IMG/VR virus record: IMGVR_UViG_3300025117_000058
Location: 1 to 64,000 of that record
DNA: 64,000 nt
Origin: a virus
Direction: 5' to 3' (one strand)
Part shown: piece after piece, positions 1 through 64,000 of the stretch
Numbering within the stretch: the stretch's first letter is position 1
Layout of the letters: the number at the start of each line of letters is the position of its first letter
Made by a program: the position numbers and the translations under genes
The notes under the pieces: model-generated
The model's database searches: none
What the model was told of the DNA's origin: nothing
What the model saw: the letters and a program-made list of their open reading frames with translations, nothing else

Positions 1-1
1 C

Positions 2-544
2 GCTGCCGGTAATACTGGAGGCACTACAGATACGGGCGGCGGAGGGGGAAGCAGTGGTGGTGCTTTTGTAAATCAACCATTGGTGGTAACTGGTGGAAAT
101 TCTTATATAATAACTGTGGGTGTTGGTGGAATTGGCGGAAGCGGTGCAACCACTTCCCAGACCCAGGGTACTACCGCAAATGCTGGGGGTAATTCTTCCT
201 TTTCGAGCTTGCTTGTTGCTGTCGGTGGTGGTGGTGGTGGGATGGGAAGATTAGACGCTGTTAGTTCTAGCAGTAGCGGAGGTATTAATACTGCTGGTGG
301 TATATCTGGCAGTAATGGTAGTGGGTCAGCTACTATCGATGGTGCTCCAGGCCGTGATAGTTTGTTTGGAGATGGTAGCGTTGGCGGGTATGGCGGGTAT
401 GAGAATGACGGACTAGACGGTACGGCAGTATCCATAACAAACACTTACGGCTCTGGCGGTGGGGGCGGAGGGGCTGCTCAATATCCATATCTCGGTGGAG
501 ATGGCGCAGACGGCGCAGATGGCATGGTATTAATAACGTGGTGA
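2..544 (+). CDS. Glycine-rich fibre/adhesin protein, C-terminal part
   Basis: The reading frame is open from the left edge, so the N terminus lies outside the window. The visible ~180 residues are extremely rich in Gly, Ser, Ala and Asn, with runs of four to six glycines, and end in GADGADGMVLITW. That ending matches the usual end of phage glycine-rich fibre domains (Gly-rich, then a hydrophobic beta strand). Such domains form polyglycine sandwiches at fibre tips and bind host surface receptors. The next gene starts inside its stop codon (TGATG), so the two are translationally coupled. The family assignment rests on composition and the terminal strand; the receptor is unknown. Confidence 0.7.
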   Translation, partial: AAGNTGGTTDTGGGGGSSGGAFVNQPLVVTGGNSYIITVGVGGIGGSGATTSQTQGTTANAGGNSSFSSLLVAVGGGGGGMGRLDAVSSSSSGGINTAGGISGSNGSGSATIDGAPGRDSLFGDGSVGGYGGYENDGLDGTAVSITNTYGSGGGGGGAAQYPYLGGDGADGADGMVLITW

Positions 545-1206
545 TGAATAAAAAAATGAAATATATCGAAAATTTTATTCTATTTTTCTTGGCATGGTTT
601 TTTGTGTTAAACAGTAATTTTAACACAGCAGATGCCGCTATCGTTAAAATATATAAATTGAAAGATATAGATACAGAATCAGATAAAAGATATTTCAATG
701 GCGGTTTGTATTTTTATCGATCAGATACTGGTGATGTTGTCGGATTTACACTTGATTCTGATTATACTGGAAACAAAGGAATAGAAATAACCGAAAGCGA
801 ATATTTGAATTATGTCGAATCGTTTCCATTAACTCATAAAAAAATTGAATTAACTATAAAACAAAAAAGAGCATTGGCTACCAATATTCTTATCTCAAAA
901 CAGAACAAAATATTTCTTTATTTTCTCGGTAAAGAAGTAGAAACGGCGGAAGAGGTTAGGAAAATTGCTAAGGAAAGAACCAGTGATTTATTATCAGATA
1001 AATTAGAAAATAATGAATTGAATCTTATCATGTTATTATTTGCATATTCAGGCAAGGTTCAATTCAATCAGACCGGAATACAAGGAGTAAATTCACAACT
1101 TGAAGCGGATAACTACTTGACTAATTTTTACAACGATACGATTAAGAAAATAAACAATATAAAAAATCAGGCGAAACAATTCATACAAGACAACAATTTG
1201 AATTAA
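544..1206 (+). CDS. Secreted protein of unknown function, fibre gene cluster
   Basis: This 220-residue protein has a clear Sec-type signal peptide: basic MNKKMKY, a hydrophobic stretch, then a site near TADAA. The mature part is mixed alpha/beta and ends in a Lys/Asn-rich helical tail. I chose the ATG at 544 because it overlaps the upstream stop; two GTG codons lie just upstream. It sits between a glycine-rich fibre gene and another signal-peptide protein, so it may be a fibre partner or chaperone. No family recognised. Confidence 0.6.
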   Translation: MNKKMKYIENFILFFLAWFFVLNSNFNTADAAIVKIYKLKDIDTESDKRYFNGGLYFYRSDTGDVVGFTLDSDYTGNKGIEITESEYLNYVESFPLTHKKIELTIKQKRALATNILISKQNKIFLYFLGKEVETAEEVRKIAKERTSDLLSDKLENNELNLIMLLFAYSGKVQFNQTGIQGVNSQLEADNYLTNFYNDTIKKINNIKNQAKQFIQDNNLN

Positions 1207-1219
1207 AGGATATAATCAT

Positions 1220-2083
1220 ATGAAAAATATTATACAAAAGATATGCTATGCAATATTTATTTTCTACTTACCCGCTTCTTTTGTTTTTGCCAACAGTGTC
1301 CCAACCACTAGAAAAATCCTCGATGTCTCCGTAAACAGTCCAACCGGAACATATACAAGCGGTTCTTTCCCCTTACAAGACTATACAAGAATCAAAGGTG
1401 CGATAGTAATGGATAGTAGTTCTGACACTACGCCGATAGCTCATTTGAATCAAATCATTGCAACCGCTACAGCATTTTGGTTCGGTACTAATACGGTTTC
1501 ATTTCATTACGATGGTACTTATTGGAAGGGCGAGGTTAATATTCCTGTTTTAGGCAAATATGCAAGATTAATCGTTGGAAATTTTAACAATGCTACGAAC
1601 TGGCAGTCATATTTGTACGTAACGAATGAATCAGGTGATAGATTTGTTGAAGCGCAACGAAGCGAAATCGTCAATAATGTAAGATTGACCTATTTTGTAG
1701 ATAAATATACAGACATATACGGAGTGGTTGTGGATCGTTTCAATTCCTATAATCTTGAGCCTGCTTCTGGATATGTCTATGACGATACGGGCGGGTCTGG
1801 TACATTGAGTGGAAGCGTGGCGATTCGAGGCTTCGATACAAATGAAATCTCAATCATAATTAATAGCATCGTTGACGGTACGGTCACGATACGAATACAA
1901 GAACAAGTCGGATCAACAACGTTTTGGTCAAATGTTGCAGATATAGAACTTGGATCGGCAACGTCTTATTCACTTTCTTTGGACGAATCTCCTTGGAATG
2001 TAAGAATTGGATTGAATAAGACCGCAACTGGCATTGCTTCTGTGAGTATTATAGAATCGTATTCAACGAAAATTAATAACTGA
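1220..2083 (+). CDS. Secreted beta-rich protein, putative fibre component
   Basis: This 287-residue protein has an N-terminal signal peptide (MKNIIQKIC, hydrophobic core, likely cleavage after FVFA). The rest is rich in Thr, Ser, Asn and alternating hydrophobics, typical of beta-sandwich or fibre modules. It contains a DDTGGSGTLSGSV linker-like stretch near the middle. It lies between tail-fibre-like genes. The role as a fibre or receptor-binding component is inferred from position and composition only. Confidence 0.55.
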   Translation: MKNIIQKICYAIFIFYLPASFVFANSVPTTRKILDVSVNSPTGTYTSGSFPLQDYTRIKGAIVMDSSSDTTPIAHLNQIIATATAFWFGTNTVSFHYDGTYWKGEVNIPVLGKYARLIVGNFNNATNWQSYLYVTNESGDRFVEAQRSEIVNNVRLTYFVDKYTDIYGVVVDRFNSYNLEPASGYVYDDTGGSGTLSGSVAIRGFDTNEISIIINSIVDGTVTIRIQEQVGSTTFWSNVADIELGSATSYSLSLDESPWNVRIGLNKTATGIASVSIIESYSTKINN

Positions 2084-2100
2084 AACAAGAAAGAAATAAT

Positions 2101-3237
2101 ATGAAAAAAAAATATCTAATTATTGTCTTGGCGGTATTGGGATGCGCAGGATTGATGGGACTGGCCGCACCTGTTAAAATTGGACTAAAAGATATGTTTA
2201 ATCCTGCTGGACGAATTAAATATCTCTGGTGGGATACGGGACAAAAAGATACTCGTGCTTCACTGCTTGCTGCCGCAGGTGGTGGCGATGTTTCATATCC
2301 TATCGACATATCAGGAACGGAAACAACAGGTATCTTGCCTGAAAGTAAAGGCGGTTTCGGTACGAGTACGCCTGGTTATGTGCGACAAAATAGCGGTAGC
2401 TCTACAACACAAACAGCCACAGATATTACAATAGCTGGAACTGGAACTGACACATCAACGATGAGGACAAACGGAGTCGATATATCCCCAACTGAAAAGA
2501 GCTATAGCGATGGCTTGACCGGTAATATCCAAACTCAAATCAACTCTAAGGTTGGTACGCAAAGTTTTTCTACAATTACAGGTTCAGTTACGGCAAGTCA
2601 GCTACCTTCGGACGGTATTGTTGCACAAAACAATGGATCGTCCACGAACCAAACACTAACAAATGCAATATTGCAAGGTACAAATACTACTTTTCCAACT
2701 AATGAAACAACCACAGGAACAAAAACAATAACTCTTGCCGCAGATTCAGATTTTCAAATAATGACGAATGGTGGTAAGTTCCGTGTGTCGGGAGATATTG
2801 TAGGTTCTAGCACGCCTCGGATGCTATTCAAAATATCATCTCCTGTTGTGCTTGGTACTACTACTACTGCTGCTACAATGGTTGGTTCGTGGACAATACC
2901 AGCAGGAACTATGGATATTGACAGTGGTATACAATTTTATTTAGGTGGAACAAATACAGCAAACAGTTCAGGACTCTTTAGAATCGATGTAGGCAGTCAA
3001 ACAATATTTAATAATGGGATGACAACCAATGTATTTCTCAAGGAAATACCGTATTTTCAAAATACTGGAAGTACGTCTACAAATGTGTATGGCCCGAATT
3101 TCCAATCATTTTTGTCTCCATCGCAAAGAATTTTTAGTTCAACGGTAAACACAGCAGTTGATTTAGAGGTATCAGTATGGTTGGCTGGGACGGGAACTAC
3201 TGTGTTGTCCTGGTTTAGGGCGGTGCTAGAGCCATGA
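2101..3237 (+). CDS. Tail-fibre-like protein with N-terminal export signal
   Basis: The 378-residue product starts with MKKKYLIIVLAVLGC, a short signal peptide or weak lipobox-like sequence. Residues ~75-90 carry GILPESKGGFGTST, close to the LPxSKGGTG motif repeated in many phage tail fibres. IQTQINSK further on is another phrase common in fibre stalks. The C-terminal half is Thr/Ser/Gly-rich and probably trimeric beta structure. The stop overlaps the start of the beta-helix gene (ATGA). Fibre identity is fairly secure; the export signal is unusual for a virion protein. Confidence 0.65.
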   Translation: MKKKYLIIVLAVLGCAGLMGLAAPVKIGLKDMFNPAGRIKYLWWDTGQKDTRASLLAAAGGGDVSYPIDISGTETTGILPESKGGFGTSTPGYVRQNSGSSTTQTATDITIAGTGTDTSTMRTNGVDISPTEKSYSDGLTGNIQTQINSKVGTQSFSTITGSVTASQLPSDGIVAQNNGSSTNQTLTNAILQGTNTTFPTNETTTGTKTITLAADSDFQIMTNGGKFRVSGDIVGSSTPRMLFKISSPVVLGTTTTAATMVGSWTIPAGTMDIDSGIQFYLGGTNTANSSGLFRIDVGSQTIFNNGMTTNVFLKEIPYFQNTGSTSTNVYGPNFQSFLSPSQRIFSSTVNTAVDLEVSVWLAGTGTTVLSWFRAVLEP

Positions 3238-5003
3238 AAATATTAATATTAATAATCTCAATAATGCTGTCATTTGAATACTGCTCACGTGCAGATGTTT
3301 ATATTGACCCATCAACAGGCACACCTACCCAAAATGGAACAATAGATGCTCCGTACGATTCGTGGAGTGATGTTGTATGGGCAGCAAATACTACTTATCG
3401 ACAGAGGGAGGGGACAACCTATGTCAATACGATACGTGTAGATGTTCCAAACACCACAACATTTAACGGAACTATTACCTCATACAAGGCAATGCCAGAA
3501 GATTCCGGGAGACCTATTATTCATGGTTTAATTCCTGTCGAAGGTACGTGGACACAGAGAGCAGATGCAACTTACTATGCCACGCAAACAACTACCTTTA
3601 CGTTTAATAATGCAAACATGTGGGCTGATCAGGTAGAAATAAATCGCACTGCTGCTGCTACGACTACACCGAGCAATGCATCATGGAGTACCGTTTCAAA
3701 TGTGATTTATCTAAACGTAGGAACTTATACTTTTAGTATTGGTACATCAACTTTTGAAAGATCAAATAGCACGATCAATACCGGTATTTATCTTTGGGAC
3801 AGTAATTGCTCAGTTGTCGGCATGCAAGTGGAATGGACACCGTTTAGCGGTATAACGGGATTGTCTACTTCTGACAATATATATATTTATGACTGTGTTG
3901 TTGAGCATTGTGGACAGAATCAATATACTTCTGGGCAAAACTGTATTCAGGGACTCGGGAATAATTGTTATATTGGAAGCTGCACTGCTAGGTATGCAGG
4001 AGATAATGGAATAGCACATGAAAATTTGGAAGGTACAGGGAATGAGAGGCCGACAAATACAGGTAATGTTGTTGAGAATTGCGAATCTTCCTTTAATTGG
4101 AATGTGGGGATTACTGTTAAAGGAGAGGGGCCTCTTTGTAATAGTGCCATTATACGGAATAACAATGTCCATGACAACGGATTGTTGTCGACTGATCTGA
4201 ATCAGGACATTGACTATAATCGTTGTGGAATAAGATTACAGAACTTTTTCGGCACTGTGACTGGCAATACTATATATCGAAATGGAGGAGCAGGGATATA
4301 TAGTCTCGGTTCAACAAATACTGCATACACAGATCCACAAATTACCACGATTGAATACAACGACGTTTACAATAATTATTTGGAGCAATCAAGCGGGTAT
4401 GGTAATAATCTGCCACCTACCGATTACCATCGCGGCGACAGGGGTGGGATTGCATTAATAACTCGTTATGTGACAGCAGATATAAACAGTTATTTTTCTT
4501 TGTCAAATAATACGGTACATGAAATGGGCACTGGTAGTGTTGCACTGTACTATTTTTCTTTATCAACATTCTCCGCTGTTAGTCCTGTAAAAGCTTATAA
4601 CAATATTTTTATTTCGGAAGGTACTTATTCAGTACACAGAGATAAGTCTGATTTTTCAACAGGGAGTGATTTTGACAATAATGTATTAAATAGTAATTCT
4701 CTTGTTTCGTCAGACAGAGGAATTGATGAAACATTTGCAACCTGGAATGCTAAAAGTTATGTTGGCACAGATTTACAATTTGATCCTGGATGGGTAGGGT
4801 CTTCAACGTACAATCACAATCTTGTATCGAGCTCCCCAATACGGAATATCGGAATTGAAATTGGTACAAGAATTACCGATGTGCTTGGTAATCCTTTGTC
4901 TGGAATAAGGGATATAGGGGCTTTTGAATACCAGCCGGTTGGGAGTACCTTTTCTGGGGGAGCTTCAACCTTCAGCGGAAATACTTCAACTTTTACAGAT
5001 TGA
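3234..5003 (+). CDS. Right-handed beta-helix protein, tailspike/depolymerase-like
   Basis: The product has 589 residues. A signal peptide (MKILILIISIMLSFEYC) is followed by a pectate-lyase-type beta helix. The signs are Asn-rich rungs such as NNVHDNG, GNTIYRNGGAGI and YNDVYNN at roughly 22-30 residue spacing from ~180 to ~480. The mature protein starts with DVYIDPSTGTPTQNGT, as in many beta-helix hydrolases. The C terminus has a short repeated Ser/Thr motif (STFSGGASTFSGNTSTF). Phage beta helices of this kind bind or cut polysaccharides. It is co-translated with the fibre gene through an ATGA overlap. Catalytic residues cannot be assigned by eye. Confidence 0.7.
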   Translation: MKILILIISIMLSFEYCSRADVYIDPSTGTPTQNGTIDAPYDSWSDVVWAANTTYRQREGTTYVNTIRVDVPNTTTFNGTITSYKAMPEDSGRPIIHGLIPVEGTWTQRADATYYATQTTTFTFNNANMWADQVEINRTAAATTTPSNASWSTVSNVIYLNVGTYTFSIGTSTFERSNSTINTGIYLWDSNCSVVGMQVEWTPFSGITGLSTSDNIYIYDCVVEHCGQNQYTSGQNCIQGLGNNCYIGSCTARYAGDNGIAHENLEGTGNERPTNTGNVVENCESSFNWNVGITVKGEGPLCNSAIIRNNNVHDNGLLSTDLNQDIDYNRCGIRLQNFFGTVTGNTIYRNGGAGIYSLGSTNTAYTDPQITTIEYNDVYNNYLEQSSGYGNNLPPTDYHRGDRGGIALITRYVTADINSYFSLSNNTVHEMGTGSVALYYFSLSTFSAVSPVKAYNNIFISEGTYSVHRDKSDFSTGSDFDNNVLNSNSLVSSDRGIDETFATWNAKSYVGTDLQFDPGWVGSSTYNHNLVSSSPIRNIGIEIGTRITDVLGNPLSGIRDIGAFEYQPVGSTFSGGASTFSGNTSTFTD

Positions 5004-5052
5004 GCTAGTCAGAAGCGTTGCGGCATTTTTCGATAAGGAAAGAAAAAAGAAA

Positions 5053-5316
5053 ATGATCAAAAAATTGTTGATTACAAAATTAAAAGAGTACGGAGAAAGC
5101 TTAATAATAAAACATGGAGAAACCGATATTGGCATGATTGGTAAAATTGTTGATGGTTATGTCGAAAAGTTATCACCGATAAAAAAAAGAATAACTAAGA
5201 CTATGATCAGGCATGTAAAAAACGATATTGATAACTATGTAAAAAATGTAAAACAGAAGCAAAACAATCCTGGTACAGTTATAGACGTTGATTTTACCGT
5301 TAAAGATAAAAAATGA
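5053..5316 (+). CDS. Small basic helical protein, unknown
   Basis: This 87-residue, Lys-rich, mostly helical protein starts at the ATG at 5053, preceded by AAGGAAAG. No family recognised. It lies directly after the tailspike-like gene, and its stop overlaps the next start (ATGA), so both form one operon. Confidence 0.55.
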   Translation: MIKKLLITKLKEYGESLIIKHGETDIGMIGKIVDGYVEKLSPIKKRITKTMIRHVKNDIDNYVKNVKQKQNNPGTVIDVDFTVKDKK

Positions 5317-5513
5317 GTAACAGATTTGTTTTTGATAAAGAATTTAAAGAAAAACTGAACGCTGTAAATGAAGCTGCACACAAATATTTTAAAATAAAAG
5401 CAGAATATGATGAAGCCACTGATAAATTACATTTACTCCTAGATAAACAAAAAGAAACCGATAAAGAATTATACCAACTTGTGAACTACTCTAACCAATC
5501 AGAGATTGGATAG
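5313..5513 (+). pseudogene. Small coiled-coil gene, 3' end replaced by the TnpB element
   Basis: About 55 codons encode a charged coiled coil ending KELYQL. At ~5481 the sequence enters the right end of a TnpB-type insertion element, so the last ~10 residues (VNYSNQSEIG) are element-encoded. If the element is removed between ~5480 and ~6886, the frame runs on for seven codons (VKIIIKK) to a TGA at 6907. That stop would overlap the next ATG in the ATGA style seen elsewhere here. The reconstruction is an inference. Confidence 0.5.
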
Positions 5514-6659
5514 GGCTTCTTGGTTCTCAGGCAGCATCTGGCATAAGCTGCCTCCCCAAGCGTAACTTTCCGTAGTTCCTACGGTAGATTTTTTTAGAAT
5601 ATTTAGTGAGGCATTGTGGTCTCTATCAAGAGTAGTACCACAAGCAAGACAAAAATGAATTCTATCTCTAAGTGTTTTCGGCACATGGTTGCCACAATGA
5701 CTGCAATTTATGCTCGTGTGATGAGGCGCAACCTTCTCAAACTGAATACCAGCTTCTTCCGCTTTGTATTTCAGAAATCCGAGAAATTGTCCCCAACCAG
5801 CATCCGAAATGCTTTTGCTCAAGTGCCTATTTTTTACCATGCCTTTGATATTCAAATCTTCAACGGCAATAAAACCATAGATGTTTACAATTTTGCGGGA
5901 AATCTTATGATGAAAATCAGACCTTTGATTTCTTATTTTGCAATGAAGTTTAGCAATCTTGATTCTTGCTTTTTTTCTGTTACGAGACCCTTTTTTCTTT
6001 TTAGAAAGCTGTCTTTGTTTAGAGACAAGTTTCTTTTCAGATTTACGAAGATATTTAGGGTTGTCTATAACTTTACCATCAGAAAGAACAACAAAGGAGT
6101 GAATACCAACGTCAACACCAATAGCCTTATTGGGTATAGGCTTTGCGACAGGCTCGTATTCGACGGAAAAGCAGGCATACCATTTATCAATCTCTCTTTT
6201 GATGGTGCAAGTCTTTATAATTCCAATAATGGGACGATGTATTTTTATTTTGACCGTTCCTATCTTGGAAAGCCTAAGACCTTGTTCTGTTATTTGAAAT
6301 GCAGGTTCTTGTGGATAAGTAATGGAATCGTATCTGCCTTCATTTTTGAAACGTGGATAACCAACTTTTTCACCTGTTTTTATTCTGCGAAAGAAGCCCT
6401 GGAATGCTCTTTCAACTCTAAACAAAACATTTTGAAGAACTTGGGCATTAATATCATAGAGAAATCCCATCCTTTGTTTGTCGGATGTCAAAATCTTTTG
6501 TTGCTGTATTCTAGTAAGGCTTTTGCCCGATTGTTCATAGTTTCTTTTTCTATCAAACAGACAGGAATTGTAAAGGACTCGACATATTTCAAGAGTATGT
6601 TCAAGTACCTTCACTTGTTTTGTTGTAGGGTTTATTCTAAATTTGTAAGTTTTATGCAT
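5499..6659 (-). CDS. tnpB: TnpB, RNA-guided nuclease of an IS605-type element
   Basis: The 386-residue protein has the normal TnpB length and parts. The N-terminal helical domain starts MHKTYKFRINPTTKQ. The RuvC motifs are GVDVG (Asp183), VEDLN (Glu267) and DRDHNA (345-350). A zinc ribbon is formed by Cys319, Cys322, Cys337 and Cys340. All catalytic and zinc residues are present, so it is probably active. TnpB proteins use an omega RNA from the element's right end to cut DNA next to a short motif. The stop codon overlaps the right-end hairpin, as expected when the omega RNA overlaps the gene end. It is one of very few genes on the minus strand. Confidence 0.93.
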   Translation of the reverse strand: MHKTYKFRINPTTKQVKVLEHTLEICRVLYNSCLFDRKRNYEQSGKSLTRIQQQKILTSDKQRMGFLYDINAQVLQNVLFRVERAFQGFFRRIKTGEKVGYPRFKNEGRYDSITYPQEPAFQITEQGLRLSKIGTVKIKIHRPIIGIIKTCTIKREIDKWYACFSVEYEPVAKPIPNKAIGVDVGIHSFVVLSDGKVIDNPKYLRKSEKKLVSKQRQLSKKKKGSRNRKKARIKIAKLHCKIRNQRSDFHHKISRKIVNIYGFIAVEDLNIKGMVKNRHLSKSISDAGWGQFLGFLKYKAEEAGIQFEKVAPHHTSINCSHCGNHVPKTLRDRIHFCLACGTTLDRDHNASLNILKKSTVGTTESYAWGGSLCQMLPENQEALSNL

Positions 6660-6779
6660 CTATTTTTTTCTGTTCCAATAAGGACTTTTACATTTAGGGC
6701 AAATAACAACCTCAGACTTTCTTGGTGTCCATAGATGTTTGCATCTTTCACAGGCAAGTTTAATAATTTTAATTTTCAT
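6660..6779 (-). CDS. 39-residue zinc-ribbon protein upstream of tnpB
   Basis: This tiny reading frame starts at 6779 and ends with TAG directly abutting the tnpB ATG (TAGATG). It encodes two Cys pairs, CERC and CPKC, followed by SPYW, a compact zinc ribbon. I believe similar small zinc-ribbon frames occur next to other tnpB genes, but this was not checked. The coupling to tnpB suggests it travels with the element. Confidence 0.65.
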   Translation of the reverse strand: MKIKIIKLACERCKHLWTPRKSEVVICPKCKSPYWNRKK

Positions 6780-6926
6780 AATATGAGTATATCTTATAAG
6801 TAAGAATATGTCAAGAAAAAATGCAACCAATTCATCACCAACTAATCAAAAGAAAGATTGGTTGGGGACTTCTTGGACAACAACAGTTAAAATAATTATA
6901 AAAAAATGATTGAGAGGAGACGGTAC

Positions 6927-7265
6927 ATGGACGAAGGTACGAAAGCAATTATAAGGGAAATTAGTCGTGAAATAGTCGATGCTCACGAAGAAAAATTCAA
7001 TAAAATAACAGAAAAAACTAATGAATACCTAGACGAAAAGTTTAAATGTTTAAAGACCCAGATAAGCGAATTAACCAAAACAATGACTGATCTTAGCACG
7101 AAAGGTTGTTTGCCGTTTATTGAACACAAAACAGAACATAAAGAAAAAGAAAAAAGAACTATTAAGATCGTGACACTTATTTCCACCATTATACCGACCG
7201 TGATTTTGCTGGGAAGCTGGATAAAAGGGATAGTTATCGGATGGATACAAAAACCACATAACTAA
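6927..7265 (+). CDS. Coiled-coil protein with C-terminal TM, XhlA/holin-partner-like
   Basis: The ~112-residue protein starts at the ATG at 6927, chosen because GAGAGGAGA sits just upstream; an earlier ATG at 6906 lacks such a site. A charged coiled coil (residues ~1-60) is followed by KGCLPFIEHKTEH and one hydrophobic segment near the C terminus (TLISTIIPTVILLGSWI). This layout resembles XhlA-like haemolysin proteins of phage lysis cassettes. The family call is tentative. Confidence 0.5.
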   Translation: MDEGTKAIIREISREIVDAHEEKFNKITEKTNEYLDEKFKCLKTQISELTKTMTDLSTKGCLPFIEHKTEHKEKEKRTIKIVTLISTIIPTVILLGSWIKGIVIGWIQKPHN

Positions 7266-7279
7266 GAAAAGATAAAACA

Positions 7280-7774
7280 ATGATACCGATACTACTCGCT
7301 TCTTTGGGAATATTTTTATATTCAAATTCACCAATTAACGATACAGAGATTAAGCCGTGTAGAAATTACTGCTGTGAGAATATTTTGTTTTTTGTCGTTA
7401 AAGATATTAATAATGAAGAACTGGTAACGACTCAACACGGATCGGATTGTGTAATTCTAAATGGCACTAGATCAAGCAAGATAAGAGCCATTATAAAGAA
7501 TAGGAAAAATGATGATGTGTTGTGCTGGCTTTGTAACGGAGAACAATTAAATTATGATAAAGAATGCGGATCGTGGTGTTGTAAGCATTATGGTTTTGTC
7601 GTTGATTTTAGGACTGGGCTGATTCATTATTTAAACTGTGATATGATTAAAGATATGCCGATTTATGACGCTATGTTTAAACCGAAAAGATTTGATTTGA
7701 TTGATGGATATAAGAAATTGGACTATTCGGGATTGTGTTTGTTTTGTTTGGGTGGATTTGCCAGATTAAATTAA
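7280..7774 (+). CDS. Cys-rich exported or membrane protein, unknown
   Basis: This 164-residue protein begins with a short hydrophobic N terminus (MIPILLASLGIFLY). It has about a dozen cysteines, including NYCCEN, CWLCNG, SWCCKH and CLFCLGG, which suggests disulfides or metal binding. No family recognised. It follows the coiled-coil/TM gene in the putative lysis region. Confidence 0.55.
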   Translation: MIPILLASLGIFLYSNSPINDTEIKPCRNYCCENILFFVVKDINNEELVTTQHGSDCVILNGTRSSKIRAIIKNRKNDDVLCWLCNGEQLNYDKECGSWCCKHYGFVVDFRTGLIHYLNCDMIKDMPIYDAMFKPKRFDLIDGYKKLDYSGLCLFCLGGFARLN

Positions 7775-7873
7775 AAGGCCTTCGGGGGGTTTTTCTATCG
7801 GGGTAATGACGGTGGCGGTGATTAGTGGGGAATAACGCCGTGTGCCATGCAAGTGTAGTCGGCTATCGCCGAC
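7773..7873 (-). repeat. Structured ~106-nt repeat element, copy 1
   Basis: Read on the minus strand, this begins with a GTCGGC-GATA-GCCGAC hairpin (plus strand 7858-7873). It continues with ACGGCGTT and CATTACCCCGATA, then ends in a GC-rich hairpin. The same order occurs at 8549-8654, 28605-28710 and 50724-50829. The first hairpin keeps its shape while its bases differ between copies. It fills the gap before the gene at 7906. Confidence 0.65.
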
Positions 7874-7905
7874 AGATCAATAAATAATTAACAAGGAGGC
7901 GTGGA

Positions 7906-8209
7906 ATGGCAACCGATATGAGGATAGCCAAAGAAATATTAAAGCAAATTGGGCGGGAATAGATTCATAACAATGACAGGTGCTAAAAATTTAGCCGCAA
8001 GCGACAATGCTTTAACTTTTAAAATAATGAGAAACAGCAACGAGGTGACTCATGTAAAAATTGAATTGAATTTTATGGATACTTACGACATCACCTTTTA
8101 CAGCATCGCAGGCATTAATATAAAAAAGGAGTATACGGTTCGTGGTGTTTATTTCGACCAATTACAAAGTGTATTTACCATGCACACGGGACTCGATACA
8201 CATTTATAA
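7906..8209 (+). pseudogene. Conserved phage protein split by an apparent frameshift
   Basis: An ATG at 7906 with a strong AAGGAGG site starts MATDMRIAKEILKQIG, but that frame stops at 7960. Skipping one G in the GGGCGGG stretch (7951-7957) continues as GGNRFITMTGAKNLAASDN to a stop at 8207. The joined product of ~100 residues reads naturally and matches my memory of a small phage protein family with a QxGGN-F-MTGAKN motif. Without the shift the second frame has no start and no ribosome site. It is a real +1 shift, a mutation or a sequencing indel. Confidence 0.6.
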
Positions 8210-8223
8210 TATGGGACAATCTT

Positions 8224-8535
8224 ATGAACAGAGAAGAACGACAGCTTTACAATTTTATAGACAAATTTAAACGTCATATCCAGAAACATCTCAATTTTTC
8301 TCCGATGGGATTGTCGAACCTTCACCATTTTTCGGATCGCCTATTGGATAAATGCGATGGTGATTTTGAGATAAATTTTGAATTATTTCGGAAAAATATC
8401 AAAGAAATGGTGCGAGAGTCGGAACCGATCTCTGTACATGGGTATAATATTTTAGATATGTTGTTGTTGTTTGTGAAAAAAGGTGAGAATGTTAACGATT
8501 TTATCAATTATGTTTATTGGATATACGAAGACTAA
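8224..8535 (+). CDS. Small helical protein, unknown
   Basis: This 103-residue protein is predicted mostly helical, with a hydrophobic helix near the C terminus (ILDMLLLFV). The start ATG follows a weak site. No family recognised. It is flanked on both sides by copies of the structured repeat after one intervening gene. Confidence 0.5.
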   Translation: MNREERQLYNFIDKFKRHIQKHLNFSPMGLSNLHHFSDRLLDKCDGDFEINFELFRKNIKEMVRESEPISVHGYNILDMLLLFVKKGENVNDFINYVYWIYED

Positions 8536-8548
8536 AAGAGAATTAACC

Positions 8549-8654
8549 GCCTGCGACAGCAGGCTACATCTTGGAATAACCCACGGCGTTGCAAGTACGT
8601 TTGTTTCGGCGCAACTTCATTACCCCGATAGACAAAACCCACAGCCGATAGGCT
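8549..8654 (+). repeat. Structured 106-nt repeat element, copy 2
   Basis: It starts with the hairpin GCCTGC-GACA-GCAGGC and contains CCCACGGCGTTG and CATTACCCCGATAGACAAAA. It ends in a hairpin AGCC-GATA-GGCT. Length is 106 nt, equal to copies 3 and 4. The terminal stem bases differ from those in copies 3 and 4 (CGCC/GGCG) while pairing is kept. It lies in the 165-bp gap between two genes. Confidence 0.7.
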
Positions 8655-8700
8655 GATTTAGAAGAGATTTAAAAGAATTTTTTTATTAAGGAGAAACGTC

Positions 8701-9015
8701 ATGGGATATAGTTGTGCTAAAGCGGCAGGAGATGTTTTAGATTCTTTGTCGCGGTATAATGCAAATTTAGGAAAAAAGTATCCATCGAATGGTTGGTATT
8801 ACAGGGGAAAAGATTATTTTTATGAAGTTGGAAAAGAAAATTATGATGGAGCGATTACTGGTGGAGTATACGATAGAAAGGGGTATAAAGCTGGAACTTT
8901 TCGTATCGAACCAAACGGATCTGTTTCGAGAGGAGCGGGTGGATTGAAAACAATTCTGAATCTTCTAAAAGAACCATTTATTGAAATATCTGATTGGAGA
9001 AATTGGAAATTATAA
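8701..9015 (+). CDS. Small soluble protein, unknown (phage-type)
   Basis: This 104-residue protein is preceded by AAGGAGAAACGTC. It has an N-terminal helix containing a Cys, then a Gly/Tyr-rich beta-like middle (WYYRGKDYFYEVGKEN). It looks like a small phage protein I have seen without a function. It begins a run of closely spaced small genes. Confidence 0.5.
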   Translation: MGYSCAKAAGDVLDSLSRYNANLGKKYPSNGWYYRGKDYFYEVGKENYDGAITGGVYDRKGYKAGTFRIEPNGSVSRGAGGLKTILNLLKEPFIEISDWRNWKL

Positions 9016-9027
9016 AGGAAAACTAAT

Positions 9028-9159
9028 ATGCCGACAAAATACAAAATATATATTAAATTAGCAACGGTAGGGATTGTAGCATTTTATGCTTGGAGAAAAT
9101 ACGATAGTGTGTCGAGAGCATTATCGAGGATTCCGGTAGCGGGAAAATTGTTTAAGTAA
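9028..9159 (+). CDS. 43-residue membrane protein
   Basis: The product has one hydrophobic segment (LATVGIVAFYAW) and a basic tail ending ALSRIPVAGKLFK. The tail resembles the end of the small membrane protein at 18303 (RLARLPFVGSSFK), suggesting a related role. The start follows AAAGGAAAACTA. Confidence 0.5.
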   Translation: MPTKYKIYIKLATVGIVAFYAWRKYDSVSRALSRIPVAGKLFK

Positions 9160-9164
9160 AAAAA

Positions 9165-9341
9165 ATGAGTGCAGGAATATACAAAAAATTAAAAAATAGT
9201 TTGATAAGCAAAAAGCCTCTTAACGATATTCAATATGCTTATTACATGGGATATATTGATGCGCTATACGATTATGATATTTTAGAGTCGAAACACGCTC
9301 AATACTTATTAGATTTGATTGTAAAAATTAAAAGAAAGTGA
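9165..9341 (+). CDS. 58-residue protein, unknown
   Basis: This short helical, Tyr-rich protein (DIQYAYYMGYIDALYDYDIL) starts five bases after the previous stop. No family recognised. It is included because it sits in phase with the packed gene string and has coding-like composition. Confidence 0.45.
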   Translation: MSAGIYKKLKNSLISKKPLNDIQYAYYMGYIDALYDYDILESKHAQYLLDLIVKIKRK

Positions 9342-9355
9342 AAAGGAGGCGTAAC

Positions 9356-9661
9356 ATGCCGGTCGAAAAAGATGAAAATCCATTAGATGATGTAGTTGAT
9401 TTGAAAGAAGATGGTCAAGATGCTGGAAAGAGTCTAATGTTCGTTGCGGTAGTGAGACATTTAATATCTCCGTTTCTTGTCGTGTTTTTCTGTTTCTTTT
9501 ATGCTGCACTTGCCTTCGGAGGATTGTATTTGGCTTATTTGGGAAAGTTAGACATTAAAGATACTTTCATTCTTATCTTAACTTTTGCGTCGAACACATT
9601 GACCATGATGGTGAGTTATAGATTTGCTAAGGGGTCTGCGATAGATAAGAGCAAGCCGTAA
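9356..9661 (+). CDS. Two-TM holin-like membrane protein
   Basis: This ~101-residue protein starts at the ATG at 9356 behind AAGGAGG. An acidic N-terminal segment (~30 residues) is followed by two hydrophobic spans (FLVVFFCFFYAALAF and FILILTFASNTLTMMV) and a basic C terminus. The size and layout fit a class II holin, and wall-active genes follow a few kb downstream. Holin function is inferred from topology and position. Confidence 0.5.
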   Translation: MPVEKDENPLDDVVDLKEDGQDAGKSLMFVAVVRHLISPFLVVFFCFFYAALAFGGLYLAYLGKLDIKDTFILILTFASNTLTMMVSYRFAKGSAIDKSKP

Positions 9662-9687
9662 AAAAATAAAATATTAAAATAATTAAT

Positions 9688-9715
9688 TTGACAAATTAAG
9701 TATATCGAGTATACT
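9688..9715 (+). promoter_or_regulatory. Sigma70-type promoter for HTH/AbiE operon
   Basis: TTGACA at 9688-9693 and TATACT at 9710-9715 are separated by 16 bp. Both boxes are near consensus. The start would lie ~40 bp before the HTH gene at 9763. This gives the toxin-antitoxin block its own transcription, independent of the long upstream string. Confidence 0.75.
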
Positions 9716-9762
9716 ATGTCCATTAATTCTATTATCTTGGTTGACTCAATTAAAGGCATGAT

Positions 9763-9963
9763 ATGCTTGAAAACTCTAAAGGAACAAAATATTATACTCC
9801 AAAGGAAATTGCAGAAATGCTTAACATAAGCGATAGGACTGTGTATGCTTGGATAAATGCTAGAAAAGTTAAGGCGGTACGTTACAGAGAGCGAAGAATG
9901 TTAATAAGCGAAATTGAATTAAATAAATATTTATCTAAACATTGGGGAACTATAGAGGAATAA
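9763..9963 (+). CDS. Excisionase/MerR-type HTH DNA-binding protein
   Basis: This 66-residue protein contains the HTH_17 pattern YYTPKEIAEMLNISDRTVYAW followed in the family by a basic wing (here VRYRERRMLI). Such proteins act as small repressors or excisionases. Its own promoter lies just upstream and an AbiE-type pair follows, so it is probably the local regulator. A role as excisionase for the recombinase at 22 kb is a less likely alternative. A 20-codon frame (9968-10030) with no recognisable content lies between it and the toxin gene. Confidence 0.75.
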   Translation: MLENSKGTKYYTPKEIAEMLNISDRTVYAWINARKVKAVRYRERRMLISEIELNKYLSKHWGTIEE

Positions 9964-10063
9964 TAAAATGAGTATAAGTAAAGTTGAAGAAATGGTAGAA
10001 ACATATATGGTAAGAATGGTTCTAGCATAGTGTATCGCTACTTATCAAATCAAGATTAGTATT

Positions 10064-10723
10064 ATGGATCGAAAATTAGCAGAATTTTTATCTAAAAAAT
10101 TCAAAATTGATATTTCTCAAATAGTAAGAGAGTTTTGGGAAATGGTAATATTGTATGAAATATCAAAATCTTCTGTAGGTAAGTGGTTGATATTCAAGGG
10201 TGGCACAGCGTTAAGACTTTCTTATAATTCTCCAAGATTTTCGGAGGATTTAGATTTTTCTTTAATACGAGACAAATTAAATATTAACCAATTTAAGAAA
10301 TTGTTGGTAGATATAATTAATGAATATCCAAATGTTTCAATTGATGATTTTTGTGAAAAATATAATACATACTTTGGGGAATTAAAAATAATTGATAATA
10401 TTTTGCCATATCCATTTAGGCTAAAAATAGAAATATCAAAGAGAAAGATCAGTAGCTATGCTTACGAACCAAGATTTATTGTATCGGACGCAGTACCGGC
10501 AAGATTTATAATGAATGTTTTCACAGTAGATCAAATATATAAAGATAAAGAGGATTGTATCAAAACAAGAGCAAAACCGAGAGACTATTTCGATCTGTGG
10601 TATATTTCTCAAATAATTGGATTACCATATAAATTTAAAAGTAAAATTAACAAGATAGAAATAGTCAGAGAAATGAGAAAATATTTGCCTAGAAATTTGT
10701 ACCAAGTAATAGATTTATTGTAA
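10064..10723 (+). CDS. AbiEii-type nucleotidyltransferase toxin
   Basis: This 219-residue protein shows the nucleotidyltransferase signature of the AbiEii/AbiGii toxin family: FKGGTALRL, then FSEDLDFSL, where the two Asp residues bind metal. A second conserved patch, KPRDYFDLW, is also typical. AbiEii toxins of type IV systems add nucleotides to tRNA or other acceptors and block growth during phage attack. It is followed 2 bp later by an AbiEi-like gene. It is somewhat shorter than many AbiEii proteins but keeps the catalytic motifs. Confidence 0.85.
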   Translation: MDRKLAEFLSKKFKIDISQIVREFWEMVILYEISKSSVGKWLIFKGGTALRLSYNSPRFSEDLDFSLIRDKLNINQFKKLLVDIINEYPNVSIDDFCEKYNTYFGELKIIDNILPYPFRLKIEISKRKISSYAYEPRFIVSDAVPARFIMNVFTVDQIYKDKEDCIKTRAKPRDYFDLWYISQIIGLPYKFKSKINKIEIVREMRKYLPRNLYQVIDLL

Positions 10724-10725
10724 AA

Positions 10726-11292
10726 ATGAATATAAAAGAATTGATAAAAATATTCAAGAGCATGGATAAGTCTTTTTATACGAAAAGGGATTTGGAGATA
10801 ATTACTAAGTTATCGGAAAAAAGATTAAAATTATTAATTGATGAACTTTTGAATCTTGGTATTATCGAAAAAGTTGCAAAAGATGTTTACGTGGTGTTTT
10901 ATTCTTATTATCAAATAGAGGAAATTGCGTCTACTTTATATTTACCTAATTATTTATCTTTTGAATCAGTATTGGCAAGATATGACGTATTGAATCAGAT
11001 ACCTTACATAATAACATTTGCTACTATCAAACAATCGAAAAATATTGTAGTTGCGAAAAGACAAATAGAGTTTATACAAATTCCGAAAGATTTGTTTTGG
11101 GGATATGTGGTGTCGGGAAACATTTATGTGGCAGAACCAGAAAAGGCTTTTCTCGATTTGGTTTATATCGCATCAATCAAAAATTATCAAATAGATATGG
11201 ATGAAATAAATTTAAAAAGATTATCGAAAAAGATTTTATTGGAATATTCAAAAAGATTTCCAATAAAAATACAGAAAATACTTGCGGCGTAA
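10726..11292 (+). CDS. AbiEi-like antitoxin / winged-helix regulator
   Basis: This 188-residue protein has an N-terminal winged-helix-like domain (FYTKRDLEIITKLSEKRL, then LLNLGIIEKV). The C-terminal domain includes AEPEKAFLDLVYIA, characteristic of AbiEi antitoxins. In type IV systems it represses the operon and counteracts the toxin without stable binding. Here the order is toxin then antitoxin, the reverse of the classical abiEi-abiEii order. Start is 2 bp after the toxin stop. Confidence 0.75.
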   Translation: MNIKELIKIFKSMDKSFYTKRDLEIITKLSEKRLKLLIDELLNLGIIEKVAKDVYVVFYSYYQIEEIASTLYLPNYLSFESVLARYDVLNQIPYIITFATIKQSKNIVVAKRQIEFIQIPKDLFWGYVVSGNIYVAEPEKAFLDLVYIASIKNYQIDMDEINLKRLSKKILLEYSKRFPIKIQKILAA

Positions 11293-11314
11293 ATATATTT
11301 AAAAGGAATTTAAT

Positions 11315-11866
11315 ATGAAATCAAAAAAAAGAAATAGGGGAATTGGCTGTGATGTTGAGCTTGGCGGCATCGGTACGAATCTAAAATCGGTATCAACAAT
11401 AATGACGATAGGCGGTGTTGGTTATCTTGTCTATAAATTCAAATTATTCAAAGGATTGAAATGGCTTACCGATGCGTTTAAGGATTTAGTTGCTGCGCCC
11501 AAAACCATAGCGGTGTTCGAGGATGAGCAACTAAATGTTCGTGGTTCTCAAATCGAGAAAATGTTCAATATTTTGAGACAAAAAGCGGATAATTTTACGA
11601 GTCAGTACGGATCATTATATGGTGAGTGGTTGAAATTGAAAAGCGAGATAAAGACAGGGGTGGAAGGTTACGGTAAGACTTTTTACGAAAGCGGGAAAAT
11701 GCAATATTTTGGATTAAAATCATCTAAAGAAAAAATGACCGACAGATTGGATTCGCTACGAACTAAAATTTTAACTGAGGTTAGAAATTTGCAAAATAAA
11801 AAAGGATTTAAAATTTCTGGAAATTGGACTATCGTTAATGGTTTGGGCTGTTTTCCGTTTTGTTAA
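11315..11866 (+). CDS. Single-TM protein with coiled-coil region, unknown
   Basis: This 183-residue protein has one hydrophobic segment (VSTIMTIGGVGYLVYKF) near residues 25-45, then a long helical domain and a C terminus ending CFPFC. The start follows AAAGGAATTT. Glycine-rich N-terminal DVELGGIGTN recalls the start of the small protein at 19222. Possibly a virion membrane or envelope-associated protein; no family recognised. Confidence 0.5.
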   Translation: MKSKKRNRGIGCDVELGGIGTNLKSVSTIMTIGGVGYLVYKFKLFKGLKWLTDAFKDLVAAPKTIAVFEDEQLNVRGSQIEKMFNILRQKADNFTSQYGSLYGEWLKLKSEIKTGVEGYGKTFYESGKMQYFGLKSSKEKMTDRLDSLRTKILTEVRNLQNKKGFKISGNWTIVNGLGCFPFC

Positions 11867-11889
11867 ACAAATAAATAGGAGTAAAAACA

Positions 11890-12162
11890 ATGGAAAGAAT
11901 TACAGATAAAATTTTAAACAATTTAGCTGATCGTATTAATGAGGTTACTAAGAATCCAATAACGTCTTATACTAAATATAAAAATGGTAAAATGAAATCA
12001 AATGTTGGTAATTATTATATTGATTGGGCGTATGGCGGGGTAGCTTTGTATCAAATGACGAATGAAGTAGGTGGGGTAGCTGATGTTTTCGGTTCTGGAT
12101 ATACGACAAAACGTGATTTGTATAATAGGTTGAGAGCGTTCTTGGAAGGGATGAGAGCTTAA
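11890..12162 (+). CDS. Conserved small phage protein
   Basis: This 90-residue protein carries NLADRINEVT at the N terminus and AYGGVALYQMTNEVGGV in the centre. I recognise this as a widespread small phage family without a known function. The start has an AATAGGAGT site. Confidence 0.6.
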   Translation: MERITDKILNNLADRINEVTKNPITSYTKYKNGKMKSNVGNYYIDWAYGGVALYQMTNEVGGVADVFGSGYTTKRDLYNRLRAFLEGMRA

Positions 12163-12176
12163 TAAAAAGTAAAAAA

Positions 12177-12704
12177 ATGGAAATCATATCAAAACTAAAA
12201 AACTGGTTAATAGTATTGCCGATGATCCCTGTTGCTATCGGTGGAGTGGCTAAAGGGGTAGACATATTAAAATACGACATTGTTGGACTCCCGAAAAACT
12301 CCGAAGAGAAATATATCCAGCACATGATAAGGAGTCATTTCGTTGAGGGAGAAAATTCAAAATCCACAACGATTGAAATGGAAAACGGAAACAAAGTAAT
12401 TATACAGGTGTTTAAGGATGGGTGTGTTACGATGAAACGAGTATCGAAGGATGGATTGGCGAGTGGATTAAAGATAATTCCTGAACCGGAACGAGAAGAT
12501 AATTTGAGTCGAAATGAGGGAAACATTGCTTATGCCGGTATGCCCAGAGTTGATTTAGGAGTGCATAAGAATGATCCTAATTTCAAAGAACATATCAAAA
12601 GTAATGAGATTGTAAGGGTTTATAACGATGGTTGTGTGTTAATTGGAAGATTGAGTAAGCTCGGAAATATCGACAGGTGGGAATGGGTGAAATATCAGCA
12701 TTAA
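12177..12704 (+). CDS. Membrane-anchored protein with internal repeat
   Basis: This 175-residue protein has an N-terminal hydrophobic anchor (WLIVLPMIPVAIGGVA). Two copies of a short module follow: VFKDGCVTMKRVSKDG and VYNDGCVLIGRLSKLG, about 80 residues apart. Each is probably a beta hairpin with a conserved Cys. It ends one base before the 3D-domain hydrolase gene, so it probably acts at the same place in the envelope. No family recognised. Confidence 0.5.
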   Translation: MEIISKLKNWLIVLPMIPVAIGGVAKGVDILKYDIVGLPKNSEEKYIQHMIRSHFVEGENSKSTTIEMENGNKVIIQVFKDGCVTMKRVSKDGLASGLKIIPEPEREDNLSRNEGNIAYAGMPRVDLGVHKNDPNFKEHIKSNEIVRVYNDGCVLIGRLSKLGNIDRWEWVKYQH

Positions 12705-12705
12705 C

Positions 12706-13089
12706 ATGAAATACAAACTATTATCAATTCTTATCGGTTCGATAGGCTTGATTTTAATTTCAAGATATGTCTATGGTTCGGATAAATATCTTGGAGTTTT
12801 TGAGATAACCGGATATTGTAATGATGAGAAATGTACGGGCAAAAGTTTTGGTGATAAAGGATATGGGATTACGAAATCAGGTGAAGTGGCAAAATGGGGA
12901 ACGGTGGCGGTCGATCCGAAAGTAATTCCACTCGGTACTAAATTAAAAATAAGTGGATTTCGTACAATATTCACGGCTACCGATATAGGCGGGGCGATAA
13001 AAAAGAATAAAATTGATATATGGTTTCCGGCGCACCAAGATGCGCTGAACTGGGGAAGGCAAAAAAAAAAGGTTTGGATAGTTAAATAA
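12706..13089 (+). CDS. Exported 3D-domain cell-wall hydrolase
   Basis: This 127-residue protein has an N-terminal signal/anchor (LLSILIGSIGLILISRYVYG). A 3D domain follows, named for three Asp residues: AVDPKVIPLGTKLKI, then TATDIGGAIK, then NKIDIWF. HQDALNWGR near the end is also typical. The fold is shared with the MltA C-terminal domain and RlpA-like lytic transglycosylases, so it probably cuts peptidoglycan during entry or lysis. It follows a membrane-anchored gene and precedes other envelope genes. Confidence 0.85.
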   Translation: MKYKLLSILIGSIGLILISRYVYGSDKYLGVFEITGYCNDEKCTGKSFGDKGYGITKSGEVAKWGTVAVDPKVIPLGTKLKISGFRTIFTATDIGGAIKKNKIDIWFPAHQDALNWGRQKKKVWIVK

Positions 13090-13093
13090 TAAG

Positions 13094-13309
13094 ATGAAAA
13101 GCCAATACGCTGAAACTTTTATGAAATCGTGGTCAACTAAAGAATTGCAAAGATATTTACGCATGTTTTATAAAACTTTAGAAAACGCTGATAATTACGA
13201 ACAAGAAGAAAGAATAGACAGGTTAATACATGTGATTAAAGTAATATTGGAAAAACGAGGCATTTATGTCAGGGAAAAAACTACATTTACTTTTGTGAAA
13301 ATTAAATAA
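13094..13309 (+). CDS. 71-residue helical protein, unknown
   Basis: This short, strongly charged helical protein contains KSWSTKELQRYLRMFYKTLENADNYEQEER-like alternation of basic and acidic residues. No family recognised. It starts 4 bp after the 3D-domain gene. Confidence 0.5.
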   Translation: MKSQYAETFMKSWSTKELQRYLRMFYKTLENADNYEQEERIDRLIHVIKVILEKRGIYVREKTTFTFVKIK

Positions 13310-13321
13310 GAGGTTGAAATT

Positions 13322-13609
13322 ATGGCTAAAAAAATAAAATTTAAAGCTCCTTATATTGTTCATACATGGCTTGAACGAGACAGACAGAATATTTGGGTTG
13401 AAGATGCTAAGGGTAGAGAAGTTGCGGAATGGTGGGACGAAGAATTCAAACAAATGGTAGACGATGGATTTTTTAAATTTACTGGAAGCAGGGGACGCAT
13501 AGGTGAATCAGTAATTAATTATCTTGTCGAGATGAGAATTATAAAAGCGGAACAAATGTCTGATGGATTTAAAAAAGTATGGGTATTGCCGGAATTTACG
13601 GAAGAATAA
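13322..13609 (+). CDS. Small conserved-looking protein, unknown
   Basis: This 95-residue protein is rich in aromatic and acidic residues (EVAEWWDEEFKQMVDDGFF). It looks like a winged-helix-sized soluble protein. I recognise the general type from phage lysis and morphogenesis neighbourhoods but not a function. Confidence 0.5.
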   Translation: MAKKIKFKAPYIVHTWLERDRQNIWVEDAKGREVAEWWDEEFKQMVDDGFFKFTGSRGRIGESVINYLVEMRIIKAEQMSDGFKKVWVLPEFTEE

Positions 13610-13621
13610 AGGAAAACAATT

Positions 13622-14140
13622 ATGGATAAAAAATTACCAAAAGAAGTAACAACACAGACACAGACTACTACCGATGATATTGAAGGTTTGCTCGAATTAA
13701 TCAAAGACAAACTTATCAAGCTTAAGAATAAATTAGGTTTTGATAATATTGTCAGTGAATATAATCGGTACATGCAATTGAAAGAACAGACCGTTAAGAA
13801 TAAAACGAAATTGAGCATGGATGATGATCTTGGTGGTGCTATGCTTGGAGAAGTCGAATCGTTACTGGGCAGGTTGGAAGATTTTGAATTGATGAGTCCC
13901 GAAGAAGTAAAACAAGTCAAGAAATATGAGAATCCTATCAGTATTTTAGGTAGACAATTTAGGTTAGAAGGTTATAAGGGATATTTTAAAGTTGGTATTT
14001 ATATCGCTGCTGGTTGGGTCGGATATAAATATTTGATCAGTCCTTATTTCTTCCCTCTGGCTAAAAAGATATTAACGACTAAAGTTAAGAAGTCGAGAAG
14101 TTACGATACTTTGAAGGATGCGGATTATAATATAATTTGA
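13622..14140 (+). CDS. Coiled-coil protein with C-terminal membrane segment
   Basis: The 172-residue protein has a charged helical N-terminal two thirds, then a hydrophobic span (VGIYIAAGWVGYKYLI) and a basic C terminus. The start follows AAAGGAAAACAATT. It belongs to the set of single-TM proteins in this region (9028, 11315, 18303, 19222), which may form an envelope-associated complex. Function unknown. Confidence 0.5.
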   Translation: MDKKLPKEVTTQTQTTTDDIEGLLELIKDKLIKLKNKLGFDNIVSEYNRYMQLKEQTVKNKTKLSMDDDLGGAMLGEVESLLGRLEDFELMSPEEVKQVKKYENPISILGRQFRLEGYKGYFKVGIYIAAGWVGYKYLISPYFFPLAKKILTTKVKKSRSYDTLKDADYNII

Positions 14141-14152
14141 TGAAATAAAGAT

Positions 14153-14761
14153 ATGTTAATCAAGAAAAGATACAACGAAATCAGAGAACAGATACAGCAA
14201 GGGGACGTGATAGCCTTTAGCGGTAAGGGTCACGTGTCTGAGTTGATTAAATTATTTACCTTGTCTTCCGTTTCTCATGTAGCGGTAGTGATGAAATCGA
14301 AACATATATTAGGCGATGGAACTGTTACGATTGTAAACGATATTATAGAATCAACAACACTGGATGGGTTTGCCGGTGTTGTTGTGAATAGACTAAGTAA
14401 GAGATTGAAAGATTATAGCGGTGAATGTTGGTGGTTGCCTCTCAGCGATGAGACACGAAACAAGATGGATTTTGACGTGTTTTATTCGTGGTTAAAGAAT
14501 CAGAAAAGAAAGTTATACGATTCGTGGCAGGCCATTGGTTCTGGATTTGATTTCATACTTGATAATAAAGAAGATTTTAACAAGTTTTTTTGTTCCGAAT
14601 TGGTGGCGGCTGCACTGGAAAAATCAGGTGCAATACCGGATACGAATTGTTCTGAAATTACTCCGGCTGAATTATGTCGATGGAATATTTATCAAAATAA
14701 TTATTATCAGTTAAGCGGTGAATTTAAAGAGATAAAAAGATTTAATGGAGATAAAATATGA
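14153..14761 (+). CDS. Permuted NlpC/P60 (YiiX/papain-like) hydrolase
   Basis: This 202-residue protein begins with a QQGDVIAFSGKGHVSELI segment and SVSHVAVV, which supplies the catalytic His. The catalytic Cys comes later in FFCSELVAAALEKSG. This His-before-Cys order marks the permuted NlpC/P60 (YiiX-like) family of amidases and peptidases that act on peptidoglycan peptides or lipids. It overlaps the next gene by 4 bp. Two wall-active enzymes within 2 kb support a lysis or entry module. Confidence 0.75.
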   Translation: MLIKKRYNEIREQIQQGDVIAFSGKGHVSELIKLFTLSSVSHVAVVMKSKHILGDGTVTIVNDIIESTTLDGFAGVVVNRLSKRLKDYSGECWWLPLSDETRNKMDFDVFYSWLKNQKRKLYDSWQAIGSGFDFILDNKEDFNKFFCSELVAAALEKSGAIPDTNCSEITPAELCRWNIYQNNYYQLSGEFKEIKRFNGDKI

Positions 14762-15174
14762 AAATTAAATATTATAAGAATAAATATGCTTACAGATTTG
14801 GAGATAAAAACGGAAATATAATTCCATTGTATTCAATACCGTATCCGAACAATGACGATTTTTCACAGTATATAAAAACAGAAAAAGAATTTTTTTCGGA
14901 ATATCCCCATCTTAAATATTCTACAGAATTAACAACCGAAATCACATTCCTCTTATCGCTTGGATCGAGATTTGGTAGAAGCGATAAAGAGTCCTGGATA
15001 GACAGCGAAAATATATTAGTATTGAGAAGCCTTCCATTGCGTAGACATATAAAAGATGCAGAGAATTTTGCTATCGCAATAGAGCATTTTTTAGCTAATA
15101 ATTTATTGGAAAGTTATCAAAATACAAAGCATTTGTTTGATAAATACACTTATTTTAAAAAAAATAATTTTTAG
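14758..15174 (+). CDS. Hypothetical protein
   Basis: This 138-residue protein is Tyr/Asn/Lys-rich, starts inside the previous stop codon (ATGA) and so is co-translated with the NlpC/P60-like gene. The C terminus is helical. No motif or family recognised. Confidence 0.5.
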   Translation: MKIKYYKNKYAYRFGDKNGNIIPLYSIPYPNNDDFSQYIKTEKEFFSEYPHLKYSTELTTEITFLLSLGSRFGRSDKESWIDSENILVLRSLPLRRHIKDAENFAIAIEHFLANNLLESYQNTKHLFDKYTYFKKNNF

Positions 15175-15188
15175 ATTAAAATATCATA

Positions 15189-16679
15189 ATGTCTAACCCC
15201 TTCGGAAAGGGTAATCCAAGCATAAATTTTAGAACGGAACAGAAAGAGAACAATGCTGGTATCTCTGAAGATTTCAGTGCTGACGGGCGAAAATACAATC
15301 AAAAAGGTATTGCCTGGACAAACAATAAAGCGTTATATGAAGGTGGTGACGGATTTTATTGCAGAATGTGTGGGGGTATTTATTCGTATCGAATCTTTTT
15401 CAATACGGACGAAAATTCAACTGAGTCGGTGCTAGATAAATTTCCTATCAACGATAGATCGAAACAAGACATAATCAAGCTTATAAAAGAAACACTTGAA
15501 GAAATAAATGCTTACAAAATAGGGAATCCGATATTACAATTTAAGCTTGATGCTTCCGTAAATTATGACAGGCAAATTAAAGTACCAAATGGCGATATTT
15601 GCGGAACATTATATTTTAGTGCGCCTGAGTTGAGAGGGAGTATTCTATGTAATTACCAGAATCGAGACGGTTCTACGGCGGGCAGCACCGGATATAAAAA
15701 CAATTGGTTCTTTATTTTCTTATCAATCGCTGATAGTTATGTAAAGGACGATGCAAAGTTTAAATACACACTAAAACACGAATTATTACATAATTTTGGA
15801 TTGGATCATGAGTATCCGGCATACAGTACAGAATATAGAAAGGAAAGAAAAGACGATGTTGGATATAGTTTTTATAATGAGCAAATTAACTATTCAAAAT
15901 TAGCTCCACAGTTTAAGACATTAGATTTGGATAAAGATAAATTGTGCTGGCTCGATACAATATACAATACGAATCGAGTCGAATCGGAAGCAAATATTGG
16001 TTGGACGTGGAAAATAAAAGGACAGATAAGTAATTTACCGATAAACTATAATGAAGAATTTGACTATAAGAGTGGGCATTGTGAGGCGTTGCTTATCAAC
16101 CTCGATTCGATGGAATATGAGTATAGAATGCCGATAGACTACACGGGATATTTTGAGTTTAGATTAAGAATCGCTTCGGATAGTTTGAAAAGATATGGGT
16201 TGTTGATGGTTAGTTCTCACTGGAACTGGAAAAGAATGGTTGAATATGAAAACGAGAAACATGACAAATTTGAACCTGGTAATTTCTGGACAGATAGTAG
16301 GGAAAGTTGGAACAAGGGATTTCTCTATTATTTTTTTGATGATAAATCTATTCAATGGGTCGCTGATAAGGCTCTAGGCAGTGAATCAAAAGGAACTGTA
16401 CCATCGTTCGATAATGATGTGTGGTCGTTTCGGTATGAAATATTTGGTAAAGATAGTGGGATAATTTCGTTTGTTTATGTTCATGCAAATAAAAAAGCTG
16501 ACTCGTTACAAGATTTGGAAGATAAAACTGGAATTAAAAATATCTATGCTTATTTTATAGATATTGGTGAAAAATATAGTGTTGCATCGTTTATGAAGAA
16601 ATATGTATCGGGAAATAAGTTGAAGAAGTTGGGAAAAGGATCAGATTTCAAATGCGCTAAATTTAAGAATAAAAAGTAA
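15189..16679 (+). CDS. Metzincin-type zinc metalloprotease
   Basis: This 496-residue protein contains HELLHNFGLDH at residues 197-207. It fits the metzincin consensus HExxHxxGxxH exactly: three His ligate zinc and Glu198 is the catalytic base. A Met-turn is not obvious by eye. No signal peptide is seen. The C-terminal ~280 residues are a beta-rich, Trp/Tyr-rich region that may bind a surface target. Metzincins in phages are uncommon. Possible roles are degradation of host surface proteins or maturation of virion proteins. The downstream gene starts on its stop codon. Confidence 0.75.
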   Translation: MSNPFGKGNPSINFRTEQKENNAGISEDFSADGRKYNQKGIAWTNNKALYEGGDGFYCRMCGGIYSYRIFFNTDENSTESVLDKFPINDRSKQDIIKLIKETLEEINAYKIGNPILQFKLDASVNYDRQIKVPNGDICGTLYFSAPELRGSILCNYQNRDGSTAGSTGYKNNWFFIFLSIADSYVKDDAKFKYTLKHELLHNFGLDHEYPAYSTEYRKERKDDVGYSFYNEQINYSKLAPQFKTLDLDKDKLCWLDTIYNTNRVESEANIGWTWKIKGQISNLPINYNEEFDYKSGHCEALLINLDSMEYEYRMPIDYTGYFEFRLRIASDSLKRYGLLMVSSHWNWKRMVEYENEKHDKFEPGNFWTDSRESWNKGFLYYFFDDKSIQWVADKALGSESKGTVPSFDNDVWSFRYEIFGKDSGIISFVYVHANKKADSLQDLEDKTGIKNIYAYFIDIGEKYSVASFMKKYVSGNKLKKLGKGSDFKCAKFKNKK

Positions 16680-16861
16680 TGAAAATTATAAACGAACAAT
16701 ACAAAAACAGATGTTTGTATGAAGGGTTTCGTACCGAATATCCTGGTCTTTTCGAGATTATATCATTAGAATACGAAGAAGATGGTTCTGTAATTATTAG
16801 AATTAAATCAGAATTATTGCGTGTGCCACGCATTAAATTTACAGCTTTGAAAAGTGTATAG
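16679..16861 (+). CDS. 60-residue protein, unknown
   Basis: This short mixed alpha/beta protein starts in the stop codon of the protease gene and runs into the next gene by 8 bp. No family recognised. Confidence 0.45.
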   Translation: MKIINEQYKNRCLYEGFRTEYPGLFEIISLEYEEDGSVIIRIKSELLRVPRIKFTALKSV

Positions 16862-17249
16862 AAACAAAAAAAATAAAACAGTAAAAGTAGTAAAAACAGT
16901 AAAAACAGACGGATGTATTGGAATAATACTATTTACTATTTTTTTTACTGGTACAATTCTATCCGCTATTTACTTTAGTGGGCGTATCGATCTGTATGGT
17001 TATGAAAAAGATTTAGAACGAAGAATTCCATTTACAAAACACGAACAAATAGTTTATGGAAAGCATGATAAGAATATAGTTAGATTTAAAACAAATTACG
17101 ATACTGAACTTATTTATACTTTTCCTGAAAATATACCGTTGGAAAAGATAGCGCAATTTATGAAAGAAAACGTTGGACAGATTGCCAGCATAGAGATAAA
17201 AAATATCCAAAGTGCTTTTTTGAAAACGTTTAATATAATGGTGCAATAA
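16854..17249 (+). CDS. Membrane protein, unknown
   Basis: This 131-residue protein likely starts at GTG 16854. It has a basic N terminus, one long hydrophobic span (IGIILFTIFFTGTILSAIYF) and an extracytoplasmic or soluble domain of ~85 residues. No family recognised. Confidence 0.5.
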   Translation: MYRNKKNKTVKVVKTVKTDGCIGIILFTIFFTGTILSAIYFSGRIDLYGYEKDLERRIPFTKHEQIVYGKHDKNIVRFKTNYDTELIYTFPENIPLEKIAQFMKENVGQIASIEIKNIQSAFLKTFNIMVQ

Positions 17250-17609
17250 ATGATTGAAATCGAAGAAAAAATAATTTGTTCTAAATGTGGTAAGCTGATA
17301 CAATCGTATCGGGATGATGCGTTTAATCCACAATGGACTAATGTTTCTCCGTATAGCGGGAGTAATAATGTATTGTGCGATGGTTGTCGTTCAGTGCCTC
17401 CTGATTTTGCAAAAGAAGATAAAGAAAAAAAGGAAAGCATTGCAAAATTGGAAGATTTATTTAATACATTGTTGGAACAATACTATCAAGCGCAACAGTT
17501 GGCATTAGACGATGCATGTCTTGATTATGAGGAATTAGAAGAAAATGTCGATGGATATAAAAACGACTTTAACAAACTATTAAAATTACTTAAAAAACAT
17601 TTAATATAA
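17250..17609 (+). CDS. Zinc-ribbon/coiled-coil protein
   Basis: The 119-residue protein has a zinc ribbon (CSKC ... CDGC) in its first 50 residues and an acidic coiled coil after it. The start abuts the previous stop. Probably a small nucleic-acid- or protein-binding accessory factor; no family recognised. Confidence 0.5.
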   Translation: MIEIEEKIICSKCGKLIQSYRDDAFNPQWTNVSPYSGSNNVLCDGCRSVPPDFAKEDKEKKESIAKLEDLFNTLLEQYYQAQQLALDDACLDYEELEENVDGYKNDFNKLLKLLKKHLI

Positions 17610-17791
17610 TGGCTGAATTTTTACAATTTTTATTTGTAACGAGTATTGTCTTAGACATTCTTTGTGTAGGAACTATAATTTCTATAAAACCAGAAGATTT
17701 AAAAACTGATAAAAAAATTATGAGAATTGGAAAATTTGTTTTGATTACATTAATTTTTACAACGGCGTATATTATATCTTATCTATTATGA
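17609..17791 (+). CDS. 60-residue two-TM membrane protein
   Basis: Two hydrophobic spans (FLFVTSIVLDILCVGTII and FVLITLIFTTAYIISYLL) are separated by a short charged loop. Start and stop overlap the neighbours (TAATG, ATGA). A holin-like or antiholin-like role is possible but unsupported. Confidence 0.5.
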   Translation: MAEFLQFLFVTSIVLDILCVGTIISIKPEDLKTDKKIMRIGKFVLITLIFTTAYIISYLL

Positions 17792-18063
17792 GTGACGGAT
17801 GGATCAGTCGAAGAAAATTAAAAGATGCTAAAAAATGTGTGAATTGTGGTAAGATTTGCAATGAAATAATTTTTTGTTTTGGTGATTACAGGGCTGAATT
17901 TAAAAATTATTATATCGAAAGAGACAACCCTGATTCTTTGTTTCGATATTTTGATAGATTAAGCTTTGTTCTTCATCCTGACGATAAAATTTATCAATCT
18001 CTGTTACGATGTGGTAAGTGTAGTGATACTTCTGGCAAAGATGTGAGATTTTTTAAGGAATAA
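17788..18063 (+). CDS. Zinc-ribbon protein, unknown
   Basis: This 91-residue protein has CVNCGKIC near the start and CGKC near the end, with an aromatic-rich middle. The four or more Cys suggest one zinc site. It overlaps the preceding gene by 4 bp. Confidence 0.5.
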   Translation: MSDGWISRRKLKDAKKCVNCGKICNEIIFCFGDYRAEFKNYYIERDNPDSLFRYFDRLSFVLHPDDKIYQSLLRCGKCSDTSGKDVRFFKE

Positions 18064-18064
18064 T

Positions 18065-18301
18065 ATGACAGACCTGAAAAAGTTTACAAATTTGTACGAG
18101 GGATTTGGTATTTCTTATAGCGTAGAAAAATTATTAAAAGGTGAAACAATTCATGACTTTATAATTAATGATGAAATCGTGGTAAATATTCATCCATTTA
18201 ATCAGCCAGAAAATTCAAAAATTTATGGGTATCATGGATTTTATACAGTTCTTATTTTTAGTAGAGATGGTAAATTTATTAAGCAAATGATTTTGATATA
18301 A
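18065..18301 (+). CDS. Small beta-rich protein, paralogue of the 33474 gene
   Basis: This 78-residue protein ends YGYHGFYTVLIFSRDGKF. The product at 33474 ends GYCDFYTKIVFNRNGKF, and both start with a FYxxFGI-like segment, so the two are paralogues. Function unknown. Confidence 0.5.
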   Translation: MTDLKKFTNLYEGFGISYSVEKLLKGETIHDFIINDEIVVNIHPFNQPENSKIYGYHGFYTVLIFSRDGKFIKQMILI

Positions 18302-18302
18302 T

Positions 18303-18533
18303 ATGAAAGAAAAAATCAAGCTAACTCAGGAACAAAACATTGAAAAGCTCGTCAAATTCAGTCAGTTGGATTTATTTTTAAAGATTGGATTATTAACGAT
18401 TGGTTCTATTGCATTGTATTATGGTTATATCTACGGCACTGAAAAGATGGTAGAGGTTCAGGCACAAATAGAAGAATATAGGAAAAGGTTGGCAAGATTA
18501 CCGTTCGTGGGATCATCGTTTAAAGAAAGTTAA
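18303..18533 (+). CDS. 76-residue single-TM protein
   Basis: A charged N terminus is followed by a hydrophobic span (IGLLTIGSIALYYGYIYG), an amphipathic helix and the tail RLARLPFVGSSFK. The tail resembles that of the 43-residue protein at 9028. Function unknown. Confidence 0.5.
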   Translation: MKEKIKLTQEQNIEKLVKFSQLDLFLKIGLLTIGSIALYYGYIYGTEKMVEVQAQIEEYRKRLARLPFVGSSFKES

Positions 18534-18541
18534 AAATAGAT

Positions 18542-18739
18542 ATGTCTATTAGAAAAATTTGTACTCAACAATTTGAAATAGAAGTTGAAAATGATTTCCA
18601 AGCATTTATCGTACCAAAAATTAATGATTTTATTAATAAACAATTTTTGCTCGGTACGCAAGAAATTGGATTACCTCCAAATACAGTTATGAGAACAATT
18701 GCAAATGTTGTCAATTCTTATAAATTTATAGCAAAATGA
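18542..18739 (+). CDS. 65-residue protein, unknown
   Basis: This short soluble protein (IRKICTQQFEIEVENDFQ) is followed by an overlapping gene (ATGA). No family recognised. Confidence 0.45.
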   Translation: MSIRKICTQQFEIEVENDFQAFIVPKINDFINKQFLLGTQEIGLPPNTVMRTIANVVNSYKFIAK

Positions 18740-19011
18740 ATATTACGCTTCCGCTTAAATTTCTAAAACCTGTAAGAATGGTAGTACCGAAACTATGCAG
18801 GACTGTGACACAAACTAGAAAGGTAAAAATAGAAGTTGCAGAAGATAAACAATATATGTTTATCAATGTGGGGGCAATCGTGGTTTCGACAATAGATTCA
18901 AACAATAATGATATGATACTTATGATTTGGCACATGCTGAACGATGGAATGTGCGAAGTTGATTTCGGAGTTAAAATAAATAAGAAGATGACAGATCCAA
19001 AAATTAATTAA
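18736..19011 (+). CDS. 91-residue protein, unknown
   Basis: This beta-rich protein has a basic N terminus (KPVRMVVPKLCRTVTQTRK). It starts in the stop codon of the upstream gene. No family recognised. Confidence 0.45.
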   Translation: MNITLPLKFLKPVRMVVPKLCRTVTQTRKVKIEVAEDKQYMFINVGAIVVSTIDSNNNDMILMIWHMLNDGMCEVDFGVKINKKMTDPKIN

Positions 19012-19034
19012 CTTTTTTTAAGGAAAAAACATAA

Positions 19035-19196
19035 ATGGCAATCTTTAAGAGATGTATTAGAATAGAAAAAGACAAGACCGTTCCATTATTTGATACTGTA
19101 AATGTAAAAGTCCCAAAAGGAGAACTTCCAATAGTTATTTTTAAAGATGGAAAAGAAATATGTTTAAATCCAGACACAAAAGGTAAAATTCAATAG
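19035..19196 (+). CDS. 53-residue protein, unknown
   Basis: The frame starts behind AAGGAAAAAAC and encodes a small beta-rich protein (VPLFDTVNVKVPKGELPIV). No family recognised. Confidence 0.45.
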   Translation: MAIFKRCIRIEKDKTVPLFDTVNVKVPKGELPIVIFKDGKEICLNPDTKGKIQ

Positions 19197-19221
19197 TAAC
19201 TTTTTAATAAGGAGAAGAATC

Positions 19222-19629
19222 ATGGCAGACAATGATGTAATTAATGGTTTTTTAGGTGATATAGGGTTTAGTATCAAGAGCGTTACTGATAAGGTAAAAG
19301 ATACCGTATCGAAGGGAACTGAGATGGCAAAACAGGTATCGCCTCAGTATCAGGCTGGCAAGGCCGCACTGGATCAATTCAAAGGTGGGATGAAAACTGT
19401 AAAAAGTACCACTCCTTCGGGTCGAACAATTTCCAGACGTGTCCCGGCCAGTTCCGGCACTGCCATTCCAACGACTGGTTCAAATTATAAGGGTCGGTTC
19501 ACTATTAAGGATTTGCTTTCAAGGCTGTCAAAAAAAAGGATATTGAAAATTCCTGTTTTATATTATGGTATAGGCGGTGCGGTGTTGATTAGCTTGCCAT
19601 TTCTGAGAAAATTAGGTAGGAAAAAGTAA
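19222..19629 (+). CDS. Single-TM protein with basic C terminus
   Basis: The 135-residue protein starts behind AAGGAGAAG. It has a soluble, Ser/Thr-rich N-terminal part and a C-terminal hydrophobic span (LYYGIGGAVLISLPFL) ending RKLGRKK. It is the last gene of the packed lysis/accessory block and is followed by a strong terminator-like hairpin. Function unknown. Confidence 0.5.
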   Translation: MADNDVINGFLGDIGFSIKSVTDKVKDTVSKGTEMAKQVSPQYQAGKAALDQFKGGMKTVKSTTPSGRTISRRVPASSGTAIPTTGSNYKGRFTIKDLLSRLSKKRILKIPVLYYGIGGAVLISLPFLRKLGRKK

Positions 19630-19632
19630 ATT

Positions 19633-19729
19633 TCGGAAGGGACAAAGAGCGGTTTCATCCTTAAAATATTTGGCGAATCGCCACAAATTATTTTTATAAA
19701 GTCAAACCGCTCGTTCCTTTCTTTTTTAG
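19633..19729 (+). terminator. Long bipartite hairpin with T run
   Basis: AGCGGTTT pairs with AAACCGCT across an ~50-nt loop, and outer GGA/TCC bases extend the stem. The arm is followed by TTCCTTTCTTTTTT. Inside the loop is a small hairpin TGGCG-AAT-CGCCA. The shape and T run fit a terminator ending the 11-19.6 kb transcript. Confidence 0.65.
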
Positions 19730-19733
19730 TGTA

Positions 19734-20027
19734 ATGAATATTATAGTTCAATTCAAACAAAACGATTTTGTCTTGTTCGCTACTATTGATAAAAAAGGTA
19801 TTATTTGGGTAGAAAGCAGAACCGAGAGAGAATTTTTCCAATATCTAACCAATCCGTTTTCGTATGGGATTGTTAAAATTACCAGAGATGAAAAGAAAAA
19901 GATTTTAAGAATATTGGAAAAAGATAAAAATGTAAAACTGTGCATGAGTAGAAAATATCCGGTTGAAACGCCACAAATGAGCAGGAATTTAAGATATTAT
20001 AATGTGTTTAAAATTCAATCAAAATAA
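19734..20027 (+). CDS. 97-residue protein, unknown
   Basis: This mixed alpha/beta, Lys-rich protein begins right after the terminator. It is probably a separate small operon with the next gene (3-bp gap). No family recognised. Confidence 0.45.
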   Translation: MNIIVQFKQNDFVLFATIDKKGIIWVESRTEREFFQYLTNPFSYGIVKITRDEKKKILRILEKDKNVKLCMSRKYPVETPQMSRNLRYYNVFKIQSK

Positions 20028-20030
20028 AAT

Positions 20031-20498
20031 ATGAAACTATCCAGGAATTATCTTTTTGAATTGATTGATTATTCAAATTTTTATGATCTGTATCCTGGTT
20101 ATTCCTCGAAAGCAATAAACGGAAAAGATTATTATTTTAATACGAAAAAACAAGCAATTCAATGGGTAGATATTGTAAAAGATATTTTTGAATCATTTCC
20201 ATCAAAAATAAAAGTATATAGGACGGTATATTTCAAAAATATAGAATCTCTGAGAAAAGACGATCTGGGGGAAAGCTGGTCGTGGGAAAGAGATTCCGCC
20301 ATTGAGTTTGGTGTTCACGCAGGAAATAATTATATTTTGTCTGGTATTGTGAATCGAAAAAATGTTGACTGGAAGCGAAGCATTGAAATGTTTGTTGTGA
20401 ATTCGTCTGATCCGTTCAGTAGTGAAAGCGAAAACGAATTATATATTCCATTCTCAGAAGAAGTAATTAAAGACTTAAAAATAGAAAAAATTATTTAA
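20031..20498 (+). CDS. Possible ADP-ribosyltransferase-fold protein
   Basis: This 155-residue protein has the order of motifs seen in small ART-fold enzymes. KVYRTVYF supplies an Arg after a beta strand, GESWSWERD is in the place of the Ser-x-Ser motif, and ESENELY resembles the ExE region near the end. ART enzymes transfer ADP-ribose from NAD to host targets and are used by phages to reprogramme hosts. The motifs are imperfect, so this is tentative. A macrodomain gene that could remove ADP-ribose lies at 46576. Confidence 0.4.
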   Translation: MKLSRNYLFELIDYSNFYDLYPGYSSKAINGKDYYFNTKKQAIQWVDIVKDIFESFPSKIKVYRTVYFKNIESLRKDDLGESWSWERDSAIEFGVHAGNNYILSGIVNRKNVDWKRSIEMFVVNSSDPFSSESENELYIPFSEEVIKDLKIEKII

Positions 20499-20506
20499 AA
20501 ATATTC

Positions 20507-20552
20507 TTGACTTGAATTTTTTTTGTGATATAATGTGATACAGTGAATCACA
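20507..20552 (+). promoter_or_regulatory. Promoter with operator-like block, copy 1
   Basis: TTGACT (20507-20512) and TATAAT (20529-20534) are 16 bp apart. A 29-bp block (20524-20552) covers the -10 box. It starts TGTGATATAATGTGATACAG and contains the inverted halves GTGAT...ATCAC. It recurs with one change at 20810-20838. It drives the small genes toward the recombinase, and a repressor bound here would block RNA polymerase. Confidence 0.7.
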
Positions 20553-20582
20553 CAGATAATAAAAAAGGAAAATGATACAAAG

Positions 20583-20777
20583 ATGAAAACTAAAACTATA
20601 AATCAAATCTGCAAGAACTTAAAACAATTTATTAATAAAATAGAACAGGCTGGAAAATATGTAGAAAAAGACAGTTTTACCCGTTCCGAAACAATAGAAA
20701 TAATGAGTAATTGTATTAATATTCATAAGTCTTTAACTGTATTTGAAACAAAATTACTCCAAAAGACCTGTTTATAA
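20583..20777 (+). CDS. 64-residue helical protein, unknown
   Basis: This is the first gene after the operator-bearing promoter. It is a helical, Lys-rich protein (NQICKNLKQFINKIEQAGK). No family recognised; by position it may be a regulator or an excision factor. Confidence 0.5.
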   Translation: MKTKTINQICKNLKQFINKIEQAGKYVEKDSFTRSETIEIMSNCINIHKSLTVFETKLLQKTCL

Positions 20778-20802
20778 ATTTTAAATAAATTAAATTTTTT
20801 TC

Positions 20803-20838
20803 TTGACTATGTGATATAGTGTGATACAGTGAATCACA
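20803..20838 (+). promoter_or_regulatory. Promoter with operator-like block, copy 2
   Basis: TTGACT (20803-20808) is followed after 16 bp by TACAGT (20825-20830). The 29-bp block at 20810-20838 differs from the copy at 20524 in one base (TATAGT for TATAAT) and again holds GTGAT...ATCAC halves. Two promoters under one operator type imply a common repressor. Confidence 0.6.
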
Positions 20839-20886
20839 TAAAATTTAAAAGCAAAACGATATTGGAGGGAGACGAGGAGACATAAG

Positions 20887-21009
20887 ATGAAGATAACAAA
20901 AAATTATCGAATAAAAATTAACAAAAGAGGCGACTTGGTATTGTACAAGGGCAAAGTGCTGATGGGATATATCAAAACTGTATCAACAACTCCTGGATTA
21001 AAAGATTAA
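20887..21009 (+). CDS. 40-residue basic protein, unknown
   Basis: The small frame starts ~50 bp after the second operator, behind a GGAGG-containing leader. It encodes a basic beta-like peptide (NYRIKINKRGDLVLYKGK). No family recognised. Confidence 0.45.
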   Translation: MKITKNYRIKINKRGDLVLYKGKVLMGYIKTVSTTPGLKD

Positions 21010-21044
21010 TTTATAACTCTTATCCCCGCTAAAAGAAGAAAAAC

Positions 21045-21227
21045 ATGATAGACATTATGAAAAGAACTGACGGTAAGATAGTAACCGGACATAGAATCCG
21101 GTTTTTAAACCAAAAGAAAATCGACCAACTGTACCATTCTTATAATGGTTACAGTATTGAAATTTTCGACACTGAAGCCGAAGCGGTCGCCTATTGGGGC
21201 GAGTTGCTAAATATTATAAAATCATAA
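21045..21227 (+). CDS. 60-residue protein, unknown
   Basis: The product ends FDTEAEAVAYWGELLNIIKS, a helix at the C terminus after a beta-rich start. It starts at 21045, or at the ATG 12 bases later. No family recognised. Confidence 0.45.
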   Translation: MIDIMKRTDGKIVTGHRIRFLNQKKIDQLYHSYNGYSIEIFDTEAEAVAYWGELLNIIKS

Positions 21228-21243
21228 CTATTAACCCTTCAAG

Positions 21244-21603
21244 TTGTCTGGATATTGTAATAGTTTGTCTATTATCAAAGTAAAAAGAATTACCAAGACA
21301 CAGATAATTTTAGAAAATGGGATTAAGCTTAGAAACGATTCCATAAAAATGTATGGAGAGAATCAAGGTTATTGTTTAAAAGCAATAAGAAGAAGTGCTT
21401 GGAATAAGACAAATTATTATATCGAAAACGAAGATATTAAAGCTCGATACAAATACGAACAACTTTATTTAAAAACCAAAAGAAAGTTTGAATCACTAAA
21501 ATTAAAAGAATTAACAGTCGAGCAATTGAACATATTATTGTCTGCAATGATTCAAACAACACCCACAGAAAACAAATCAATAGAAGAACAAGAAACAAAT
21601 TAA
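21244..21603 (+). CDS. Small phage-type protein (KOW/SH3-like N terminus)
   Basis: The ~119-residue protein probably starts at TTG 21244; no ATG start is near, so the start is uncertain. The N-terminal half (KRITKTQIILENGIKLRN) looks like a small beta barrel, and the C-terminal half is helical with an acidic tail. Similar two-part proteins occur in phages without known function. Confidence 0.45.
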   Translation: MSGYCNSLSIIKVKRITKTQIILENGIKLRNDSIKMYGENQGYCLKAIRRSAWNKTNYYIENEDIKARYKYEQLYLKTKRKFESLKLKELTVEQLNILLSAMIQTTPTENKSIEEQETN

Positions 21604-21619
21604 TAAATAAGGAAAATCA

Positions 21620-21787
21620 ATGAAAATGAAATTGATACAAATAAGCATAAGAGTTGAACCCGACATATTAAAAGAAGTGGATCGGATCGTTAGAAGAGAC
21701 AGACCAGAAATGATTGCGCTCGGATCGGAATGTACCAGGAATAGTATTGTTAGAAAAGCTCTGCGGAAATTTGTCGAGAAACAATAA
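21620..21787 (+). CDS. Ribbon-helix-helix DNA-binding protein
   Basis: This 55-residue protein has the RHH pattern: a short strand (KLIQISIRVEPDIL), helix 1 with EVDRIVRRD, and helix 2 with RNSIVRKALRKFVEK. RHH proteins bind operators as dimers. It lies just before the recombinase and after two promoters with shared operator blocks, so it is a candidate for the factor that binds them. Confidence 0.7.
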   Translation: MKMKLIQISIRVEPDILKEVDRIVRRDRPEMIALGSECTRNSIVRKALRKFVEKQ

Positions 21788-22051
21788 GGTAAGATAGATT
21801 CTATATATGTTGAAACTTATAGTTATGGATGTGGCTTTAAAATAATTTTATGGATTGGAAAATTTTCCAAGTCAGTAGAAAAAATAAACAGTAAGAATTA
21901 TATTAAATTGGGTTGTAGTGCTAATCCTTATAATAATGACTGTCTAACCGTGATAAACGAAGAACTATTTTACTCTGGTTCAATTTTTGCAGAACTAAAA
22001 CAAATAAAATCACTACCAATTATTAATAATGACAAATCTTATTCCGATTGA
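21788..22051 (+). pseudogene. Open frame without start codon after the RHH gene
   Basis: After the RHH stop (TAA 21785-21787) the same frame stays open for ~87 codons to 22051, overlapping the recombinase start. The composition looks coding (VETYSYGCGFKIILWIGKF). No ATG or GTG occurs near its beginning. It may be a decayed gene, a stop-readthrough extension, or chance. Confidence 0.3.
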
Positions 22052-22994
22052 TAATCAGCAAAATAATCAAATAAAGCTATACAAGGAAACTTATTTTGAT
22101 CTGGTTGATAGATTTCTCGCTGTCTCAGACATTGTTCCAAATTCTAAAAAATTCTACAAAAAAATATTGAGATATTGGTATGAATGGTGTGAGGAAAATA
22201 ACGTTACTACTCCGACAAGGGAACACATATTGATTTATAAAAATTCACTAAATATTAAATCTCGATATACTCAGGCAGCTTACTTATCTGTTGTTGGAGA
22301 ATTCTATAATTGGCTCGATATTGAAGGTATTTATAAAGATATTACAAAAGGAATCAAGGTTAAACATAGACAGGTCGATCAGCATACCAGAAGTAAATTA
22401 ACTCTTGAAGAAATTCACGCACTGTTAAACAGTATCGACACCAGCACTTTTACAGGAAGTAGAGATTTTGCTATGATAAATCTTATGGTGCGAACTGGAT
22501 TAAGAATGATTGAATTGAACAGAGCAGATGTGAACGACTTTTTCTTTTTAAATGATAGAAGGGTTTTGTACGTACAAGGCAAGGGACGTATCCAGAAAGA
22601 CGAGTTTGTGATTATTAATGAAGAAACGTACAAACCTTTGGAAAATTATATAAATACGAGACAATTTTTATCAGTTACCAATAACAATCAACCTCTTTTC
22701 GTTTCTCATAGTATTCGAGGTTCTGTAAACGATCCAAACAAGACGAATCGGAGGCTAACCGTAAACGCTATCAGATATATTGTGTGGACAAGGCTAAAGC
22801 AAGCCGGTATTAAGCGAAAAGACATTGTGGGGCATTCGCTTAGACATACAACGGCAACACTCGCTATAGATGCTGGCGCTACCATAGAAGAGGTTCAAGC
22901 ACTAATGAGACATAAAGACCCTCGAACTACCATGATTTATATTAAAGAAAGAAACAGGTTTAAAAATGCGGCAGAAGATAAGATAAAAATTTAA
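22029..22994 (+). CDS. Tyrosine recombinase (phage integrase, XerC/D-like)
   Basis: The 321-residue protein has an N-terminal SAM-like core-binding domain (residues ~15-110) and a complete catalytic domain. The active-site set is visible: Arg159 in TGLRMIEL, Lys185 in GKGR, His269-x-x-Arg272 in HSLRH, His295 in MRHKDPRT, and the nucleophile Tyr304. It would integrate and excise the element at att sites. A palindrome built like a Xer core site lies 14 bp past its stop codon. It follows the RHH gene and operator region, as in a lysogeny module. Confidence 0.92.
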   Translation: MTNLIPIDNQQNNQIKLYKETYFDLVDRFLAVSDIVPNSKKFYKKILRYWYEWCEENNVTTPTREHILIYKNSLNIKSRYTQAAYLSVVGEFYNWLDIEGIYKDITKGIKVKHRQVDQHTRSKLTLEEIHALLNSIDTSTFTGSRDFAMINLMVRTGLRMIELNRADVNDFFFLNDRRVLYVQGKGRIQKDEFVIINEETYKPLENYINTRQFLSVTNNNQPLFVSHSIRGSVNDPNKTNRRLTVNAIRYIVWTRLKQAGIKRKDIVGHSLRHTTATLAIDAGATIEEVQALMRHKDPRTTMIYIKERNRFKNAAEDKIKI

Positions 22995-23008
22995 ACGAAG
23001 GAAACGGC

Positions 23009-23040
23009 TTATCCACATTAAGCGTGATTAACGTGGATAA
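23009..23040 (+). promoter_or_regulatory. Att-like palindrome next to the recombinase gene
   Basis: Two 13-bp arms (TTATCCACATTAA and TTAACGTGGATAA) flank a 6-bp centre, GCGTGA. They pair with one mismatch. The geometry of arms around a 6-bp spacer matches Xer/dif and many integrase core sites, and attP usually lies beside int. It could instead be a terminator stem, although no T run follows. Confidence 0.45.
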
Positions 23041-23123
23041 TAAATAATAAAGAATATTGATAAATTGATCGATCCGATAGAGGAATAGATAGAATTTTAA
23101 TTCAAAACGAGGCAATAAAAATT

Positions 23124-23414
23124 ATGAAAATCAAATTTATATTATTATTTATTATCTTTTTCCTTTTAGGCTGTGAGGTTGGTGTTCATGTTTGTGCCAC
23201 GAGACCAGGAATTTATGAACTAAAAAGTGAAACATTTCCCAATGCACAAACCTATCGTTTTGATTCAACAGCAAAAGATAATATATTATTTTGTGGTACG
23301 AATGAAATTGCACTTGAATTTACAGATTTAACAACTGGGAAAAGAATTAAACTGGAAGAAAACAATATGCGATATAGAGGTAAATTAATACTTTTAAAGG
23401 AAACATGCAAATGA
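23124..23414 (+). CDS. Putative lipoprotein
   Basis: This 96-residue protein has a hydrophobic signal (FILLFIIFFLLGC) with LLGC as a lipobox, so Cys would be lipidated. The mature part is beta-rich with extra Cys. Surface lipoproteins near integrase genes often serve superinfection exclusion; that role is inferred. Confidence 0.6.
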   Translation: MKIKFILLFIIFFLLGCEVGVHVCATRPGIYELKSETFPNAQTYRFDSTAKDNILFCGTNEIALEFTDLTTGKRIKLEENNMRYRGKLILLKETCK

Positions 23415-23494
23415 AAACAGACACCGAAGAATGCTTAATTGAAATACAAAACAAAGCCAACGAAATCTTAAAAATTAATATAAACGATAGATAG
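23405..23494 (+). CDS. 29-residue peptide, doubtful
   Basis: A short helical peptide overlaps the lipoprotein gene end. It ends in GATAGATAG, a motif that also precedes the region at 23081 and 24514. It may not be a real gene. Confidence 0.25.
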   Translation: MQMKTDTEECLIEIQNKANEILKININDR

Positions 23495-23556
23495 AATTTT
23501 AATTTAAAAAATATCCAAAAAATAAAAGGAAGAATAGAAAGAAAGGAACAAAAATC

Positions 23557-24117
23557 ATGGAAAAAACAGTAACGATAGAATTAATTACTCCGATGCTGGG
23601 AACAATCCCAAAAAACAAAGAAATCTACGCCGATTTTATCGCAACGAAAAATCCCGCAGGTATAGATAATGAAGAAATACAGACTATTGAAGAAATTGAA
23701 GAAAAAGGCTGGACGGGATTTCATTCTGATGAACAAGGGCTGTTTGTTTATGATTATTTTATCAAAGGATTCCTTAAAAATGCTGGCAATGTTTTGAAGG
23801 AAGAGCTTAAAATTAAAGCGTTAAGAAGCAAGATAAGTGATTTTCTTTTCGTAAAGCCTAGAAAAATCTACATTGGACAGAAAGTGGACGGGGTTCTCGA
23901 AAGACCATTAAGAGGACAGACGGCACAAGGACAGCGAGTAACTCTCATACGGAGTGATTTTGTAAAAGAAGGAACAATGATTACCTTCCAGCTGAAATTA
24001 TTGCCTCACAAAGAACTTACCTGGGAAGTGATAGATTCTTTGTGGATGTATGGAGAAGATCAAGGACTTGGACAATTTAGAAACGGTGGTTATGGTAGAT
24101 TTAAAATTATTGCGTAA
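23557..24117 (+). CDS. RAMP-like (Cas7/Csm3-type fold) phage protein
   Basis: This 186-residue protein begins TVTIELITPMLGTIPKNKE and ends with LGQFRNGGYGRFKI. The glycine-rich end resembles the G-loop of RAMP (ferredoxin-like Cas7/Csm3/Cmr) proteins. The centre has DYFIKGFLKNAGNVLKE and RPLRGQTAQGQRVTL. I recognise the overall sequence as a family in phages of low-GC bacteria without assigned function. No CRISPR array or other cas gene is present. A GGT-pentamer array starts at its stop codon. Start follows AAGGAACAAAAATC. Confidence 0.55.
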   Translation: MEKTVTIELITPMLGTIPKNKEIYADFIATKNPAGIDNEEIQTIEEIEEKGWTGFHSDEQGLFVYDYFIKGFLKNAGNVLKEELKIKALRSKISDFLFVKPRKIYIGQKVDGVLERPLRGQTAQGQRVTLIRSDFVKEGTMITFQLKLLPHKELTWEVIDSLWMYGEDQGLGQFRNGGYGRFKIIA

Positions 24118-24470
24118 TGGTACGGTGCTGTGGTGTTTGGTTTAGGTTTAGTACGATGAGGTAAAGTGCGGCAAAAGTAATGTGTCGTTTAGCGGGACGA
24201 AGTAATGGTCAGGCAAGGACAGGTCTTGTTTGGTAGTGTAATGGTTTGGTGTTGTGGCGTATGATTTAATGTAGCAAGGTAATAATAGTGTGTGGTTCGT
24301 CCTGGCAGGGTGATGGTTGGGTATAGTGCAGTGAAGTCCAGTAATGGTGTGGTAAAGCGATGTGGGGCTAGGGTTAGGTGCGGTAAAATTCTATATGGTT
24401 TCAGTGTGGTGGTGTTATGTACGGTAGAATGGTGTGGTCGCGCAAGGTAATGGTAAGGTACGGTGCATTA
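24117..24470 (+). repeat. Degenerate GGT pentamer array
   Basis: About 350 bp without a coding frame consist of loose 5-mers of the form NNGGT (for example ATGGT ACGGT, GAGGT AAAGT, AAGGT ACGGT) with occasional 6-base slips. The plus strand is G- and T-rich and C-poor, unlike its AT-rich surroundings. The array begins right at the stop codon of the RAMP-like gene and ends before the folded RNA at 24514. Confidence 0.7.
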
Positions 24471-24513
24471 GAAGAAGAAAAAAGAAAATTATTAACAGAA
24501 CTAATACAAAACG

Positions 24514-24660
24514 GATAGATAGTAACTTGTCATCCAAAACGCAAGAACGTATCATAAGGTAAGCATTGCGTGATGCAGGGAGATACTAAAAAGAATTAGC
24601 CGGAAATAAACTAGAATAAAACCGGCTACGACTCTTTCAATAGTTACTATCTATCTTTTT
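24514..24660 (+). ncRNA. Candidate folded RNA closed by a 14-bp perfect stem
   Basis: GATAGATAGTAACT (24514-24527) pairs perfectly with AGTTACTATCTATC (24642-24655), followed by TTTTT. Inside are AGCCGG/CCGGCT, ACGCAA/TTGCGT and GCAT/ATGC helices. The closing stem plus T run would also end transcription. No coding frame spans it. It matches no RNA family I know. Confidence 0.55.
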
Positions 24661-24673
24661 CATAAGAAAGAAG

Positions 24674-25150
24674 GTGGTTGTGATAGAAAAAATTTACAGA
24701 TGTGATTTGTGCAACATACAACAAGAAAAACAAGGATGGAGAGATTGTCTCGATTATTTATTATCAAAAGTAAGTTTAATTGAAAATAACATATTAAACA
24801 AGAACGAAACGATAGACAGGAAAGAAGTATCGACAAACACAGACGACATTCTGATTAACAAAATAAAAGAACTTTCAAAGAAATTGGTAGAAGATAATAT
24901 TGCCTTTCCGATGGAAATGGATTATTTTTTAATCGAACAAGCAATGCTTCGGGGCGCATCCATAGCTTTTCAATTGCTAATGGAAAAAGAAACAGAATCA
25001 ATAACAAGTGAAATAACAACAAAAAATGGACTTTTATACCGAAACGGTAAAATGATAGAATTACCGTACGCAGACGATGTGGCAAGAAAACATGGATATA
25101 TGTATGCGGAGCAACTGGTTCGTGCGCTCGAAAGTAAAAATAAAGAATAA
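24674..25150 (+). CDS. Helical protein with N-terminal CxxC
   Basis: The ~158-residue protein starts at one of two GTG codons (24674 or 24680). A CDLC zinc motif near the N terminus is followed by a long charged helical region and IELPYADDVARKHGYMYAEQL. No family recognised. Confidence 0.5.
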   Translation: MVVIEKIYRCDLCNIQQEKQGWRDCLDYLLSKVSLIENNILNKNETIDRKEVSTNTDDILINKIKELSKKLVEDNIAFPMEMDYFLIEQAMLRGASIAFQLLMEKETESITSEITTKNGLLYRNGKMIELPYADDVARKHGYMYAEQLVRALESKNKE

Positions 25151-25168
25151 AAAAGGAGAACTTAGTAT

Positions 25169-25414
25169 ATGAATCTAGAATGTCGTGGAGATTATTTTTC
25201 GACTGATGGTATTAATTATTATCGTTGCCTTTGGGACGGAACTGCTTTGATATTAAAAGAAGTTGAAAAATTAAAAACTTGTTCAAATTGTAAAAGAACA
25301 ATATCTAGCAATGCAGAAAATCATGGAATATTAAAAGCAGAGAAAATCAAATTCGTTTATATTTCTTATTTAACTGGCAATAAACTGGAAATAAGACTTC
25401 CAGGTAAGGAATAA
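25169..25414 (+). CDS. 81-residue protein with CxxC motif
   Basis: It has a beta-rich N terminus and one CSNC pair in the centre; the start follows AAGGAGAACTTAG. No family recognised. Confidence 0.45.
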   Translation: MNLECRGDYFSTDGINYYRCLWDGTALILKEVEKLKTCSNCKRTISSNAENHGILKAEKIKFVYISYLTGNKLEIRLPGKE

Positions 25415-25417
25415 TAA

Positions 25418-25561
25418 ATGAAAAGAACCTGTTTAAAATGCAACGAAACAATCGACTCTGGACATTTCTGTAAAAAATGTACCAAGAAAAATAAAAGAAT
25501 CAAAGATAGAGAAAAGAATAGAAGGATCGGCAGCTCTGGACATTATCACAGAACTGAATAA
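25418..25561 (+). CDS. 47-residue zinc-ribbon peptide
   Basis: CLKC and CKKC pairs form a zinc ribbon followed by a very basic tail (KNKRIKDREKNRRIG) ending in HYH. Small proteins with this layout are common in phage early regions. It starts 3 bp after the previous stop. Confidence 0.6.
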   Translation: MKRTCLKCNETIDSGHFCKKCTKKNKRIKDREKNRRIGSSGHYHRTE

Positions 25562-25564
25562 ATA

Positions 25565-25852
25565 ATGAAGCGATTAATAATCCATATAATAGTATCAATA
25601 TCAATAGCAGCTATAATTACCATAGGACTCATATATTATGGTAAGAATGAATCACCGGACGGATACATAATACTATATAATGATGCGGGAAGGTGGACAT
25701 ACGCTTCACCTACTGGGTCTGAACACAATCAAAGTTTACAAGATTATGCAAACAGAAAAATAGCAATTGGAAGAGCCTGGCAATATTATAAATGGGAAAA
25801 AAGAAGAAATGCTCGCAATAACTGGCACAAATATAAAGGAGATAAAAAATGA
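25565..25852 (+). CDS. Single-TM protein, unknown
   Basis: The 95-residue protein has an N-terminal hydrophobic span (IIVSISIAAIITIGLIYYG) and a charged, aromatic-rich domain. It overlaps the next gene by 4 bp. No family recognised. Confidence 0.45.
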   Translation: MKRLIIHIIVSISIAAIITIGLIYYGKNESPDGYIILYNDAGRWTYASPTGSEHNQSLQDYANRKIAIGRAWQYYKWEKRRNARNNWHKYKGDKK

Positions 25853-26196
25853 CACCAATAAAATTGAAAAAAACAGAAAAGGAATCATGTGCATCGTTCG
25901 GGAATATGCAAAAAATAGAATTTCAAGTATTATCTAAAAAACTTAAAAAATTAGTTGATGAAGAAGGTCTCGGTCTTTATGGTTCTCTGTCAACAAAATG
26001 TTGGATAGAAAAAATAGAAAATAAAAAAATTTCCGAAGAAAGTTATTGTGGAGAATATTATATTACATATTTTCCGTCTGGACAAAAACCAGTATATAGC
26101 ATCCTACCAGATTGGTTTAACATACTGTTGGATGAATTTGAAAGAAATTCCAAAAAAACCATACAAAATGGTATTAAAAAATTACTTGCTTTATAA
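25849..26196 (+). CDS. 115-residue protein, unknown
   Basis: This Lys-rich soluble protein has a central aromatic stretch (YCGEYYITYFPSGQKPVY). It is coupled to the upstream membrane gene. No family recognised. Confidence 0.45.
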   Translation: MTPIKLKKTEKESCASFGNMQKIEFQVLSKKLKKLVDEEGLGLYGSLSTKCWIEKIENKKISEESYCGEYYITYFPSGQKPVYSILPDWFNILLDEFERNSKKTIQNGIKKLLAL

Positions 26197-26241
26197 TCAA
26201 AACACATGACTATTCACAAATAGACAAAAAGGAGCTTGTGG

Positions 26242-26685
26242 ATGAAACCATATCTAATACAAAGAGCAAAATTCCAGGATAATCCTAATCGTAAAGGCAT
26301 TGATTCAATCTTAGATTTTGATTACATGGGAAGCGCAGAATTTGAATTCGGAGCATTACCACAAAGCCTAAAAAGAATCAGAGAAAATATATCTAACTAT
26401 TGCATATCTTCATTTGATATAAATAACAAAAAAATCAGTATTTTTTATGATAACAAACTGATAGAAAGTCCCAAAGAATTATCAGAAATTATAGAAGGTC
26501 TTGCAGATAATAAATTTTGTCTAAAAGAATATTGCGATTTTCAACACTTCATATATTTTAACCCACTCATGCTTAAATGTGATTTTTGGTGGGACATAGA
26601 AAATGATTATATGTTCTGGAAATACAATGAAGAATTTAATAATAAATTTATAAAATTAATAAAACCAGGAGGGAAAAATGGATGA
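26242..26685 (+). CDS. Conserved phage protein (FDYMGSAEFEFGAL family)
   Basis: The ~147-residue protein starts at ATG 26242 behind AAGGAG. Its N terminus (YLIQRAKF ... ILDFDYMGSAEFEFGALP) is a strongly conserved phage signature that I recognise, with no known biochemical role. The C-terminal half is aromatic-rich. It overlaps the next gene by 8 bp. Confidence 0.65.
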   Translation: MKPYLIQRAKFQDNPNRKGIDSILDFDYMGSAEFEFGALPQSLKRIRENISNYCISSFDINNKKISIFYDNKLIESPKELSEIIEGLADNKFCLKEYCDFQHFIYFNPLMLKCDFWWDIENDYMFWKYNEEFNNKFIKLIKPGGKNG

Positions 26686-27199
26686 TATTTTAAAAGCACT
26701 AAAGGATGGATTAGATCAATTACTAGAAGGCGATCAAGACAGTAAAGACAATACAGAATTAAAGCTACCCGATCCTGTAAAAATGAGTCTGAATCACGCT
26801 ATCGCCTTAACAGATAAGTATGAATCACTGGACAAAAGATTGGATATATTAAAATTTTGGTTTGATTCAGAAAAAACCAGAATCGAAAAACAGAAGGAAT
26901 TTATCGAAAAATGTTGCGAAGGATTTATGTTAAATTACATGGAGCGGTGTGGATCGAAATCATTGATATTGCCGAATGGACATAAATTTGGATTAAGAAA
27001 ATGTCCAGATTCAGTAGAAATCAAAGATGAAGAAAAAGCAATAGACTGGTGTAAAGAAAATCTAAAAGAGGCGTGTAAGGAAAAAATTAGCTTATTAAAA
27101 AAACCGATAATTGATTATGTAAAATCTACGGGTAGCTTACCGGCAGGTATTGAATTTATTAGTTCGGAATCGAAGGGGCTTTCTTTTTCGATAAGTTAA
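26678..27199 (+). CDS. Siphovirus Gp157-like protein
   Basis: This 173-residue protein has a long N-terminal coiled coil (residues ~35-100), then a small beta-rich domain with GHKFGLRKCPDSVEIKDE. Near the C terminus come a KKPIIDYVKSTG segment and a short GIEF stretch. This matches the Gp157 family pattern of phage early regions, near single-strand-binding and recombination genes, related in layout to Gam-like nuclease inhibitors. Function in DNA protection is inferred from the family's gene context. Confidence 0.65.
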   Translation: MDDILKALKDGLDQLLEGDQDSKDNTELKLPDPVKMSLNHAIALTDKYESLDKRLDILKFWFDSEKTRIEKQKEFIEKCCEGFMLNYMERCGSKSLILPNGHKFGLRKCPDSVEIKDEEKAIDWCKENLKEACKEKISLLKKPIIDYVKSTGSLPAGIEFISSESKGLSFSIS

Positions 27200-27399
27200 T
27201 GTATAAAAACGAATCCGACTTTGCAAAAGAAGTGATTGAATGGCTGAAAGATTATCAATGGGAAGTGTACCAGGAGGTTCAATTCCATGAGAAAATTGCA
27301 GATATTGTAGCGGTATAAAACAATATCGTATGGGTCGTAGAGACAAAACTTAATCTAAAGCGGATTGTCTCAACGGACAAGATCATAATTACGAAATGA
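27199..27399 (+). pseudogene. PD-(D/E)XK nuclease remnant with in-frame TAA
   Basis: The ATG at 27199 begins MYKNESDFAKEVIEWLKDY and reads to ADIVAV, where a TAA (27316-27318) stops it. The same frame continues NNIVWVVETKLN to a TGA at 27397. Across the stop the nuclease core is obvious: Asp in ADIVAV, Glu and Lys in VETK. The gene is also shorter than usual at the 3' end. So it is a decayed nuclease or one needing readthrough. Confidence 0.6.
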
Positions 27400-27461
27400 C
27401 AAAAACTTATCCGATTGAATGTGCCAAATCACAATGTACGATTTGCGGAGAAGACAAATAA
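27396..27461 (+). CDS. 21-residue Cys peptide
   Basis: A tiny frame overlapping its neighbours on both sides encodes a peptide with CAKSQCTICG, possibly a partial zinc ribbon left from a larger gene. Confidence 0.3.
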   Translation: MTKTYPIECAKSQCTICGEDK

Positions 27462-27712
27462 TGGAAATAGAAACTAAAGACCAATTCACTTGTAATCATT
27501 GCGGAATATCAAAATCTTTTCTTTTCCACTGGACAAAAAATGTGTGCAAGTCGTGTTGTTGTTTATATGCTCCATGTGGCAAATGCGGAAAATTAATATT
27601 TTGGAAATTGGTTCATACCAGTAATGATAAAAGCGAAACGAATCAATATAGATGTTTGAATTGTTTAAAGAAGGAACATCAACATAAAAACAAAAAAAAG
27701 AAAGGGATTTAA
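27461..27712 (+). CDS. Zinc-ribbon protein, unknown
   Basis: The 83-residue product has four Cys pairs (CNHC, CKSCCC, CGKC, CLNC) and a basic tail. The start at 27461 overlaps the upstream TAA. It probably binds two zinc ions and nucleic acid. Coupled to the next zinc protein. Confidence 0.55.
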   Translation: MEIETKDQFTCNHCGISKSFLFHWTKNVCKSCCCLYAPCGKCGKLIFWKLVHTSNDKSETNQYRCLNCLKKEHQHKNKKKKGI

Positions 27713-27894
27713 TGAGTTCGGATAATATAATAACGTGTCCTAAATGTAACAAGAAAAATTCACTGTTTGAATATGTCTTGAAATACCCACATATTACTGA
27801 TGGTGTGTTTACAATTAATTATAAAGCTGAATGTAAAAACAAGAAATGTAGATTTTCTTATTGGTATGATTTTTCTGAAAAAGTAATAGAATAA
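27712..27894 (+). CDS. 60-residue zinc-ribbon protein
   Basis: CPKC and a second Cys pair in ECKNKKCRF form a zinc ribbon around an aromatic-rich middle. The start abuts the previous stop. Function unknown. Confidence 0.5.
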   Translation: MSSDNIITCPKCNKKNSLFEYVLKYPHITDGVFTINYKAECKNKKCRFSYWYDFSEKVIE

Positions 27895-27941
27895 ATACCA
27901 AATCGACCAACTTACTATTCATTTTATTCAGGAGATATAGG

Positions 27942-28295
27942 ATGGATACGGAAAAAGTAATATTGAGGCTAAGCATTGACGGTAGATTACTGAATCGATA
28001 CAACAGCGTAAAACACGCCGCACTTTCTTTGTGTGGACATGAGTGTAAAATTTACAAAGCAATTGAAACAAAAATACTATACCGTGAATCTTTCTGGCAA
28101 TACGCATTCATAAAAAAAGAAATAGAATTATCAGAAAAAGAACAAATAATATACCAGGAAACAATCTGTCTTAAATGCGAACGCAAATTTCTAACTCGTA
28201 GTAAAAAAGTCAATCATGTATGCTCTGATTGCAACATAATCAATGATAACCTTTGGGACAACAACACTGTTTACAGAACCCACATAAATGTATAG
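27942..28295 (+). CDS. NUMOD1-like DNA-binding protein with zinc ribbon
   Basis: Residues ~15-55 (LNRYNSVKHAALSLCGHE ... ESFWQYA) resemble the NUMOD1/IENR1 helix-turn-helix found in homing endonucleases. A CLKC ... CSDC zinc ribbon follows. No nuclease catalytic motif is seen. It may be a remnant of, or a stand-alone partner to, a homing endonuclease. Start follows GGAGATATAGG. Confidence 0.55.
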   Translation: MDTEKVILRLSIDGRLLNRYNSVKHAALSLCGHECKIYKAIETKILYRESFWQYAFIKKEIELSEKEQIIYQETICLKCERKFLTRSKKVNHVCSDCNIINDNLWDNNTVYRTHINV

Positions 28296-28310
28296 AAAGG
28301 AAAAAGCACA

Positions 28311-28583
28311 ATGAAAGCAAGTATAATCGAAGAAAAATCTCGTAACTTTAAACCGTTCATATTGAACATTAGCATTGAAAACATTACAGATTTAAAATAT
28401 TTGTGGTTATCGTTTGGTATGTGTATTGGTTCGGTAATACAATACTACAAAAACAAAGACCATGAAAAGATCGAACACCAAATAGCAGTTGAAGTTTTGC
28501 AAAAATTAGACTTACAATCCAAACAAAAAATATGGGAAATACTAGACGAACAATTAGAAAAGATCGAAGAATTGTCCTCTTGA
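28311..28583 (+). CDS. 90-residue protein, unknown
   Basis: The soluble protein has a helical, Lys/Glu-rich C-terminal half (LQSKQKIWEILDEQLEKIEE). Start follows AAAGGAAAAAGC. No family recognised. A copy of the structured repeat follows. Confidence 0.45.
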   Translation: MKASIIEEKSRNFKPFILNISIENITDLKYLWLSFGMCIGSVIQYYKNKDHEKIEHQIAVEVLQKLDLQSKQKIWEILDEQLEKIEELSS

Positions 28584-28604
28584 TGAACCACCTTAGTTAA
28601 ATGT

Positions 28605-28710
28605 CGCCTGTGGCGGGGGTTTTGTTTGTCGGGGTAATGGGACGGTACGAATACAAACAAGCAGTCAACGCCATTGGGCATACGAAACAATATGGCTGGC
28701 TGTCGCCAGC
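28605..28710 (-). repeat. Structured 106-nt repeat element, copy 3
   Basis: On the minus strand it starts with GCTGGC-GACA-GCCAGC. It has CCCAATGGCGTTGACTGCTT and CATTACCCCGACAAACAAAA, and ends with CGCC-ACA-GGCG. The order and length equal copies 2 and 4. In plus orientation the CGCC/GGCG stem followed by GGGGTTTTG would look like a terminator for the upstream gene. Confidence 0.7.
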
Positions 28711-28728
28711 AGTTAAGAAGAAATAAAA

Positions 28729-28971
28729 ATGAAAATAATAATCATTAAGGATTGTTTAGATTGCCCGCTGTGTGAAGTAGAAACAGACGCTAAGGGTAGT
28801 TATTTTAGATGTACGAGCCATGCCATTGATAATTCTGGGTTTTTAGGCAGATCGGTTCGTTCAGTTTTTATTCATAATAGTAAAATTAAAATACCTAAAT
28901 GGTGCAAATTATCAGATATAAAAGACGGAAGCAGGGAATTTCAAAAATTAATTAATAAATATTTTACTTAA
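28729..28971 (+). CDS. Cys-rich phage protein, unknown
   Basis: The 80-residue protein has CLDCPLCE, FRCTSH and IPKWCKL, a Cys layout I recognise from small phage proteins, likely zinc-binding. Function unknown. Confidence 0.5.
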   Translation: MKIIIIKDCLDCPLCEVETDAKGSYFRCTSHAIDNSGFLGRSVRSVFIHNSKIKIPKWCKLSDIKDGSREFQKLINKYFT

Positions 28972-28985
28972 TTCGGAGAATTAAT

Positions 28986-29354
28986 ATGAAAAAGTATGTG
29001 TTTTTGGCTTGTGTATCATTATTATTTTGTAGTTTATCTTATGGCTATGATGCTTTATTTACGTGCCACCAATGCCTAAAAGAAAGAAAAGATTATATAA
29101 GTACATCCGAGAATGTCAATCGTATCGTCCTGGACGAAGAATGGCTTTATGGTAAGTTCGGGGTTAAAATAATAAACAAAAAATATTACGATTCAAAAGG
29201 AGATTTACATAGACATTCTTATAGCGGATTTCCCGAACAAGTTACATGCTCAAATGGTCACGATTGGTATATTTTTTATTTCATGAGGTGTAATGACGAG
29301 TGTAAGTGGCCAGACGGAAATGTAAGGTTTGATGAAATAAAAAGGGAGAAATAA
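28986..29354 (+). CDS. Exported Cys-containing protein
   Basis: The 122-residue protein has a signal peptide (MKKYVFLACVSLLFCSLSYG). The mature part contains CHQC, VTCSNGHDW and a pair of Cys in RCNDEC, suggesting a zinc or disulfide fold outside the cytoplasm. Unknown family. Confidence 0.5.
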   Translation: MKKYVFLACVSLLFCSLSYGYDALFTCHQCLKERKDYISTSENVNRIVLDEEWLYGKFGVKIINKKYYDSKGDLHRHSYSGFPEQVTCSNGHDWYIFYFMRCNDECKWPDGNVRFDEIKREK

Positions 29355-29355
29355 A

Positions 29356-29532
29356 TTGAAATACATCGCATATTCTTTACTAGGTGTTATGTGGATGGCT
29401 GCTACCGTTGCTCTAGCCTTTTCAATTATCGGAATCTTTGTCCTGATATTTTCAGAAACCTGGCGGAAGCTTATCCAGGGTATCTTGTCTGGAATGAGAG
29501 AGGAATCGGAAAACCATGACTCCATACTATAA
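29356..29532 (+). CDS. 58-residue membrane protein with TTG start
   Basis: The frame starts at TTG behind AAAGGGAGAAA. It encodes two adjacent hydrophobic stretches (YSLLGVMWMAATVALAF and IIGIFVLIF) and a charged tail. It overlaps the next gene by 17 bp. Function unknown. Confidence 0.5.
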   Translation: MKYIAYSLLGVMWMAATVALAFSIIGIFVLIFSETWRKLIQGILSGMREESENHDSIL

Positions 29533-29800
29533 AATATATTACAGAAAAAATAGGAAAAGAATAATAGCAAGGAATCGGGAATATTATTTTAAAAATAGGG
29601 AAAAATGGCTCGTTCACGCCAAAGAATATAACCGGAAATATCCAGAGAAAAGAAAATTAGCCTTTGGGAAATGGTACAAGAAAAACAAAAGCAAGGTAAA
29701 AAAATATAATGCTCAATACTTCATAGCTAATAAAGATAAAATTTACAAGAGAAGAAAAGAACTAGAAATTAAAAAATTAATAATGAAAGGACTGGTATGA
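29516..29800 (+). CDS. Very basic protein with repeated aromatic/basic motif
   Basis: The 94-residue protein repeats a YYxKNRE/KW-like unit (YYRKNRKR, YYFKNREKW, WYKKNKSK). Such tracts precede HNH domains in some phage endonucleases, as in the nested gene at 53999. No HNH motif is present here, so it may be a free DNA-binding tract or a truncated endonuclease. Confidence 0.5.
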   Translation: MTPYYKIYYRKNRKRIIARNREYYFKNREKWLVHAKEYNRKYPEKRKLAFGKWYKKNKSKVKKYNAQYFIANKDKIYKRRKELEIKKLIMKGLV

Positions 29801-29801
29801 A

Positions 29802-30218
29802 ATGGAAAATGATTTTAGAAAAGCACGAATTGGTGATAAAGTATTTCATATAATGTATGGATGGGGAGAAATATCAGAGTTAAATTCGAATACTTTTGGG
29901 GTAGTATTTACAGATAAAAATAATAAGCGCATCACTTCGTGGTTTTTTTACAATGGAAAGTCTGATAGCAACTATATAAATCCTTCTGTTTTTTGGGACG
30001 AAGCAATAATTACGCCCCCACCAAAACCAAAAAGGAAAGTAGAAAAAATATTGGAGGGGTGGTTGAATATTTATCCTAATAAAACATGCAACAACGACCT
30101 TTCCGCAATGTGTTACAGTTTGTATAAATCGCAAGACTTGGCCGATAAAACAGCGCGTAAAGAAAGAAGAATCGGAGAGTCCTGTTATGTGATCCATAAA
30201 TACACAATCGAAGAATAG
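29802..30218 (+). CDS. Conserved phage protein, unknown
   Basis: The 138-residue protein starts KARIGDKVFHIMYGWGEI, a beta-barrel-like opening I recognise from phage proteins. A Pro/Lys-rich linker (PPPKPKRK) leads to a helical C terminus. Function unknown. Confidence 0.55.
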   Translation: MENDFRKARIGDKVFHIMYGWGEISELNSNTFGVVFTDKNNKRITSWFFYNGKSDSNYINPSVFWDEAIITPPPKPKRKVEKILEGWLNIYPNKTCNNDLSAMCYSLYKSQDLADKTARKERRIGESCYVIHKYTIEE

Positions 30219-30240
30219 AAAGGTAAAAACGAAAGAAGCA

Positions 30241-30450
30241 TTGAGAAGTTTAACGACTCAGTCACAAGTATCGAATATACAAGCAGAAAATCTAATGGTT
30301 GATATCAGTGCTGTAAAAAAACTGCTCAAACAGTACGAAAATTGTTTGATTGGAGAATTAAAAACAAGCGATGAACTTGCCGAAAAGATCAGGCTGGAAT
30401 TGTTAATAGATGATGCTGTGAAGGCACAGATGGGAGTAGCTGATGAGTAA
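30241..30450 (+). CDS. 69-residue helical protein, unknown
   Basis: It probably starts at TTG 30241. It is helical with an acidic C terminus and overlaps the next gene by 8 bp. No family recognised. Confidence 0.45.
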   Translation: MRSLTTQSQVSNIQAENLMVDISAVKKLLKQYENCLIGELKTSDELAEKIRLELLIDDAVKAQMGVADE

Positions 30451-30685
30451 TATAGTCGATCATTTTATAGCGAAAATTATTTCTAAAAAAATGATGGAAC
30501 AATACGAAAGAATCAGACAAACGGGCTCAACCGATATGTATGATTATTATGGCGTTACCAACATTGCGAAGATTTTGCAATGTAAAGAACTTGCCGGAAT
30601 TTCATTGAAAGATTACAAAATATTGCTTTTAAATTTTCAAAAGCTTATGAAGCATTACGATATTAAACAGCCACCCAAATCTTAG
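30443..30685 (+). CDS. 80-residue helical protein, unknown
   Basis: This soluble helical protein contains TGSTDMYDYYGVTNIAKIL. It is coupled to the upstream gene. No family recognised. Confidence 0.45.
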   Translation: MSNIVDHFIAKIISKKMMEQYERIRQTGSTDMYDYYGVTNIAKILQCKELAGISLKDYKILLLNFQKLMKHYDIKQPPKS

Positions 30686-30700
30686 AAAGGAAAAACCAAA

Positions 30701-30925
30701 ATGTCAATATTTATCAGCGATCCACTCGGAGAATTAACAATATCCACCGGAGGAAACCTTACACACATAAGCCCAGACCTAGAAATAGAATTTGTGGGTA
30801 AGGATAATAGTTTTTTCGTTTCTTTGACACAAGATGGAAGACTTAAAATAGTGAAATCAACCAGGAAAAATAGTATACAGACAAAATTAATCAGTACCTT
30901 AGCAAATGAAATAATTGTCAGCTAA
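30701..30925 (+). CDS. 74-residue beta-rich protein, unknown
   Basis: The product is mostly beta strands and contains SLTQDGRLKIVK. It shares a loose pattern with the 71-residue protein at 35610 (EDGGVAIEK ... HIVVY). Last gene before the second TnpB module. Confidence 0.45.
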   Translation: MSIFISDPLGELTISTGGNLTHISPDLEIEFVGKDNSFFVSLTQDGRLKIVKSTRKNSIQTKLISTLANEIIVS

Positions 30926-30997
30926 TGAACAAAAAAACACAAAAAACACAACAGATAGTACGGTATAAAAAATCATAAAATTATTTTAAATTAGTTG

Positions 30998-31026
30998 TTG
31001 ACAAGATTGAAAAAGGTGTGTATATT
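30998..31026 (+). promoter_or_regulatory. Sigma70-type promoter of the RHH-tnpB module
   Basis: TTGACA (30998-31003), a 17-bp spacer and TATATT (31021-31026). The expected start is within a few bases of the RHH gene's ATG at 31035, so the transcript would have little or no leader. Confidence 0.7.
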
Positions 31027-31034
31027 CGCTGTAT

Positions 31035-31160
31035 ATGAAACGTATCAATTGCCATTTAACAAATCTTCAAATCAAACAATTAAAAAAACTATCAAAAGAA
31101 GTTGGGCTGTCGGTTGCTGAAATTATTCGCCGAGCAATAGATGAATATATAACAAAATGA
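31035..31160 (+). CDS. Ribbon-helix-helix regulator of the second tnpB
   Basis: The 41-residue protein has the RHH pattern: strand (KRINCHLTNLQIKQL), helix 1 (KKLSKEVG), helix 2 (SVAEIIRRAIDEYI). Its stop overlaps the tnpB start (ATGA). With the promoter just upstream and almost no leader, it probably represses its own promoter and so controls tnpB. Confidence 0.75.
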   Translation: MKRINCHLTNLQIKQLKKLSKEVGLSVAEIIRRAIDEYITK

Positions 31161-32281
31161 AAAAGACATTTCTTTATCGTGCGAAAATAAACAGACAGAC
31201 AGAATCTAATTGCTGTCGATGGATTGAAATTTGTCGTGATGTTTATAACTCCGCATTAGGGCAAAGAATTAATACGTACAAGGAAGCCGGAAAATCTATA
31301 ACCAAAAACAATCAAGTAACACAATTACCTTTAATTAAAAAAGATTTTCCAAGTATTAAGATAGTTAGCTCTCAAACACTTCAAGATGTGATTGAACGTC
31401 TCGATAAAGCCTATAAAGCATTTTTTCGTAGAGTAAAGTTTGGAGAAAAAGCCGGATTTCCCCGTTTTAAGAATCGAAACAGCTATAATTCCTTCACCCT
31501 TAAACAGCATGGATATAAACTTGATGGTAGGTATTTATATATTAAAAACATTGGCAGGTTCAAACTCTTTCTTTCCAGACCGATTGAAGGAAACGTCAAA
31601 ACCGTTACCATCAGAAAGATGCCTACAGGTAAATGGTATGTATCTTTTTCTTGTGATGATGTTTCTGCCAAGCAAGTCTCAATAACCGATAAAATCATAG
31701 GAATAGACGTAGGAATTAAAAATTTCTGTGTTGACAGCGAAGGAACATGCGTTAAAAACCCTAAATTTTTATTTGATTCTGAAAAAGAACTTAGACGTAA
31801 ACAGAGAAAACTTTCCAGAAGAAAAAAGTGTTCTAGCCACTGGAACAAAGCAAAAATATTAGTTGCTAAAGTGCATGAAAAAATAACAAATCAAAGAAAA
31901 GACTTTTTACATAAGATTACCAATAAATATATTAATAATTTTCAAACTATTTATATTGAAGATTTAAAGATTAAAAATATGGTTAAAAATAGATATTTGA
32001 GCAAATCTATTTCAGACAGTAGTTGGGGTACTTTCTTTCGGTTTCTTTCTTATAAAGCTGAAAATGCTGGTAGGAAAGTAATTAAGGTGAACCCTGCCAA
32101 TACTTCACAAAAATGTTCTACTTGCGGAGAAAAAGTCCAAAAATCTTTATCTGTTCGTATACATTCGTGTTCTTTTTGTGGCTTGAAAATAGATAGAGAT
32201 TTGAATGCTGCAATAAATATAAGTCAGGATGGGCAGTCCTGTCAGGCATTAACTAATGATATGTTAGAATTGGTAGCCTGA
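31157..32281 (+). CDS. tnpB: TnpB, second RNA-guided nuclease
   Basis: The 374-residue protein is full length with RuvC motifs GIDVG (Asp184), IEDLK (Glu268) and DRDLNAA (346-352), and zinc ligands Cys320, Cys323, Cys338 and Cys341. It is clearly different from the TnpB at 5499, so it arrived separately. No Y1 transposase gene is near. I do not see clear hairpin ends like those of the first element. A 5-bp TTTGA/TCAAA repeat after the stop (near 32290-32315) is a weak right-end candidate. It may be a domesticated or immobile TnpB under RHH control. Confidence 0.92.
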   Translation: MKKTFLYRAKINRQTESNCCRWIEICRDVYNSALGQRINTYKEAGKSITKNNQVTQLPLIKKDFPSIKIVSSQTLQDVIERLDKAYKAFFRRVKFGEKAGFPRFKNRNSYNSFTLKQHGYKLDGRYLYIKNIGRFKLFLSRPIEGNVKTVTIRKMPTGKWYVSFSCDDVSAKQVSITDKIIGIDVGIKNFCVDSEGTCVKNPKFLFDSEKELRRKQRKLSRRKKCSSHWNKAKILVAKVHEKITNQRKDFLHKITNKYINNFQTIYIEDLKIKNMVKNRYLSKSISDSSWGTFFRFLSYKAENAGRKVIKVNPANTSQKCSTCGEKVQKSLSVRIHSCSFCGLKIDRDLNAAINISQDGQSCQALTNDMLELVA

Positions 32282-32370
32282 GTATCTTTTGATTTCAACT
32301 ACAAGGAATGTCAAATATCGTATATACGTAAAAGCCTTGCAAAATAAGGGAAAATCCACAAAATAATAAT

Positions 32371-32592
32371 ATGAAAACCAATACCGAAATTACGATATGT
32401 CAATCCCGAAAAACACTTGCAAAAGGAATCATAGAAATAGCATTAGATGAGTGCATTCAAAAAATTAACCAAGAAATCGAACAAGAAAAATCAGAATCAG
32501 TAAAATATACAGTGTCTCCACTTTATATAAATGGACTTACAAAGGCGAAAAATATTATTAGTGAAATGAAACGAATTGTGAGTTCAAAATGA
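32371..32592 (+). CDS. 73-residue helical protein, tandem paralogue 1
   Basis: It shares a pattern with the next gene: IIEIALDECIQKINQEI matches ITKETLEECIKEIDREI, and GLTKAKNIISEMKR matches GLVMAKNIINEMKR. The pair arose by tandem duplication. Function unknown. Confidence 0.5.
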   Translation: MKTNTEITICQSRKTLAKGIIEIALDECIQKINQEIEQEKSESVKYTVSPLYINGLTKAKNIISEMKRIVSSK

Positions 32593-32613
32593 AAAAACTC
32601 ATAAAACTATAAC

Positions 32614-32814
32614 ATGGAAATCATTATCGAACAAATCAGACAAACGATCATAAAAGAAATCACAAAAGAAACGTTGGAGGAATGTATCAAAGAAATTGAC
32701 AGAGAAATTCTTTCGATAAAATCGCGTCCATACCCATTTTATCAACATCATGCGGATGGACTTGTAATGGCAAAAAATATCATCAACGAAATGAAACGAG
32801 AAAGATATTTATAA
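32614..32814 (+). CDS. 66-residue helical protein, tandem paralogue 2
   Basis: Second copy of the duplicated helical gene (see the gene at 32371), ending MAKNIINEMKRERYL. Its stop overlaps the next start (TAATG). Confidence 0.5.
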   Translation: MEIIIEQIRQTIIKEITKETLEECIKEIDREILSIKSRPYPFYQHHADGLVMAKNIINEMKRERYL

Positions 32815-33146
32815 TGAAAAAACTAATTAATAAAAAGTTCAACATGGCACACTCATTAAAACATTTAGATGAAGCGTATAAAACAATTTGCGATTTAACA
32901 TTAGAAGAACAGTCCGATTACGCAGATGAAGTTTGTATTAAAAATGTAAACAAGAAATTTTTAATAAATTCTTGTAAAAACATCGACCTTTATAAGGAAA
33001 ATTTTACAGTCTACAATACAACCTCAATTGGCAATTTGGCGTATATAATATTGCACTGTAAGGATAAAGAAGCTGTAGATGTTTGCAGAGAATTATTATT
33101 AAGGTATGAAGATTATATGAACGAGGGATGGGATATTTGGAATTAA
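32814..33146 (+). CDS. 110-residue helical protein, unknown
   Basis: This Lys- and Cys-containing helical protein starts in the stop codon of the upstream gene and is followed 1 bp later by an Arc-like gene. No family recognised. Confidence 0.45.
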   Translation: MKKLINKKFNMAHSLKHLDEAYKTICDLTLEEQSDYADEVCIKNVNKKFLINSCKNIDLYKENFTVYNTTSIGNLAYIILHCKDKEAVDVCRELLLRYEDYMNEGWDIWN

Positions 33147-33147
33147 T

Positions 33148-33285
33148 ATGAAAAAACTTATCAACTTTCCAGACGACTTAATCAAAAAAATTGTCAAAGA
33201 ACAGTGCCAAAGAGGAATATTACAATTTAATAAAACGGTTGTTACAATTCTTTACGAAGCAATTGATAATAAAAAGAAGAAATGA
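33148..33285 (+). CDS. Arc/RHH-like 45-residue protein
   Basis: The peptide MKKLINFPDDLIKKIVKEQ followed by FNKTVVTILYEAIDNKKKK has the strand, helix, helix arrangement of Arc-type RHH proteins. It lies just before a strongly folded non-coding segment. Confidence 0.5.
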   Translation: MKKLINFPDDLIKKIVKEQCQRGILQFNKTVVTILYEAIDNKKKK

Positions 33286-33295
33286 AAGTAAAACT

Positions 33296-33423
33296 CCATG
33301 CATTAACAAGAAGTGACGTTCCGAACTATGCATGGCAATGATGGGTAATCATGCGAGCCGACCTGTGCCATCCTCGATACGGTGGATAGCGTATGTCAAA
33401 ACGTATACTCCGTATCGGGTCGG
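33296..33423 (+). ncRNA. Candidate structured RNA with three consecutive hairpins
   Basis: Hairpin 1: CCATGCAT/ATGCATGG (33296-33303/33328-33335). Hairpin 2: ATGAT/ATCAT (33338-33352). Hairpin 3: CCGACC/GGTCGG plus CGATACGG/CCGTATCG (33358-33382/33410-33423), with a further imperfect inner stem. No coding frame spans it. The next gene begins at 33474. Matches no RNA family I know. Confidence 0.5.
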
Positions 33424-33473
33424 TCGGATTATTAAAAAACAGTTTTTGATTGATTTTTAAAACGATACGCAAA

Positions 33474-33689
33474 ATGAATAACGATGATGATGTGGAAAAA
33501 TTTATAAAATTTTACAAACAATTTGGAATAGAAATTGTGTATCCCAAACTTATTGATAATGAATATTTTATGATTCTTCCAAAAGATGTTGTCTCTGGAC
33601 ATGAAAAACTTGACGGCTATTGTGATTTTTATACTAAAATAGTATTTAACAGAAATGGTAAATTTACAAAACAAGGATTTTGGGAGTAA
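33474..33689 (+). CDS. Small beta-rich protein, paralogue of the 18065 gene
   Basis: The 71-residue product starts at ATG 33474 (MNNDDDVEKFIKFYKQFG) and ends DFYTKIVFNRNGKFTKQ, matching the end of the protein at 18065. Function unknown. It directly follows the folded RNA segment. Confidence 0.5.
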   Translation: MNNDDDVEKFIKFYKQFGIEIVYPKLIDNEYFMILPKDVVSGHEKLDGYCDFYTKIVFNRNGKFTKQGFWE

Positions 33690-33761
33690 TTACAAAAGCG
33701 TTGTAGTGATCGTCAAATTATTTCTGATTTTATTAAAAATAGTTAAAAAAGGAGGGGCAAA

Positions 33762-34652
33762 ATGATTTGGATGTCTATGGTATGTTTTGTTGCATTTGTT
33801 ATTTTTTTTATCATTTTAAAGAATTTGAATAAAGATACGAATGATAGCGATAAATTAATTTTAAAAATATTCGCAGGAGCGTTTGGCGGTATTGGTGGAC
33901 TTTTGTTCTTTTTTAGTATTTTTTCAATAATTCCGGTTGGCAACGTTGGAATACAAGTTATATTCGGAAAGGCTTCCCAGAACATACTCGAAAATGGATT
34001 AAGAACTAAAAATCCGTTTACTAGTGTTCAAAAAATGAGCGTGAAGACTCAGGAACTGAAAGAAAGCGCACAAGTTCCATCAAAAGAAGGACTGATCATG
34101 GATGTGGATATTAGCCTATTGTATCGATTAAACCCCCAAACATCTTTCGAGGTATATACAAAAGTTGGAAAAGATTATCAATCAGTTATTGTAGAACCTC
34201 AACTCCGTTCGGCAATTCGTGAGATTACATCATCCTACGAGGCGAAAGTATTATATTCATCGGAAAGAGACAAAATAAGCAATGAAATATATTCCTTATT
34301 CAAGAAAATGACTGAACACAGAGGAATTATCACAGAGCAATTACTGCTAAGAGACATTGGGCTGCCGAAAGTTGTTTCTGATGCAATTGAACAAAAACTT
34401 GAAGCGGAACAAAGATCAGAACAAATGAAGTTTACCTTAATGAAAGAGACACAAGAAGCAGAAAGAAAAAGAATCGAAGCAAGGGGTGTATCTGATTTCC
34501 AACACATAGTTAGTGAAGGAATTAATGACAATCTTTTGAAGTGGAAAGGAATCGAAGCCACGGAAGCATTAGCAAAGTCTCCAAATGCTAAAATCGTTGT
34601 AATAGGTGGTAGAGACGGTATGCCGCTTATTCTTAATGCAGAAACTAAATAG
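33762..34652 (+). CDS. SPFH/prohibitin-family membrane protein
   Basis: The 296-residue protein has two N-terminal hydrophobic spans (MVCFVAFVIFFIILK and AFGGIGGLLFFFSIF). An SPFH domain follows (VGNVGIQVIFGK, then MDVDISLLYRLNP and VEPQLRSAIREI) and then a long Glu/Arg coiled coil with EAEQRSEQMKFTLMKETQEAERKR. Prohibitins form membrane rings that protect proteases or organise membranes. Start follows AAAGGAGGGGC, a strong site. A small two-TM gene follows. Phage-borne SPFH proteins may guard the host membrane or block host proteases; that role is inferred. Confidence 0.85.
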   Translation: MIWMSMVCFVAFVIFFIILKNLNKDTNDSDKLILKIFAGAFGGIGGLLFFFSIFSIIPVGNVGIQVIFGKASQNILENGLRTKNPFTSVQKMSVKTQELKESAQVPSKEGLIMDVDISLLYRLNPQTSFEVYTKVGKDYQSVIVEPQLRSAIREITSSYEAKVLYSSERDKISNEIYSLFKKMTEHRGIITEQLLLRDIGLPKVVSDAIEQKLEAEQRSEQMKFTLMKETQEAERKRIEARGVSDFQHIVSEGINDNLLKWKGIEATEALAKSPNAKIVVIGGRDGMPLILNAETK

Positions 34653-34665
34653 GAATTGATAAATT

Positions 34666-34851
34666 ATGGATATGTTTTCTCGTTGCATGAATATCGCTTA
34701 TTTTATAATGCTTGTTGCGACTATTTGTTTTTTGGTAATAGGAATTGAGCTCGAAATGCCAAATATCACCATTTTGGGGATTCCATGCGCCTTGACAGGT
34801 ATATGTATTGCATTGATAGAAAAAGGAATCAGATCGATAATAGAAAATTAA
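34666..34851 (+). CDS. 61-residue two-TM protein next to SPFH gene
   Basis: Two hydrophobic spans (IAYFIMLVATICFLVIGI and ITILGIPCALTGICIAL). The pairing with the SPFH gene suggests a small partner, such as an NfeD-like or accessory membrane peptide, but the sequence is too short to say. Confidence 0.5.
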   Translation: MDMFSRCMNIAYFIMLVATICFLVIGIELEMPNITILGIPCALTGICIALIEKGIRSIIEN

Positions 34852-34863
34852 TCAAATAAAATA

Positions 34864-34922
34864 GGGCGTGCGCCCACAACCAAGGGAGGTTTTAATCTTC
34901 TTGCTTTTACCTCCTTTGGTTG
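34864..34922 (+). terminator. Two hairpins after the SPFH operon
   Basis: A GGGC/GCCC hairpin (34864-34875) is followed by a 14-bp stem with one G-T pair (34877-34890 with 34909-34922; CAACCAA/TTGGTTG and GGAGGT/ACCTCC parts). No clean T run follows, so it could be a terminator or a processing/stability structure. Confidence 0.5.
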
Positions 34923-34956
34923 GTTTCTCCGAGATAGATTTAAATAAAAAAGTTAG

Positions 34957-35079
34957 CCTGGGCAGAGACCATTTAGAATCGAAACATATAATTCTAAATG
35001 CAATTCTGATAATCATAGCCGAATAGGGGCATAATCCTACAAAGAGTTGCTATATGGTATGTGGGATGCCCCTCCCAGG
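34957..35079 (+). ncRNA. Candidate three-way-junction RNA
   Basis: CCTGGG (34957-34962) closes with CCCAGG (35074-35079). Inside are a perfect 10-bp stem (CATTTAGAAT/ATTCTAAATG, 34970-35000) and a compound stem (AGGGGCAT/ATGCCCCT plus ATCCTAC/GTGGGAT, 35025-35073). Helix 3 abuts the closing helix. It sits 30 bp before a gene start, where a leader RNA or riboswitch would be. No family recognised. Confidence 0.55.
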
Positions 35080-35108
35080 TATGTAATTCAAAATATAAAA
35101 ATAAAATT

Positions 35109-35396
35109 ATGAGACTTTTAGACGCATTAAAAGAAACTGGTATGGCTCGTAATGATAAATTTTACAAGACGTTTTACGTCAAGAAAACCGATGAGGGTTA
35201 TTATGCTTGGTGTTCAATGCTTAATGATGAATGCATAGGAAATTTTTTTGGTAACAATGCGTACGAATCTGAAGAGTGGCTACCTTATACAAAATCAGTA
35301 TTAGTATCTAATAATATTAAAGTTATGACGGTTACTATGCAATGTTCGTGTGGACAAACAGTAACGATAAACCTTGATTGGTTGAATAAAAAATGA
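35109..35396 (+). CDS. Hypothetical protein downstream of folded RNA
   Basis: The ~95-residue protein starts at ATG 35109; the frame stays open upstream into the folded RNA but that part is unlikely to be coding. It has a Cys pair near the end (MQCSCGQTVTI), possibly half a zinc site. Its stop overlaps the next start (ATGA). No family recognised. Confidence 0.45.
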   Translation: MRLLDALKETGMARNDKFYKTFYVKKTDEGYYAWCSMLNDECIGNFFGNNAYESEEWLPYTKSVLVSNNIKVMTVTMQCSCGQTVTINLDWLNKK

Positions 35397-35548
35397 AAAT
35401 TATAAGCAAAAGTAACTTTGATAATGAATTTGTAAACGATGTATTGGTTTGCGATAATGTTAATCAATACTTTGGTCAGAAGATTGTTGACTTATTAAAT
35501 TCCCCTGTCGGTCAAGCGGTCAAGATTCAATTTATTTTTACGAATTAG
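35393..35548 (+). CDS. 51-residue protein, unknown
   Basis: A short soluble protein (NVNQYFGQKIVDLLNSPVG) coupled to the upstream gene by an ATGA overlap. No family recognised. Confidence 0.45.
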   Translation: MKIISKSNFDNEFVNDVLVCDNVNQYFGQKIVDLLNSPVGQAVKIQFIFTN

Positions 35549-35609
35549 TTCAGGATAATCACAAGCTCTATTCTTTTAAACCATAAAATTATATTCAGTA
35601 GAAAGTGAT

Positions 35610-35825
35610 ATGGCAAAAAACAAAAAAGAAAAATTTATAAGGTACGAATACGAACCAGAATTAAATATGAAAATAAAATTTAGATGCGAAGACAATGTTT
35701 ATTGTATTCATTTCATAGAAGATGGAGGCGTTGCAATAGAAAAAACATCATATAGCGCACCAAGTAATTACGGTAATAAACTTTCAATAAAACCAATAGC
35801 CACAAATCATATAGTTGTTTATTGA
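35610..35825 (+). CDS. 71-residue beta-rich protein, unknown
   Basis: Basic N terminus, then alternating strands (VYCIHFIEDGGVAIEK) ending HIVVY. Loosely resembles the 74-residue protein at 30701. Function unknown. Confidence 0.45.
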   Translation: MAKNKKEKFIRYEYEPELNMKIKFRCEDNVYCIHFIEDGGVAIEKTSYSAPSNYGNKLSIKPIATNHIVVY

Positions 35826-35962
35826 TGATAATTTTTATGAAATCTTATAATAAATATAAAAATTCAAAGTTCGGTAATGTGATATTTGTTTTGTTTGTTT
35901 TGTTTTCTTTTGTGTTAATTTTTTATTGTTTCTACATACCATTAATTAGTATAAAAAAATGA
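35825..35962 (+). CDS. 45-residue membrane peptide
   Basis: Basic N terminus followed by one long hydrophobic span (VIFVLFVLFSFVLIFYCFYI). It starts in the stop of the previous gene and overlaps the nuclease gene's start (ATGA). Confidence 0.5.
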   Translation: MIIFMKSYNKYKNSKFGNVIFVLFVLFSFVLIFYCFYIPLISIKK

Positions 35963-36885
35963 CCTGCAAAGACTTAAACGATTCAATCAAAGCTCCCTGC
36001 AATTTCTACATTCCTACAGGATTTTGCAGTAAACCTGACTATTTCAGATGTGTCGAATACATGGCTAAAAACGAACCAGTAATATCATATTCAGCGATGA
36101 GAAATTTTCTAAAGTGTGAAAGATTATACTACCATACTTCTATATCTGGCGATGAGTTGATTGAAAAGCCTGATGCGTTAAATATTGGTTCTTATGTTGA
36201 TTCCGTTCTGAGTCAGAAAAAATTTAATATAACTGGCGCAGAAAATACTGTATGGTTGCAAAAGGCAAGGGCAATTATTGATGGTATGGGTATGCTAGAA
36301 ATAACAACACACATCGTTAATAAAGATTTTGAATCTCAAAAAGAATTTACAATACAACGAGACGGGCTTCCGCAAATACATGGCTTTATAGATTTTCATC
36401 ATACTTCTAATAGATTTTTCCTCGAACTTAAAACTACGAAAAGAATAGACGATTACAAACAAGATAAGTTCAAATTCCAAATAGAAGATCAGTGCGGTAT
36501 GTATTTTTTATCGAATCCGGCGTACGAGTTCTGCGTTATACTTCCTATAAAAGTGCCAGAATTGGAATACAATGAAAACAAAGAAACGATACAACAATAT
36601 TACAACCGATGTTTAACGGACATTACAAACAGACCTCGTCATTATTTTGTCAATTATAATTACGAAACAAAGAAATTTGGCATCAAACTCTATCGGCAAG
36701 AAATTGATGAAAATGAATTAATAAAATTATGTAAATGGACGGCGCAAAATATTCAACGATGTGCCAAAGAAAATTATTGGCCGATGCGAAAAGATTCGTG
36801 TTTTTCTCCGATTAAGTGTGATTTTTACGAGGCGTGTTCGATAGGAATTTCAGAAGATAGATATAAAAAAAGAAAGAAAGAATAA
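35959..36885 (+). CDS. RecB/Cas4-like PD-(D/E)XK exonuclease
   Basis: The 308-residue protein has SYSAMRNFLKCERLYY near residue 43, typical of the RecB/Cas4 N terminus. The nuclease core is Asp145 in HGFIDFHH and Glu156-x-Lys158 in FLELKTT, followed by QIEDQCGMY. Cys53 together with the C-terminal CFSPIKCDFYEAC suggests a Cas4-type iron-sulfur cluster. It probably resects DNA ends to make 3' tails for recombination. The next recognisable enzymes are a Sak4-like ATPase and an SSB-like protein, a common phage recombination set. Confidence 0.8.
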   Translation: MTCKDLNDSIKAPCNFYIPTGFCSKPDYFRCVEYMAKNEPVISYSAMRNFLKCERLYYHTSISGDELIEKPDALNIGSYVDSVLSQKKFNITGAENTVWLQKARAIIDGMGMLEITTHIVNKDFESQKEFTIQRDGLPQIHGFIDFHHTSNRFFLELKTTKRIDDYKQDKFKFQIEDQCGMYFLSNPAYEFCVILPIKVPELEYNENKETIQQYYNRCLTDITNRPRHYFVNYNYETKKFGIKLYRQEIDENELIKLCKWTAQNIQRCAKENYWPMRKDSCFSPIKCDFYEACSIGISEDRYKKRKKE

Positions 36886-36889
36886 AACA

Positions 36890-37084
36890 ATGATAAAAAT
36901 GATGGTTGTAAAAAAATTAAATATAGAGGTATATAAATGTATTTTTTACGAAGGACGTGAAGACAATATCGCAAAACCAATAATGGTACTTTCTGATTAT
37001 GAACTTAGTAAATTTTACAATCAATTAATAAACGAAAAAAAAGAGAGAGAAAACAATGAAATCGGCAAAAATATTAATCCATGA
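36890..37084 (+). CDS. 64-residue protein, unknown
   Basis: A small soluble protein with a charged helical C terminus. Overlaps the next gene by 29 bp in another frame. No family recognised. Confidence 0.4.
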   Translation: MIKMMVVKKLNIEVYKCIFYEGREDNIAKPIMVLSDYELSKFYNQLINEKKERENNEIGKNINP

Positions 37085-37265
37085 ACACGCTCATGGATAT
37101 TGGGCATCGGTACGAACTTATGATTATAGCGATAAACTGCCTGTATTTTTCTGTTACGATACTAATTATTACAAAACAATTAAAGAAGCGGAACAAGAAG
37201 TTAGGGCGTTTTGCAAATGGAAAAAATTAAAAATTAGAAAAATAGTAAGGGATTATAAAATATAA
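37056..37265 (+). CDS. 69-residue basic protein, unknown
   Basis: Small mixed protein (HEHAHGYWASVRTYDYSDK) with a basic helical end. Lies between the exonuclease and the ATPase. No family recognised. Confidence 0.45.
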   Translation: MKSAKILIHEHAHGYWASVRTYDYSDKLPVFFCYDTNYYKTIKEAEQEVRAFCKWKKLKIRKIVRDYKI

Positions 37266-37277
37266 AGAGAGCGGAAA

Positions 37278-38117
37278 ATGAGAATACCAACACCGGATGA
37301 GCTTAGTAATTTATCACGAGGCAAAATAATAGTAATTTATAGCGATGAAGCTGGTGTCGGCAAAAGCACGTCATGTATACAGTCTTTACCCGAACCAATA
37401 CTCGATATTTACATCGAAAAAAGAAATTTTGTCAGTTCTTTAGAGTCGATTACAAAAGTAGAAAAATTACCAGATGAAAAGCACGAAGATTGGATAAAAA
37501 GAGTTGTACTGGACTGGACATCAAGAGGCAATAGAGTAGTAAATCCGACAACCCATGAAGATTTCTTCGATTTTCTTGATACTTGCTATCAAAAATTAAA
37601 GGCAGGTACATTTCCATTCAAATCAATACTATTCGATTCTTTCGGTTACTGGATTAACATTGAACTGTCGAAAAGATTGGAAGATGAAGCGTACCAGTCA
37701 AAGGTCGAGAACCTTAAAAGGGGAGAAACGCTAAGAAATTTAACCGAACAAGTACAGATGGATTTAAGAGCGTATGGAAGTTTGTCTGGTATAGTTAATC
37801 GTTACATGGGACTAATCAAGCCATTCTCTCAATATAATGTAATGGTAGTGTTGATTTTTCAAGGTGATAACAGCCCATCGTATAATAAGGCTCTGTCTTG
37901 CGCTCCGTACATTAAGGGTAAGATGATTGGGCAAGATTTAAAATCTGAGATTGATTATGCAGGTATTGTTGAAAAAAAGTATATAAATGAACAATTAGTA
38001 TTTCCTCCGCAGATTAGTTTCGACAAGCCTGGATTCTTCTGTAAATGGTGTGGGGAAAGACCGGAACGATTAAATGGATTACCGTTAAATTTCAAGAAAA
38101 TATTTAAGCTGGAATAG
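37278..38117 (+). CDS. Sak4-like RecA-fold ATPase (phage recombinase)
   Basis: The 279-residue protein has a Walker A motif SDEAGVGKST (residues 22-31) and a Walker B-like FKSILFDSFGYW. The RecA-like core then continues with VMVVLIFQGDNS. Size and layout match phage Sak4/AAA_24 proteins, which act as minimal single-strand annealing or strand-exchange factors with SSB. CKWCGERP near the end may bind metal. Start follows AAAGAGAGCGG. Neighbouring Cas4-like and SSB-like genes support the role. Confidence 0.75.
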   Translation: MRIPTPDELSNLSRGKIIVIYSDEAGVGKSTSCIQSLPEPILDIYIEKRNFVSSLESITKVEKLPDEKHEDWIKRVVLDWTSRGNRVVNPTTHEDFFDFLDTCYQKLKAGTFPFKSILFDSFGYWINIELSKRLEDEAYQSKVENLKRGETLRNLTEQVQMDLRAYGSLSGIVNRYMGLIKPFSQYNVMVVLIFQGDNSPSYNKALSCAPYIKGKMIGQDLKSEIDYAGIVEKKYINEQLVFPPQISFDKPGFFCKWCGERPERLNGLPLNFKKIFKLE

Positions 38118-38132
38118 ATTGGAGTAATTTAT

Positions 38133-38321
38133 ATGATAATATCTTTGGTTCTTGTTTCTGTTTCTATTTTTGTTCTTTTAAGAAATAATTGGGTATTAAA
38201 AAAACAATTAGAACTTATAGATAAAGCAAATTTGTCACAATCAGAATATTTATCATACGATCAAATGATGCTTAGATTTTGGATATGGGACGTTGAGAAA
38301 TTAAAGAAAAAGGGTTTATAA
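38133..38321 (+). CDS. 62-residue membrane-anchored protein
   Basis: N-terminal hydrophobic span (IISLVLVSVSIFVLL) followed by a charged helical part. No family recognised. Confidence 0.45.
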   Translation: MIISLVLVSVSIFVLLRNNWVLKKQLELIDKANLSQSEYLSYDQMMLRFWIWDVEKLKKKGL

Positions 38322-38322
38322 C

Positions 38323-38634
38323 TTGAAAAAACATATTTGTAGGCTAATGAGATATTGTATATGTTCGAGAGAACCTGATGAGAATTGCCCCATACATGGA
38401 TATAGCAGGGAAAATCGTTGCGCTTGTGGCAAATTTGTGAAAACAAAAAAAAGAAAAAGCTGTAAAAAAAGTAAAAAATACAAATTTATTACAGGGTGGA
38501 TGGGTTTTAACATTGCTAAACAACACCAAGAAGAGCATATCATAGCGTATGTATCCCATGTTTATTTAAGAAGAAAAGACGTACCTAGTATATGGTGTAA
38601 CAAACAAAAGATAATCCTAAAAGTAAAAAAATAA
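38323..38634 (+). CDS. Zinc-binding basic protein
   Basis: The ~103-residue protein starts at TTG 38323. Its N-terminal half has CICS, CPIH and CACG, enough ligands for one or two zinc ions. A very basic stretch (KTKKRKSCKKSKKYK) follows. Likely nucleic-acid-binding; no family recognised. Confidence 0.5.
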   Translation: MKKHICRLMRYCICSREPDENCPIHGYSRENRCACGKFVKTKKRKSCKKSKKYKFITGWMGFNIAKQHQEEHIIAYVSHVYLRRKDVPSIWCNKQKIILKVKK

Positions 38635-38637
38635 ATC

Positions 38638-38823
38638 ATGGTTTACCTGCTTATATCTTTAATAATCCTTGCTTGGCTCTGTTGCTTCTTATCCATGTTG
38701 ATACTTTTCAAATTATGTAATGTAGAGTATCGTCTTCATTGGATTTATCAGCAAGTCGAGGAATTAAAACTTAAAATTAATAATGAATCAAAAAACCATT
38801 GGCATGATAAAAAACTAAATTAA
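38638..38823 (+). CDS. 61-residue membrane-anchored protein
   Basis: N-terminal hydrophobic span (LLISLIILAWLCCFLSMLIL) followed by an amphipathic helix. No family recognised. Confidence 0.45.
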   Translation: MVYLLISLIILAWLCCFLSMLILFKLCNVEYRLHWIYQQVEELKLKINNESKNHWHDKKLN

Positions 38824-38839
38824 AAAAAGGAGGTATCGT

Positions 38840-38848
38840 ATGAATTAG
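38840..38848 (+). other. Minigene: strong RBS followed by ATG-AAT-TAG
   Basis: AGGAGG at 38828-38833 is placed 6 bp before ATG, but the frame stops after one sense codon. Such phage minigenes can drain initiation capacity or peptidyl-tRNA. It may instead be the truncated start of a lost gene. The SSB-like gene begins 57 bp on with its own AGGAGG. Confidence 0.35.
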
Positions 38849-38904
38849 ATTTGTCGTTCTGATTATATTGTGTTTTATTTTTTTGTAAGAAAGAAGGAGG
38901 TAAT

Positions 38905-39459
38905 ATGGCTATAGTAAAATCAGACAAAGAAGGAAAAGCTCCAATCGGCTTTGATAAAATGCCGGAAGGGAAGCATATCGTTACGCCAGAAACTTTTGAA
39001 ATGGCTGAGGACAGAACGACCAAACAAGGAAAACCGCTACAGTACAATACAGTTTTTCGTGATCCGGCGAATCCAGAAGCGTCTAATAATTCAATTCTAC
39101 TCTCCTCAAATTTTGGACATGTAAAAGGGGTCGTAAATTTTCTGACATTTCTGGATAAGTCAGGAATTGCGAAGAAATTATCTGAACAGCATCCGACCCG
39201 ATTCCCTTACGATCCAAAAGCGGATCATCTCGAATGGGATGATGACAATTTCCTTAATAAAAAAGACGGGAAACCTGTGGATGTAAAGCAAGCATTTATC
39301 ACAACGATCAGATTGGCAATGAAGGGCGCAATGGTCGGTATTAATGTCCAGTTCAATGAAAAGACTGGATTCAACGAGATTACTGAATGGTACAGTCCTA
39401 ACAGCCAGACAACTACCGCGCCTACTTCTACTACTAAAGATGATTCTGCTTGGATATAA
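38905..39459 (+). CDS. SSB-like protein (DUF669-type)
   Basis: The 184-residue protein has an N-terminal beta-rich domain with PEGKHIVTPETFEMAEDRTT, a central helical part, and an unstructured Thr-rich linker ending DDSAWI. A disordered linker with an acidic, aromatic-ended tip is the hallmark of single-strand-binding proteins that recruit partners. It sits behind the exonuclease and the Sak4-like ATPase. A very strong site (GAAGGAGGTAAT) predicts high expression. Assignment rests on context and tail. Confidence 0.6.
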   Translation: MAIVKSDKEGKAPIGFDKMPEGKHIVTPETFEMAEDRTTKQGKPLQYNTVFRDPANPEASNNSILLSSNFGHVKGVVNFLTFLDKSGIAKKLSEQHPTRFPYDPKADHLEWDDDNFLNKKDGKPVDVKQAFITTIRLAMKGAMVGINVQFNEKTGFNEITEWYSPNSQTTTAPTSTTKDDSAWI

Positions 39460-39600
39460 TAGGTTTGCCGGTACATCCTCGTAAAACCGGCATATTTTCT
39501 TGGGAGTCCTGGCAGGTTTTGTTTTTGCGCCTGCCAGGAAAATTTTAGATAAAAAATAAATAAGCCGATTATTGCAAAAAATATTAAAATGATTATTAAG
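39460..39600 (+). terminator. Two hairpins after the SSB-like gene
   Basis: GCCGGT/ACCGGC (39467-39472/39486-39491) is followed by a 9-bp perfect stem CCTGGCAGG/CCTGCCAGG (39508-39538) with an AAAATTTTAG tail. These probably end or attenuate transcription of the recombination operon. Confidence 0.55.
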
Positions 39601-39776
39601 GTGTGAGTCTATACCTCACATCAACTGAAAATAAAGGCAATACTGTGCTGATATTGGAGGTTGGTGTAGCGATTAAAAGAGTATGGGTAAACAGTAAATG
39701 AGTCCTAGAGGGTATTAATCTGAGAAAGACATCCTAAAAGACCTAGGGGTGCTAGGGAACCGATCTCTGTATAGAC
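39601..39776 (+). ncRNA. Candidate structured RNA
   Basis: No coding frame fills this stretch. GTCTATA (39607-39613) can pair with TATAGAC (39770-39776), enclosing GATTAA/TTAATC (39671/39715), CCTAG/CTAGG (39704/39752) and CAATA/TATTG. A local GTGTGAG/CTCACAT hairpin competes with the first helix. It lies before the gene at 39809. Not recognised; I cannot find a group I intron core in it. Confidence 0.4.
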
Positions 39777-39808
39777 AAGGCAATAAAATAAAAAAAAGGA
39801 TAATATTG

Positions 39809-40057
39809 ATGACAGAATATGAATTTAAAAAATTAAAACCCGACGATGTCGCCTCAAATCTTTATACTGGTAATTATTGCGGAAATATAGAGGGAAAATT
39901 CTACAACAAGGAAGACGTAATCATCATGCTTGCCAACTTCGTTAATACGTTTTCACCGGTTGCCAACTCAATCAAAGAAATGGTGGCATTTTATAATGAA
40001 TTGATTATAAATAAACAACAAGATGAACAAGAAAATAGAAAGAATTTTCAACGTTGA
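39809..40057 (+). CDS. 82-residue protein, unknown
   Basis: Starts at ATG 39809 behind AAAAAAAGGATAA. A small helical protein with an acidic/Gln-rich end. It overlaps the ERCC4 nuclease gene (ATGA-like). No family recognised. Confidence 0.5.
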   Translation: MTEYEFKKLKPDDVASNLYTGNYCGNIEGKFYNKEDVIIMLANFVNTFSPVANSIKEMVAFYNELIINKQQDEQENRKNFQR

Positions 40058-40575
40058 CAATCATTAGGTCGAAACGATACGAACCGAATAAAACATTAAC
40101 AAGAACTCAGCATAACTATATACCACCGATACCGGACGGATTTTGTATCGTATATGATACTAGAGAGCAATTACCATATACGTTTAACGACTTAAAGATA
40201 AATTCATTAAAACAATGCTTGGGAATATCTGGTGCTGATTATTCTATTAAAGGATTTGAAGATAAGATAAGAATTGAAAGAAAAAGCCAGTCCGATTTTT
40301 ACAGAAGCATCGGCAAAGGTCGAGAAAGATTTGAAAAAACAATTAAATTTTTAAGCACGTTGGAATTTGCCGGATTGGTTATTGAATGTAGTGAGGAAGA
40401 GCTTTTATGTCCTGAAACTAGCTATTCAAATATTAATGCTAATTCAATTTACGGAACAATAGTGTCGTTTCAGGTTAAGTACGGAATCCATATATATTGC
40501 GGGAACAGAAACCAGTGCCGCCAAAGGTTGACCCACTGGCTATTAAAATTTTATAAGTGGAAAAGGAATTTATAA
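40054..40575 (+). CDS. ERCC4-type structure-specific nuclease
   Basis: The 173-residue protein shows the ERCC4/XPF nuclease core: Asp35 in YDTREQLPY, Asp62 in SGADYSI and Glu75-Arg-Lys77 in RIERKSQSD. This matches the GDX(n)ERKXXXD signature. Phage ERCC4 proteins cut branched DNA or nick near junctions. With the exonuclease, Sak4-like and SSB-like genes it completes a recombination set. The next gene starts directly after its stop. Confidence 0.85.
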   Translation: MTIIRSKRYEPNKTLTRTQHNYIPPIPDGFCIVYDTREQLPYTFNDLKINSLKQCLGISGADYSIKGFEDKIRIERKSQSDFYRSIGKGRERFEKTIKFLSTLEFAGLVIECSEEELLCPETSYSNINANSIYGTIVSFQVKYGIHIYCGNRNQCRQRLTHWLLKFYKWKRNL

Positions 40576-41205
40576 ATGAAATGTAAATATAACGAAACAA
40601 TATTAAAACCAAAAGTATTAGAATTATATAACAAAGGAATGTCACAGAGAGGAATAGGAGAAATTTTAAATATAACCAGAGGACATTTGGTAAGATGGTA
40701 CAAAAAATGGGGAATACGATCAAAAAAAATTCTTGGTATTTATCGTAAAAATTATAAAAACGGTAAAAGTCTTTGCTGTGGTTATTATAGAATACGTAAT
40801 CCAGATCATCAGAAAGGAATTATAACTTATAGATATGAACATGTTTTTATTGCAGAAAAAGTATTGGGAAAGCCTCTAATGCCTAAACACGAAGTTCATC
40901 ACGTAGATAACAATAGAGCGAATAATAAAAATAATAATTTAGTTATATGTGAAAGTAGAAATTATCATAGATTACTTCATGTAAGAACAAAAGCATTGAA
41001 AGAATCTGGCGATGCAAATAATATGAAATGTAAATATTGTAAGAAATGGGATACTCTAAAAAACTTGATACAGCAAGACAAAAAAAGAATTAATTATTCA
41101 CATGAACAGTGTACCACAAATTACAGAAAAGAATATTGGATTAAAACAAAAAATGCAATAAAATTCCATAGAATGAAAAGAGAGGATTGTAATGATCAGT
41201 ATTAA
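40576..41205 (+). CDS. HNH endonuclease with N-terminal HTH (homing type)
   Basis: The 209-residue protein has an N-terminal helix-turn-helix (NKGMSQRGIGEILNITRGH), then an HNH core with HEVHHVDNNRANNKNNNLV. A C-terminal zinc ribbon (CKYC ... plus a later Cys) follows. HNH proteins of this shape are free-standing homing endonucleases. It follows the ERCC4 gene without a gap, so it may have inserted at its 3' end. Confidence 0.8.
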   Translation: MKCKYNETILKPKVLELYNKGMSQRGIGEILNITRGHLVRWYKKWGIRSKKILGIYRKNYKNGKSLCCGYYRIRNPDHQKGIITYRYEHVFIAEKVLGKPLMPKHEVHHVDNNRANNKNNNLVICESRNYHRLLHVRTKALKESGDANNMKCKYCKKWDTLKNLIQQDKKRINYSHEQCTTNYRKEYWIKTKNAIKFHRMKREDCNDQY

Positions 41206-41389
41206 TTATGAATTTGGTGACGCAGATGTGTCTTGCAGTAATTGCGGTTTTTGTGAAAATATAAAAGGTTTTGGCGGCCATATTTCTTTTGATTTTATTG
41301 CTGATAAACTCAGAGGGTGTGATTGGAAAACAACAAAAGAAGATGGCGAGTGGAAACATTTTTGTCCTGATTGTAAAAAAAAATTGTAA
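41192..41389 (+). CDS. 65-residue zinc-ribbon protein
   Basis: CSNCGFC near the start and CPDC at the end form a zinc site around a charged middle. Overlaps the HNH gene by 14 bp. Function unknown. Confidence 0.5.
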   Translation: MISINYEFGDADVSCSNCGFCENIKGFGGHISFDFIADKLRGCDWKTTKEDGEWKHFCPDCKKKL

Positions 41390-41390
41390 T

Positions 41391-41503
41391 CAGGTTCGCT
41401 GGTTGTAAAACGGGTATCAAATATACCGATACCACCTGAAAGACAGTACAAAAACCAGCATCAAGCAGGATGATCTGGCGGGTTATATCCCTTAGCCCGC
41501 CAG
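41391..41503 (+). ncRNA. Candidate pseudoknotted RNA followed by a strong hairpin
   Basis: CAGGT (41391-41395) can pair with ACCTG (41434-41438). GCTGGTT (41398-41404) can pair with AACCAGC (41453-41459), crossing the first helix. GGTATC/GATACC (41413-41433) forms a hairpin within. An 8-bp stem CTGGCGGG/CCCGCCAG (41475-41503) closes the segment. Two crossing helices plus a terminal hairpin fit an H-type pseudoknot with a terminator or a leader RNA. Confidence 0.45.
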
Positions 41504-41543
41504 GTCGATTAAATTTTATAATATAAACAAGGAGAGAGCGACA

Positions 41544-41738
41544 ATGAACATAAATTTTGACTTTTTAGATTCTGAGGAATTTTATAATTTAATGCAAGAT
41601 TATAGGAATGCACCTGTTTATACGCAAAGTTTTGCATTAGAGATTTATTGTAAGATTAAAAAATACATCAGATTGGAAATATCTAAGCAAATAATTAATG
41701 AAGAAAAAAGACATGAAGATTTTAACGATATTGATTAA
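41544..41738 (+). CDS. 64-residue protein, unknown
   Basis: Small acidic helical protein behind AAGGAGAGAGCGAC. No family recognised. Confidence 0.45.
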   Translation: MNINFDFLDSEEFYNLMQDYRNAPVYTQSFALEIYCKIKKYIRLEISKQIINEEKRHEDFNDID

Positions 41739-41741
41739 AAC

Positions 41742-42179
41742 ATGATTAAAAACTATACATCAACCGTACCAATAGAAAGATCAATTAGCCATATAGAATC
41801 TAAACTAGTCGCTCACGGTGCTAAAGATATTATGAAAAGATACGATTCTGTGGGCATACTCGAAAGTATCTGTTTCATTATCTTTGTCTCTGGTAGTAAT
41901 CTTTCGTTTAAATTACCAGCCAAGATAGACGCCTGTTGCGAAATATTAAAATCAAAAATCAAAAGACCCAGAGATGGTACTTACGAAAAAGTCGAGAAAC
42001 AAGCGGAAAGAACAGCATGGAAATTGGTATCTGACTGGGTAGATATTCAAATATCAATGATTGAATTGGAACAAGCCGAATTTTTAGAAGTATTTCTACC
42101 CTATGCCTATAATCCACAAAAACAACAAACATTTTACGAACAGATACGGGAATCAAAATTTTTGGCATTGACAAAATGA
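41742..42179 (+). CDS. Conserved phage protein, unknown
   Basis: The 145-residue protein starts NYTSTVPIERSISHIESKLV and has SFKLPAKIDACC, then AERTAWKLVSDWVDIQISM and a hydrophobic LEVFLPYAY near the end. I recognise it as a frequent phage early-gene family of unknown function. Overlaps the next gene by 4 bp. Confidence 0.6.
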   Translation: MIKNYTSTVPIERSISHIESKLVAHGAKDIMKRYDSVGILESICFIIFVSGSNLSFKLPAKIDACCEILKSKIKRPRDGTYEKVEKQAERTAWKLVSDWVDIQISMIELEQAEFLEVFLPYAYNPQKQQTFYEQIRESKFLALTK

Positions 42180-42442
42180 AAGATATTTATGAATGGGGAC
42201 TTATTCCTAGCCATAGAGTCGGGTTATTACATAGATGGACTGTTGGTAGTGGAAAAACATTTCTTCATACTTTGGTATGGGTTTCGTCTTGCGGATTACA
42301 CTATTGTAATGAACATAATCGTCCAGAGCCTGGTTTTACAACTGAAGGAATAAAATGTGAAAAATGTCGAAAAGAGCAAAAAAGAGTTAATAAGATTTTA
42401 AACATTAACAAAATAAAAAAGACAATAAATGGGAATGATTAA
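42176..42442 (+). CDS. Zinc-binding small protein
   Basis: The 88-residue product has CGLHYCNEHN and CEKC, a likely zinc site, then a basic tail. The VGSGKT string looks like a P-loop but lacks the preceding context of an ATPase. No family recognised. Confidence 0.45.
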   Translation: MKDIYEWGLIPSHRVGLLHRWTVGSGKTFLHTLVWVSSCGLHYCNEHNRPEPGFTTEGIKCEKCRKEQKRVNKILNINKIKKTINGND

Positions 42443-42713
42443 AAAAATAAACTTTCATAAAATCTTTGGAAGCGTAGTCCGTACAATTTTTATCTTTTCT
42501 GTCTTCACATTACTTTTTATAATATTTCATCACACAATAAAGATTAAAAAATTAGAAAAAGACATAACAGTTTTAAAAGAAGAAATGTCTAATATCTGTG
42601 ATGCCGGAATGAAAACTGTTGAAGGATTAATGAATAATCAGGACGGACTTATCGAAGCATTTAATGAAATTCAGAAATTAAAACAGACACAAAAGGGAAT
42701 GATATACCACTGA
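42429..42713 (+). CDS. Membrane-anchored coiled-coil protein
   Basis: The 94-residue protein has an N-terminal hydrophobic span (TIFIFSVFTLLFIIFH) and a coiled coil. Small spanin-like or scaffold roles are possible but not supported further. Confidence 0.45.
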   Translation: MGMIKKINFHKIFGSVVRTIFIFSVFTLLFIIFHHTIKIKKLEKDITVLKEEMSNICDAGMKTVEGLMNNQDGLIEAFNEIQKLKQTQKGMIYH

Positions 42714-42859
42714 TGCTATTAATAAAACAAATACTTGTTACCGTTTCGATTCTTTCGTATTCTGGAATAATATATTCTGAAACGAACGACAATAAACGTG
42801 TTAGAGTTCTAATGGCTTTGATTCCATTAATTGTTTTGCCTGTTATTTGGTTTTTATAA
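42713..42859 (+). CDS. 48-residue two-TM peptide
   Basis: Two hydrophobic stretches (ILVTVSILSYSGIIY and VLMALIPLIVLPVIWFL) joined by a charged loop. Starts in the stop of the preceding gene. Function unknown. Confidence 0.5.
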   Translation: MLLIKQILVTVSILSYSGIIYSETNDNKRVRVLMALIPLIVLPVIWFL

Positions 42860-42864
42860 ACAAG

Positions 42865-43068
42865 ATGGAATTTGATAAATACTTACAATCCCAAGCCGTA
42901 ATTCATTGGAATAACATAGTAAAAAAGTTAAGAGAAGAAGCGAGAAAATTAAAAGAACAAGAAATGAAACGATTAAGATTGTTGCAAGAAACTACTGATT
43001 TTATAAATGAATGCAATAGAGATTTAGACAATATCGAAAGAATATTTTTCGTAGAAAGGGAAAACTAA
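42865..43068 (+). CDS. 67-residue coiled-coil protein
   Basis: Starts at ATG 42865 (MEFDKYLQSQ). Almost entirely a charged helix. Leads into DUF3310 after 3 bp. No family recognised. Confidence 0.45.
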   Translation: MEFDKYLQSQAVIHWNNIVKKLREEARKLKEQEMKRLRLLQETTDFINECNRDLDNIERIFFVEREN

Positions 43069-43071
43069 ACA

Positions 43072-43278
43072 ATGACAACAGACAATATAAATCATCCGCC
43101 ACATTACAAATCAAACGGTATGGAAGCTATTGACGTGATAGAGGCGTTTGGTCTTGGATTTCATCTTGGTAATGCCATGAAATACATTCTTAGAGCTGGC
43201 AGAAAAACAGAAGACGATACGGAAGATACAAAAAAGGCTATTTGGTATTTAAATCGTTATTTAGGAGAAAAACAGTGA
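43072..43278 (+). CDS. DUF3310 protein
   Basis: The 68-residue protein reads INHPPHYKSNGMEAIDVIEA, then GNAMKYILRAGRK and a helix with KKAIWYLNRYL. This is the DUF3310 family, common in phages near nucleotide-metabolism genes and sometimes fused to nucleotide kinases. It overlaps the ThyX gene's GTG start by 4 bp. Confidence 0.85.
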   Translation: MTTDNINHPPHYKSNGMEAIDVIEAFGLGFHLGNAMKYILRAGRKTEDDTEDTKKAIWYLNRYLGEKQ

Positions 43279-44813
43279 AAATAATTAAACCGTCAATTGA
43301 AATTTTAGACGTATTAGACCAAACCACTATTTTGAAAAGATTGGAATTAGTTGGAAGGACTTGCTATAAATCAGAAGATAAAATAACCGATAATTCTTGT
43401 GTTGAGTTTATCAGAAAGATTATTAAGTCTGGACACCATTCCATAATTGAACATTACGATATTTCGGTTAGAGTAATATGTGATAGGGGCGTTACCCACG
43501 AAATAGTTAGACATAGAATAGCCAGCTATGCTCAGGAATCTACACGATATTGTATATCGGGAGACATGGGTTTATCTTTTAAAAATCCTCATCAAAAATT
43601 TACTGTGAGCCAACTTTATAACAATCGAATTAACTCAAAAAATAATTCGTGGAAAAGAATGTTTATTAAACAACTTAACGAAGACACCGGATATATCACT
43701 TTTGACAAAATAAAAAATATTGTTTATACAGGATTTAAAGAGGTAGTAAAAATTACTACTTCTCTTGGGTATTCTCTTATTGTTACGCCAGATCATAGAA
43801 TAAAAACCAGTTATGGATATGCAAGGGCAGACAGTTTAGCGGGAAGGGAGATAGCTGTAAATGGAATTGGAATTTGTACAACAAAACATGCCTACCAAGA
43901 TAAAGATTGGCTTAAATATCACTATATTGTGTTAAACAAAACAGCAGTACAAATTGCCAATGATTTAAAAGCTAGTACCTCTGCCGTTAAGAAATGGATA
44001 AGATTGCATGGCTTTGCGAATACTAAACCAAAAAGCTATTGGAATAAGGGAAGAAAACCCTGGAATAAAGGACTTACCGAAAGCAATGATATAAGAATCA
44101 AAAAACAAGGAGATGCCCTACGAAAATTCGGATATAGAAAAGGAGAAAAAAAAAGACAGAAAACAATATCTATAAGAACTTATCATAAAACCGTAAAAGA
44201 TAAATGTGTTTTGTGTGGAGGTTGTTTATCCCTTCATGTTCACCACAAAAACAGCAACAGGATGGATAATTGTACTGACAATTTGATAACCTTATGCCCC
44301 TCTTGTCATGGGGGTGTCCATAATAAAAATCTATCATTTGTATATTTTGATAAAGTAGTATCCATAGAAAAATTGCCTAATACTATTCCTGTTTATGATA
44401 TTGAGATGGGAGGGCAATATCATAATTTTGTAGCAAACGGTGTGGTTGTGCATAACTGTAATTATGCAAGCGGTAAATTTGGAAATGAAATCACTGTTAT
44501 TGAACCTTGTTTTTGGAATATAGATAACGATGAAAAGATGTTAGTATGGGAATTAGTCATAAAAGCCTCAGAAGCCGCATATCTCAAACTTATAGAACTT
44601 GGAGCAACTCCACAAGAAGCGAGGAGTGTGCTTCCAAATTCTTTGAAAACAGAAATAATTGTTAAATTCAATCTTCGAGAATGGAGACATTTCTTAACTT
44701 TGAGAACTTCTAGGGCTGCTCATCCACAAATGAGAGAAGTGACAAACATGATACTAACAGAGTTTAAATCAAAATTACCAATTATTTTTGAGGATATATC
44801 CAATGAAAATTAA
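43275..44813 (+). CDS. thyX: Flavin-dependent thymidylate synthase ThyX with intein
   Basis: The precursor has 512 residues from GTG 43275; without the intein it is ~210 residues, normal for ThyX. The ThyX signature RHRxxS is seen at residues 79-84 in RHRIASYAQESTR. The protein makes dTMP from dUMP using FAD and methylene-tetrahydrofolate. An intein (residues 93-394) splits it right after STRY; the C-extein resumes CNYASGKFGNE. The start overlaps DUF3310 and the stop overlaps the ATPase gene, so all three are co-translated. Function depends on splicing. Confidence 0.93.
   Translation: MKIIKPSIEILDVLDQTTILKRLELVGRTCYKSEDKITDNSCVEFIRKIIKSGHHSIIEHYDISVRVICDRGVTHEIVRHRIASYAQESTRYCISGDMGLSFKNPHQKFTVSQLYNNRINSKNNSWKRMFIKQLNEDTGYITFDKIKNIVYTGFKEVVKITTSLGYSLIVTPDHRIKTSYGYARADSLAGREIAVNGIGICTTKHAYQDKDWLKYHYIVLNKTAVQIANDLKASTSAVKKWIRLHGFANTKPKSYWNKGRKPWNKGLTESNDIRIKKQGDALRKFGYRKGEKKRQKTISIRTYHKTVKDKCVLCGGCLSLHVHHKNSNRMDNCTDNLITLCPSCHGGVHNKNLSFVYFDKVVSIEKLPNTIPVYDIEMGGQYHNFVANGVVVHNCNYASGKFGNEITVIEPCFWNIDNDEKMLVWELVIKASEAAYLKLIELGATPQEARSVLPNSLKTEIIVKFNLREWRHFLTLRTSRAAHPQMREVTNMILTEFKSKLPIIFEDISNEN
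43551..44456 (+). mobile_element. ThyX intein with HNH/NUMOD homing domain
   Basis: The intein starts at Cys93 (CISGDMG) and ends VVVHN before the +1 Cys395. TPDHRIKT supplies the block-B-like His. The middle has an HTH-like stretch (TAVQIANDLKASTSAVKKW), a NUMOD3-like GRKPWNKGL, and an HNH domain with CVLCGG, HVHHKN and CPSCHGGVH. Both splice ends are intact, so splicing and homing are plausible. It sits in the most conserved ThyX motif, as homing elements tend to do. Confidence 0.88.
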
Positions 44814-46113
44814 AAGTATTAAATTGGAAAATTTTGCAAAATATTCACATATTGAAGTATCTTTTGATAAAAATGTCACTTATTTAATAGGAAACAACGG
44901 TGCTGGTAAAACCACGCTGGGTCTTAACGCTATATGGTTTTTATTTTGTGGAATTGCTGAAAAAAGTAGCAAAGGCAATAATCCTTTAATTGCGGAGCGA
45001 TTCAGGTTTATTGGTGAAAATGGTGCTTCGGCTAAAGGTGAAATGGTACTGATAGACGAGGTGCGAAAAGTAAAAATCAAAGTTATACGAAAATTGACCA
45101 AAGATGGCACTTCGTTAAGTTTTGAAGCTCCCGAAGGCTTAGTATTAAATCAGGAATGGCTCAATGATTTATTCAATGTATTTTTAATCTCTCCCCGATC
45201 CTTCCTTGCCTTAGATAGTAAAAAACAGACCGAAGCGTTAGGTATTGATACGAGTAAATTTGACGCTGAACTTGAAAATCTTAAATCGGAACACACCTAT
45301 ACCAATCGAGAATTAAAAAGCATCGGATCACTTGAAGCGGTTCTACCCACCGATGAAGTCGATATAGAATCTCTGATCGAAACCAAAAACAATATGGTAA
45401 GTTTCAATACGAAACAAATAGCATTAGAACAAAACATTGTGAGGAATAAAGAAAAGTTAAAATTGTGCGAACAAGAACTGGACGGATTGATAAAACAAAA
45501 AATAGAAATAGAACAAAAAATTGAAAAATTAGACAACAAAATACAAGCTGGCGAAAAACATATATCGTCCATGCCTCGACCCGAAGAACTAAGAAGCATG
45601 GAACAAATAGACAACGAAATTAAAGAAGCTACCCAAAACAATAATAAAAACATTGCTTATCGAAACTATCTGCAACAGAAGCAAAAACATGACCAGAAAT
45701 TAACCGAGTTGAATAATAATAAAGAGAAGCAATCCGAAGTAATAAAGAACCGCATAGATTATATCCGATCCAAAAAGCTACCATTTGACAATCTCGAAAT
45801 AAACGAAAATGGTGAATTATTATTATCCGGTAAACCTATCAAAGAGCAATATTTCGCTACGGGTGAGTTATTAAAGATAGTGCCTGTGTTGATTAGCTCG
45901 CTCAATCCTGAATTAAAATATGTATTTATACAGCAATTTAACCTTCTCGATGAAAAACAACAAAAAATAGTTGAGGAATATTTGGTTGACAAGGGATTCC
46001 AGCTAGTAGCCGAGATCGTAGGCGAAAAAGAAATAGAGAGTAAGCACTGTATAGTTTTGAAGGATATGCACCTAGTAACTAAGAAAGAAAATGTTGCAGA
46101 GAATATATTATGA
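44803..46113 (+). CDS. SMC/RecF-like ATPase (AAA_23)
   Basis: The 436-residue protein starts at ATG 44803, inside the thyX end. It begins MKIKSIKLENFAKYSH and has Walker A GNNGAGKT at residues 30-37. Long coiled coils (~170-310) follow, then a short C-terminal head with SLNPELKYVFIQQFNLLDE. The Walker B acidic pair is not obvious and the head is short, so it may be a degenerate or phage-specific form. Such proteins pair with nucleases in DNA-end processing. It overlaps the next gene by 4 bp. Confidence 0.75.
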   Translation: MKIKSIKLENFAKYSHIEVSFDKNVTYLIGNNGAGKTTLGLNAIWFLFCGIAEKSSKGNNPLIAERFRFIGENGASAKGEMVLIDEVRKVKIKVIRKLTKDGTSLSFEAPEGLVLNQEWLNDLFNVFLISPRSFLALDSKKQTEALGIDTSKFDAELENLKSEHTYTNRELKSIGSLEAVLPTDEVDIESLIETKNNMVSFNTKQIALEQNIVRNKEKLKLCEQELDGLIKQKIEIEQKIEKLDNKIQAGEKHISSMPRPEELRSMEQIDNEIKEATQNNNKNIAYRNYLQQKQKHDQKLTELNNNKEKQSEVIKNRIDYIRSKKLPFDNLEINENGELLLSGKPIKEQYFATGELLKIVPVLISSLNPELKYVFIQQFNLLDEKQQKIVEEYLVDKGFQLVAEIVGEKEIESKHCIVLKDMHLVTKKENVAENIL

Positions 46114-46352
46114 ATAAACTTGAGGAAAAACATATAACCTTCAAGAGACCTGATAGATGTCAATTCTGTAAACAGCGAATGTATTACATTGACGATAAAA
46201 GACATATTTCTGAAAGAGAAATCAGAGTAATTAAAAAATCGAAAAAAGATTATGATAGTTTTTATGTTCATTGGAAATGCTGGAAGGCAGGACTGAAAAT
46301 AATCAAAAACACGATAGGATCATACGAGTTATGGTATGAGGATTTGAAATGA
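46110..46352 (+). CDS. 80-residue zinc protein
   Basis: CQFC and a later Cys/His cluster (HWKC) suggest a zinc site. Basic, co-translated with the ATPase. Function unknown. Confidence 0.45.
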   Translation: MNKLEEKHITFKRPDRCQFCKQRMYYIDDKRHISEREIRVIKKSKKDYDSFYVHWKCWKAGLKIIKNTIGSYELWYEDLK

Positions 46353-46552
46353 CCATAATCAAATCAAATAAATCTGGCAGTTCTAAAAAAGACTACGAAT
46401 TTACCGAAAAGCAGAAATTTGTAGCCAAGTTAATTTCCGATTATGGATTAGATCGGATAGAAGCAGTTAAATGGTGCTGGGTATTTAAAGCGTTTGGTGT
46501 TGAAACGTGCGAAGAAGCATTTGAAAAATATGAAATGAAAGCAAATCAATGA
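46349..46552 (+). CDS. 67-residue helical protein
   Basis: EFTEKQKFVAKLISDYGL followed by EAVKWCWVFKAFG, a compact helical domain. Coupled to the upstream gene by a 4-bp overlap. No family recognised. Confidence 0.45.
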   Translation: MTIIKSNKSGSSKKDYEFTEKQKFVAKLISDYGLDRIEAVKWCWVFKAFGVETCEEAFEKYEMKANQ

Positions 46553-46575
46553 AAATACAGAAAAGGAATTAAATC

Positions 46576-47052
46576 GTGGTAGAAGCTGCTTTCGGTAATA
46601 TATGGGACTTCCATTCGCAAGGCAAATGGATTGTTATAACTACCAACGGTACTGTTAAGTCTGATGGGTCGTGTGTAATGGGACGTGGCGTAGCGAAACA
46701 GGCAAAAGAAAAACATCCATCGTTACCGTTTTGTGTTGGCGATATGATTAAACGAAACGGAAACCATGTTTATATGTTTCCTCAATATAAAATTATTACA
46801 TTTCCAGTCAAACATAATTGGTATGAAAAAGCCGATATTAATTTAATCGAACAAAGCACAAAAGAACTCAAAGAGATGATATTGCAATTAGACCAGAATG
46901 TTTCGTTACCAAGCGATACATTCTTTTATATGGTTCGTCCAGGCTGTGGTAATGGACAGTTGAATTGGAAAGACGTGAAGCCTATTCTTGAAAAATATTT
47001 AGACAATCATTTCATTGTTGTGGAAATAAATACGAAACAAGGAGAGAGATAA
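46576..47052 (+). CDS. Macrodomain (ADP-ribose-binding) protein
   Basis: The 158-residue protein starts at GTG behind AAAAGGAATT. It has the macrodomain pattern: GNIWDFHSQGKWIVITTNGT, then VMGRGVAKQAKEKHP, and RPGCGNGQLNW near the C terminus. This version resembles the phage/Poa1p-like group that hydrolyses ADP-ribose-1''-phosphate or removes ADP-ribose. Roles could be NAD-metabolite turnover during infection or defence against ADP-ribosylation-based immunity. An ART-like gene lies at 20031. Confidence 0.85.
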   Translation: MVEAAFGNIWDFHSQGKWIVITTNGTVKSDGSCVMGRGVAKQAKEKHPSLPFCVGDMIKRNGNHVYMFPQYKIITFPVKHNWYEKADINLIEQSTKELKEMILQLDQNVSLPSDTFFYMVRPGCGNGQLNWKDVKPILEKYLDNHFIVVEINTKQGER

Positions 47053-47058
47053 CGAAAA

Positions 47059-47682
47059 ATGATAGACCTTGAAAAATTTTGTAGAAAAAGTCATTATACA
47101 GGAACATTAAATGAACCGTTTAGCGATAATGACTATACTTATGCTTCTGATGGTTCTATAATAATCAGGGTTGATAAAATTCAAGAAATGACAGAGAAAG
47201 ATACTCATTCTAATAAAGCAAAAGAACTGTTTGAAAAAAATAAAATTAATGGAAATGAAATATGGACTGATCTGCCTAAATTTGAAGTAATAGAAAAAAA
47301 TTGTACCGAATGTGTTGGCACTGGCAAAATTATTATATGCAAAGAATGTAATAGCACTGGAAGTTTAGAATTTAGTAGCAATTATAACGATTATGATGTT
47401 GAGTGTAAGTCTTGTTTTGGTAAAGATATTAAAGATGAAAAATGCGAAGATTGTGACGGTACTGGCAAATATAAAGAATATTCAAATCCTGTTATAGAAG
47501 TTCCTATAAGAAAAGATGGAAATTTAGAACAAATCGAAATAATAATAAATGGTAAATATCTGGAAATGATACAAGACTTGCCGAACATCAAAATAGCATT
47601 GCAAGGTGAAAAAGAACTTATAAAATTAAAATTTGATGGCGGTATCGGATTGCCGATGCCGATAGAACGAGGAAAGCCTTAA
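47059..47682 (+). CDS. Protein with DnaJ-type CxxCxGxG zinc domain
   Basis: The 207-residue protein has CTECVGTGK, CKECNSTG, CKSCFGKD and CEDCDGTGK, the four-repeat zinc-finger layout of DnaJ, between residues ~75 and ~140. No J domain is present. The flanking domains are beta-rich. Such phage proteins may bind unfolded chains or nucleic acids. Directly followed by the radical SAM gene (1-bp overlap). Confidence 0.75.
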   Translation: MIDLEKFCRKSHYTGTLNEPFSDNDYTYASDGSIIIRVDKIQEMTEKDTHSNKAKELFEKNKINGNEIWTDLPKFEVIEKNCTECVGTGKIIICKECNSTGSLEFSSNYNDYDVECKSCFGKDIKDEKCEDCDGTGKYKEYSNPVIEVPIRKDGNLEQIEIIINGKYLEMIQDLPNIKIALQGEKELIKLKFDGGIGLPMPIERGKP

Positions 47683-48674
47683 TGCTTCCAAACAAAAATA
47701 ACTTTTGTGGTGGTAATTTCTTCGATTGGATCGAAGTAATGCTCATTGATAAATGTAATGGGACTTGTTCGTGGTGTATAGAAAACGAAGGATATAAACC
47801 GAAAAAAGTAGCAACGTGGCAGAAATTACTCGAAAAATTAATACAATCAAATAAAAAAAATATCATATTTCTTGGCGGAGAACCAACACTTTATAAAGAC
47901 CTTCGGCTCTTGATTACAAATTTATATTTAGTAAATAAAAATACATACATTACTACAAATGGTAGTTTGTTATGTGCAGAATATATAGAAAATAATCTGC
48001 CTGGATTGACTGGAATTAACATATCTATTCATCATTATCATTTAGGTATGAACAAACAAATAACTGGCATAAAATTAGAAGAATATCTGTTTCGTAGTGC
48101 AATTAGCAAAGCAAAAGAATTAAATATAAAAGTACGATTAAATTGTAATGTCATTAAAAAATATATAGACAACGAAAATGAAGTTAATAAGTATATAGAA
48201 TTTGCCAAAAATATTGGCGCAAATAATGTGCGATTCGCAGAATTAAAACACGATGATAAAAATTTTATAGATATGGCTGAAATATTAAATTATAAATACG
48301 GATTAAACGATGATCCTTTTTCCAATGGATGTATCAGAGATGTTGTAATAAATAACATGCCAATAAATTTTAGACAAATGTGTGGTCTACAAACAACGAA
48401 AAGAATTGTTCCAGAAAATCCTGAGCAAATTAGTAAAAAAGTATTATATTATGATGGTAACTTTTACAATGGTTGGCAAGCCGAAAAAGAGGAAGATATG
48501 AAAAAAACAAAAAAAGAAACAAAAGCGGTTAAAGATTTTACTGAAACTGACAAATTATTAAGAGAATTGAAAAATGGGAAAATTACATTAAAAGAAGCAA
48601 AAATAAAGATGAATGTCATTCTTGAAGAAACAGAGAAAATTGCTGTGGCTGCTTCCGGTGGATGTAATTACTAA
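47682..48674 (+). CDS. Radical SAM enzyme with C-terminal peptide-like tail
   Basis: The 330-residue protein has the radical SAM cluster motif C25-x3-C29-x2-C32 (CNGTCSWC), GGEPTLYKD, TTNGSLLC and a TIM-barrel-like core to ~residue 230. A further Cys-containing segment (CIRDVV, MCGL) may hold an auxiliary cluster. The last 58 residues start with an internal ATG (48498) preceded by GAGGAAG and end AVAASGGCNY. This tail looks like a short leader plus core peptide rather than part of the enzyme. Substrate unknown. QueE-like deazaguanine synthesis is unlikely because no other pathway gene is present. Confidence 0.75.
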   Translation: MLPNKNNFCGGNFFDWIEVMLIDKCNGTCSWCIENEGYKPKKVATWQKLLEKLIQSNKKNIIFLGGEPTLYKDLRLLITNLYLVNKNTYITTNGSLLCAEYIENNLPGLTGINISIHHYHLGMNKQITGIKLEEYLFRSAISKAKELNIKVRLNCNVIKKYIDNENEVNKYIEFAKNIGANNVRFAELKHDDKNFIDMAEILNYKYGLNDDPFSNGCIRDVVINNMPINFRQMCGLQTTKRIVPENPEQISKKVLYYDGNFYNGWQAEKEEDMKKTKKETKAVKDFTETDKLLRELKNGKITLKEAKIKMNVILEETEKIAVAASGGCNY

Positions 48675-48684
48675 AAAAACAAAC

Positions 48685-48753
48685 AAGGCTATGACAATAC
48701 TGATTAAATATCTTGTTGGGAGATGTGGTATTTATGGTATTGTTCATAGCCTT
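48685..48753 (+). terminator. Long irregular hairpin after the radical SAM gene
   Basis: AAGGCTATGACAATAC (48685-48700) pairs with GTATTGTTCATAGCCTT (48737-48753) with one bulged base, and the loop contains AAATA/TATTT and ATCT/AGAT helices. No T run follows, so it may be a terminator, an mRNA-stability element or a small RNA. Confidence 0.5.
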
Positions 48754-48773
48754 ATGTTCAGAAAGGATGAATC

Positions 48774-48959
48774 GTGAAAAACAAAGAAGTGTTGATTACC
48801 CTGACTTACAAATATGAAATTAATCCTGAAAATTATCCCGAAGGACTTACGACAAAACAAATGATAGAAATGGATATAAAATCCTTTCGAGAAGATCCAG
48901 ACGCATTGTTTGAATTGGTAGGCGATTCTCCGTTGACAATTTCTGGTAAAATAATCTAA
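48774..48959 (+). CDS. 61-residue protein, unknown
   Basis: Starts at GTG behind AAAGGATGAATC. Pattern LITLTYKYEINPENYPEGLT then a helix and ADALFELV-like end; a small phage-type protein. Function unknown. Confidence 0.5.
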   Translation: MKNKEVLITLTYKYEINPENYPEGLTTKQMIEMDIKSFREDPDALFELVGDSPLTISGKII

Positions 48960-48982
48960 AAAATAATGAAAGGAGCGGTGGC

Positions 48983-49234
48983 GTGGCTACAACAAAAAAC
49001 GAAATCGATGATTATTTCAAAGAACGTGGCAATTATGGGTTAATCCAGGTATCTTGTTGTGGAAAATGTAAATATTGTATAAATAATGAGTTGAAAACAA
49101 TGACTACCAACAGGGTCTTTGCTACTTATCGTTATGTTTCTTTTTGTAAATATTGGAGTGATAAAAAGCCACCACCTTCTGGATATTTTGTTATTGATCG
49201 TTCGGGGCTTTGCGATAAATTTAAAAAAATATAA
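48983..49234 (+). CDS. Cys-containing small protein, GTG start
   Basis: The 83-residue product starts GTG-GCT-ACA behind AAAGGAGCGGTG. CCGKCKYC and later CKYW and CDKF suggest a zinc or Fe-S site. Its leader and first codons are nearly the same as those of the next gene. Confidence 0.5.
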   Translation: MATTKNEIDDYFKERGNYGLIQVSCCGKCKYCINNELKTMTTNRVFATYRYVSFCKYWSDKKPPPSGYFVIDRSGLCDKFKKI

Positions 49235-49252
49235 AAAGAAAGGAACGGTGAT

Positions 49253-50059
49253 GTGGCTACAGTAAAATCTGAGAAAAGAGTTTCAACATATCATGGGATT
49301 GAAAACTTATTCACCCCTGATGTTTTTTTCAACTTGATGGGCTGGACAGACAGAGAATGTCATACGGAAAGAATAAGATATGCAATTAGTAATTTTCATT
49401 ATGCAGCAGGAGAAAAATTATCTTTTATTTTTGGAACTGAAAAGTTTGGAAATATTACAAGGGCAATAACAAGTTTGGGTGTTTTGTCTTTGGCTAGGTT
49501 TCACAATATTACCAATGAACAGATAGAAAAAATCATAGAAGATAGTAAGGGGAAAGGTTTTGAATTATTGAAAAAAGAAATTGAGTATATTTGTTCATGT
49601 AGAAATATACATGCAGATAAAATAAAAGAAAAATTAACCGATATTACAAGTTTGTATGGTGGTAATAAATATAATAATATTTTGCGTACAATGCTGAACA
49701 TGAATGCAAATGATAGTGATATGGAAAACAGAAAAACAATAAATATCAACGCATTCCAGTTTAATACTATTTGCGAAAAAGAATTGAATGAAAATATGTA
49801 TAAATTGCAAAGAAATAGCGAAAATTGCGTTGTGAATATTTATATATCTAAAATCGTAAGCCATATCAATAATAAAATAAGAACTAACTATAGGCGAAAC
49901 GATACAAAATCTGAAATATGTCGTGGAGCGCACGTTGCAGGTTTGTATATTGTTTCAAAATGGATAATAAATGGTACATTGCCAAAGTACGATGAATATT
50001 ATTCGGCAAGTTTATTGTCTGATATTAAAGATGTTGTCTATTCTAATATTAAAGGATGA
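49253..50059 (+). CDS. 268-residue helical protein, unknown
   Basis: Starts GTG-GCT-ACA behind AAAGGAACGGTG. The sequence is almost wholly helical with CSCRNIHADKIKEKL and a basic patch (KIRTNYRRNDTK). No motif recognised. Its size and isolation among tiny genes make it worth a structure prediction. It is followed directly by an 8-bp-period repeat. Confidence 0.5.
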   Translation: MATVKSEKRVSTYHGIENLFTPDVFFNLMGWTDRECHTERIRYAISNFHYAAGEKLSFIFGTEKFGNITRAITSLGVLSLARFHNITNEQIEKIIEDSKGKGFELLKKEIEYICSCRNIHADKIKEKLTDITSLYGGNKYNNILRTMLNMNANDSDMENRKTININAFQFNTICEKELNENMYKLQRNSENCVVNIYISKIVSHINNKIRTNYRRNDTKSEICRGAHVAGLYIVSKWIINGTLPKYDEYYSASLLSDIKDVVYSNIKG

Positions 50060-50062
50060 AAA

Positions 50063-50370
50063 TGGCTAAACGTCTTTATGTCTTTATGACTTTATGTCTT
50101 TATGTCTTTATGGCTGTACAAAGGGATGGAAATCAAAAATTTTCATCCGTTTATATGGCTAAACGTCTTTATGTCTTTATGACTTTATGTCTATATGACC
50201 GAATGGTCAAATGTCTTTATGACTTTATGGCTAGTATAAAGGGATGCTAGAAACGTGTAACGTAGTAAGGAAAATTTTTTCCTGTGTTTTTGTTAAATAA
50301 GTTGATAATGGCTAAATGACTGTATGGCTGTATGACTATGTGGCTAAATGACTAAATGGCTAAATGACTA
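50063..50370 (+). repeat. Degenerate 8-bp-period tandem array
   Basis: Two blocks (about 50063-50230 and 50307-50370) consist of 8-mers like TATGTCTT, TATGACTT, TATGGCTG and AATGACTA in head-to-tail order. Between them is a non-repeated stretch with a TTTTTT run. The array can be read as protein, but this is an artefact of the period. Together with its flanks this fills the gap from 50060 to 50391. Confidence 0.7.
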
Positions 50371-50391
50371 AAAAGAACGAGGTACTTAAAA

Positions 50392-50562
50392 ATGATAAAT
50401 CCAAGTACAATGAGTAACGGTAAGCCAACATGCTGTCCCTTCTGTTTGAGACCTTACGTTGAGCTTGACGGCAAAATAGTACCGGAATGTCTTTGTGGAT
50501 CGTACTTTACAGCTAAAGAATTATGCGGCAGGCATGGGGTGAAGAATTGTCCAAGATGTTAA
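50392..50562 (+). CDS. 56-residue zinc-ribbon protein
   Basis: Four Cys groups (CCPFC, CLCG, a Cys-Gly-Arg-His segment and CPRC) make one or two zinc ribbons. Starts just after the 8-bp array. Function unknown. Confidence 0.55.
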   Translation: MINPSTMSNGKPTCCPFCLRPYVELDGKIVPECLCGSYFTAKELCGRHGVKNCPRC

Positions 50563-50723
50563 ATCAAAACCAATACCTAAGGAAACGCTATAATATTCGA
50601 TTTAAGCCGTTTTTCTATTTCGGCGTGTCTGGGTCGAGGGATGGTGTCCATGTGGCAAATTTCATTAAAAGCGATACGCTTGGCAGTGTTATTTTTGATT
50701 GTGGTGGATGTCGGCGATCTTCG

Positions 50724-50829
50724 GCTGGCGATAGCCAGCAACATTTGTTGTGTCCCGCCCACGACGTTGACTACTTGTTTGTGTTGCAACGGCACATTAC
50801 CCCGATAAACAAAACCCCCGCCACAGGCG
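50724..50829 (+). repeat. Structured 106-nt repeat element, copy 4
   Basis: Begins GCTGGC-GATA-GCCAGC, contains CCCACGACGTTGACTACTT and CATTACCCCGATAAACAAAA, and ends CGCC-ACA-GGCG. Closely similar to copy 3 but in opposite orientation. The gap 50563-50948 holds this element and the promoter at 50869; I see no gene there. Confidence 0.7.
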
Positions 50830-50868
50830 ACATTTGGTTATTGTTTTTGAATTATTTAATTTTTGCTA

Positions 50869-50897
50869 TTGACAGTTTCTAGAAAACAAATTATATT
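50869..50897 (+). promoter_or_regulatory. Sigma70-type promoter before the RHH gene
   Basis: TTGACA (50869-50874), 17-bp spacer, TATATT (50892-50897). It would start transcription of the RHH-methyltransferase-helicase region. Confidence 0.7.
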
Positions 50898-50948
50898 CTT
50901 GTTTGTTTGGAATATTTTATGTTTATTTTATTAAAAGGAGAAATTTTT

Positions 50949-51131
50949 ATGGTACTGTCCGTCCTCGAGGAAGTGGAAAGTTTCAAAAATATTACTATTA
51001 GTGTTCCGGTGGATCAATACAAAAGATTGCAAGAAATAGCGAGAAGAAGCACTCTGTCGATTTCAAAGCTTGCAAAAAAAGGAATTGAGTTAGTGTTGAA
51101 TGAATACGAATACGAATTCAAGAAATCTTAA
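50949..51131 (+). CDS. Ribbon-helix-helix regulator
   Basis: The 60-residue protein starts at ATG 50949 behind AAAAGGAGAAA. Strand ITISVPVDQYKRLQEIA, helix STLSISKLAKKGIELVL: a clear RHH fold. It heads the 51-58 kb operon under its own promoter and is probably its autorepressor. Confidence 0.75.
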   Translation: MVLSVLEEVESFKNITISVPVDQYKRLQEIARRSTLSISKLAKKGIELVLNEYEYEFKKS

Positions 51132-51145
51132 AAGGAATTAGTGTA

Positions 51146-51418
51146 ATGGCTAACAAAGGATTGGAAGAATATCATAAAAAATTAAAAGCCGGACTGATTA
51201 AAAAAACCAGAGACAAAAATAGACCGAGTGCTATAAAAGCAATTAGGGAAAAGTGTCTGGATTGTATATGTGCTAAGAGCGAAGGACGAATTGACTGTCA
51301 GGTAGAAGATTGCAGCTTGTATTACTTCATGCCTTATGGAAGATTGAAAAATGAAAGAAAATCACAAAAAGCTAATCAAAAGAAAGAACAAGATGCCGTA
51401 TCTCCCGCAAGACATTGA
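51146..51418 (+). CDS. Zinc-binding phage protein
   Basis: The 90-residue protein has IREKCLDCICAKSEGRIDCQ then CSLYYFMPYGR, a Cys layout known to me from phage early genes. Basic C-terminal tail. Function unknown. Confidence 0.55.
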   Translation: MANKGLEEYHKKLKAGLIKKTRDKNRPSAIKAIREKCLDCICAKSEGRIDCQVEDCSLYYFMPYGRLKNERKSQKANQKKEQDAVSPARH

Positions 51419-51566
51419 AAATTTTAAAATAAAAGAAATCTGTTCGGGTTGTTTCGGCTTTATCGAAAAAGATTTATCTTGTAGCGAGAAAAAAGAATCA
51501 TACCGAGACTATACAACAACTTGCTGTAAGTTTTATTTTGTCATGGTCGTCTCGGTAAAAATCTGA
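51393..51566 (+). CDS. 57-residue Cys-rich protein
   Basis: Starts within the previous gene in another frame (MPYLPQDIENFKIKEIC). CSGCFGF and TTCCKF give a possible zinc site. Start choice uncertain. Confidence 0.45.
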   Translation: MPYLPQDIENFKIKEICSGCFGFIEKDLSCSEKKESYRDYTTTCCKFYFVMVVSVKI

Positions 51567-51593
51567 ACAATTCCTAAAAAATTTGGAGAAATA

Positions 51594-52148
51594 ATGGAAA
51601 ACAAAATAATTATGTTCGATTCTGGTGAGGCAGCACAGACAAAAACTATAACGGGATGGGTTTCTGGTAATGGCTTTTTTTACGGTAACGATGAACAATC
51701 TGCAAGGTATATGGGATGCACTCATCAACGTTGCGAATGTGGAATGATTATGAAAAAAGGCTATACTATCTGTGAGTCGTGCCGACACAAAAAAGCATTG
51801 GAAAGATACAGAAATATGCCGTTTAAGGAATGGAACGGTGCTGATTTTTTATATTCAGAAGTAGCGGATAAATATTTTTACGATAGCGAAGAAATCTTTG
51901 ATTATTGTGAAGACGAAGGTATCCTTGTAGAGTCTTTACGATTTATAATTTGCGAACCTGTATATCCAAAAGAAATCAATTTATCTGAGATTTATTCGGA
52001 TTTATTACCGGAATATTCTGGTGGCGAATTGCCACAATATTTAATAGACGCTGAAAATGAATTAAACCAAATAATCAGAGAAGAAAAAGAACTACTGTCT
52101 TGGATACCTGGAAAATATCGGACAGAAGTCGAGGGGAGGAAAGAATGA
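51594..52148 (+). CDS. Zinc-containing phage protein
   Basis: The 184-residue protein has CTHQRCECGMIMKKGYTICE (residues ~40-60), a zinc site, then an acidic region. I recognise the type from phage genomes without a function. Its stop overlaps the next gene (TGATG region). Confidence 0.5.
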   Translation: MENKIIMFDSGEAAQTKTITGWVSGNGFFYGNDEQSARYMGCTHQRCECGMIMKKGYTICESCRHKKALERYRNMPFKEWNGADFLYSEVADKYFYDSEEIFDYCEDEGILVESLRFIICEPVYPKEINLSEIYSDLLPEYSGGELPQYLIDAENELNQIIREEKELLSWIPGKYRTEVEGRKE

Positions 52149-52567
52149 TATTGAAAAAACTAAAAGGAAAAATAATAAAATTGGTGTTGGTTAGCTTTGT
52201 GTGTTTGAATACTTATTCCTCATTTGCTCTTAATGAAATTACAGAAAAAAAATATAAAACATTCGATGGAAAAATATTTAATAAGAAGGAAGACGCCCTG
52301 CTCCATGAAAAAATCCAGAAAAATGTCAACCTGCTTATGGAAATATTCAAAGAGGATACAGAAGCCGCTCTACAGCAAAAAGAACACGATATGGATCACG
52401 ACTTGAGATTGTATCTCTGGGGACACCGTCCTTATCGCTTAGACGAATACGAAGAAGAATATAGAAGTCATTTCTATAAATATTTTAAAATATTAGAAGA
52501 AAAAGGAATCGAAATAGAAATCACACTTAAAAAAGATTATGGAACTTTTACAGTAAATAAAAAATAA
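52145..52567 (+). CDS. Exported helical protein
   Basis: The ~140-residue protein starts at ATG 52145 with a signal peptide (KLVLVSFVCLNTYSSFA) and a charged helical mature part. Co-translated with the preceding gene. No family recognised. Confidence 0.5.
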   Translation: MILKKLKGKIIKLVLVSFVCLNTYSSFALNEITEKKYKTFDGKIFNKKEDALLHEKIQKNVNLLMEIFKEDTEAALQQKEHDMDHDLRLYLWGHRPYRLDEYEEEYRSHFYKYFKILEEKGIEIEITLKKDYGTFTVNKK

Positions 52568-52590
52568 AACAAGAAATAGGAGAAAATAAT

Positions 52591-52812
52591 ATGATATTAA
52601 ACGAATCGAGTATGTTAAAAAACTTTAAAGGCAAAACGAGAAATATGAAAAATATATTGGATTGTCTTTATGTTGATATATGTACTGCAACACCGTCACC
52701 GAATGATATTCACGATCTAGACAAAGAAAAGAAAGAACTGTTAAGACGTATCAAAAAATTAGAAAAAGAAATTTTATCTTTAAAAAATAAAAAAATCAAA
52801 CGAAACATCTAG
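52591..52812 (+). CDS. 73-residue coiled-coil protein
   Basis: The N-terminal part has CLYVDICTATPSPNDIHD, then a coiled coil of Lys/Glu heptads. Start behind AAATAGGAGAAA. Function unknown. Confidence 0.5.
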   Translation: MILNESSMLKNFKGKTRNMKNILDCLYVDICTATPSPNDIHDLDKEKKELLRRIKKLEKEILSLKNKKIKRNI

Positions 52813-52819
52813 TCTAAGT

Positions 52820-52877
52820 GTTTCGTTATCGATCCGCAGCGTTTTTCCCGTATCGCAGGTTTTCTGCGGGTCGAAAC
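52820..52877 (+). terminator. Two-part hairpin before the helicase gene
   Basis: GTTTCG/CGAAAC (outer) and CGATCCGCAG/CTGCGGGTCG (inner, one G-T pair) enclose a pyrimidine-rich loop. It is followed by TTTAGAAATTT. A terminator or attenuator ending the small-gene transcript is likely. Confidence 0.55.
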
Positions 52878-52919
52878 TTTAGAAATTTAATCTAAAAAAA
52901 TTCACTACATCAATATATT

Positions 52920-54857
52920 ATGAATTACGATAATTTTCTTACTCATAAAAAACAGCAAGGATCTAATCATGGATTTGATCCTACATTTGTTCCAGATTAT
53001 TTGTTTGATTTTCAAAAAAGTTTGGTTGAATGGGCTGTAAATAAGGGTCGTAGTGCTATATTTTCTGATTGCGGCACAGGAAAAACTATTATGGAGCTTG
53101 TGTGGGCATACAACATAGTAAGAAAAACAAACAAAAATGTATTGATATTATCACCGCTGGCCGTCTCTTGGCAAACCGCAAAAGAAGCGGAAAAATTTGG
53201 AATTGAATGTAAGGTATCAAGGGATGGTAAAATTAACAGCAAAATAACAATTACCAATTATGAACAATTACATAAGTTTGAACCGTCTGATTTTGTCGGT
53301 ATTGTATGTGATGAGAGTGGAATATTAAAATCGTTTAAAGGTGCATTAAGAAAAGAAATAACAATATTCATGCGTAAAATTGAATATAGATTATTAGCTA
53401 CGGCAACGCCAGCTCCGAACGATTATATTGAATTGGGAACTTCGTCTGAAGCCTTGGGATATCTAGGTGCAATGGATATGTTAAATAAATTTTTCAAAAA
53501 CGATCAACACAATAGCAAAGTGGGAAGATATAGAGGACAAGAAGTTAAATGGAGATTGAAAGGTCATGCAGAATTACCTTTTTGGAGATGGATATGTTCT
53601 TGGGCTAAAGCAATGAGAAAACCATCTGATTTAGGTTTTGACGATAATGGATTTATATTGCCAGAATTAATAATTAATCAAACCGTTGTAAAATCTAATA
53701 GTCTTCCTAAGGGTAAATTATTTTCTATGCCAGCGATAACACTACAAGAACAAAGAGAAGAAAGAAGAAGAACTATAATGGAAAGATGTGAGATGGTCGC
53801 CAGCAAGGTCAATACTGGTAAACAAGCATTGGTTTGGTGTCATTTAAACGACGAAGGAGACTTGTTAGAAGCACTTATTCCTAATTCAATACAAGTAAAA
53901 GGGTCTGATTCTGTTGAATGGAAAGAAGCAGCGGCTGAATGGTTCGTTGGAAATAAATGTATTTGCAATGATAATATGTTTCGTGCTAAACTTTTAGCAT
54001 GGAAAAGAGAAAAACAAATCTTGAATACCATCGCCGATACTATCAAGAACATCGAGAGGAACGATTGCGTCAATCCATCGAATACCAGCGAGCACATAAA
54101 GTTGAACGAAAATCTTATCTATCAGAATATTACAAACACAACAGGGGGAAATGGGTGCGGACACAAAAACAAAAGGATGAAAGAAATAGAAGACGACGAG
54201 AGCGATATGCAAATGACGAAAAATTTCGTCTCGCTAAAATTGAAGAATCAAAAGAAACAAGAAGAAAAAACCCAGACACTCGGCTCAAATATTGTCTTAA
54301 AAAATATGGTGTGTCCATCGAAGAATATCGAAAACTTGAATCAAAAGGATGCGCAATCTGCGGAAGAAAAGAAAACGGAGATATTCGAGGACACCGATTC
54401 CACATCGATCACTCCCACGATACTGGAAAATTCAGAGGGGTACTGTGTACAGGATGCAATCAAGGACTCGGAAAGTTTGGTGACGACCCTAAACGGCTCG
54501 AAAATGCCGCCATGTATCTGCGGGCATAAGACAGGACGTCGCATCCTCATAAGCAAGCCTGTCATGTTTGGGTATGGCTTAAATTTCCAATGCTGTAATT
54601 ATATGGTTTTATTCCCTTCCCATAGTTACGAACAATATTATCAAGTAATCCGCCGGTGTTGGCGTTTCGGACAAAAAAATCCAGTAACAGTAGATATTAT
54701 AACAACGGAAGGGGAGTCAAGAATTATAAACAATTTACAAAGAAAATCTAAACAAGCTGATGAAATGTTTGAAAGATTAATTAGCGAAATGAATCATGTG
54801 TTAAATATAAATCGAATGGAAGAATATTCACAAAAAATAATACTTCCTAATTTCTAA
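52920..54857 (+). CDS. SNF2-type phage helicase with 185-residue in-frame insertion
   Basis: The 645-residue protein is an SF2/SNF2-type ATPase. Walker A is CGTGKT (residues 51-56). A DESG box lies near 130 and the motif III-like ATATPAPND near 160. The C-terminal half has ISKPVMFGYGLNFQ and motif VI RRCWRFGQ. Residues 347-531 are a hydrophilic insertion flanked by CIC twice. Removing it joins WFVGNK-CIC to GHKTGRRILISKP, which restores the expected spacing between helicase motifs. The inserted DNA encodes a separate endonuclease in another frame (53999-54529). Such helicases often sit next to a DNA methyltransferase, as here. Confidence 0.85.
   Translation: MNYDNFLTHKKQQGSNHGFDPTFVPDYLFDFQKSLVEWAVNKGRSAIFSDCGTGKTIMELVWAYNIVRKTNKNVLILSPLAVSWQTAKEAEKFGIECKVSRDGKINSKITITNYEQLHKFEPSDFVGIVCDESGILKSFKGALRKEITIFMRKIEYRLLATATPAPNDYIELGTSSEALGYLGAMDMLNKFFKNDQHNSKVGRYRGQEVKWRLKGHAELPFWRWICSWAKAMRKPSDLGFDDNGFILPELIINQTVVKSNSLPKGKLFSMPAITLQEQREERRRTIMERCEMVASKVNTGKQALVWCHLNDEGDLLEALIPNSIQVKGSDSVEWKEAAAEWFVGNKCICNDNMFRAKLLAWKREKQILNTIADTIKNIERNDCVNPSNTSEHIKLNENLIYQNITNTTGGNGCGHKNKRMKEIEDDESDMQMTKNFVSLKLKNQKKQEEKTQTLGSNIVLKNMVCPSKNIENLNQKDAQSAEEKKTEIFEDTDSTSITPTILENSEGYCVQDAIKDSESLVTTLNGSKMPPCICGHKTGRRILISKPVMFGYGLNFQCCNYMVLFPSHSYEQYYQVIRRCWRFGQKNPVTVDIITTEGESRIINNLQRKSKQADEMFERLISEMNHVLNINRMEEYSQKIILPNF
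53957..54521 (+). mobile_element. Endonuclease gene insertion flanked by 10-bp repeat
   Basis: The repeat ATGTATTTGC (53957-53966) and ATGTATCTGC (54512-54521) bracket the insertion. The period is 555 bp, an exact multiple of three, so the helicase frame is kept. Base composition inside is less AT-rich than outside. The content is almost entirely the nested endonuclease gene, leaving no room for an intron ribozyme. Confidence 0.7.
53999..54529 (+). CDS. EndoVII/HNH-type homing endonuclease nested in the helicase gene
   Basis: The 176-residue protein is read in a frame different from the helicase. The N-terminal 90 residues are a basic Tyr/Arg-rich tract (YHRRYYQEHREER, RNRRRRERY). The C-terminal domain matches the recombination endonuclease VII pattern: CAICGRK, then HIDHSHDTGKFRGVLC and CNQGLGKFGDDP. 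Cys pairs bind zinc, and Asp/His of the IDHSHDTG segment form the active site. The frame is closed three codons before the ATG, so it must start here. No ribosome site is visible, but a GCTAAA/TTTAGC stem precedes the ATG. Confidence 0.82.
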   Translation: MEKRKTNLEYHRRYYQEHREERLRQSIEYQRAHKVERKSYLSEYYKHNRGKWVRTQKQKDERNRRRRERYANDEKFRLAKIEESKETRRKNPDTRLKYCLKKYGVSIEEYRKLESKGCAICGRKENGDIRGHRFHIDHSHDTGKFRGVLCTGCNQGLGKFGDDPKRLENAAMYLRA

Positions 54858-54878
54858 ACAATAGAGGAGGTCAGGATC

Positions 54879-55892
54879 GTGACAGTTAAAGATCAGGTAA
54901 TAACAAGTAATTATGCAATATACAATGGAGATGCTGTAGAAGTATTAAAAACACTACAAAGCAATTCTATTCACTTCTCTGTATACTCTCCTCCGTTTGC
55001 TACTGGCGGTGGCGGGCTTTATACTTATTCAAGCCACGAAAGAGACCTTTCTAATTGCGATAGTTACGAACAATTTTTTGAACATTACGCTTTTGTCGTA
55101 GAAGAAATAGCAAGATTAACATTACCTGGAAGATGTTCTGTCGTGCATTGTATGGATGTGCCGAAAAGTAATTCCGGTAATGATCTATTGAGGGATTTTC
55201 CAGGAGATATAATCAGATTACACGAAAAATATGGATTTGGATATGCGGCAAGACACTGTATTTGGAAAGAACCATTAGGGGTAAGATTGAGAACTATGCA
55301 AAAAAATTTAGCGCACAAAACATTAGTAGAAGATTCTATTGCATGTGGAGTGGCATCTGCTGACTACTTGTTAGTTTTTACGAAAAAAGGCAAGAATCAA
55401 ATACCCATATCTCACCCAACCGGATTAAGTAATTATGCTGGAGAAAAGCCAATACCTTCCAACATATTACAATACAAGGGATATACTGGTAAACAGACAG
55501 AAAATTCATACTCGCATTGGATGTGGCGACAATACGCTTCTTCTATGTGGGACGATATAAGACTTGAAAGAACATTGCCATATAAAGAAGCAAGAGACAG
55601 CGAAGACGAAAAACACGTACATCCATTACAATTAGATGTTATTGAAAGATGCGTTGTTTTAAGGTCTAATATAGACGAAGTCGTGTTGACACCATTTATG
55701 GGAGTTGGAAGCGAATGTTATGGTGCTATTATTAATGGCAGAAAAGCCATAGGAATCGAATTGAAACCATCTTATTACAGACAAGCCGTTAAAAATATGG
55801 AATTAGCTAAAAACGAAAAAACATTACAGAAAAAACTATTCAACGAAAACAATACCTTACTATCATTGATGAGTGAGGAAAAATCGGAATAA
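54879..55892 (+). CDS. DNA methyltransferase (N4/N6, beta class)
   Basis: The 337-residue protein starts at GTG behind GGAGGTC. Catalytic motif IV is SPPF at residues 37-40, and the AdoMet-binding motif I FMGVGS comes near residue 275. The IV-before-I order defines the beta class of amino-methyltransferases. It modifies adenine-N6 or cytosine-N4 in an unknown target and probably protects phage DNA from host restriction. It lies between two helicases with 2-21 bp gaps. No restriction nuclease is next to it. Confidence 0.88.
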   Translation: MTVKDQVITSNYAIYNGDAVEVLKTLQSNSIHFSVYSPPFATGGGGLYTYSSHERDLSNCDSYEQFFEHYAFVVEEIARLTLPGRCSVVHCMDVPKSNSGNDLLRDFPGDIIRLHEKYGFGYAARHCIWKEPLGVRLRTMQKNLAHKTLVEDSIACGVASADYLLVFTKKGKNQIPISHPTGLSNYAGEKPIPSNILQYKGYTGKQTENSYSHWMWRQYASSMWDDIRLERTLPYKEARDSEDEKHVHPLQLDVIERCVVLRSNIDEVVLTPFMGVGSECYGAIINGRKAIGIELKPSYYRQAVKNMELAKNEKTLQKKLFNENNTLLSLMSEEKSE

Positions 55893-55894
55893 TA

Positions 55895-58600
55895 ATGGAA
55901 ATCTCGAACAAAATCCCATTTTCTAATCCTAAATTTAAAAAAGGATTAACACCGCTACAGCACAAAACCGTCACGGACGTGCTATCAAGCAGAAAAACAA
56001 TAACGATGATTAATGCTCCCACCGGATTCGGGAAGACTCCGACAGCTATGACCCTTGCCCACCATATAAACTACCCGAACCAATCTCTATATCTTTGTAG
56101 TTCTAAAATTTTACAAGATCAATTGGCTGGGGATTTTACAGAAGCGTATCAATTAAAAGGGCGGGGAAATTATCCGTGCACACTTCTACCCACCTATAAT
56201 GCAGACCGATGCTTCCAACAATGCGATGAATATAAGTGCGGTGAAATTTCATGCGCTTATGAAGATGCGAAAAAAGAAGCCTTATCATCAACTTTTACCA
56301 TTCTCAACATGCACTATTACGAGACCGAAACGAATTTTGTCGGTAGATTTTCAAAGCGTAAAACCGTAATAATTGACGAGGCAGATGTATTAGAAGATAT
56401 TTTGATAGATTTTATCGCACTAGACGTCCATCCGAAAACATTGGAAAAATTCAAGCTGGATCAGCCCAAATATGTGACTAAGTTAGATTCATGGAAGGAA
56501 TGGGCGGATAAAACATTAAAAATATTAGAAGAAAAAGTTAAAAAGCTAAGAGCCGCCGAAGACCACTTGGATAGAGAATCAAAATTAGAACTAAGTAAAT
56601 TGTTGAGAATGTGTCTGAAATTAAATATGCTAAAAAACGATATAACGGAAGAGTGGATATTCGACCATGCCGAAAAATTTCGCTTTCAACCTCTCTGGCT
56701 AGACACAAAACTTACCCAACAATATTTACTCAAACATGCGGAAAGATTCGTTATGATGTCTGCGACCATGCTCCCGAAAGTTATAGCGTGTAAATTATTG
56801 GGATTAGATATTAACGATGTGGATTATCACGAGATAGATTCACCTATACCCGTAGCGAATCGTCCCATTGTTTATAAGCCAATTAAAAAGCTAAAATACG
56901 GTGAATCAGAAGAAGATGTTTATAATGAAATTAAAAGATTGATAGAAGGGTACAAAGGAATTAAAGGGATTATTCATGCTGTGAGCTATACCCGTGCAAA
57001 GGCAATAGCAGGACTGGACAAGCGTTGCATCACTCATAATACCTACGATAAAAACGAAAAAATAAAACAATTCATAGACTCAAAAGATGGGATATTGGTA
57101 AGCCCATCGTGTGATCGTGGACTTGACCTGCACGGCGATCTAGCAAGATTCTGTATAATTCCAAAAGTTCCGTTCCCGAACACAACGGACAAGGTGGTCT
57201 CCAAGCGTTTGTACAGCTCTCCCTTTGGTAGGGTATGGTACAGGGCTGTAACGGCGCAAACCATTGTTCAGATGGCGGGGCGTACTACTCGATGTTTTAG
57301 CACAGACACAGAAATCTTAACGATACATGGATGGAAAAAATACAACGAAGTAAATATGCACGATAAAACTTATTGTATTGATCAGAAATCTTTTAACAAT
57401 AAAACTAAACGTCCAGTTATGGAGGGTTCTTCGATATTAGTAGAAGGAGAAATAGAGGATGTCTATACATCAGATAAAGAAGAAAAAGTTATTAATATTA
57501 AAAATCAAAACATTGATGCTTTAGTTACTCAAGACCACGACATGATTGTTCAAATGAGAAAACAGAAAACTTATAGGGGGAAGTATAAAAAACCTTATGG
57601 AGTTTATGATTGGAAATACTGTCATCGTACAAATAGTCATGGATTAGAAAAAATAAAAGCATCTAAATTACCAGACAGATTTAAAATACCACTAGCAGGA
57701 AAAATTATACGCAAAAACAAATCTCGTGCTAAAAAAGAATGGTTCTGGCTGATAGGTTTCATAATAGGGGATGGACATATTCATAAAAACAAAAACGTCG
57801 TAACAATACATCAATCGGAAACCAACATAGACTTAATAGAAAAAATCAGAAAAGTTCTTGGTATACTTAAAATAGAATATTCAGAATACAGACGACAAGT
57901 AAAAGGAACAAAAATAAATTTAAACGATAAGGAGTATTCAAGAAAAGAAGATATGATAAATTTTCAAATAACGGGTAAGTCTTCTTCGATGATTAGGGAT
58001 ATGTTTAATAATGGCAAAAGAAGAAGGTATTCAAAAACAGTAACATACGTACAAAGAACTCACTTTTCTTTTAGTAAAAAAATAGGGGGAAAGCATAAAA
58101 TAGATGGGTGGAAAGAAGTGGAAAAAATCATACCAAGATGGTGTCTGGAGAAGGGGTCGAAATCCCAACTTATTAAATTAATTCATGGTTTGGTTGACAG
58201 CGACGGAAGCTGGAAAAAAACTAATGGTAAATATAATAAAAACGTTGGAGGTTTTTACAACAAAAATAAAATCATAATAGATGCTTTTCAGGAGTTGTGC
58301 GTATTGACAGGATATAGAAGTTTGATTCGTAACAGAAGGAATCAATACGAAGTTTCCTTTTGTTGTCCCTCCATGATTGACTGTACGAAAAATAATGATG
58401 TAAAAGACGGAGGGATGTCTAAGGTGTGGTGTGTTAAAACAAATCATGGAAATGTTATAATGAGGAGAAATGGTAAACCTTTTTTGTGTGGAAACAGTGC
58501 CAGCGACTTTTCCACTGTTCATATACTGGACGCTGCTTTTGATTCGGTCGTAGAATTTGTCCCGAAATGGTTTCGAGATGCAATCAAGGTTGAATTTTAG
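55895..58600 (+). CDS. XPD/DinG-like helicase with intein at motif VI
   Basis: The 901-residue precursor (500 without intein) has Walker A APTGFGKT near residue 42 and DEAD in VIIDEADVLED. A Cys-rich segment (KGRGNYPC then four or more Cys within ~30 residues) resembles the Fe-S domain of XPD/DinG helicases. SPSCDRGLDLHGD fits motif V. Motif VI QMAGRTTR is interrupted directly after its last Arg by an intein (residues 467-867); the C-extein starts SASDFSTVH. It probably unwinds 5'-3' during replication or repair. It ends with a normal TAG. Confidence 0.88.
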   Translation: MEISNKIPFSNPKFKKGLTPLQHKTVTDVLSSRKTITMINAPTGFGKTPTAMTLAHHINYPNQSLYLCSSKILQDQLAGDFTEAYQLKGRGNYPCTLLPTYNADRCFQQCDEYKCGEISCAYEDAKKEALSSTFTILNMHYYETETNFVGRFSKRKTVIIDEADVLEDILIDFIALDVHPKTLEKFKLDQPKYVTKLDSWKEWADKTLKILEEKVKKLRAAEDHLDRESKLELSKLLRMCLKLNMLKNDITEEWIFDHAEKFRFQPLWLDTKLTQQYLLKHAERFVMMSATMLPKVIACKLLGLDINDVDYHEIDSPIPVANRPIVYKPIKKLKYGESEEDVYNEIKRLIEGYKGIKGIIHAVSYTRAKAIAGLDKRCITHNTYDKNEKIKQFIDSKDGILVSPSCDRGLDLHGDLARFCIIPKVPFPNTTDKVVSKRLYSSPFGRVWYRAVTAQTIVQMAGRTTRCFSTDTEILTIHGWKKYNEVNMHDKTYCIDQKSFNNKTKRPVMEGSSILVEGEIEDVYTSDKEEKVINIKNQNIDALVTQDHDMIVQMRKQKTYRGKYKKPYGVYDWKYCHRTNSHGLEKIKASKLPDRFKIPLAGKIIRKNKSRAKKEWFWLIGFIIGDGHIHKNKNVVTIHQSETNIDLIEKIRKVLGILKIEYSEYRRQVKGTKINLNDKEYSRKEDMINFQITGKSSSMIRDMFNNGKRRRYSKTVTYVQRTHFSFSKKIGGKHKIDGWKEVEKIIPRWCLEKGSKSQLIKLIHGLVDSDGSWKKTNGKYNKNVGGFYNKNKIIIDAFQELCVLTGYRSLIRNRRNQYEVSFCCPSMIDCTKNNDVKDGGMSKVWCVKTNHGNVIMRRNGKPFLCGNSASDFSTVHILDAAFDSVVEFVPKWFRDAIKVEF
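57293..58495 (+). mobile_element. Helicase intein with LAGLIDADG homing domain
   Basis: It starts CFSTDTEILTIHGWK and ends FLCGN before the +1 Ser, with TQDHDMIV as the block B-type His region. Two LAGLIDADG helices are visible: LIGFIIGDG and IHGLVDSDG. Length is 401 residues. Splice-site residues (Cys1, final Asn, +1 Ser) are intact. It sits inside helicase motif VI, next to the arginine finger, a favoured place because it cannot be deleted imprecisely. Confidence 0.9.
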
Positions 58601-58617
58601 AAAAAAAGGATAAGGAT

Positions 58618-58809
58618 ATGTGCAATAACAAATGTCCAAATTGTGGAAGCAATATGATAGAAAAACCACCAGTAATGATTTATTCAGCCAATCCACAACA
58701 ATACGATTCTGTAATGTGGTGTGGTTGTGGCTATTCTGAAAATCGAGGCAGGGTTTTTAGCAAGGCAGAAGATGAACAATTATATGATTTGTGGAAAAAA
58801 GCAAATTAA
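58618..58809 (+). CDS. 63-residue zinc-ribbon protein
   Basis: CPNCGS at the start and WCGCGY in the centre form a zinc ribbon; the rest is helical. Start behind AAAAAAGGATAAGG. Function unknown. Confidence 0.55.
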   Translation: MCNNKCPNCGSNMIEKPPVMIYSANPQQYDSVMWCGCGYSENRGRVFSKAEDEQLYDLWKKAN

Positions 58810-58817
58810 CAAAAAAC

Positions 58818-59045
58818 ATGGATAGCCTTGAGATAAAAAGAGGGGAGTGGTTGTTTCTTGATGCTGTTTATAACATAAATTCTCATTATATCGAGGGCGG
58901 CTGGGACAAAATTATGGAGAAATTTCCAGAAGAAATCAAATGCTTGGATGAAAGATTAAATCAGTATTGGAATCAGAAAGTTATTACAGAATGGAAGAAT
59001 GGAATTAAAGAATATTTGATCGAAGTTAATTACTGGAAGGAGTAG
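58818..59045 (+). CDS. 75-residue protein, 3' end duplicated downstream of the RNA ligase
   Basis: Starts at ATG 58818 (MDSLEIKRGEWLFLDAVY). It ends KEYLIEVNYWKE. The last 39 bp (59007-59045) recur after the RNA ligase gene at 59910-59948, encoding KEYLVEVDYWRE with mostly synonymous changes. Function unknown. Confidence 0.5.
   Translation: MDSLEIKRGEWLFLDAVYNINSHYIEGGWDKIMEKFPEEIKCLDERLNQYWNQKVITEWKNGIKEYLIEVNYWKE
59007..59045 (+). repeat. Direct repeat left of RNA ligase gene
   Basis: 39 bp starting AAAGAATATTT, matching 59910-59948 with about ten differences, mostly transitions. Together the two copies bracket the ligase gene. Confidence 0.6.
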
Positions 59046-59052
59046 TCTGGAA

Positions 59053-59922
59053 ATGGGATATTTACATATAGAAAATTTATATAAAAACAAAGATATATTA
59101 CTTTTTAAAGAATGTTATGCTTTGGAAAAAATACATGGATGTTCCGCCCATATTCAATGGAAAGATAAATTAATTACTTATTTTCCTGGCGGTATCAAAC
59201 TGGAATCTTTTGTCAAAATTTTTAATAATGATTTTTTAAAAAGTAAATTTTCAGAATTAGCTATTAACGATATAATCATTTACGGAGAAGTTTATGGTGG
59301 TGCTTGCCAAAAAATGAGCGATGTTTATGGTAAAAATTTAAAATTTATAGCTTTTGATGTAAAAATAGAAGATGTTTGGCTGTGTGTTCCCGATGCTTTC
59401 GATATTTGTTCTCAATTTAATATAGAATTTGTTCATTACGAAAAAGTTAAAACTGAAATTGAAATATTAGATAAATTGGCAAATGATTATTCCATACAAT
59501 CTATTCGTAACGGCATAAAAGAACCGAAAAAAAGAGAAGGTATTGTGCTGAGACCTCTTGTTGAACTTATCAAAAACAACGGAAGCCGTATAATTTCAAA
59601 ACACAAAAATGATACATTTAAAGAAAGAGAACATTTACCGAAAATTAGTGAAGAATCTCTTAAAATTTACGAAGAAGCGCAATCCGCCGTTAATGAATTT
59701 GTTACAGAGATGAGACTTTCTCATATTTTGGGGAAATTAACTGAATGTAATATCGAAGATGCGGGAATGATAATAAAATTTATGATCGAAGATGTTTTCA
59801 GAGAAGCAAAGGGAGAAATTATAGAAAATACTGAAATTAAAAAATTAATAGGCAAAAAAACTGCAATAATGTTTAAGCAAAGAATAGTTGATAAGTTAAA
59901 AACAGGATCAAAGAATATTTAG
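59053..59922 (+). CDS. RNA ligase (Rnl2-like)
   Basis: The 289-residue protein has the nucleotidyltransferase motifs in order. Motif I is LEKIHGC with nucleophile Lys26, motif III is IIYGEVYGG, motif IV is REGIVLRP, and motif V RIISKHKN. This fits Rnl2-type RNA ligases, which seal nicks in duplex RNA and may repair tRNA cut by host anticodon nucleases. A helical C-terminal domain follows. Its end overlaps a 39-bp direct repeat shared with the preceding gene, suggesting insertion by repeat-mediated recombination. Confidence 0.88.
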   Translation: MGYLHIENLYKNKDILLFKECYALEKIHGCSAHIQWKDKLITYFPGGIKLESFVKIFNNDFLKSKFSELAINDIIIYGEVYGGACQKMSDVYGKNLKFIAFDVKIEDVWLCVPDAFDICSQFNIEFVHYEKVKTEIEILDKLANDYSIQSIRNGIKEPKKREGIVLRPLVELIKNNGSRIISKHKNDTFKEREHLPKISEESLKIYEEAQSAVNEFVTEMRLSHILGKLTECNIEDAGMIIKFMIEDVFREAKGEIIENTEIKKLIGKKTAIMFKQRIVDKLKTGSKNI

Positions 59923-59948
59923 TAGAAGTTGATTATTGGAGGGAATGA
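59910..59948 (+). repeat. Direct repeat right of RNA ligase gene
   Basis: Second copy of the 39-bp sequence at 59007. Its first bases form the end of the ligase gene; in the frame of the upstream gene it still reads KEYLVEVDYWRE then TGA. Confidence 0.6.
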
Positions 59949-59951
59949 ATA

Positions 59952-60140
59952 ATGGGCATTGAAATTTTATCAATTATATTTTTGACTTGGGCTGGATTTT
60001 TTACTTGTCTCGGATTGAAATTGACAGGTAAAATTCAATGTGGCTAGTGGTTGGTTTGTTCCCCGATTTGGGGAATATTTATCATTTGTGTTTTTATTTT
60101 TTTGTTTATCATTTGGATCGAGAAACAAGCAAAAAATTAA
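59952..60140 (+). pseudogene. Small two-TM protein with in-frame TAG
   Basis: ATG 59952 starts MGIEILSIIFLTWAGFFTC and reads to KIQCG, where TAG (60045-60047) stops it. The frame continues WLVCSPIWGIFIICVFIFLF to a TAA at 60138. Together it makes a natural two-span membrane protein of the type common in phages, in which a Trp-rich WPWW-like segment joins the spans. The TAG is one base from TGG. A nonsense mutation or readthrough is likely. Confidence 0.55.
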
Positions 60141-60374
60141 ATGAATAAATATAAAGAAACCATTGCCGCCGCATCTCTATTATTTATTTTTATTATAATA
60201 CTTATAATTTTGTTTTTTACAAAAAAAGAAGATTTGGTGCAAGAAATTGTACTTATAAATCCAGAAATGGGTAGTCACGTAATAGAGATTTCACCAAACA
60301 AAAAATATGTTCAAGTAAAAATCATTAACAGTGGGATTGGAACATTTACTGTGTCGTTGGGAATTCAAAAATGA
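60141..60374 (+). CDS. Membrane-anchored protein, unknown
   Basis: The 77-residue product has a hydrophobic span (AASLLFIFIIILIILFF) and a small beta-rich domain. Overlaps the next gene by 4 bp. No family recognised. Confidence 0.45.
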   Translation: MNKYKETIAAASLLFIFIIILIILFFTKKEDLVQEIVLINPEMGSHVIEISPNKKYVQVKIINSGIGTFTVSLGIQK

Positions 60375-60580
60375 CGCACGAATACGAAAACATAAAAAGA
60401 ATTACCTACAAAACTGATGGAGGACTGGCTATTTTTATCCCTATATGTGAAAAATGTGGAAGATTTGTAAGGGCTGATAAATTAATATGGGCAAACGAAA
60501 GTAAAGGATTGAAAGATTGTCCAAATGCAATCTGTAAAAAGTGCAAAAGAACAAAAATGTTATTTGAGGGGTTTTTCTAA
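60371..60580 (+). CDS. Conserved phage zinc-ribbon protein
   Basis: The 69-residue protein reads TYKTDGGLAIFIPICEKCG, then CPNAICKKCKRT and ends LFEGFF. I recognise it as a frequent small phage family; one zinc site. Function unknown. Confidence 0.6.
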   Translation: MTHEYENIKRITYKTDGGLAIFIPICEKCGRFVRADKLIWANESKGLKDCPNAICKKCKRTKMLFEGFF

Positions 60581-60754
60581 ATGTTCAAGAGCAAGAGATT
60601 CGTCAAAGGTTTTAAAAATTTTGACAAAGCAATAAACGAATTAAAAAAAACACACAAAAGAACCAATATTGATTTTATAAATACAATAACAAGTAGTGGA
60701 CTATCTGGATATTTTTACATCGCAGAAAAAGACACAGGATTACTAAAAGAGTAA
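60581..60754 (+). CDS. 57-residue basic protein
   Basis: Begins directly after the previous stop. Basic helical N terminus (FKSKRFVKGFKNFDKAINE), then a short beta part. No family recognised. Confidence 0.45.
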   Translation: MFKSKRFVKGFKNFDKAINELKKTHKRTNIDFINTITSSGLSGYFYIAEKDTGLLKE

Positions 60755-60799
60755 AAGCATATACATTGTTTAAAGGATTTTTCAAAGGAGGAGATTATT

Positions 60800-61168
60800 A
60801 TGAGTAGAATTAGGAATTTTGTATTGGTGAATTTAATAGTAGGTTTAGCAGGATTGAATTTCTTATTTGCCGGAACGGACACGAGCCAATATGGTGGTGG
60901 AAACGATACGATTAAATTTGTAAATCCTGAAAACAAATTAGAAAATCTTATCGGAAAAACAATCCATCGTGACGTACCGGCCAAAAACAAAACAGAGTGC
61001 GATACCGCTTATCAAAATACACCATATACGATAGATTCTTATAATGAAAATATTGTAAGTTTAAGAGACGAAAAGGGAAATCTGATAATATTGAATAGAA
61101 GTTTATGGGTTGAATACATAGGAATAAAAAATTTAACGAAAAGTAAGAAATGTTTTAAATATCCATGA
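60800..61168 (+). CDS. Exported protein, unknown
   Basis: The 122-residue protein starts behind AAAGGAGGAG with a signal peptide (FVLVNLIVGLAGLNFLFA) and a mature part containing ENLIGKTIHRDVPAKNKTEC. Last gene before a promoter. No family recognised. Confidence 0.5.
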   Translation: MSRIRNFVLVNLIVGLAGLNFLFAGTDTSQYGGGNDTIKFVNPENKLENLIGKTIHRDVPAKNKTECDTAYQNTPYTIDSYNENIVSLRDEKGNLIILNRSLWVEYIGIKNLTKSKKCFKYP

Positions 61169-61193
61169 AAAATTAATTATTTAAAAATTTCCA

Positions 61194-61222
61194 TTGACAA
61201 CTTTGAAAATTCTTGTTATATA
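61194..61222 (+). promoter_or_regulatory. Sigma70-type promoter for the third helicase operon
   Basis: TTGACA (61194-61199), 17-bp spacer, TATATA (61217-61222). The leader to the ATG at 61347 is ~115 bases and holds a strong hairpin. Confidence 0.7.
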
Positions 61223-61261
61223 TCCTTACACACATGCATAACCTCTTTCTTTCTGTTTGGT

Positions 61262-61307
61262 GCTGTCGCCTTGTTATCCGCCCGTCAAAACTCCTCAAGG
61301 CGGCAGC
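61262..61307 (+). promoter_or_regulatory. 5' leader hairpin of helicase gene
   Basis: A 12-bp stem, GCTGTCGCCTTG with CAAGGCGGCAGC, has one G-T pair and a 22-nt loop. It is more GC-rich than the surroundings and lies 40 bases before the start codon. It may stabilise or attenuate the mRNA, or bind a protein. No T run follows. Confidence 0.5.
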
Positions 61308-61346
61308 ATCTCCTGAATATAACCAAAAAAATACCAATAAACAATA

Positions 61347-62909
61347 ATGACAAGAGCTAACAACTTATCACAACTATTAGAAAATCCTTTCAATCCTTTT
61401 CCTTCGGCTATTTTCCCTCCCACCGACAGGCTTCACGATACCGAAAAACTAGAAGTAAAAGACGTTCCAGAGATTACTTTTTTTAGCATGTTAAATGAAG
61501 CAGGAACAGAAAGTATAAAAAAAGAGTATCCATTTCTTCGTGATTATCAGATACCGTCGGTCGCACTGAGCCAATCAATGAATAAATATGCCTTCTTCTG
61601 GCAAAAGGGACTGGGGAAAACCCTTCTTGGTACTATCATAGCAAAGGAAAAATCTACACAGGGAAAAGTTTTAATCGTTGTGAGGAAAATTACGATTCGC
61701 TCTTCTGGTGGTTGGATCGAACATTTTCACTGGATAGCTCCAAAACTTCTATATACTGACTTATGCGTTAACAAAAGCGGTAAAAAAGAAGAATTAATAG
61801 CAAGAAGAAATTTAATAGATGTTCCGGTATATTTCATCAACCATGAGAAATTCAGATTGTATTGGGATGTTATTTGCAAAGGAATAGATACAGTTATTAT
61901 AGACGAATCAAGTCTATTAAGAAATAACAAGTCTGGGCTTACTAGGGCTTTTATTAAGGCTGACCAAAAATACAATTTCAAAAATATTTATCCTCTTAGT
62001 GGTCTCCCCGCTCCTAATAATCCACACGAATATTTCAACCAGATCAGATTAGTCGATAAAAATTTGCTCGGTACAAGTTTCGAACATTTCCTCTCTACTT
62101 ATTTTAGGCATGCCAACAAGAAAAAGGGAGAAATCGGAACTTATATTCTGAAAAATCCTGAGCAATTCATGGAAAAGCTAAAGTCTGTCTCGATTTATGT
62201 TGACGGCAAAAAAGAAGACCTTCCGAAAGAAATAGTTTCACCCGAATATTTTGAATTGAATGAAAAACAAAGAAAATATTATGACATTGTTATGAGCGAT
62301 ATACAAGATTATGTTCAAACTCACAAAGACATGGCGATCCAATCACTTCTACCAGAAATAGCAAAGACGATAAAGGCGTTGGAGATTATTTGTGGCTTCT
62401 ACATTAATAATACCGAAAACAAGGTTGTTCTTGTTAAGACTGAACTCTATAACACTGTTTATGAATTTCTCCGAACCGTTCCGAAAGAAAAAGTATTGAT
62501 CGGGTGTAATTTCGACATTGAACAAAACATAATGGTTAATTATCTTGTGAGGCGTGGGCACTCCGTTGCGTTTATTACAGGCTCACATAGTGATAAGGAA
62601 CGACAAAGCGCATTAAATGCTTTTCTAAACGGCAACGTTCAATATTTAGTAGCAAAGATGAAGGTATTAAAATATAGTATTAATTTACCAACGATAGATT
62701 ATTGCATAACTACTTCTCTGACTCATTCGTTTGATGATTACGATCAATTTAAGGGTAGAATTAAAAGAGCGACAGGTAATCAGGAGCATAGAACTGTTTT
62801 CCAAATACCGATGATTGCCGAGAATACTGTAGCCGAACCAATATTTAAGGCACTAGAAAACAAGGAAGATGTTTCGCAGGCTGTTTTAAATTATTTACTA
62901 AGAAATTAA
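61347..62909 (+). CDS. SNF2/SF2-type helicase
   Basis: The 520-residue protein has Walker A WQKGLGKTL near residue 90 and a DESS box in VIIDESSLL. The motif III-like LSGLPAPNNPHEYFNQ follows, and motif VI is FKGRIKRATG near 475. It lacks inserts, unlike the other two helicases. It resembles phage DEAD-like helicases that open replication origins or load the replisome. It has its own promoter. Start: ATG 61347 without a strong ribosome site, only AAACAATA. Confidence 0.85.
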   Translation: MTRANNLSQLLENPFNPFPSAIFPPTDRLHDTEKLEVKDVPEITFFSMLNEAGTESIKKEYPFLRDYQIPSVALSQSMNKYAFFWQKGLGKTLLGTIIAKEKSTQGKVLIVVRKITIRSSGGWIEHFHWIAPKLLYTDLCVNKSGKKEELIARRNLIDVPVYFINHEKFRLYWDVICKGIDTVIIDESSLLRNNKSGLTRAFIKADQKYNFKNIYPLSGLPAPNNPHEYFNQIRLVDKNLLGTSFEHFLSTYFRHANKKKGEIGTYILKNPEQFMEKLKSVSIYVDGKKEDLPKEIVSPEYFELNEKQRKYYDIVMSDIQDYVQTHKDMAIQSLLPEIAKTIKALEIICGFYINNTENKVVLVKTELYNTVYEFLRTVPKEKVLIGCNFDIEQNIMVNYLVRRGHSVAFITGSHSDKERQSALNAFLNGNVQYLVAKMKVLKYSINLPTIDYCITTSLTHSFDDYDQFKGRIKRATGNQEHRTVFQIPMIAENTVAEPIFKALENKEDVSQAVLNYLLRN

Positions 62910-62911
62910 TC

Positions 62912-63475
62912 ATGCTTGAAAAGTTCACAAAAAAAGAGCACAAAAAAGAATTAAGATATTTTAAGGAGTGGTATAACGAAGAAATACAATTTTATATTCT
63001 TTCTTATTTGTTGTCGAATCCTAATTATCATGCAGTGCAAAAAATTACAACACATGCACACGACAAATGCAAAGGCAAACCATACTACGATGATTTTTGG
63101 ATGGTATTATACAATACAGATTATTTAGAAATTAAGGGATCGATAGAATTGGAAACAAAGAATATACCAGACAAAGACAAAAAATATAGAATTACTTCAA
63201 AAGGCATTGATTCACTGAAAATGACTTCTGGCAATTTTATAGACTTGGTCAAACTTCTCGAAGAAAAAGAATCCAAAGAATTAACTGTTTTTAATTTTTT
63301 CGATCATTATAATATACAAAAAAATAGAAATAATACTTTTTCTATTTTTAAAAATGATGGTTCTGTGTTTTATTTAGTTCCCTACTGGCTGAATGATGTT
63401 TTTTGGAAATTGATAGAACAGGGTAAAGACGAAATTAGAGAAGAAATAAAAGATACATTAAAAATTCAACAATGA
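62912..63475 (+). CDS. 187-residue protein, unknown (possible winged helix)
   Basis: Starts 2 bp after the helicase stop. Helical, with KKYRITSKGIDSLKM resembling the wing of a winged-helix DNA-binding domain around residues 85-110. Role next to the helicase unknown. Confidence 0.45.
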   Translation: MLEKFTKKEHKKELRYFKEWYNEEIQFYILSYLLSNPNYHAVQKITTHAHDKCKGKPYYDDFWMVLYNTDYLEIKGSIELETKNIPDKDKKYRITSKGIDSLKMTSGNFIDLVKLLEEKESKELTVFNFFDHYNIQKNRNNTFSIFKNDGSVFYLVPYWLNDVFWKLIEQGKDEIREEIKDTLKIQQ

Positions 63476-63479
63476 TATT

Positions 63480-63552
63480 GCTGGCACTGTAGGGGTACAT
63501 CCAGCGTAGCGGGGTAGTGCGGGAGAGGTCGGAAATCGTTTCGATCTCTCCC
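63480..63552 (+). terminator. Two hairpins after the helicase operon
   Basis: GCTGG/CCAGC (63480-63505) and an 11-bp stem GGGAGAGGTCG/CGATCTCTCCC (63521-63552, one G-T pair). GC-rich relative to its surroundings; probably ends the transcript, although the T run is missing. Confidence 0.5.
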
Positions 63553-63572
63553 AATGCCTATTAATAAAGATT

Positions 63573-63965
63573 ATGAAAAAACATATATATATTTTATTTT
63601 TACTTATAATGGTTATAGGTTGTTTTTATTTTCTGGGAAAGGCTTTTCTATACAAAGATCGTACCGATTGTATTATTAGCGGAATATTTTCTTCTATGGG
63701 AATATGTGTAGCCTTGCTGAAAACAAATCTAAAAAATTTTACGTTTTATAAAAAAATCAAAACAAATAGAATTATTGCTGAATTTTTTAAAAATAATTAT
63801 CTATCATTGACTAAAGAAGAAAAAGAATACATCACGGAAGAATGCTCCATTCCTACAGTTACACAAGACTCTGAGGTACTTTACAAAATAATTAAAAGGC
63901 TTGGGCTTTGGTATATAAAAAACAGACTTAGTGAATTTGAAAATAAAAATCCTAAATGCAGTTAA
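63573..63965 (+). CDS. Membrane protein, unknown
   Basis: The 130-residue protein has two hydrophobic spans (ILFLLIMVIGCFYFLG and IISGIFSSMGICVALL) and a soluble C terminus with EEKEYITEECSIPTV. No family recognised. After its stop only ~35 bases remain in the window. Confidence 0.5.
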   Translation: MKKHIYILFLLIMVIGCFYFLGKAFLYKDRTDCIISGIFSSMGICVALLKTNLKNFTFYKKIKTNRIIAEFFKNNYLSLTKEEKEYITEECSIPTVTQDSEVLYKIIKRLGLWYIKNRLSEFENKNPKCS

Positions 63966-64000
63966 TAATCTGGAAAGAACAAATAGAAGATAGGAAAGGT

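Follow-up and report, generated by a model that had tools for sequence, protein, structure and literature searches.

The window analysed here, a stretch of 64,000 nt that covers positions 1 to 64,000 of IMG/VR record IMGVR_UViG_3300025117_000058, is part of a virus record of 78,468 bp and carries a small gene directly followed by a degenerate tandem array (Table 1). Pfam, PHROGs and NCBIfam assign no family to the protein. Its AlphaFold model (pLDDT 90) was used in a fold search, in which the best PDB matches were the Cas7 of type VII CRISPR (E = 3.6e-8) and Csm subunits including Csm3 (about 1e-6); the search also matched, with an E-value of 2.9e-17, a phage protein that carries the annotation Cas system-associated RAMP. 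In addition, a search of solved structures with a profile of 81 homologues matched Cas7 (E = 2e-4) and Csm4 (E = 0.02), both matches spanning the C-terminal stretch that holds the glycine-rich loop (G-loop). Judged by its predicted structure, the window protein is a small single-RRM RAMP with a G-loop and a Cas7/Csm3-type fold.

Table 1. Positions of the RAMP gene and of the parts of the adjacent array in the window.
Feature	Position	Strand	Description	Basis
vipr-like gene	23557..24117	+	single-domain RAMP, 186 aa, C-terminal glycine-rich loop (GLGQFRNGGYGRF)	model, profile match, G-loop alignment with SUSP1 Vipr
vrRNA-like array	24116..24464	+	NNNGY pentamers punctuated by NNNGGY hexamers	autocorrelation and unit model
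First hexamer	24116..24121	+	AATGGT, overlaps the stop codon	sequence
Cassette 1	24122..24147	+	ACG GCT GGT TTG + hexamer TTAGGT	unit parse; boundary after the hexamer placed from text continuity
Cassette 2	24148..24178	+	TTA ACG GAG AAA GCG + hexamer AAAAGT	unit parse
Cassette 3	24179..24209	+	AAT GTC TTA GGG GAA + hexamer AATGGT	unit parse
Cassette 4	24210..24245	+	CAG AAG CAG CTT TTG AGT + hexamer AATGGT	unit parse
Cassette 5	24246..24291	+	TTG GTT GGC ATG TTA GTA AAG (AAT) + irregular hexamer TAGTGT	unit parse
Cassette 6	24292..24317	+	GTG TCG CTG AGG + hexamer GATGGT	unit parse
Cassette 7	24318..24348	+	TGG ATA GCA GAA CCA + hexamer AATGGT	unit parse
Cassette 8	24349..24374	+	GTG AAA GAT GGG + hexamer TAGGGT	unit parse
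Irregular 3′ array part	24375..24464	+	two pentamers, 39 unparsed bases, 7 pentamers + hexamer	unit parse

The array begins inside the stop codon of the gene (TAATGG) and fades out at about 24464. Between 24117 and 24470, GG pairs occur 14 times at a lag of 5, whereas dinucleotide shuffles give 5.28 ± 2.15 (z = 4.05). Of all 350-bp stretches on the two strands of the 64 kb, this one has the highest count, the runner-up having 8. The autocorrelation at lag 26 is likewise high (z = 3.9), because the 6-base units scattered among the pentamers are regularly placed. Indeed, a trained unit model parses positions 24111-24384 as 44 pentamers and 9 hexamers and recognises an additional array piece at 24424-24464, the 39 bases in between (24385-24423) being irregular. 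Over 354 array bases we counted 131 G, 112 T, 79 A and 32 C, in a genome with a GC content of 33%. These results uphold an earlier note, drawn from the sequence alone, that had called the gene RAMP-like, judged the array too regular for chance and proposed a 5-bp autocorrelation as a formal check, and described the strand as G/T-rich and C-poor in an AT-rich genome. The note had also described the units as NNGGT 5-mers with 6-base slips starting at the stop codon; the array, its start and the slips stand, while the GGT core has to be replaced by a simple G-Y, the base preceding the G being nearly free. Rfam returned nothing above threshold at the window locus, and in a search of 18 loci it detected no hammerhead ribozyme, a tRNA being the sole match. 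Just 3′ of the array, a 19-bp inverted repeat (24509-24527 and 24642-24660; AAACGGATAGATAGTAACT and AGTTACTATCTATCTTTTT; 89% complementary) encloses 114 bp.

Phage records, IMG/VR and MAGs, largely of Clostridia, supplied homologues of the gene, most of them on IMG/VR contigs; none was found among plasmids. With the unit model trained on non-redundant loci, an array was detected at 183 of the 188 homologous loci, and in the non-redundant set it adjoins the gene on the gene's strand. When the 300 bp located 3′ of the gene are summed over 92 non-redundant loci, strong peaks appear on the coding strand at lags 5, 10, 15, 21 and 26, and in the same sum the gene body is devoid of them. At about 20 loci the array lies directly upstream of the gene instead of downstream. 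Furthermore, 34 of the 37 blocks of at least 20 units in 1.5 Mb of whole phage contigs adjoin a vipr gene, a count that includes two blocks that the script scored as distant for no other reason than a tile edge between block and gene. Thus, the note's statement that arrays of this kind come after this gene family in phages was accurate, and the linkage is present in essentially all homologues that have enough flanking DNA: the RAMP gene and the array are one system, as the note had suggested. Five of the 188 loci lack an array, four of them truncated: three are truncated homologues or lie at contig ends (L024, L025, L075) and one contig stops just past the gene (L198). The fifth (L205), which retains only a repeat remnant of about 25 bp after the stop codon, is the sole exception that a contig end does not explain. 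In two vipr-carrying phages, three short array-like blocks of 22-27 units lie away from any vipr gene (L170, 805-942 and 9085-9219; L124, 5170-5283); they are possible secondary vrRNA loci or false positives.

Across the family, the core is restricted to G-Y and each repeat therefore has three variable bases, the third of which, just before the G, has an entropy of 1.94 bits, similar to that of the preceding two. The 6-base slips are regular NNNGGY hexamers, biased to AAN (AANGGM), which recur about every five pentamers and divide the arrays into cassettes of about 31 nt. The number of pentamers between hexamers peaks at 4, 5 and 6, where 541, 621 and 327 unique cassettes were counted; random placement would give about 154, 128 and 106. 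Arrays are continuous and reach about 290 units. Whole cassettes are common to close relatives and occur there in different contexts, as in a modular turnover by reshuffling, and within shared cassettes the variable bases are kept while the Y position changes most. That the array is a decaying satellite or a slippage product devoid of function is a reading to which the irregular stretch at 24385-24423 lends something. It is nevertheless already contradicted by the comparative data and we hold it to be extremely improbable: the array stands beside the gene and on its strand in nearly every homologue, the hexamers keep a regular period, the variable bases have a near-maximal entropy, and slippage would yield neighbouring units that resemble each other.

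The array could also act as a binding site, an RNA structure or a regulatory element in the 3′ UTR, with a role in autoregulation, as a G-quadruplex or as a decoy, and not as a source of guides. Its start at the stop codon, which makes co-transcription with the gene probable, is consistent with such a role, and a regular 5-nt spacing would presumably also suit a multimeric RNA-binding protein. We consider this unlikely, because the family conserves no more than one G per repeat and hence no potential to form G-quadruplexes, because the array lies upstream of the gene at the loci mentioned above, and because the variable bases look informative, being preserved in shared cassettes and composing a text similar to genomic DNA (see below). 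Binding array, G-rich structure and decoy, the mechanisms put forward in the earlier note, are thus not supported, and a guide RNA array of the VIPR kind, absent from the note's list, fits better.

VIPR systems, as described in the main text of a recent preprint (PMC13142463; bioRxiv 2026.04.26.720920), consist of a phage RAMP and of vrRNAs made of tandem GGY/NN repeats. These vrRNAs are reported there to recognise double-stranded DNA by their NN bases with a skip of 1 nt, to act against competing phages and to be aimed at lysogeny regulators; the preprint gives sRNA-seq, pull-down, binding and silencing data (PMC13142463). According to the same text, the GGY/NN code "or a related consensus" is common to all seven types; staggered arrays whose vrRNAs overlap are also mentioned. 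The closest described type is type II, from Escherichia phage SUSP1 and a Pseudomonas fulva prophage (PMC13142463), which has in common with the window locus a phage RAMP of 186-195 aa with a C-terminal G-loop and, next to its gene on the same strand, non-coding 5-nt tandem repeats that combine a conserved G-Y core with hypervariable bases. On re-reading the SUSP1 locus, we found a 195-aa RAMP with a similar G-loop, flanked by runs of 12-16 YNNGG units, of which 45 of 55 carry G at position 3; its alignment with the window protein covers 46 C-terminal columns only (hhalign E = 1e-4 in a single comparison, probability 59%).

The two systems differ in their arrays. SUSP1 has separate vrRNAs of 12-16 uninterrupted repeats with a GGY core and a 3′ tail, and one accessory gene, whereas the family of the window has a G-Y core only, hexamers and long continuous arrays; inspection of array ends recognised no structured 3′ tail, and no conserved accessory gene (vap) was found among 92 loci, where the commonest neighbours are Xre-type regulators (23) and SSB (13). 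Since the YNNGG repeats of type II run uninterrupted for 9-16 units before a structured 3′ tail, and a hexamer here interrupts about every five pentamers, we do not file the locus under type II. Class 1 CRISPR-Cas systems (type VII Cas7, type III Csm3) share the RAMP fold of their backbone subunits and modular arrays of guide cassettes. They differ by a periodicity of 6 nt instead of 5, and the window locus has a single gene, with neither cas1/cas2 nor a nuclease gene seen nearby and no identical direct repeats; no direct-repeat array of the CRISPR kind occurs at the locus, the neighbours being an integrase and proteins of unknown function. The small RAMP with a G-loop, its phage origin and the adjacent 5-nt repeats, whose G-Y core falls under the "related consensus", are those of a VIPR system in the broad sense, and the locus is best filed there rather than as a binding array, a decoy or a satellite. 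By analogy with the preprint, we give a probability of roughly 0.87 to a phage-borne RNA-guided system of the VIPR type, whose cassettes would be guides pairing with rival DNA; on partial evidence we further propose that these guides are delimited by hexamers and read at all three variable bases. Systems of this class have been described since 2026; what is new with respect to the preprint's main text is the architecture of the cassettes and a triplet code that may be contiguous.

How the variable bases are read can be approached from their order. When G-Y is deleted and the triplets are joined, the joined text shows, where these bases were removed, the same dinucleotide preferences as phage DNA. 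Using exact permutation within loci, we found that base 3 is linked to base 1 of the next unit with z = 5.1 at genomic lag 1, versus 2.3 for a raw distance of 3; with stricter duplicate removal the link falls to z = 2.6, and in the subclade of the window alone, with only 987 pairs, it is 0.4. The contiguity signal in dinucleotides is therefore moderate, and is not established for the window subclade. The text also continues into the hexamer (z = 4.3; 2.3 in the stricter analysis) and not beyond it (z = -0.8 after the hexamer; -1.4 when the hexamer is skipped), and we thus placed the guide boundary after the hexamer. In the larger family this evidence favours contiguous decoding and suggests a code other than the published 1-nt skip, unproven though it is, above all for the window subclade. 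The variant code that we regard as somewhat the better bet would have NNNGY reading three adjacent target bases with G-Y flipped out and hexamers ending the guides, so that each array would hold dozens of independent guides of 15-24 nt in cassettes like those of CRISPR.

Alternatively, the locus may follow the published rule, the first two variable bases pairing and the third being left unread, with vrRNAs that span several cassettes and hexamers that are tolerated slips. The code common to the seven types and the staggered arrays reported in the main text of PMC13142463 are compatible with it, and seeds of NN with a 1-nt skip matched 1.76 Mb of related phages 543 times, versus 458-497 for other spacings, with no convincing target among the matches. 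Against it, the third base varies as much as the first two and is linked to the next repeat across G-Y, and the continuity of the text ends after each hexamer. We take the published rule seriously here as the less probable code. A contiguous triplet code, if true, would be a decoding rule unlike the 1-nt skip and nearer to that of CRISPR.

Decoded contiguously, guides point to one convincing candidate target family, the ImmA/IrrE-like genes. The guides GAA TGG CAG GCA AAC (L009) and TGG AAT GGC AGG CAA ACG CAC (L017) overlap by 15 bases in different registers, from raw sequences that differ, and both decode to the conserved EWQAN region of these genes (15/15 and 21/21 database matches, respectively), making them two independent candidates for the same target. 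Searched against IMG/VR with one position left open, the L017 21-mer gave a single match, of 21/21 bases, on contig L186; the match takes in all seven third bases, which speaks against the 1-nt skip. The L186 protein has an HExxH motif followed by WMEWQANALTPRIQMP, a Cro/C1-type HTH domain and a weak Peptidase_M78 (ImmA/IrrE) match (E = 0.016) under the Pfam cut-off. The only match of the L009 15-mer among 150 genomes of the L017 family is in frame, in a gene reading DWEEWQANTLGAAILLP. Proteases of the ImmA type control prophage repressors. A lysogeny-control gene as target thus fits both a conflict between phages and the lysogeny regulators targeted in the preprint. No other guide of L009 or L017 matches the L186 contig, which we therefore consider a carrier of a target homologue rather than a demonstrated victim.

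Other searches gave less. The window array has no target in its own 78 kb genome, and the first 21 decoded bases of cassette 5, its longest guide, have no exact match in IMG/VR. Single-guide scans of IMG/VR returned two chance matches for an L002 guide and none for an L018 guide, and when long decoded guides were compared by BLAST with 2.3 Gb of phage records, one query returned a single 21-nt match at chance level and the other none. Ten decoding rules applied to 1.76 Mb of related phages revealed no significant natural target. Overlaps between guides out of register, which had appeared to be a strong signal, reached p of about 0.01-0.03 with 80 more loci and depended on duplicate removal; as a class they are only suggestive. 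Walker-A motifs in decoded guides (e.g. MATGTGKT) were discarded, their enrichment being too low to count. One decoded guide (L071 3627, GCCGGTGTTCGAACACCGACA) resembles a tRNA T-arm and may have a tRNA or an attachment site as its target.

Building on the RAMP fold, the array, its near-invariant linkage to the gene, the cassette architecture and the modular turnover of cassettes, all directly seen here, we can propose the following mechanism. As in the systems of the preprint, the 186-aa RAMP (Vipr) would bind the transcript of the array beside its gene. A cassette, with its four to seven 5-nt repeats, would be one guide, bounded after its NNNGGY hexamer as the text continuity partly indicates, and the G-Y core of each repeat would be held by one protein subunit. 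The variable bases would then pair with the double-stranded DNA of a rival phage or prophage and block its transcription, again by analogy with the preprint, and all three bases per repeat would be read along a contiguous target if the partial evidence for the variant code is borne out.

VIPR has been proposed as the ancestor, in viruses, from which CRISPR arose. Found in phages of gut Clostridia and other hosts, a large family that delimits its cassettes and may pair contiguously would stand as an intermediate between VIPR and the arrays of CRISPR. Such a family would make the reading code directly testable, and the targets of guides would become readable from hundreds of uncultivated phages.

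Other features of the window deserve mention. A tyrosine integrase gene (22029-22994), some 0.6 kb upstream of the vipr gene, suggests a temperate phage; a transposase gene (phrog_506; 31157-32278) is found further downstream. The ORF at 43242-44810 matches thymidylate synthase PHROGs (phrog_85 and others) toward both ends and has an HNH endonuclease similarity in its middle (residues about 215-370), as if it contained an internal endonuclease domain or an intein. Finally, downstream of the ORF at 49253-50059, three short arrays of a degenerate 8-bp unit, ATGNCTNW (ATGTCTTT, ATGACTTT, ATGGCTAA), occupy 50068-50115, 50155-50235 and 50305-50375, the first two being followed by AAAGGGATG; they resemble iterons or some other element built of tandem units in which certain positions vary.

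Follow-up and report, generated by a model that had tools for sequence, protein, structure and literature searches.

Inteins and group I introns that carry homing open reading frames (ORFs) are spliced out. Out-of-frame insertions of HNH endonuclease genes that leave the frame of the host gene open have been described by Arsenault, Gosselin and Gogarten in 2025 (PMC11855218). Two examples from phage methylase genes are worked out there, namely, the domain in ShiLan gp65, a DNA methylase, and the insertion in gp60 of Pacc40. The treatment of these examples gives no splicing signature, leaves translation of the hidden genes as a question and suggests leaderless initiation; according to the abstract, several further hidden insertions occur in phages and prokaryotes (PMC11855218). 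With this precedent, the claim of the original prediction for the present locus, that a dual-coded in-frame insertion would be a new arrangement, is not right.

The window, which is the whole stretch of 64,000 nucleotides that was analysed, is part of a 78,468-base viral record. In it, an SNF2-type helicase gene has very probably been invaded by a mobile endonuclease VII (EndoVII) gene and is now read in two frames at once. The layout is as follows:

52920..54857, + strand: SNF2-type (SF2) phage helicase, the host gene, 645 amino acids, with its frame open across the insert
53999..54529, + strand: endonuclease VII (HNH/His-Me finger) gene, 176 amino acids, in the +2 frame and wholly inside the helicase gene
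53958..54539, + strand: inserted element, delimited from uninserted relatives (FVGNK / RILISKP), its ends being good to a few codons
54879..55892, + strand: DNA methyltransferase (N6_N4_Mtase, by Pfam) adjoining the helicase gene

The positions of both genes, their frames and the open helicase frame had been predicted correctly. The helicase matches a PHROG DNA helicase with E 2e-42. The nested gene product matches Pfam Endonuclease_7 (PF02945; E 3e-19, 69.1 bits versus a curated cut-off of 23.6) as well as PHROG endonuclease VII, and it contains C118, C121, C150 and C153 together with D137, H138, H140 and N154, residues whose roles are presumed to be those known from T4 endonuclease VII. It is the sole endonuclease VII in its record. 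Owing to the +2 frame, a helicase codon is made up of positions 2 and 3 of a nuclease codon and position 1 of the next. A viral contig from a 37-kb record (L001) is identical to the window over 7,935 bp, so that the nested layout is not one assembly's error; L001 may be of the same population. The methyltransferase gene also adjoins the helicase gene in the Gordonia phages Squiddly and Malisha, and is joined to it, as judged by eye, in the viral contig L185. The next helicase gene in the window bears a LAGLIDADG domain.

The extent of the insert follows from relatives of the helicase, a comparison that had been proposed as a check. The first scan gave 79 other helicase loci, of which one (L075) does not span the insertion site; the 78 relatives covering it, any near-duplicates included, are all without the insert. 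In these relatives there are no residues between the helix and the motif V strand, and FxxGxxRVL is read straight through. From this spacing the insert is placed at about 53958-54539 (some 582 bp or about 194 codons, 531 bp of which are nuclease ORF) and not at the 555-bp repeat that had been taken as its boundary. The repeat copies ATGTATTTGC and ATGTATCTGC are indeed spaced 555 bp apart, but a junction repeat as good as this pair was matched or bettered in shuffles with P 0.38 (300 shuffles). A target duplication of 555 bp was rejected, junction repeats being not above chance in any of four elements (P 0.38-0.71). The second CIC, at the downstream repeat copy, is encoded by the nuclease's own last codons, ATG TAT CTG C. 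Compared with the uninserted helicase L003, the window helicase is 64, 79 and 67% identical over residues 1-101, 101-201 and 201-347, respectively.

Nested EndoVII genes are found in further genomes. Among 731 phage records matching the nuclease, the best two belong to the Gordonia phages Malisha and Squiddly; in each, the match falls within a gene (gp71 and gp64, respectively) whose sole annotation is DNA helicase. Both have the nuclease in the +2 frame, an open helicase frame and an insertion at another site, about 45-50 residues upstream of the window's site. An empty site is present in Gordonia phage Holliday, with 84% DNA identity in the aligned 60% of the Squiddly gene. Profile searches (A1) gave five and three loci, including the free-standing L145, the nested L149 and the free control L150; for L146, L151 and L083 (contig of L147), only translations were inspected. 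L149, a Deltaproteobacteria MAG contig, carries the element at the window's own site and in the same phase, with the helicase frame open. A separate intein is found elsewhere in the L149 sequence. Two viral contigs from the DNA motif scan described below, L185 and L228, which are alike in the stretches printed, have the same helicase kind, site and phase; their helicase runs on into methylase-like sequence, and their PF02945 match is over the cut-off. The nested EndoVII genes with open host frame and identical phase are, hence, those of four lineages, namely, the window, Squiddly/Malisha, L149 and L185/L228. The three same-site helicases (window, L149 and L185) are just 43-47% identical over residues 1-345. 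PF02945 was detected in only 2 of the 48 other helicase-bearing viral records searched (51 records, with L070, L105 and L124 left out).

The helicase might have been killed by the insertion, in which case its frame would be open by chance and the copy would be decaying. The original prediction had met this with a chance of (61/64)^185, or about 1 in 10,000, for the open frame, which is the wrong model. If the nuclease protein is held fixed, a helicase phase without stop occurs in 0 of 20,000 draws with the codon usage of this phage (8.0 stops on average); its P is 6e-4 with uniform codons, 0.064 by synonymous permutation and 0.11 with the nuclease's own usage. Values of 0.06-0.11 with its own codons are compatible with decay and mean that codon avoidance, not openness alone, carries the case.

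A further point on the side of chance is the reading phase, which is the same +2 phase in six of the six insertions examined (the four EndoVII lineages, Pacc40 and ShiLan). For a host-frame stop in this phase, the nuclease must have T at the second position of a codon and hence a hydrophobic residue. K, R, E and Y abound in these nucleases, and since hydrophilic nucleases seldom have T at codon position 2, the +2 phase is stop-poor. In the window, the other phase contains 12 stops for a synonymous expectation of 12.9, and the used phase contains none for 1.9 expected. Judged from the code table and these stop counts, the shared phase is probably not accidental; it would be stop-poor from the start, with leftover stops avoided by synonymous choice. 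It is not universal, as a DUF559-type ORF nested in the L149 intein has the +1 phase.

Avoidance is seen at the level of single codons. A host stop requires an Ile, Leu, Val or Met codon ending in TA or TG. Among the Ile, Leu and Val codons of the window nuclease 2/21 are xTA, while 79/107 of the other codons end in A (p 3.8e-8), a share from which it follows that xTA avoidance is not an effect of GC content. The corresponding values are 1/17 and 86/119 for L185 (p 1.6e-7), and avoidance is also found in L149 (p 0.002) and Squiddly (p 0.025). Nested genes have 5/83 xTA among these codons versus 116/334 in free genes (p 2.6e-8). In the AT-rich free homologue L145 the counts are 11/21 xTA and 72/108 A-ending elsewhere (p 0.22); an exception is the free control L150 (GC 0.28), in which xTA is likewise scarcer than A-ending codons of other kinds (p 7e-4). 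The count of helicase-phase stops is 0 in the four nested lineages versus 2-13 in each of 14 free-standing EndoVII genes (p 3e-4), not one of the latter being stop-free. Downstream of the insert, moreover, the helicase has remained intact, with identities of 43-51% between the three same-site carriers. Decay of a dead copy is, on this evidence, improbable. The helicase frame seems to be selected to stay open, and the filter against stops may have operated on insertion, at a later time or at both stages.

In the predicted helicase model, two RecA lobes with SNF2 fold are present, which match the Ino80, Isw1 and Snf2h motors over both lobes (for Ino80, VIA Z 29.3 and rmsd 3.3 over 369 residues, model range 20..624). 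The SNF2 core of the model folds around the insert, which is itself poorly defined. Modelled helices of the insert span 351-408 and 419-454 (block means 34-78); the part at 452-537, with pLDDT under 50, has no confident structure. The loop that had been foreseen is in agreement with this model: the SNF2 core is intact, and the insert projects from it as a loop whose confidence is low to middling.

At the base of this loop, short cysteine motifs are encoded in the helicase frame:

53958..53966, + strand: upstream junction CIC, which may form half of a Cys4 clasp
54513..54521, + strand: downstream junction CIC, from nuclease codons ATG TAT CTG C

The junction CxC pairs are CIC/CIC in the window, CLC/CMC in L149, CVC/CTC in L185 and CLC/CPC in Pacc40. 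Squiddly is without them, and Nivrat, the empty relative of Pacc40, has none at its site. None of the 12 free genes examined has CxC in that phase; L150 is not included in this count, and ctYwJ313 gave no sequence. A zinc clasp at the loop base is possible but is speculation, since Cys codons arise easily in the +2 phase (ATG or xTG, then C/T). A native CxCGH helicase subfamily, in which CIC would be ancestral, was rejected after two fixed-spacing scans had returned the own contig and a chance match, L152, in an unrelated 1,534-amino acid ORF; ancestral CIC is also countered by the 78 relatives without it and by its absence from the site in Nivrat.

The presence of CxC pairs at both junctions in the three same-site carriers and in Pacc40 could be taken to mean that the helicase-frame peptide is a functional domain, to which the nuclease frame would be secondary. 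It would fit such a domain that amino acid identity of the insert in the helicase frame gives positive z values in all six nested pairs (0.04 to 2.15). Pairs with free genes, however, range from -1.98 to 2.05, and no nested pair is clearly above them, so that the amino acids of the insert would be at most weakly conserved beyond what the nuclease forces. For want of clear conservation in this frame, the insert does not look like an ordinary domain. The nuclease, besides, is a canonical EndoVII with free-standing homologues, the peptide is missing from 78/78 relatives, and a peptide kept with a broken nuclease was not seen in five carrier sequences. A domain of this kind is therefore extremely unlikely, and the loop appears to be tolerated rather than used. 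The proposal that both frames are under selection is thus upheld for the openness of the helicase frame, by stop and xTA avoidance, and hardly for its amino acids. Of the counter-evidence named in advance, neither kind was encountered: three more lineages are without a helicase-frame stop, and helicase-frame amino acids are not clearly conserved. Taken as a whole, the original prediction stands with regard to the nested nuclease, the selected open frame and the loop; its 555-bp boundary, its 1 in 10,000 and its new arrangement do not.

No loop would be left in the helicase if the insert were removed at the RNA or protein level, be it as an intron, as an intein or by ribosome bypass, and most homing genes in coding regions do use such a device or split the gene. 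A group I or II intron was, however, rejected, there being no Rfam match up to E 1 (52000-59000) and an RNA fold energy no better than that of 20 shuffles (z -0.78); an intein was rejected as the window helicase is without a Hint splicing domain (Pfam, E up to 0.01). Nuclease takes up nearly all of the insert, and an intron would have no reason to avoid host-frame stops. Removal of the insert is thus regarded as very improbable.

With respect to mobility, a further feature lies directly behind the nuclease gene:

54530..54570, + strand: GC-rich 3' flank, a possible co-conversion tract (from the GC profile; by eye like L149)

Windows of 100 bases over 54350-54599 have a GC content of 0.46-0.53, compared with 0.25-0.41 in the windows around. 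The raised GC extends from the end of the nuclease into about 40 bp of the following helicase sequence, where the DNA resembles that of the GC-rich L149 by eye. Between Squiddly and Malisha, 120 of 121 helicase differences lie outside nt 801-1600, the stretch holding the insert. Between Pacc40 and Nivrat, most of the gene ahead of the insertion shows 0-2 differences per 60 columns; directly ahead of it there are 7 in 60 and 3 in 24, and further downstream 3-7 per 60, which would be a weaker mosaic signal than that of Squiddly and Malisha. Mosaic, shared site and GC-rich flank are the marks expected of putative homing with co-conversion.

How the hidden gene would be expressed is suggested by a conserved sequence at its start:

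53979..54001, + strand: conserved start region TTTCGTGCTAAACT-N6-ATG, candidate internal promoter for a leaderless mRNA
53984-53992, + strand: TGCTAAACT, which is similar to an extended -10, the A of ATG being near +1

The sequence directly before the nuclease ATG is TTTCGTGCTAAACTTTTAGC in the window, TTTGGTGCTAAACTGGCAAC in Squiddly and Malisha, TTTAGTGGTAAACTATGCCT in L149 (from the second ATG), TTTAGTGCTAAACTGGCATC in L185 and TGATAAAATATTAAG in the free homologue L145. TGnTAAA[AC]T-N6-ATG is present in 5/5 close relatives, that is, the window, Squiddly/Malisha, L149 (second ATG), L185 and L145, where L185 was found by the motif and is not independent in this count. For L149 the fit requires the second ATG (2474), the first (2468) scoring 2 of 8. 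The third positions of the host codons within the motif are identical from AT-rich to GC-rich genes. Other free EndoVII genes reach 2-5 of 8 at the motif offset in 11/11 cases scored (ctYwJ313 and L150 are absent from this scoring). A score of 6 or more is found for 33/1,726 ORFs in the fetched DNA, a background inflated by loci that were fetched for having the motif. Used as sole pattern on 2.9 million viral contigs, TTTNGTGSTAAACT-N6-ATG gave 79 stretches, 3 of which lead into an EndoVII gene, namely, in the window's twin contig, L185 and L228, all nested and in the same phase; for the remaining ORFs, L185 and L228 apart, judgement was based on the first 70 residues. An earlier, stricter motif scan had returned the own contig and a chance match in another gene (L143).

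TGnTAAACT is similar to the consensus of an extended -10 element. Lying six bases from the ATG, it would let the mRNA start at or beside the ATG, and TGnTAAACT-N6-ATG is perhaps a promoter for a leaderless mRNA. Alternatively, the helicase mRNA itself would serve for translation of the nuclease, through internal initiation or re-initiation, and the motif would be a site for the ribosome, a regulator or the nuclease, or simply inherited. To this a considerable probability, somewhat short of even, is given. The element is inside a presumably transcribed gene, and the promoter scan did not list TGCTAAACT, which has no -35 partner (4 sites found, 2.2 expected). Homing enzymes, moreover, can bind their own operators, as does I-TevI. 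On the other side, no Shine-Dalgarno sequence was found at the nested starts (8/12 free starts are also without one), the host-codon third positions of the motif are the same across AT-rich and GC-rich phages, and L145, in which the gene is free, has TGATAAAAT-N6-ATG with 7 of 8 to the extended -10. The motif is lacking in Pacc40 and ShiLan (TGnTAnnnT-N5-8-start in the ShiLan stretch searched).

For an EndoVII gene read together with its host helicase, the following course of events is proposed. Ribosomes translating the helicase would read through the insert, yielding the 645-amino acid helicase, whose second RecA lobe would contain, just before motif V, a hydrophilic loop some 194 residues long. 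Read-through is backed by the open frame, the conserved downstream part and stop avoidance, from which we infer that a full-length helicase is made and working. The nuclease would have its own translation start at 53999, independent of the helicase, and its template would most likely be a short transcript beginning at or beside the ATG, as the conservation of the extended -10-like TGCTAAACT six bases upstream suggests. It would then cut empty helicase alleles, with repair copying the element and its flanks, as would be in keeping with patchy distribution, shared site and mosaic tract. A more elaborate scheme is that of a dual-coded homing family with its own extended -10 promoter in host codons, a leaderless mRNA, codons tuned so that the host frame reads on as an inert hydrophilic loop and zinc-binding CxC pairs pinning the loop base so that the host enzyme folds; in this complete form it is rather doubtful.

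By these findings, hidden out-of-frame homing genes are extended to another nuclease family and to a helicase. New are the EndoVII class, the recurrence at one site in three distant helicases, the codon-level evidence for selection on the host frame and the conserved TGnTAAACT-N6-ATG at the hidden start; in addition, a reason is offered for the phase shared by 6/6 insertions. Apart from the survey list of PMC11855218, no report of a hidden insertion of EndoVII type was found in the open-licence papers searched. A word search of the PMC11855218 text gave 0 hits for Gordonia, Squiddly, Malisha, endonuclease VII and EndoVII, and an EndoVII case may be among its further insertions. From the start motif alone, two more carrier contigs were recovered among the 2.9 million viral contigs, and a way is thereby provided to find genes hidden by annotation, such as those in Squiddly gp64 and Malisha gp71. 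The isolated Gordonia phages are systems in which the mechanism can be tested.

Compared with known systems, the locus shares with inteins and group I introns bearing homing ORFs the location of a homing nuclease inside a conserved gene; those are spliced out, whereas nothing found at the present locus points to splicing. Free-standing phage EndoVII genes (PF02945; T4 gp49 type) belong to the family of the window nuclease; L145 shares 47% identity with the window protein, and L157 is flanked by helicase and methylase genes of the same kind. Unlike the window gene they are not nested, and they have 2-13 alternate-phase stops in 14/14 cases. Pacc40 gp60 resembles the window in that its insertion is, by eye, in the helicase part of a fused helicase/methylase, in the +2 phase, without host stop and with CxC at both junctions, Nivrat representing the empty site; it differs in its site, between RPSDI and GYDLPPL, and in having no start motif. 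Its hidden protein has no Pfam match up to E 0.1. ShiLan is like the window in possessing an in-frame insertion in a phage gene, no host-frame stop, an endonuclease that fills almost all of the insert in another frame, patchy distribution and, as was checked, the same +2 phase; signatures of an intron or intein are lacking in either insertion. It is unlike the window in that an HNH enzyme with zinc fingers resides in a methylase gene of mycobacteriophages, while here an EndoVII resides in a helicase gene. The window element exhibits the traits of the ShiLan kind, that is, an open in-frame insertion, an endonuclease in the other frame, neither intron nor intein, and patchy distribution, and its protein matches endonuclease VII families only (Pfam, PHROG). 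It would accordingly be classed as the same kind of element as that of ShiLan, which need not mean the same element family.

The helicase of the Deltaproteobacteria MAG contig L149 (L149:504-3209), which carries a nested EndoVII gene at the same site as the window helicase, also contains an intein, recognized by Hint-type matches and positioned between LDE and SSIL. Within this intein lies a further nuclease gene:

L149:1159-1791, DUF559-type nuclease gene, out of frame with the helicase in the +1 phase (PF04480, E 9e-12)

It is the second dual-coded nuclease within this single gene. In the window, the next helicase gene (55895-58600; DEAD, Helicase_C_2) has a LAGLIDADG domain inside and, by eye, resembles a gene with an intein, though no Hint match was listed for it in the domain search; both of these adjoining helicase genes of the window are thus invaded. 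At the hidden start codon of the window's EndoVII gene, a short hairpin is possible at 53979-54004 (arms TTTCGTGCTAAA and TTTAGCATGGAA, 83% complementary), in which the codon is paired; this predicted structure could regulate initiation there.

On the contigs L122 and L157 (and L123), the EndoVII gene is free-standing and located exactly between the helicase and methylase genes of the window helicase's family, the methylase being followed by another HNH-like gene:

L157:1201-1746, free-standing EndoVII gene between helicase and methylase genes

This arrangement is a non-nested alternative within the same helicase/methylase neighbourhood. On contig L002, the C-terminal end of the helicase and the beginning of the methylase occur a second time as a partial copy (L002:931-2751), with another HNH-like gene adjoining; either the neighbourhood has been rearranged or the contig is misassembled. 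The helicase/methylase regions L131 and L132, from plasmid records of Escherichia fergusonii and Lysinibacillus pakistanensis, are frame-broken and similar to each other by eye; such likeness in hosts that differ so much, with frameshifts in such number, points to contamination or to errors in sequencing.

A published hidden HNH insertion is known from phage Pacc40:

L172:3102-7127, Pacc40 gp60, fused helicase/methylase with the hidden HNH (by eye) in its helicase part

Among the matches listed, Nivrat and others have the empty site. By eye, and from the organisms matched in the search, the helicase part of gp60 is probably a member of the window's helicase family.
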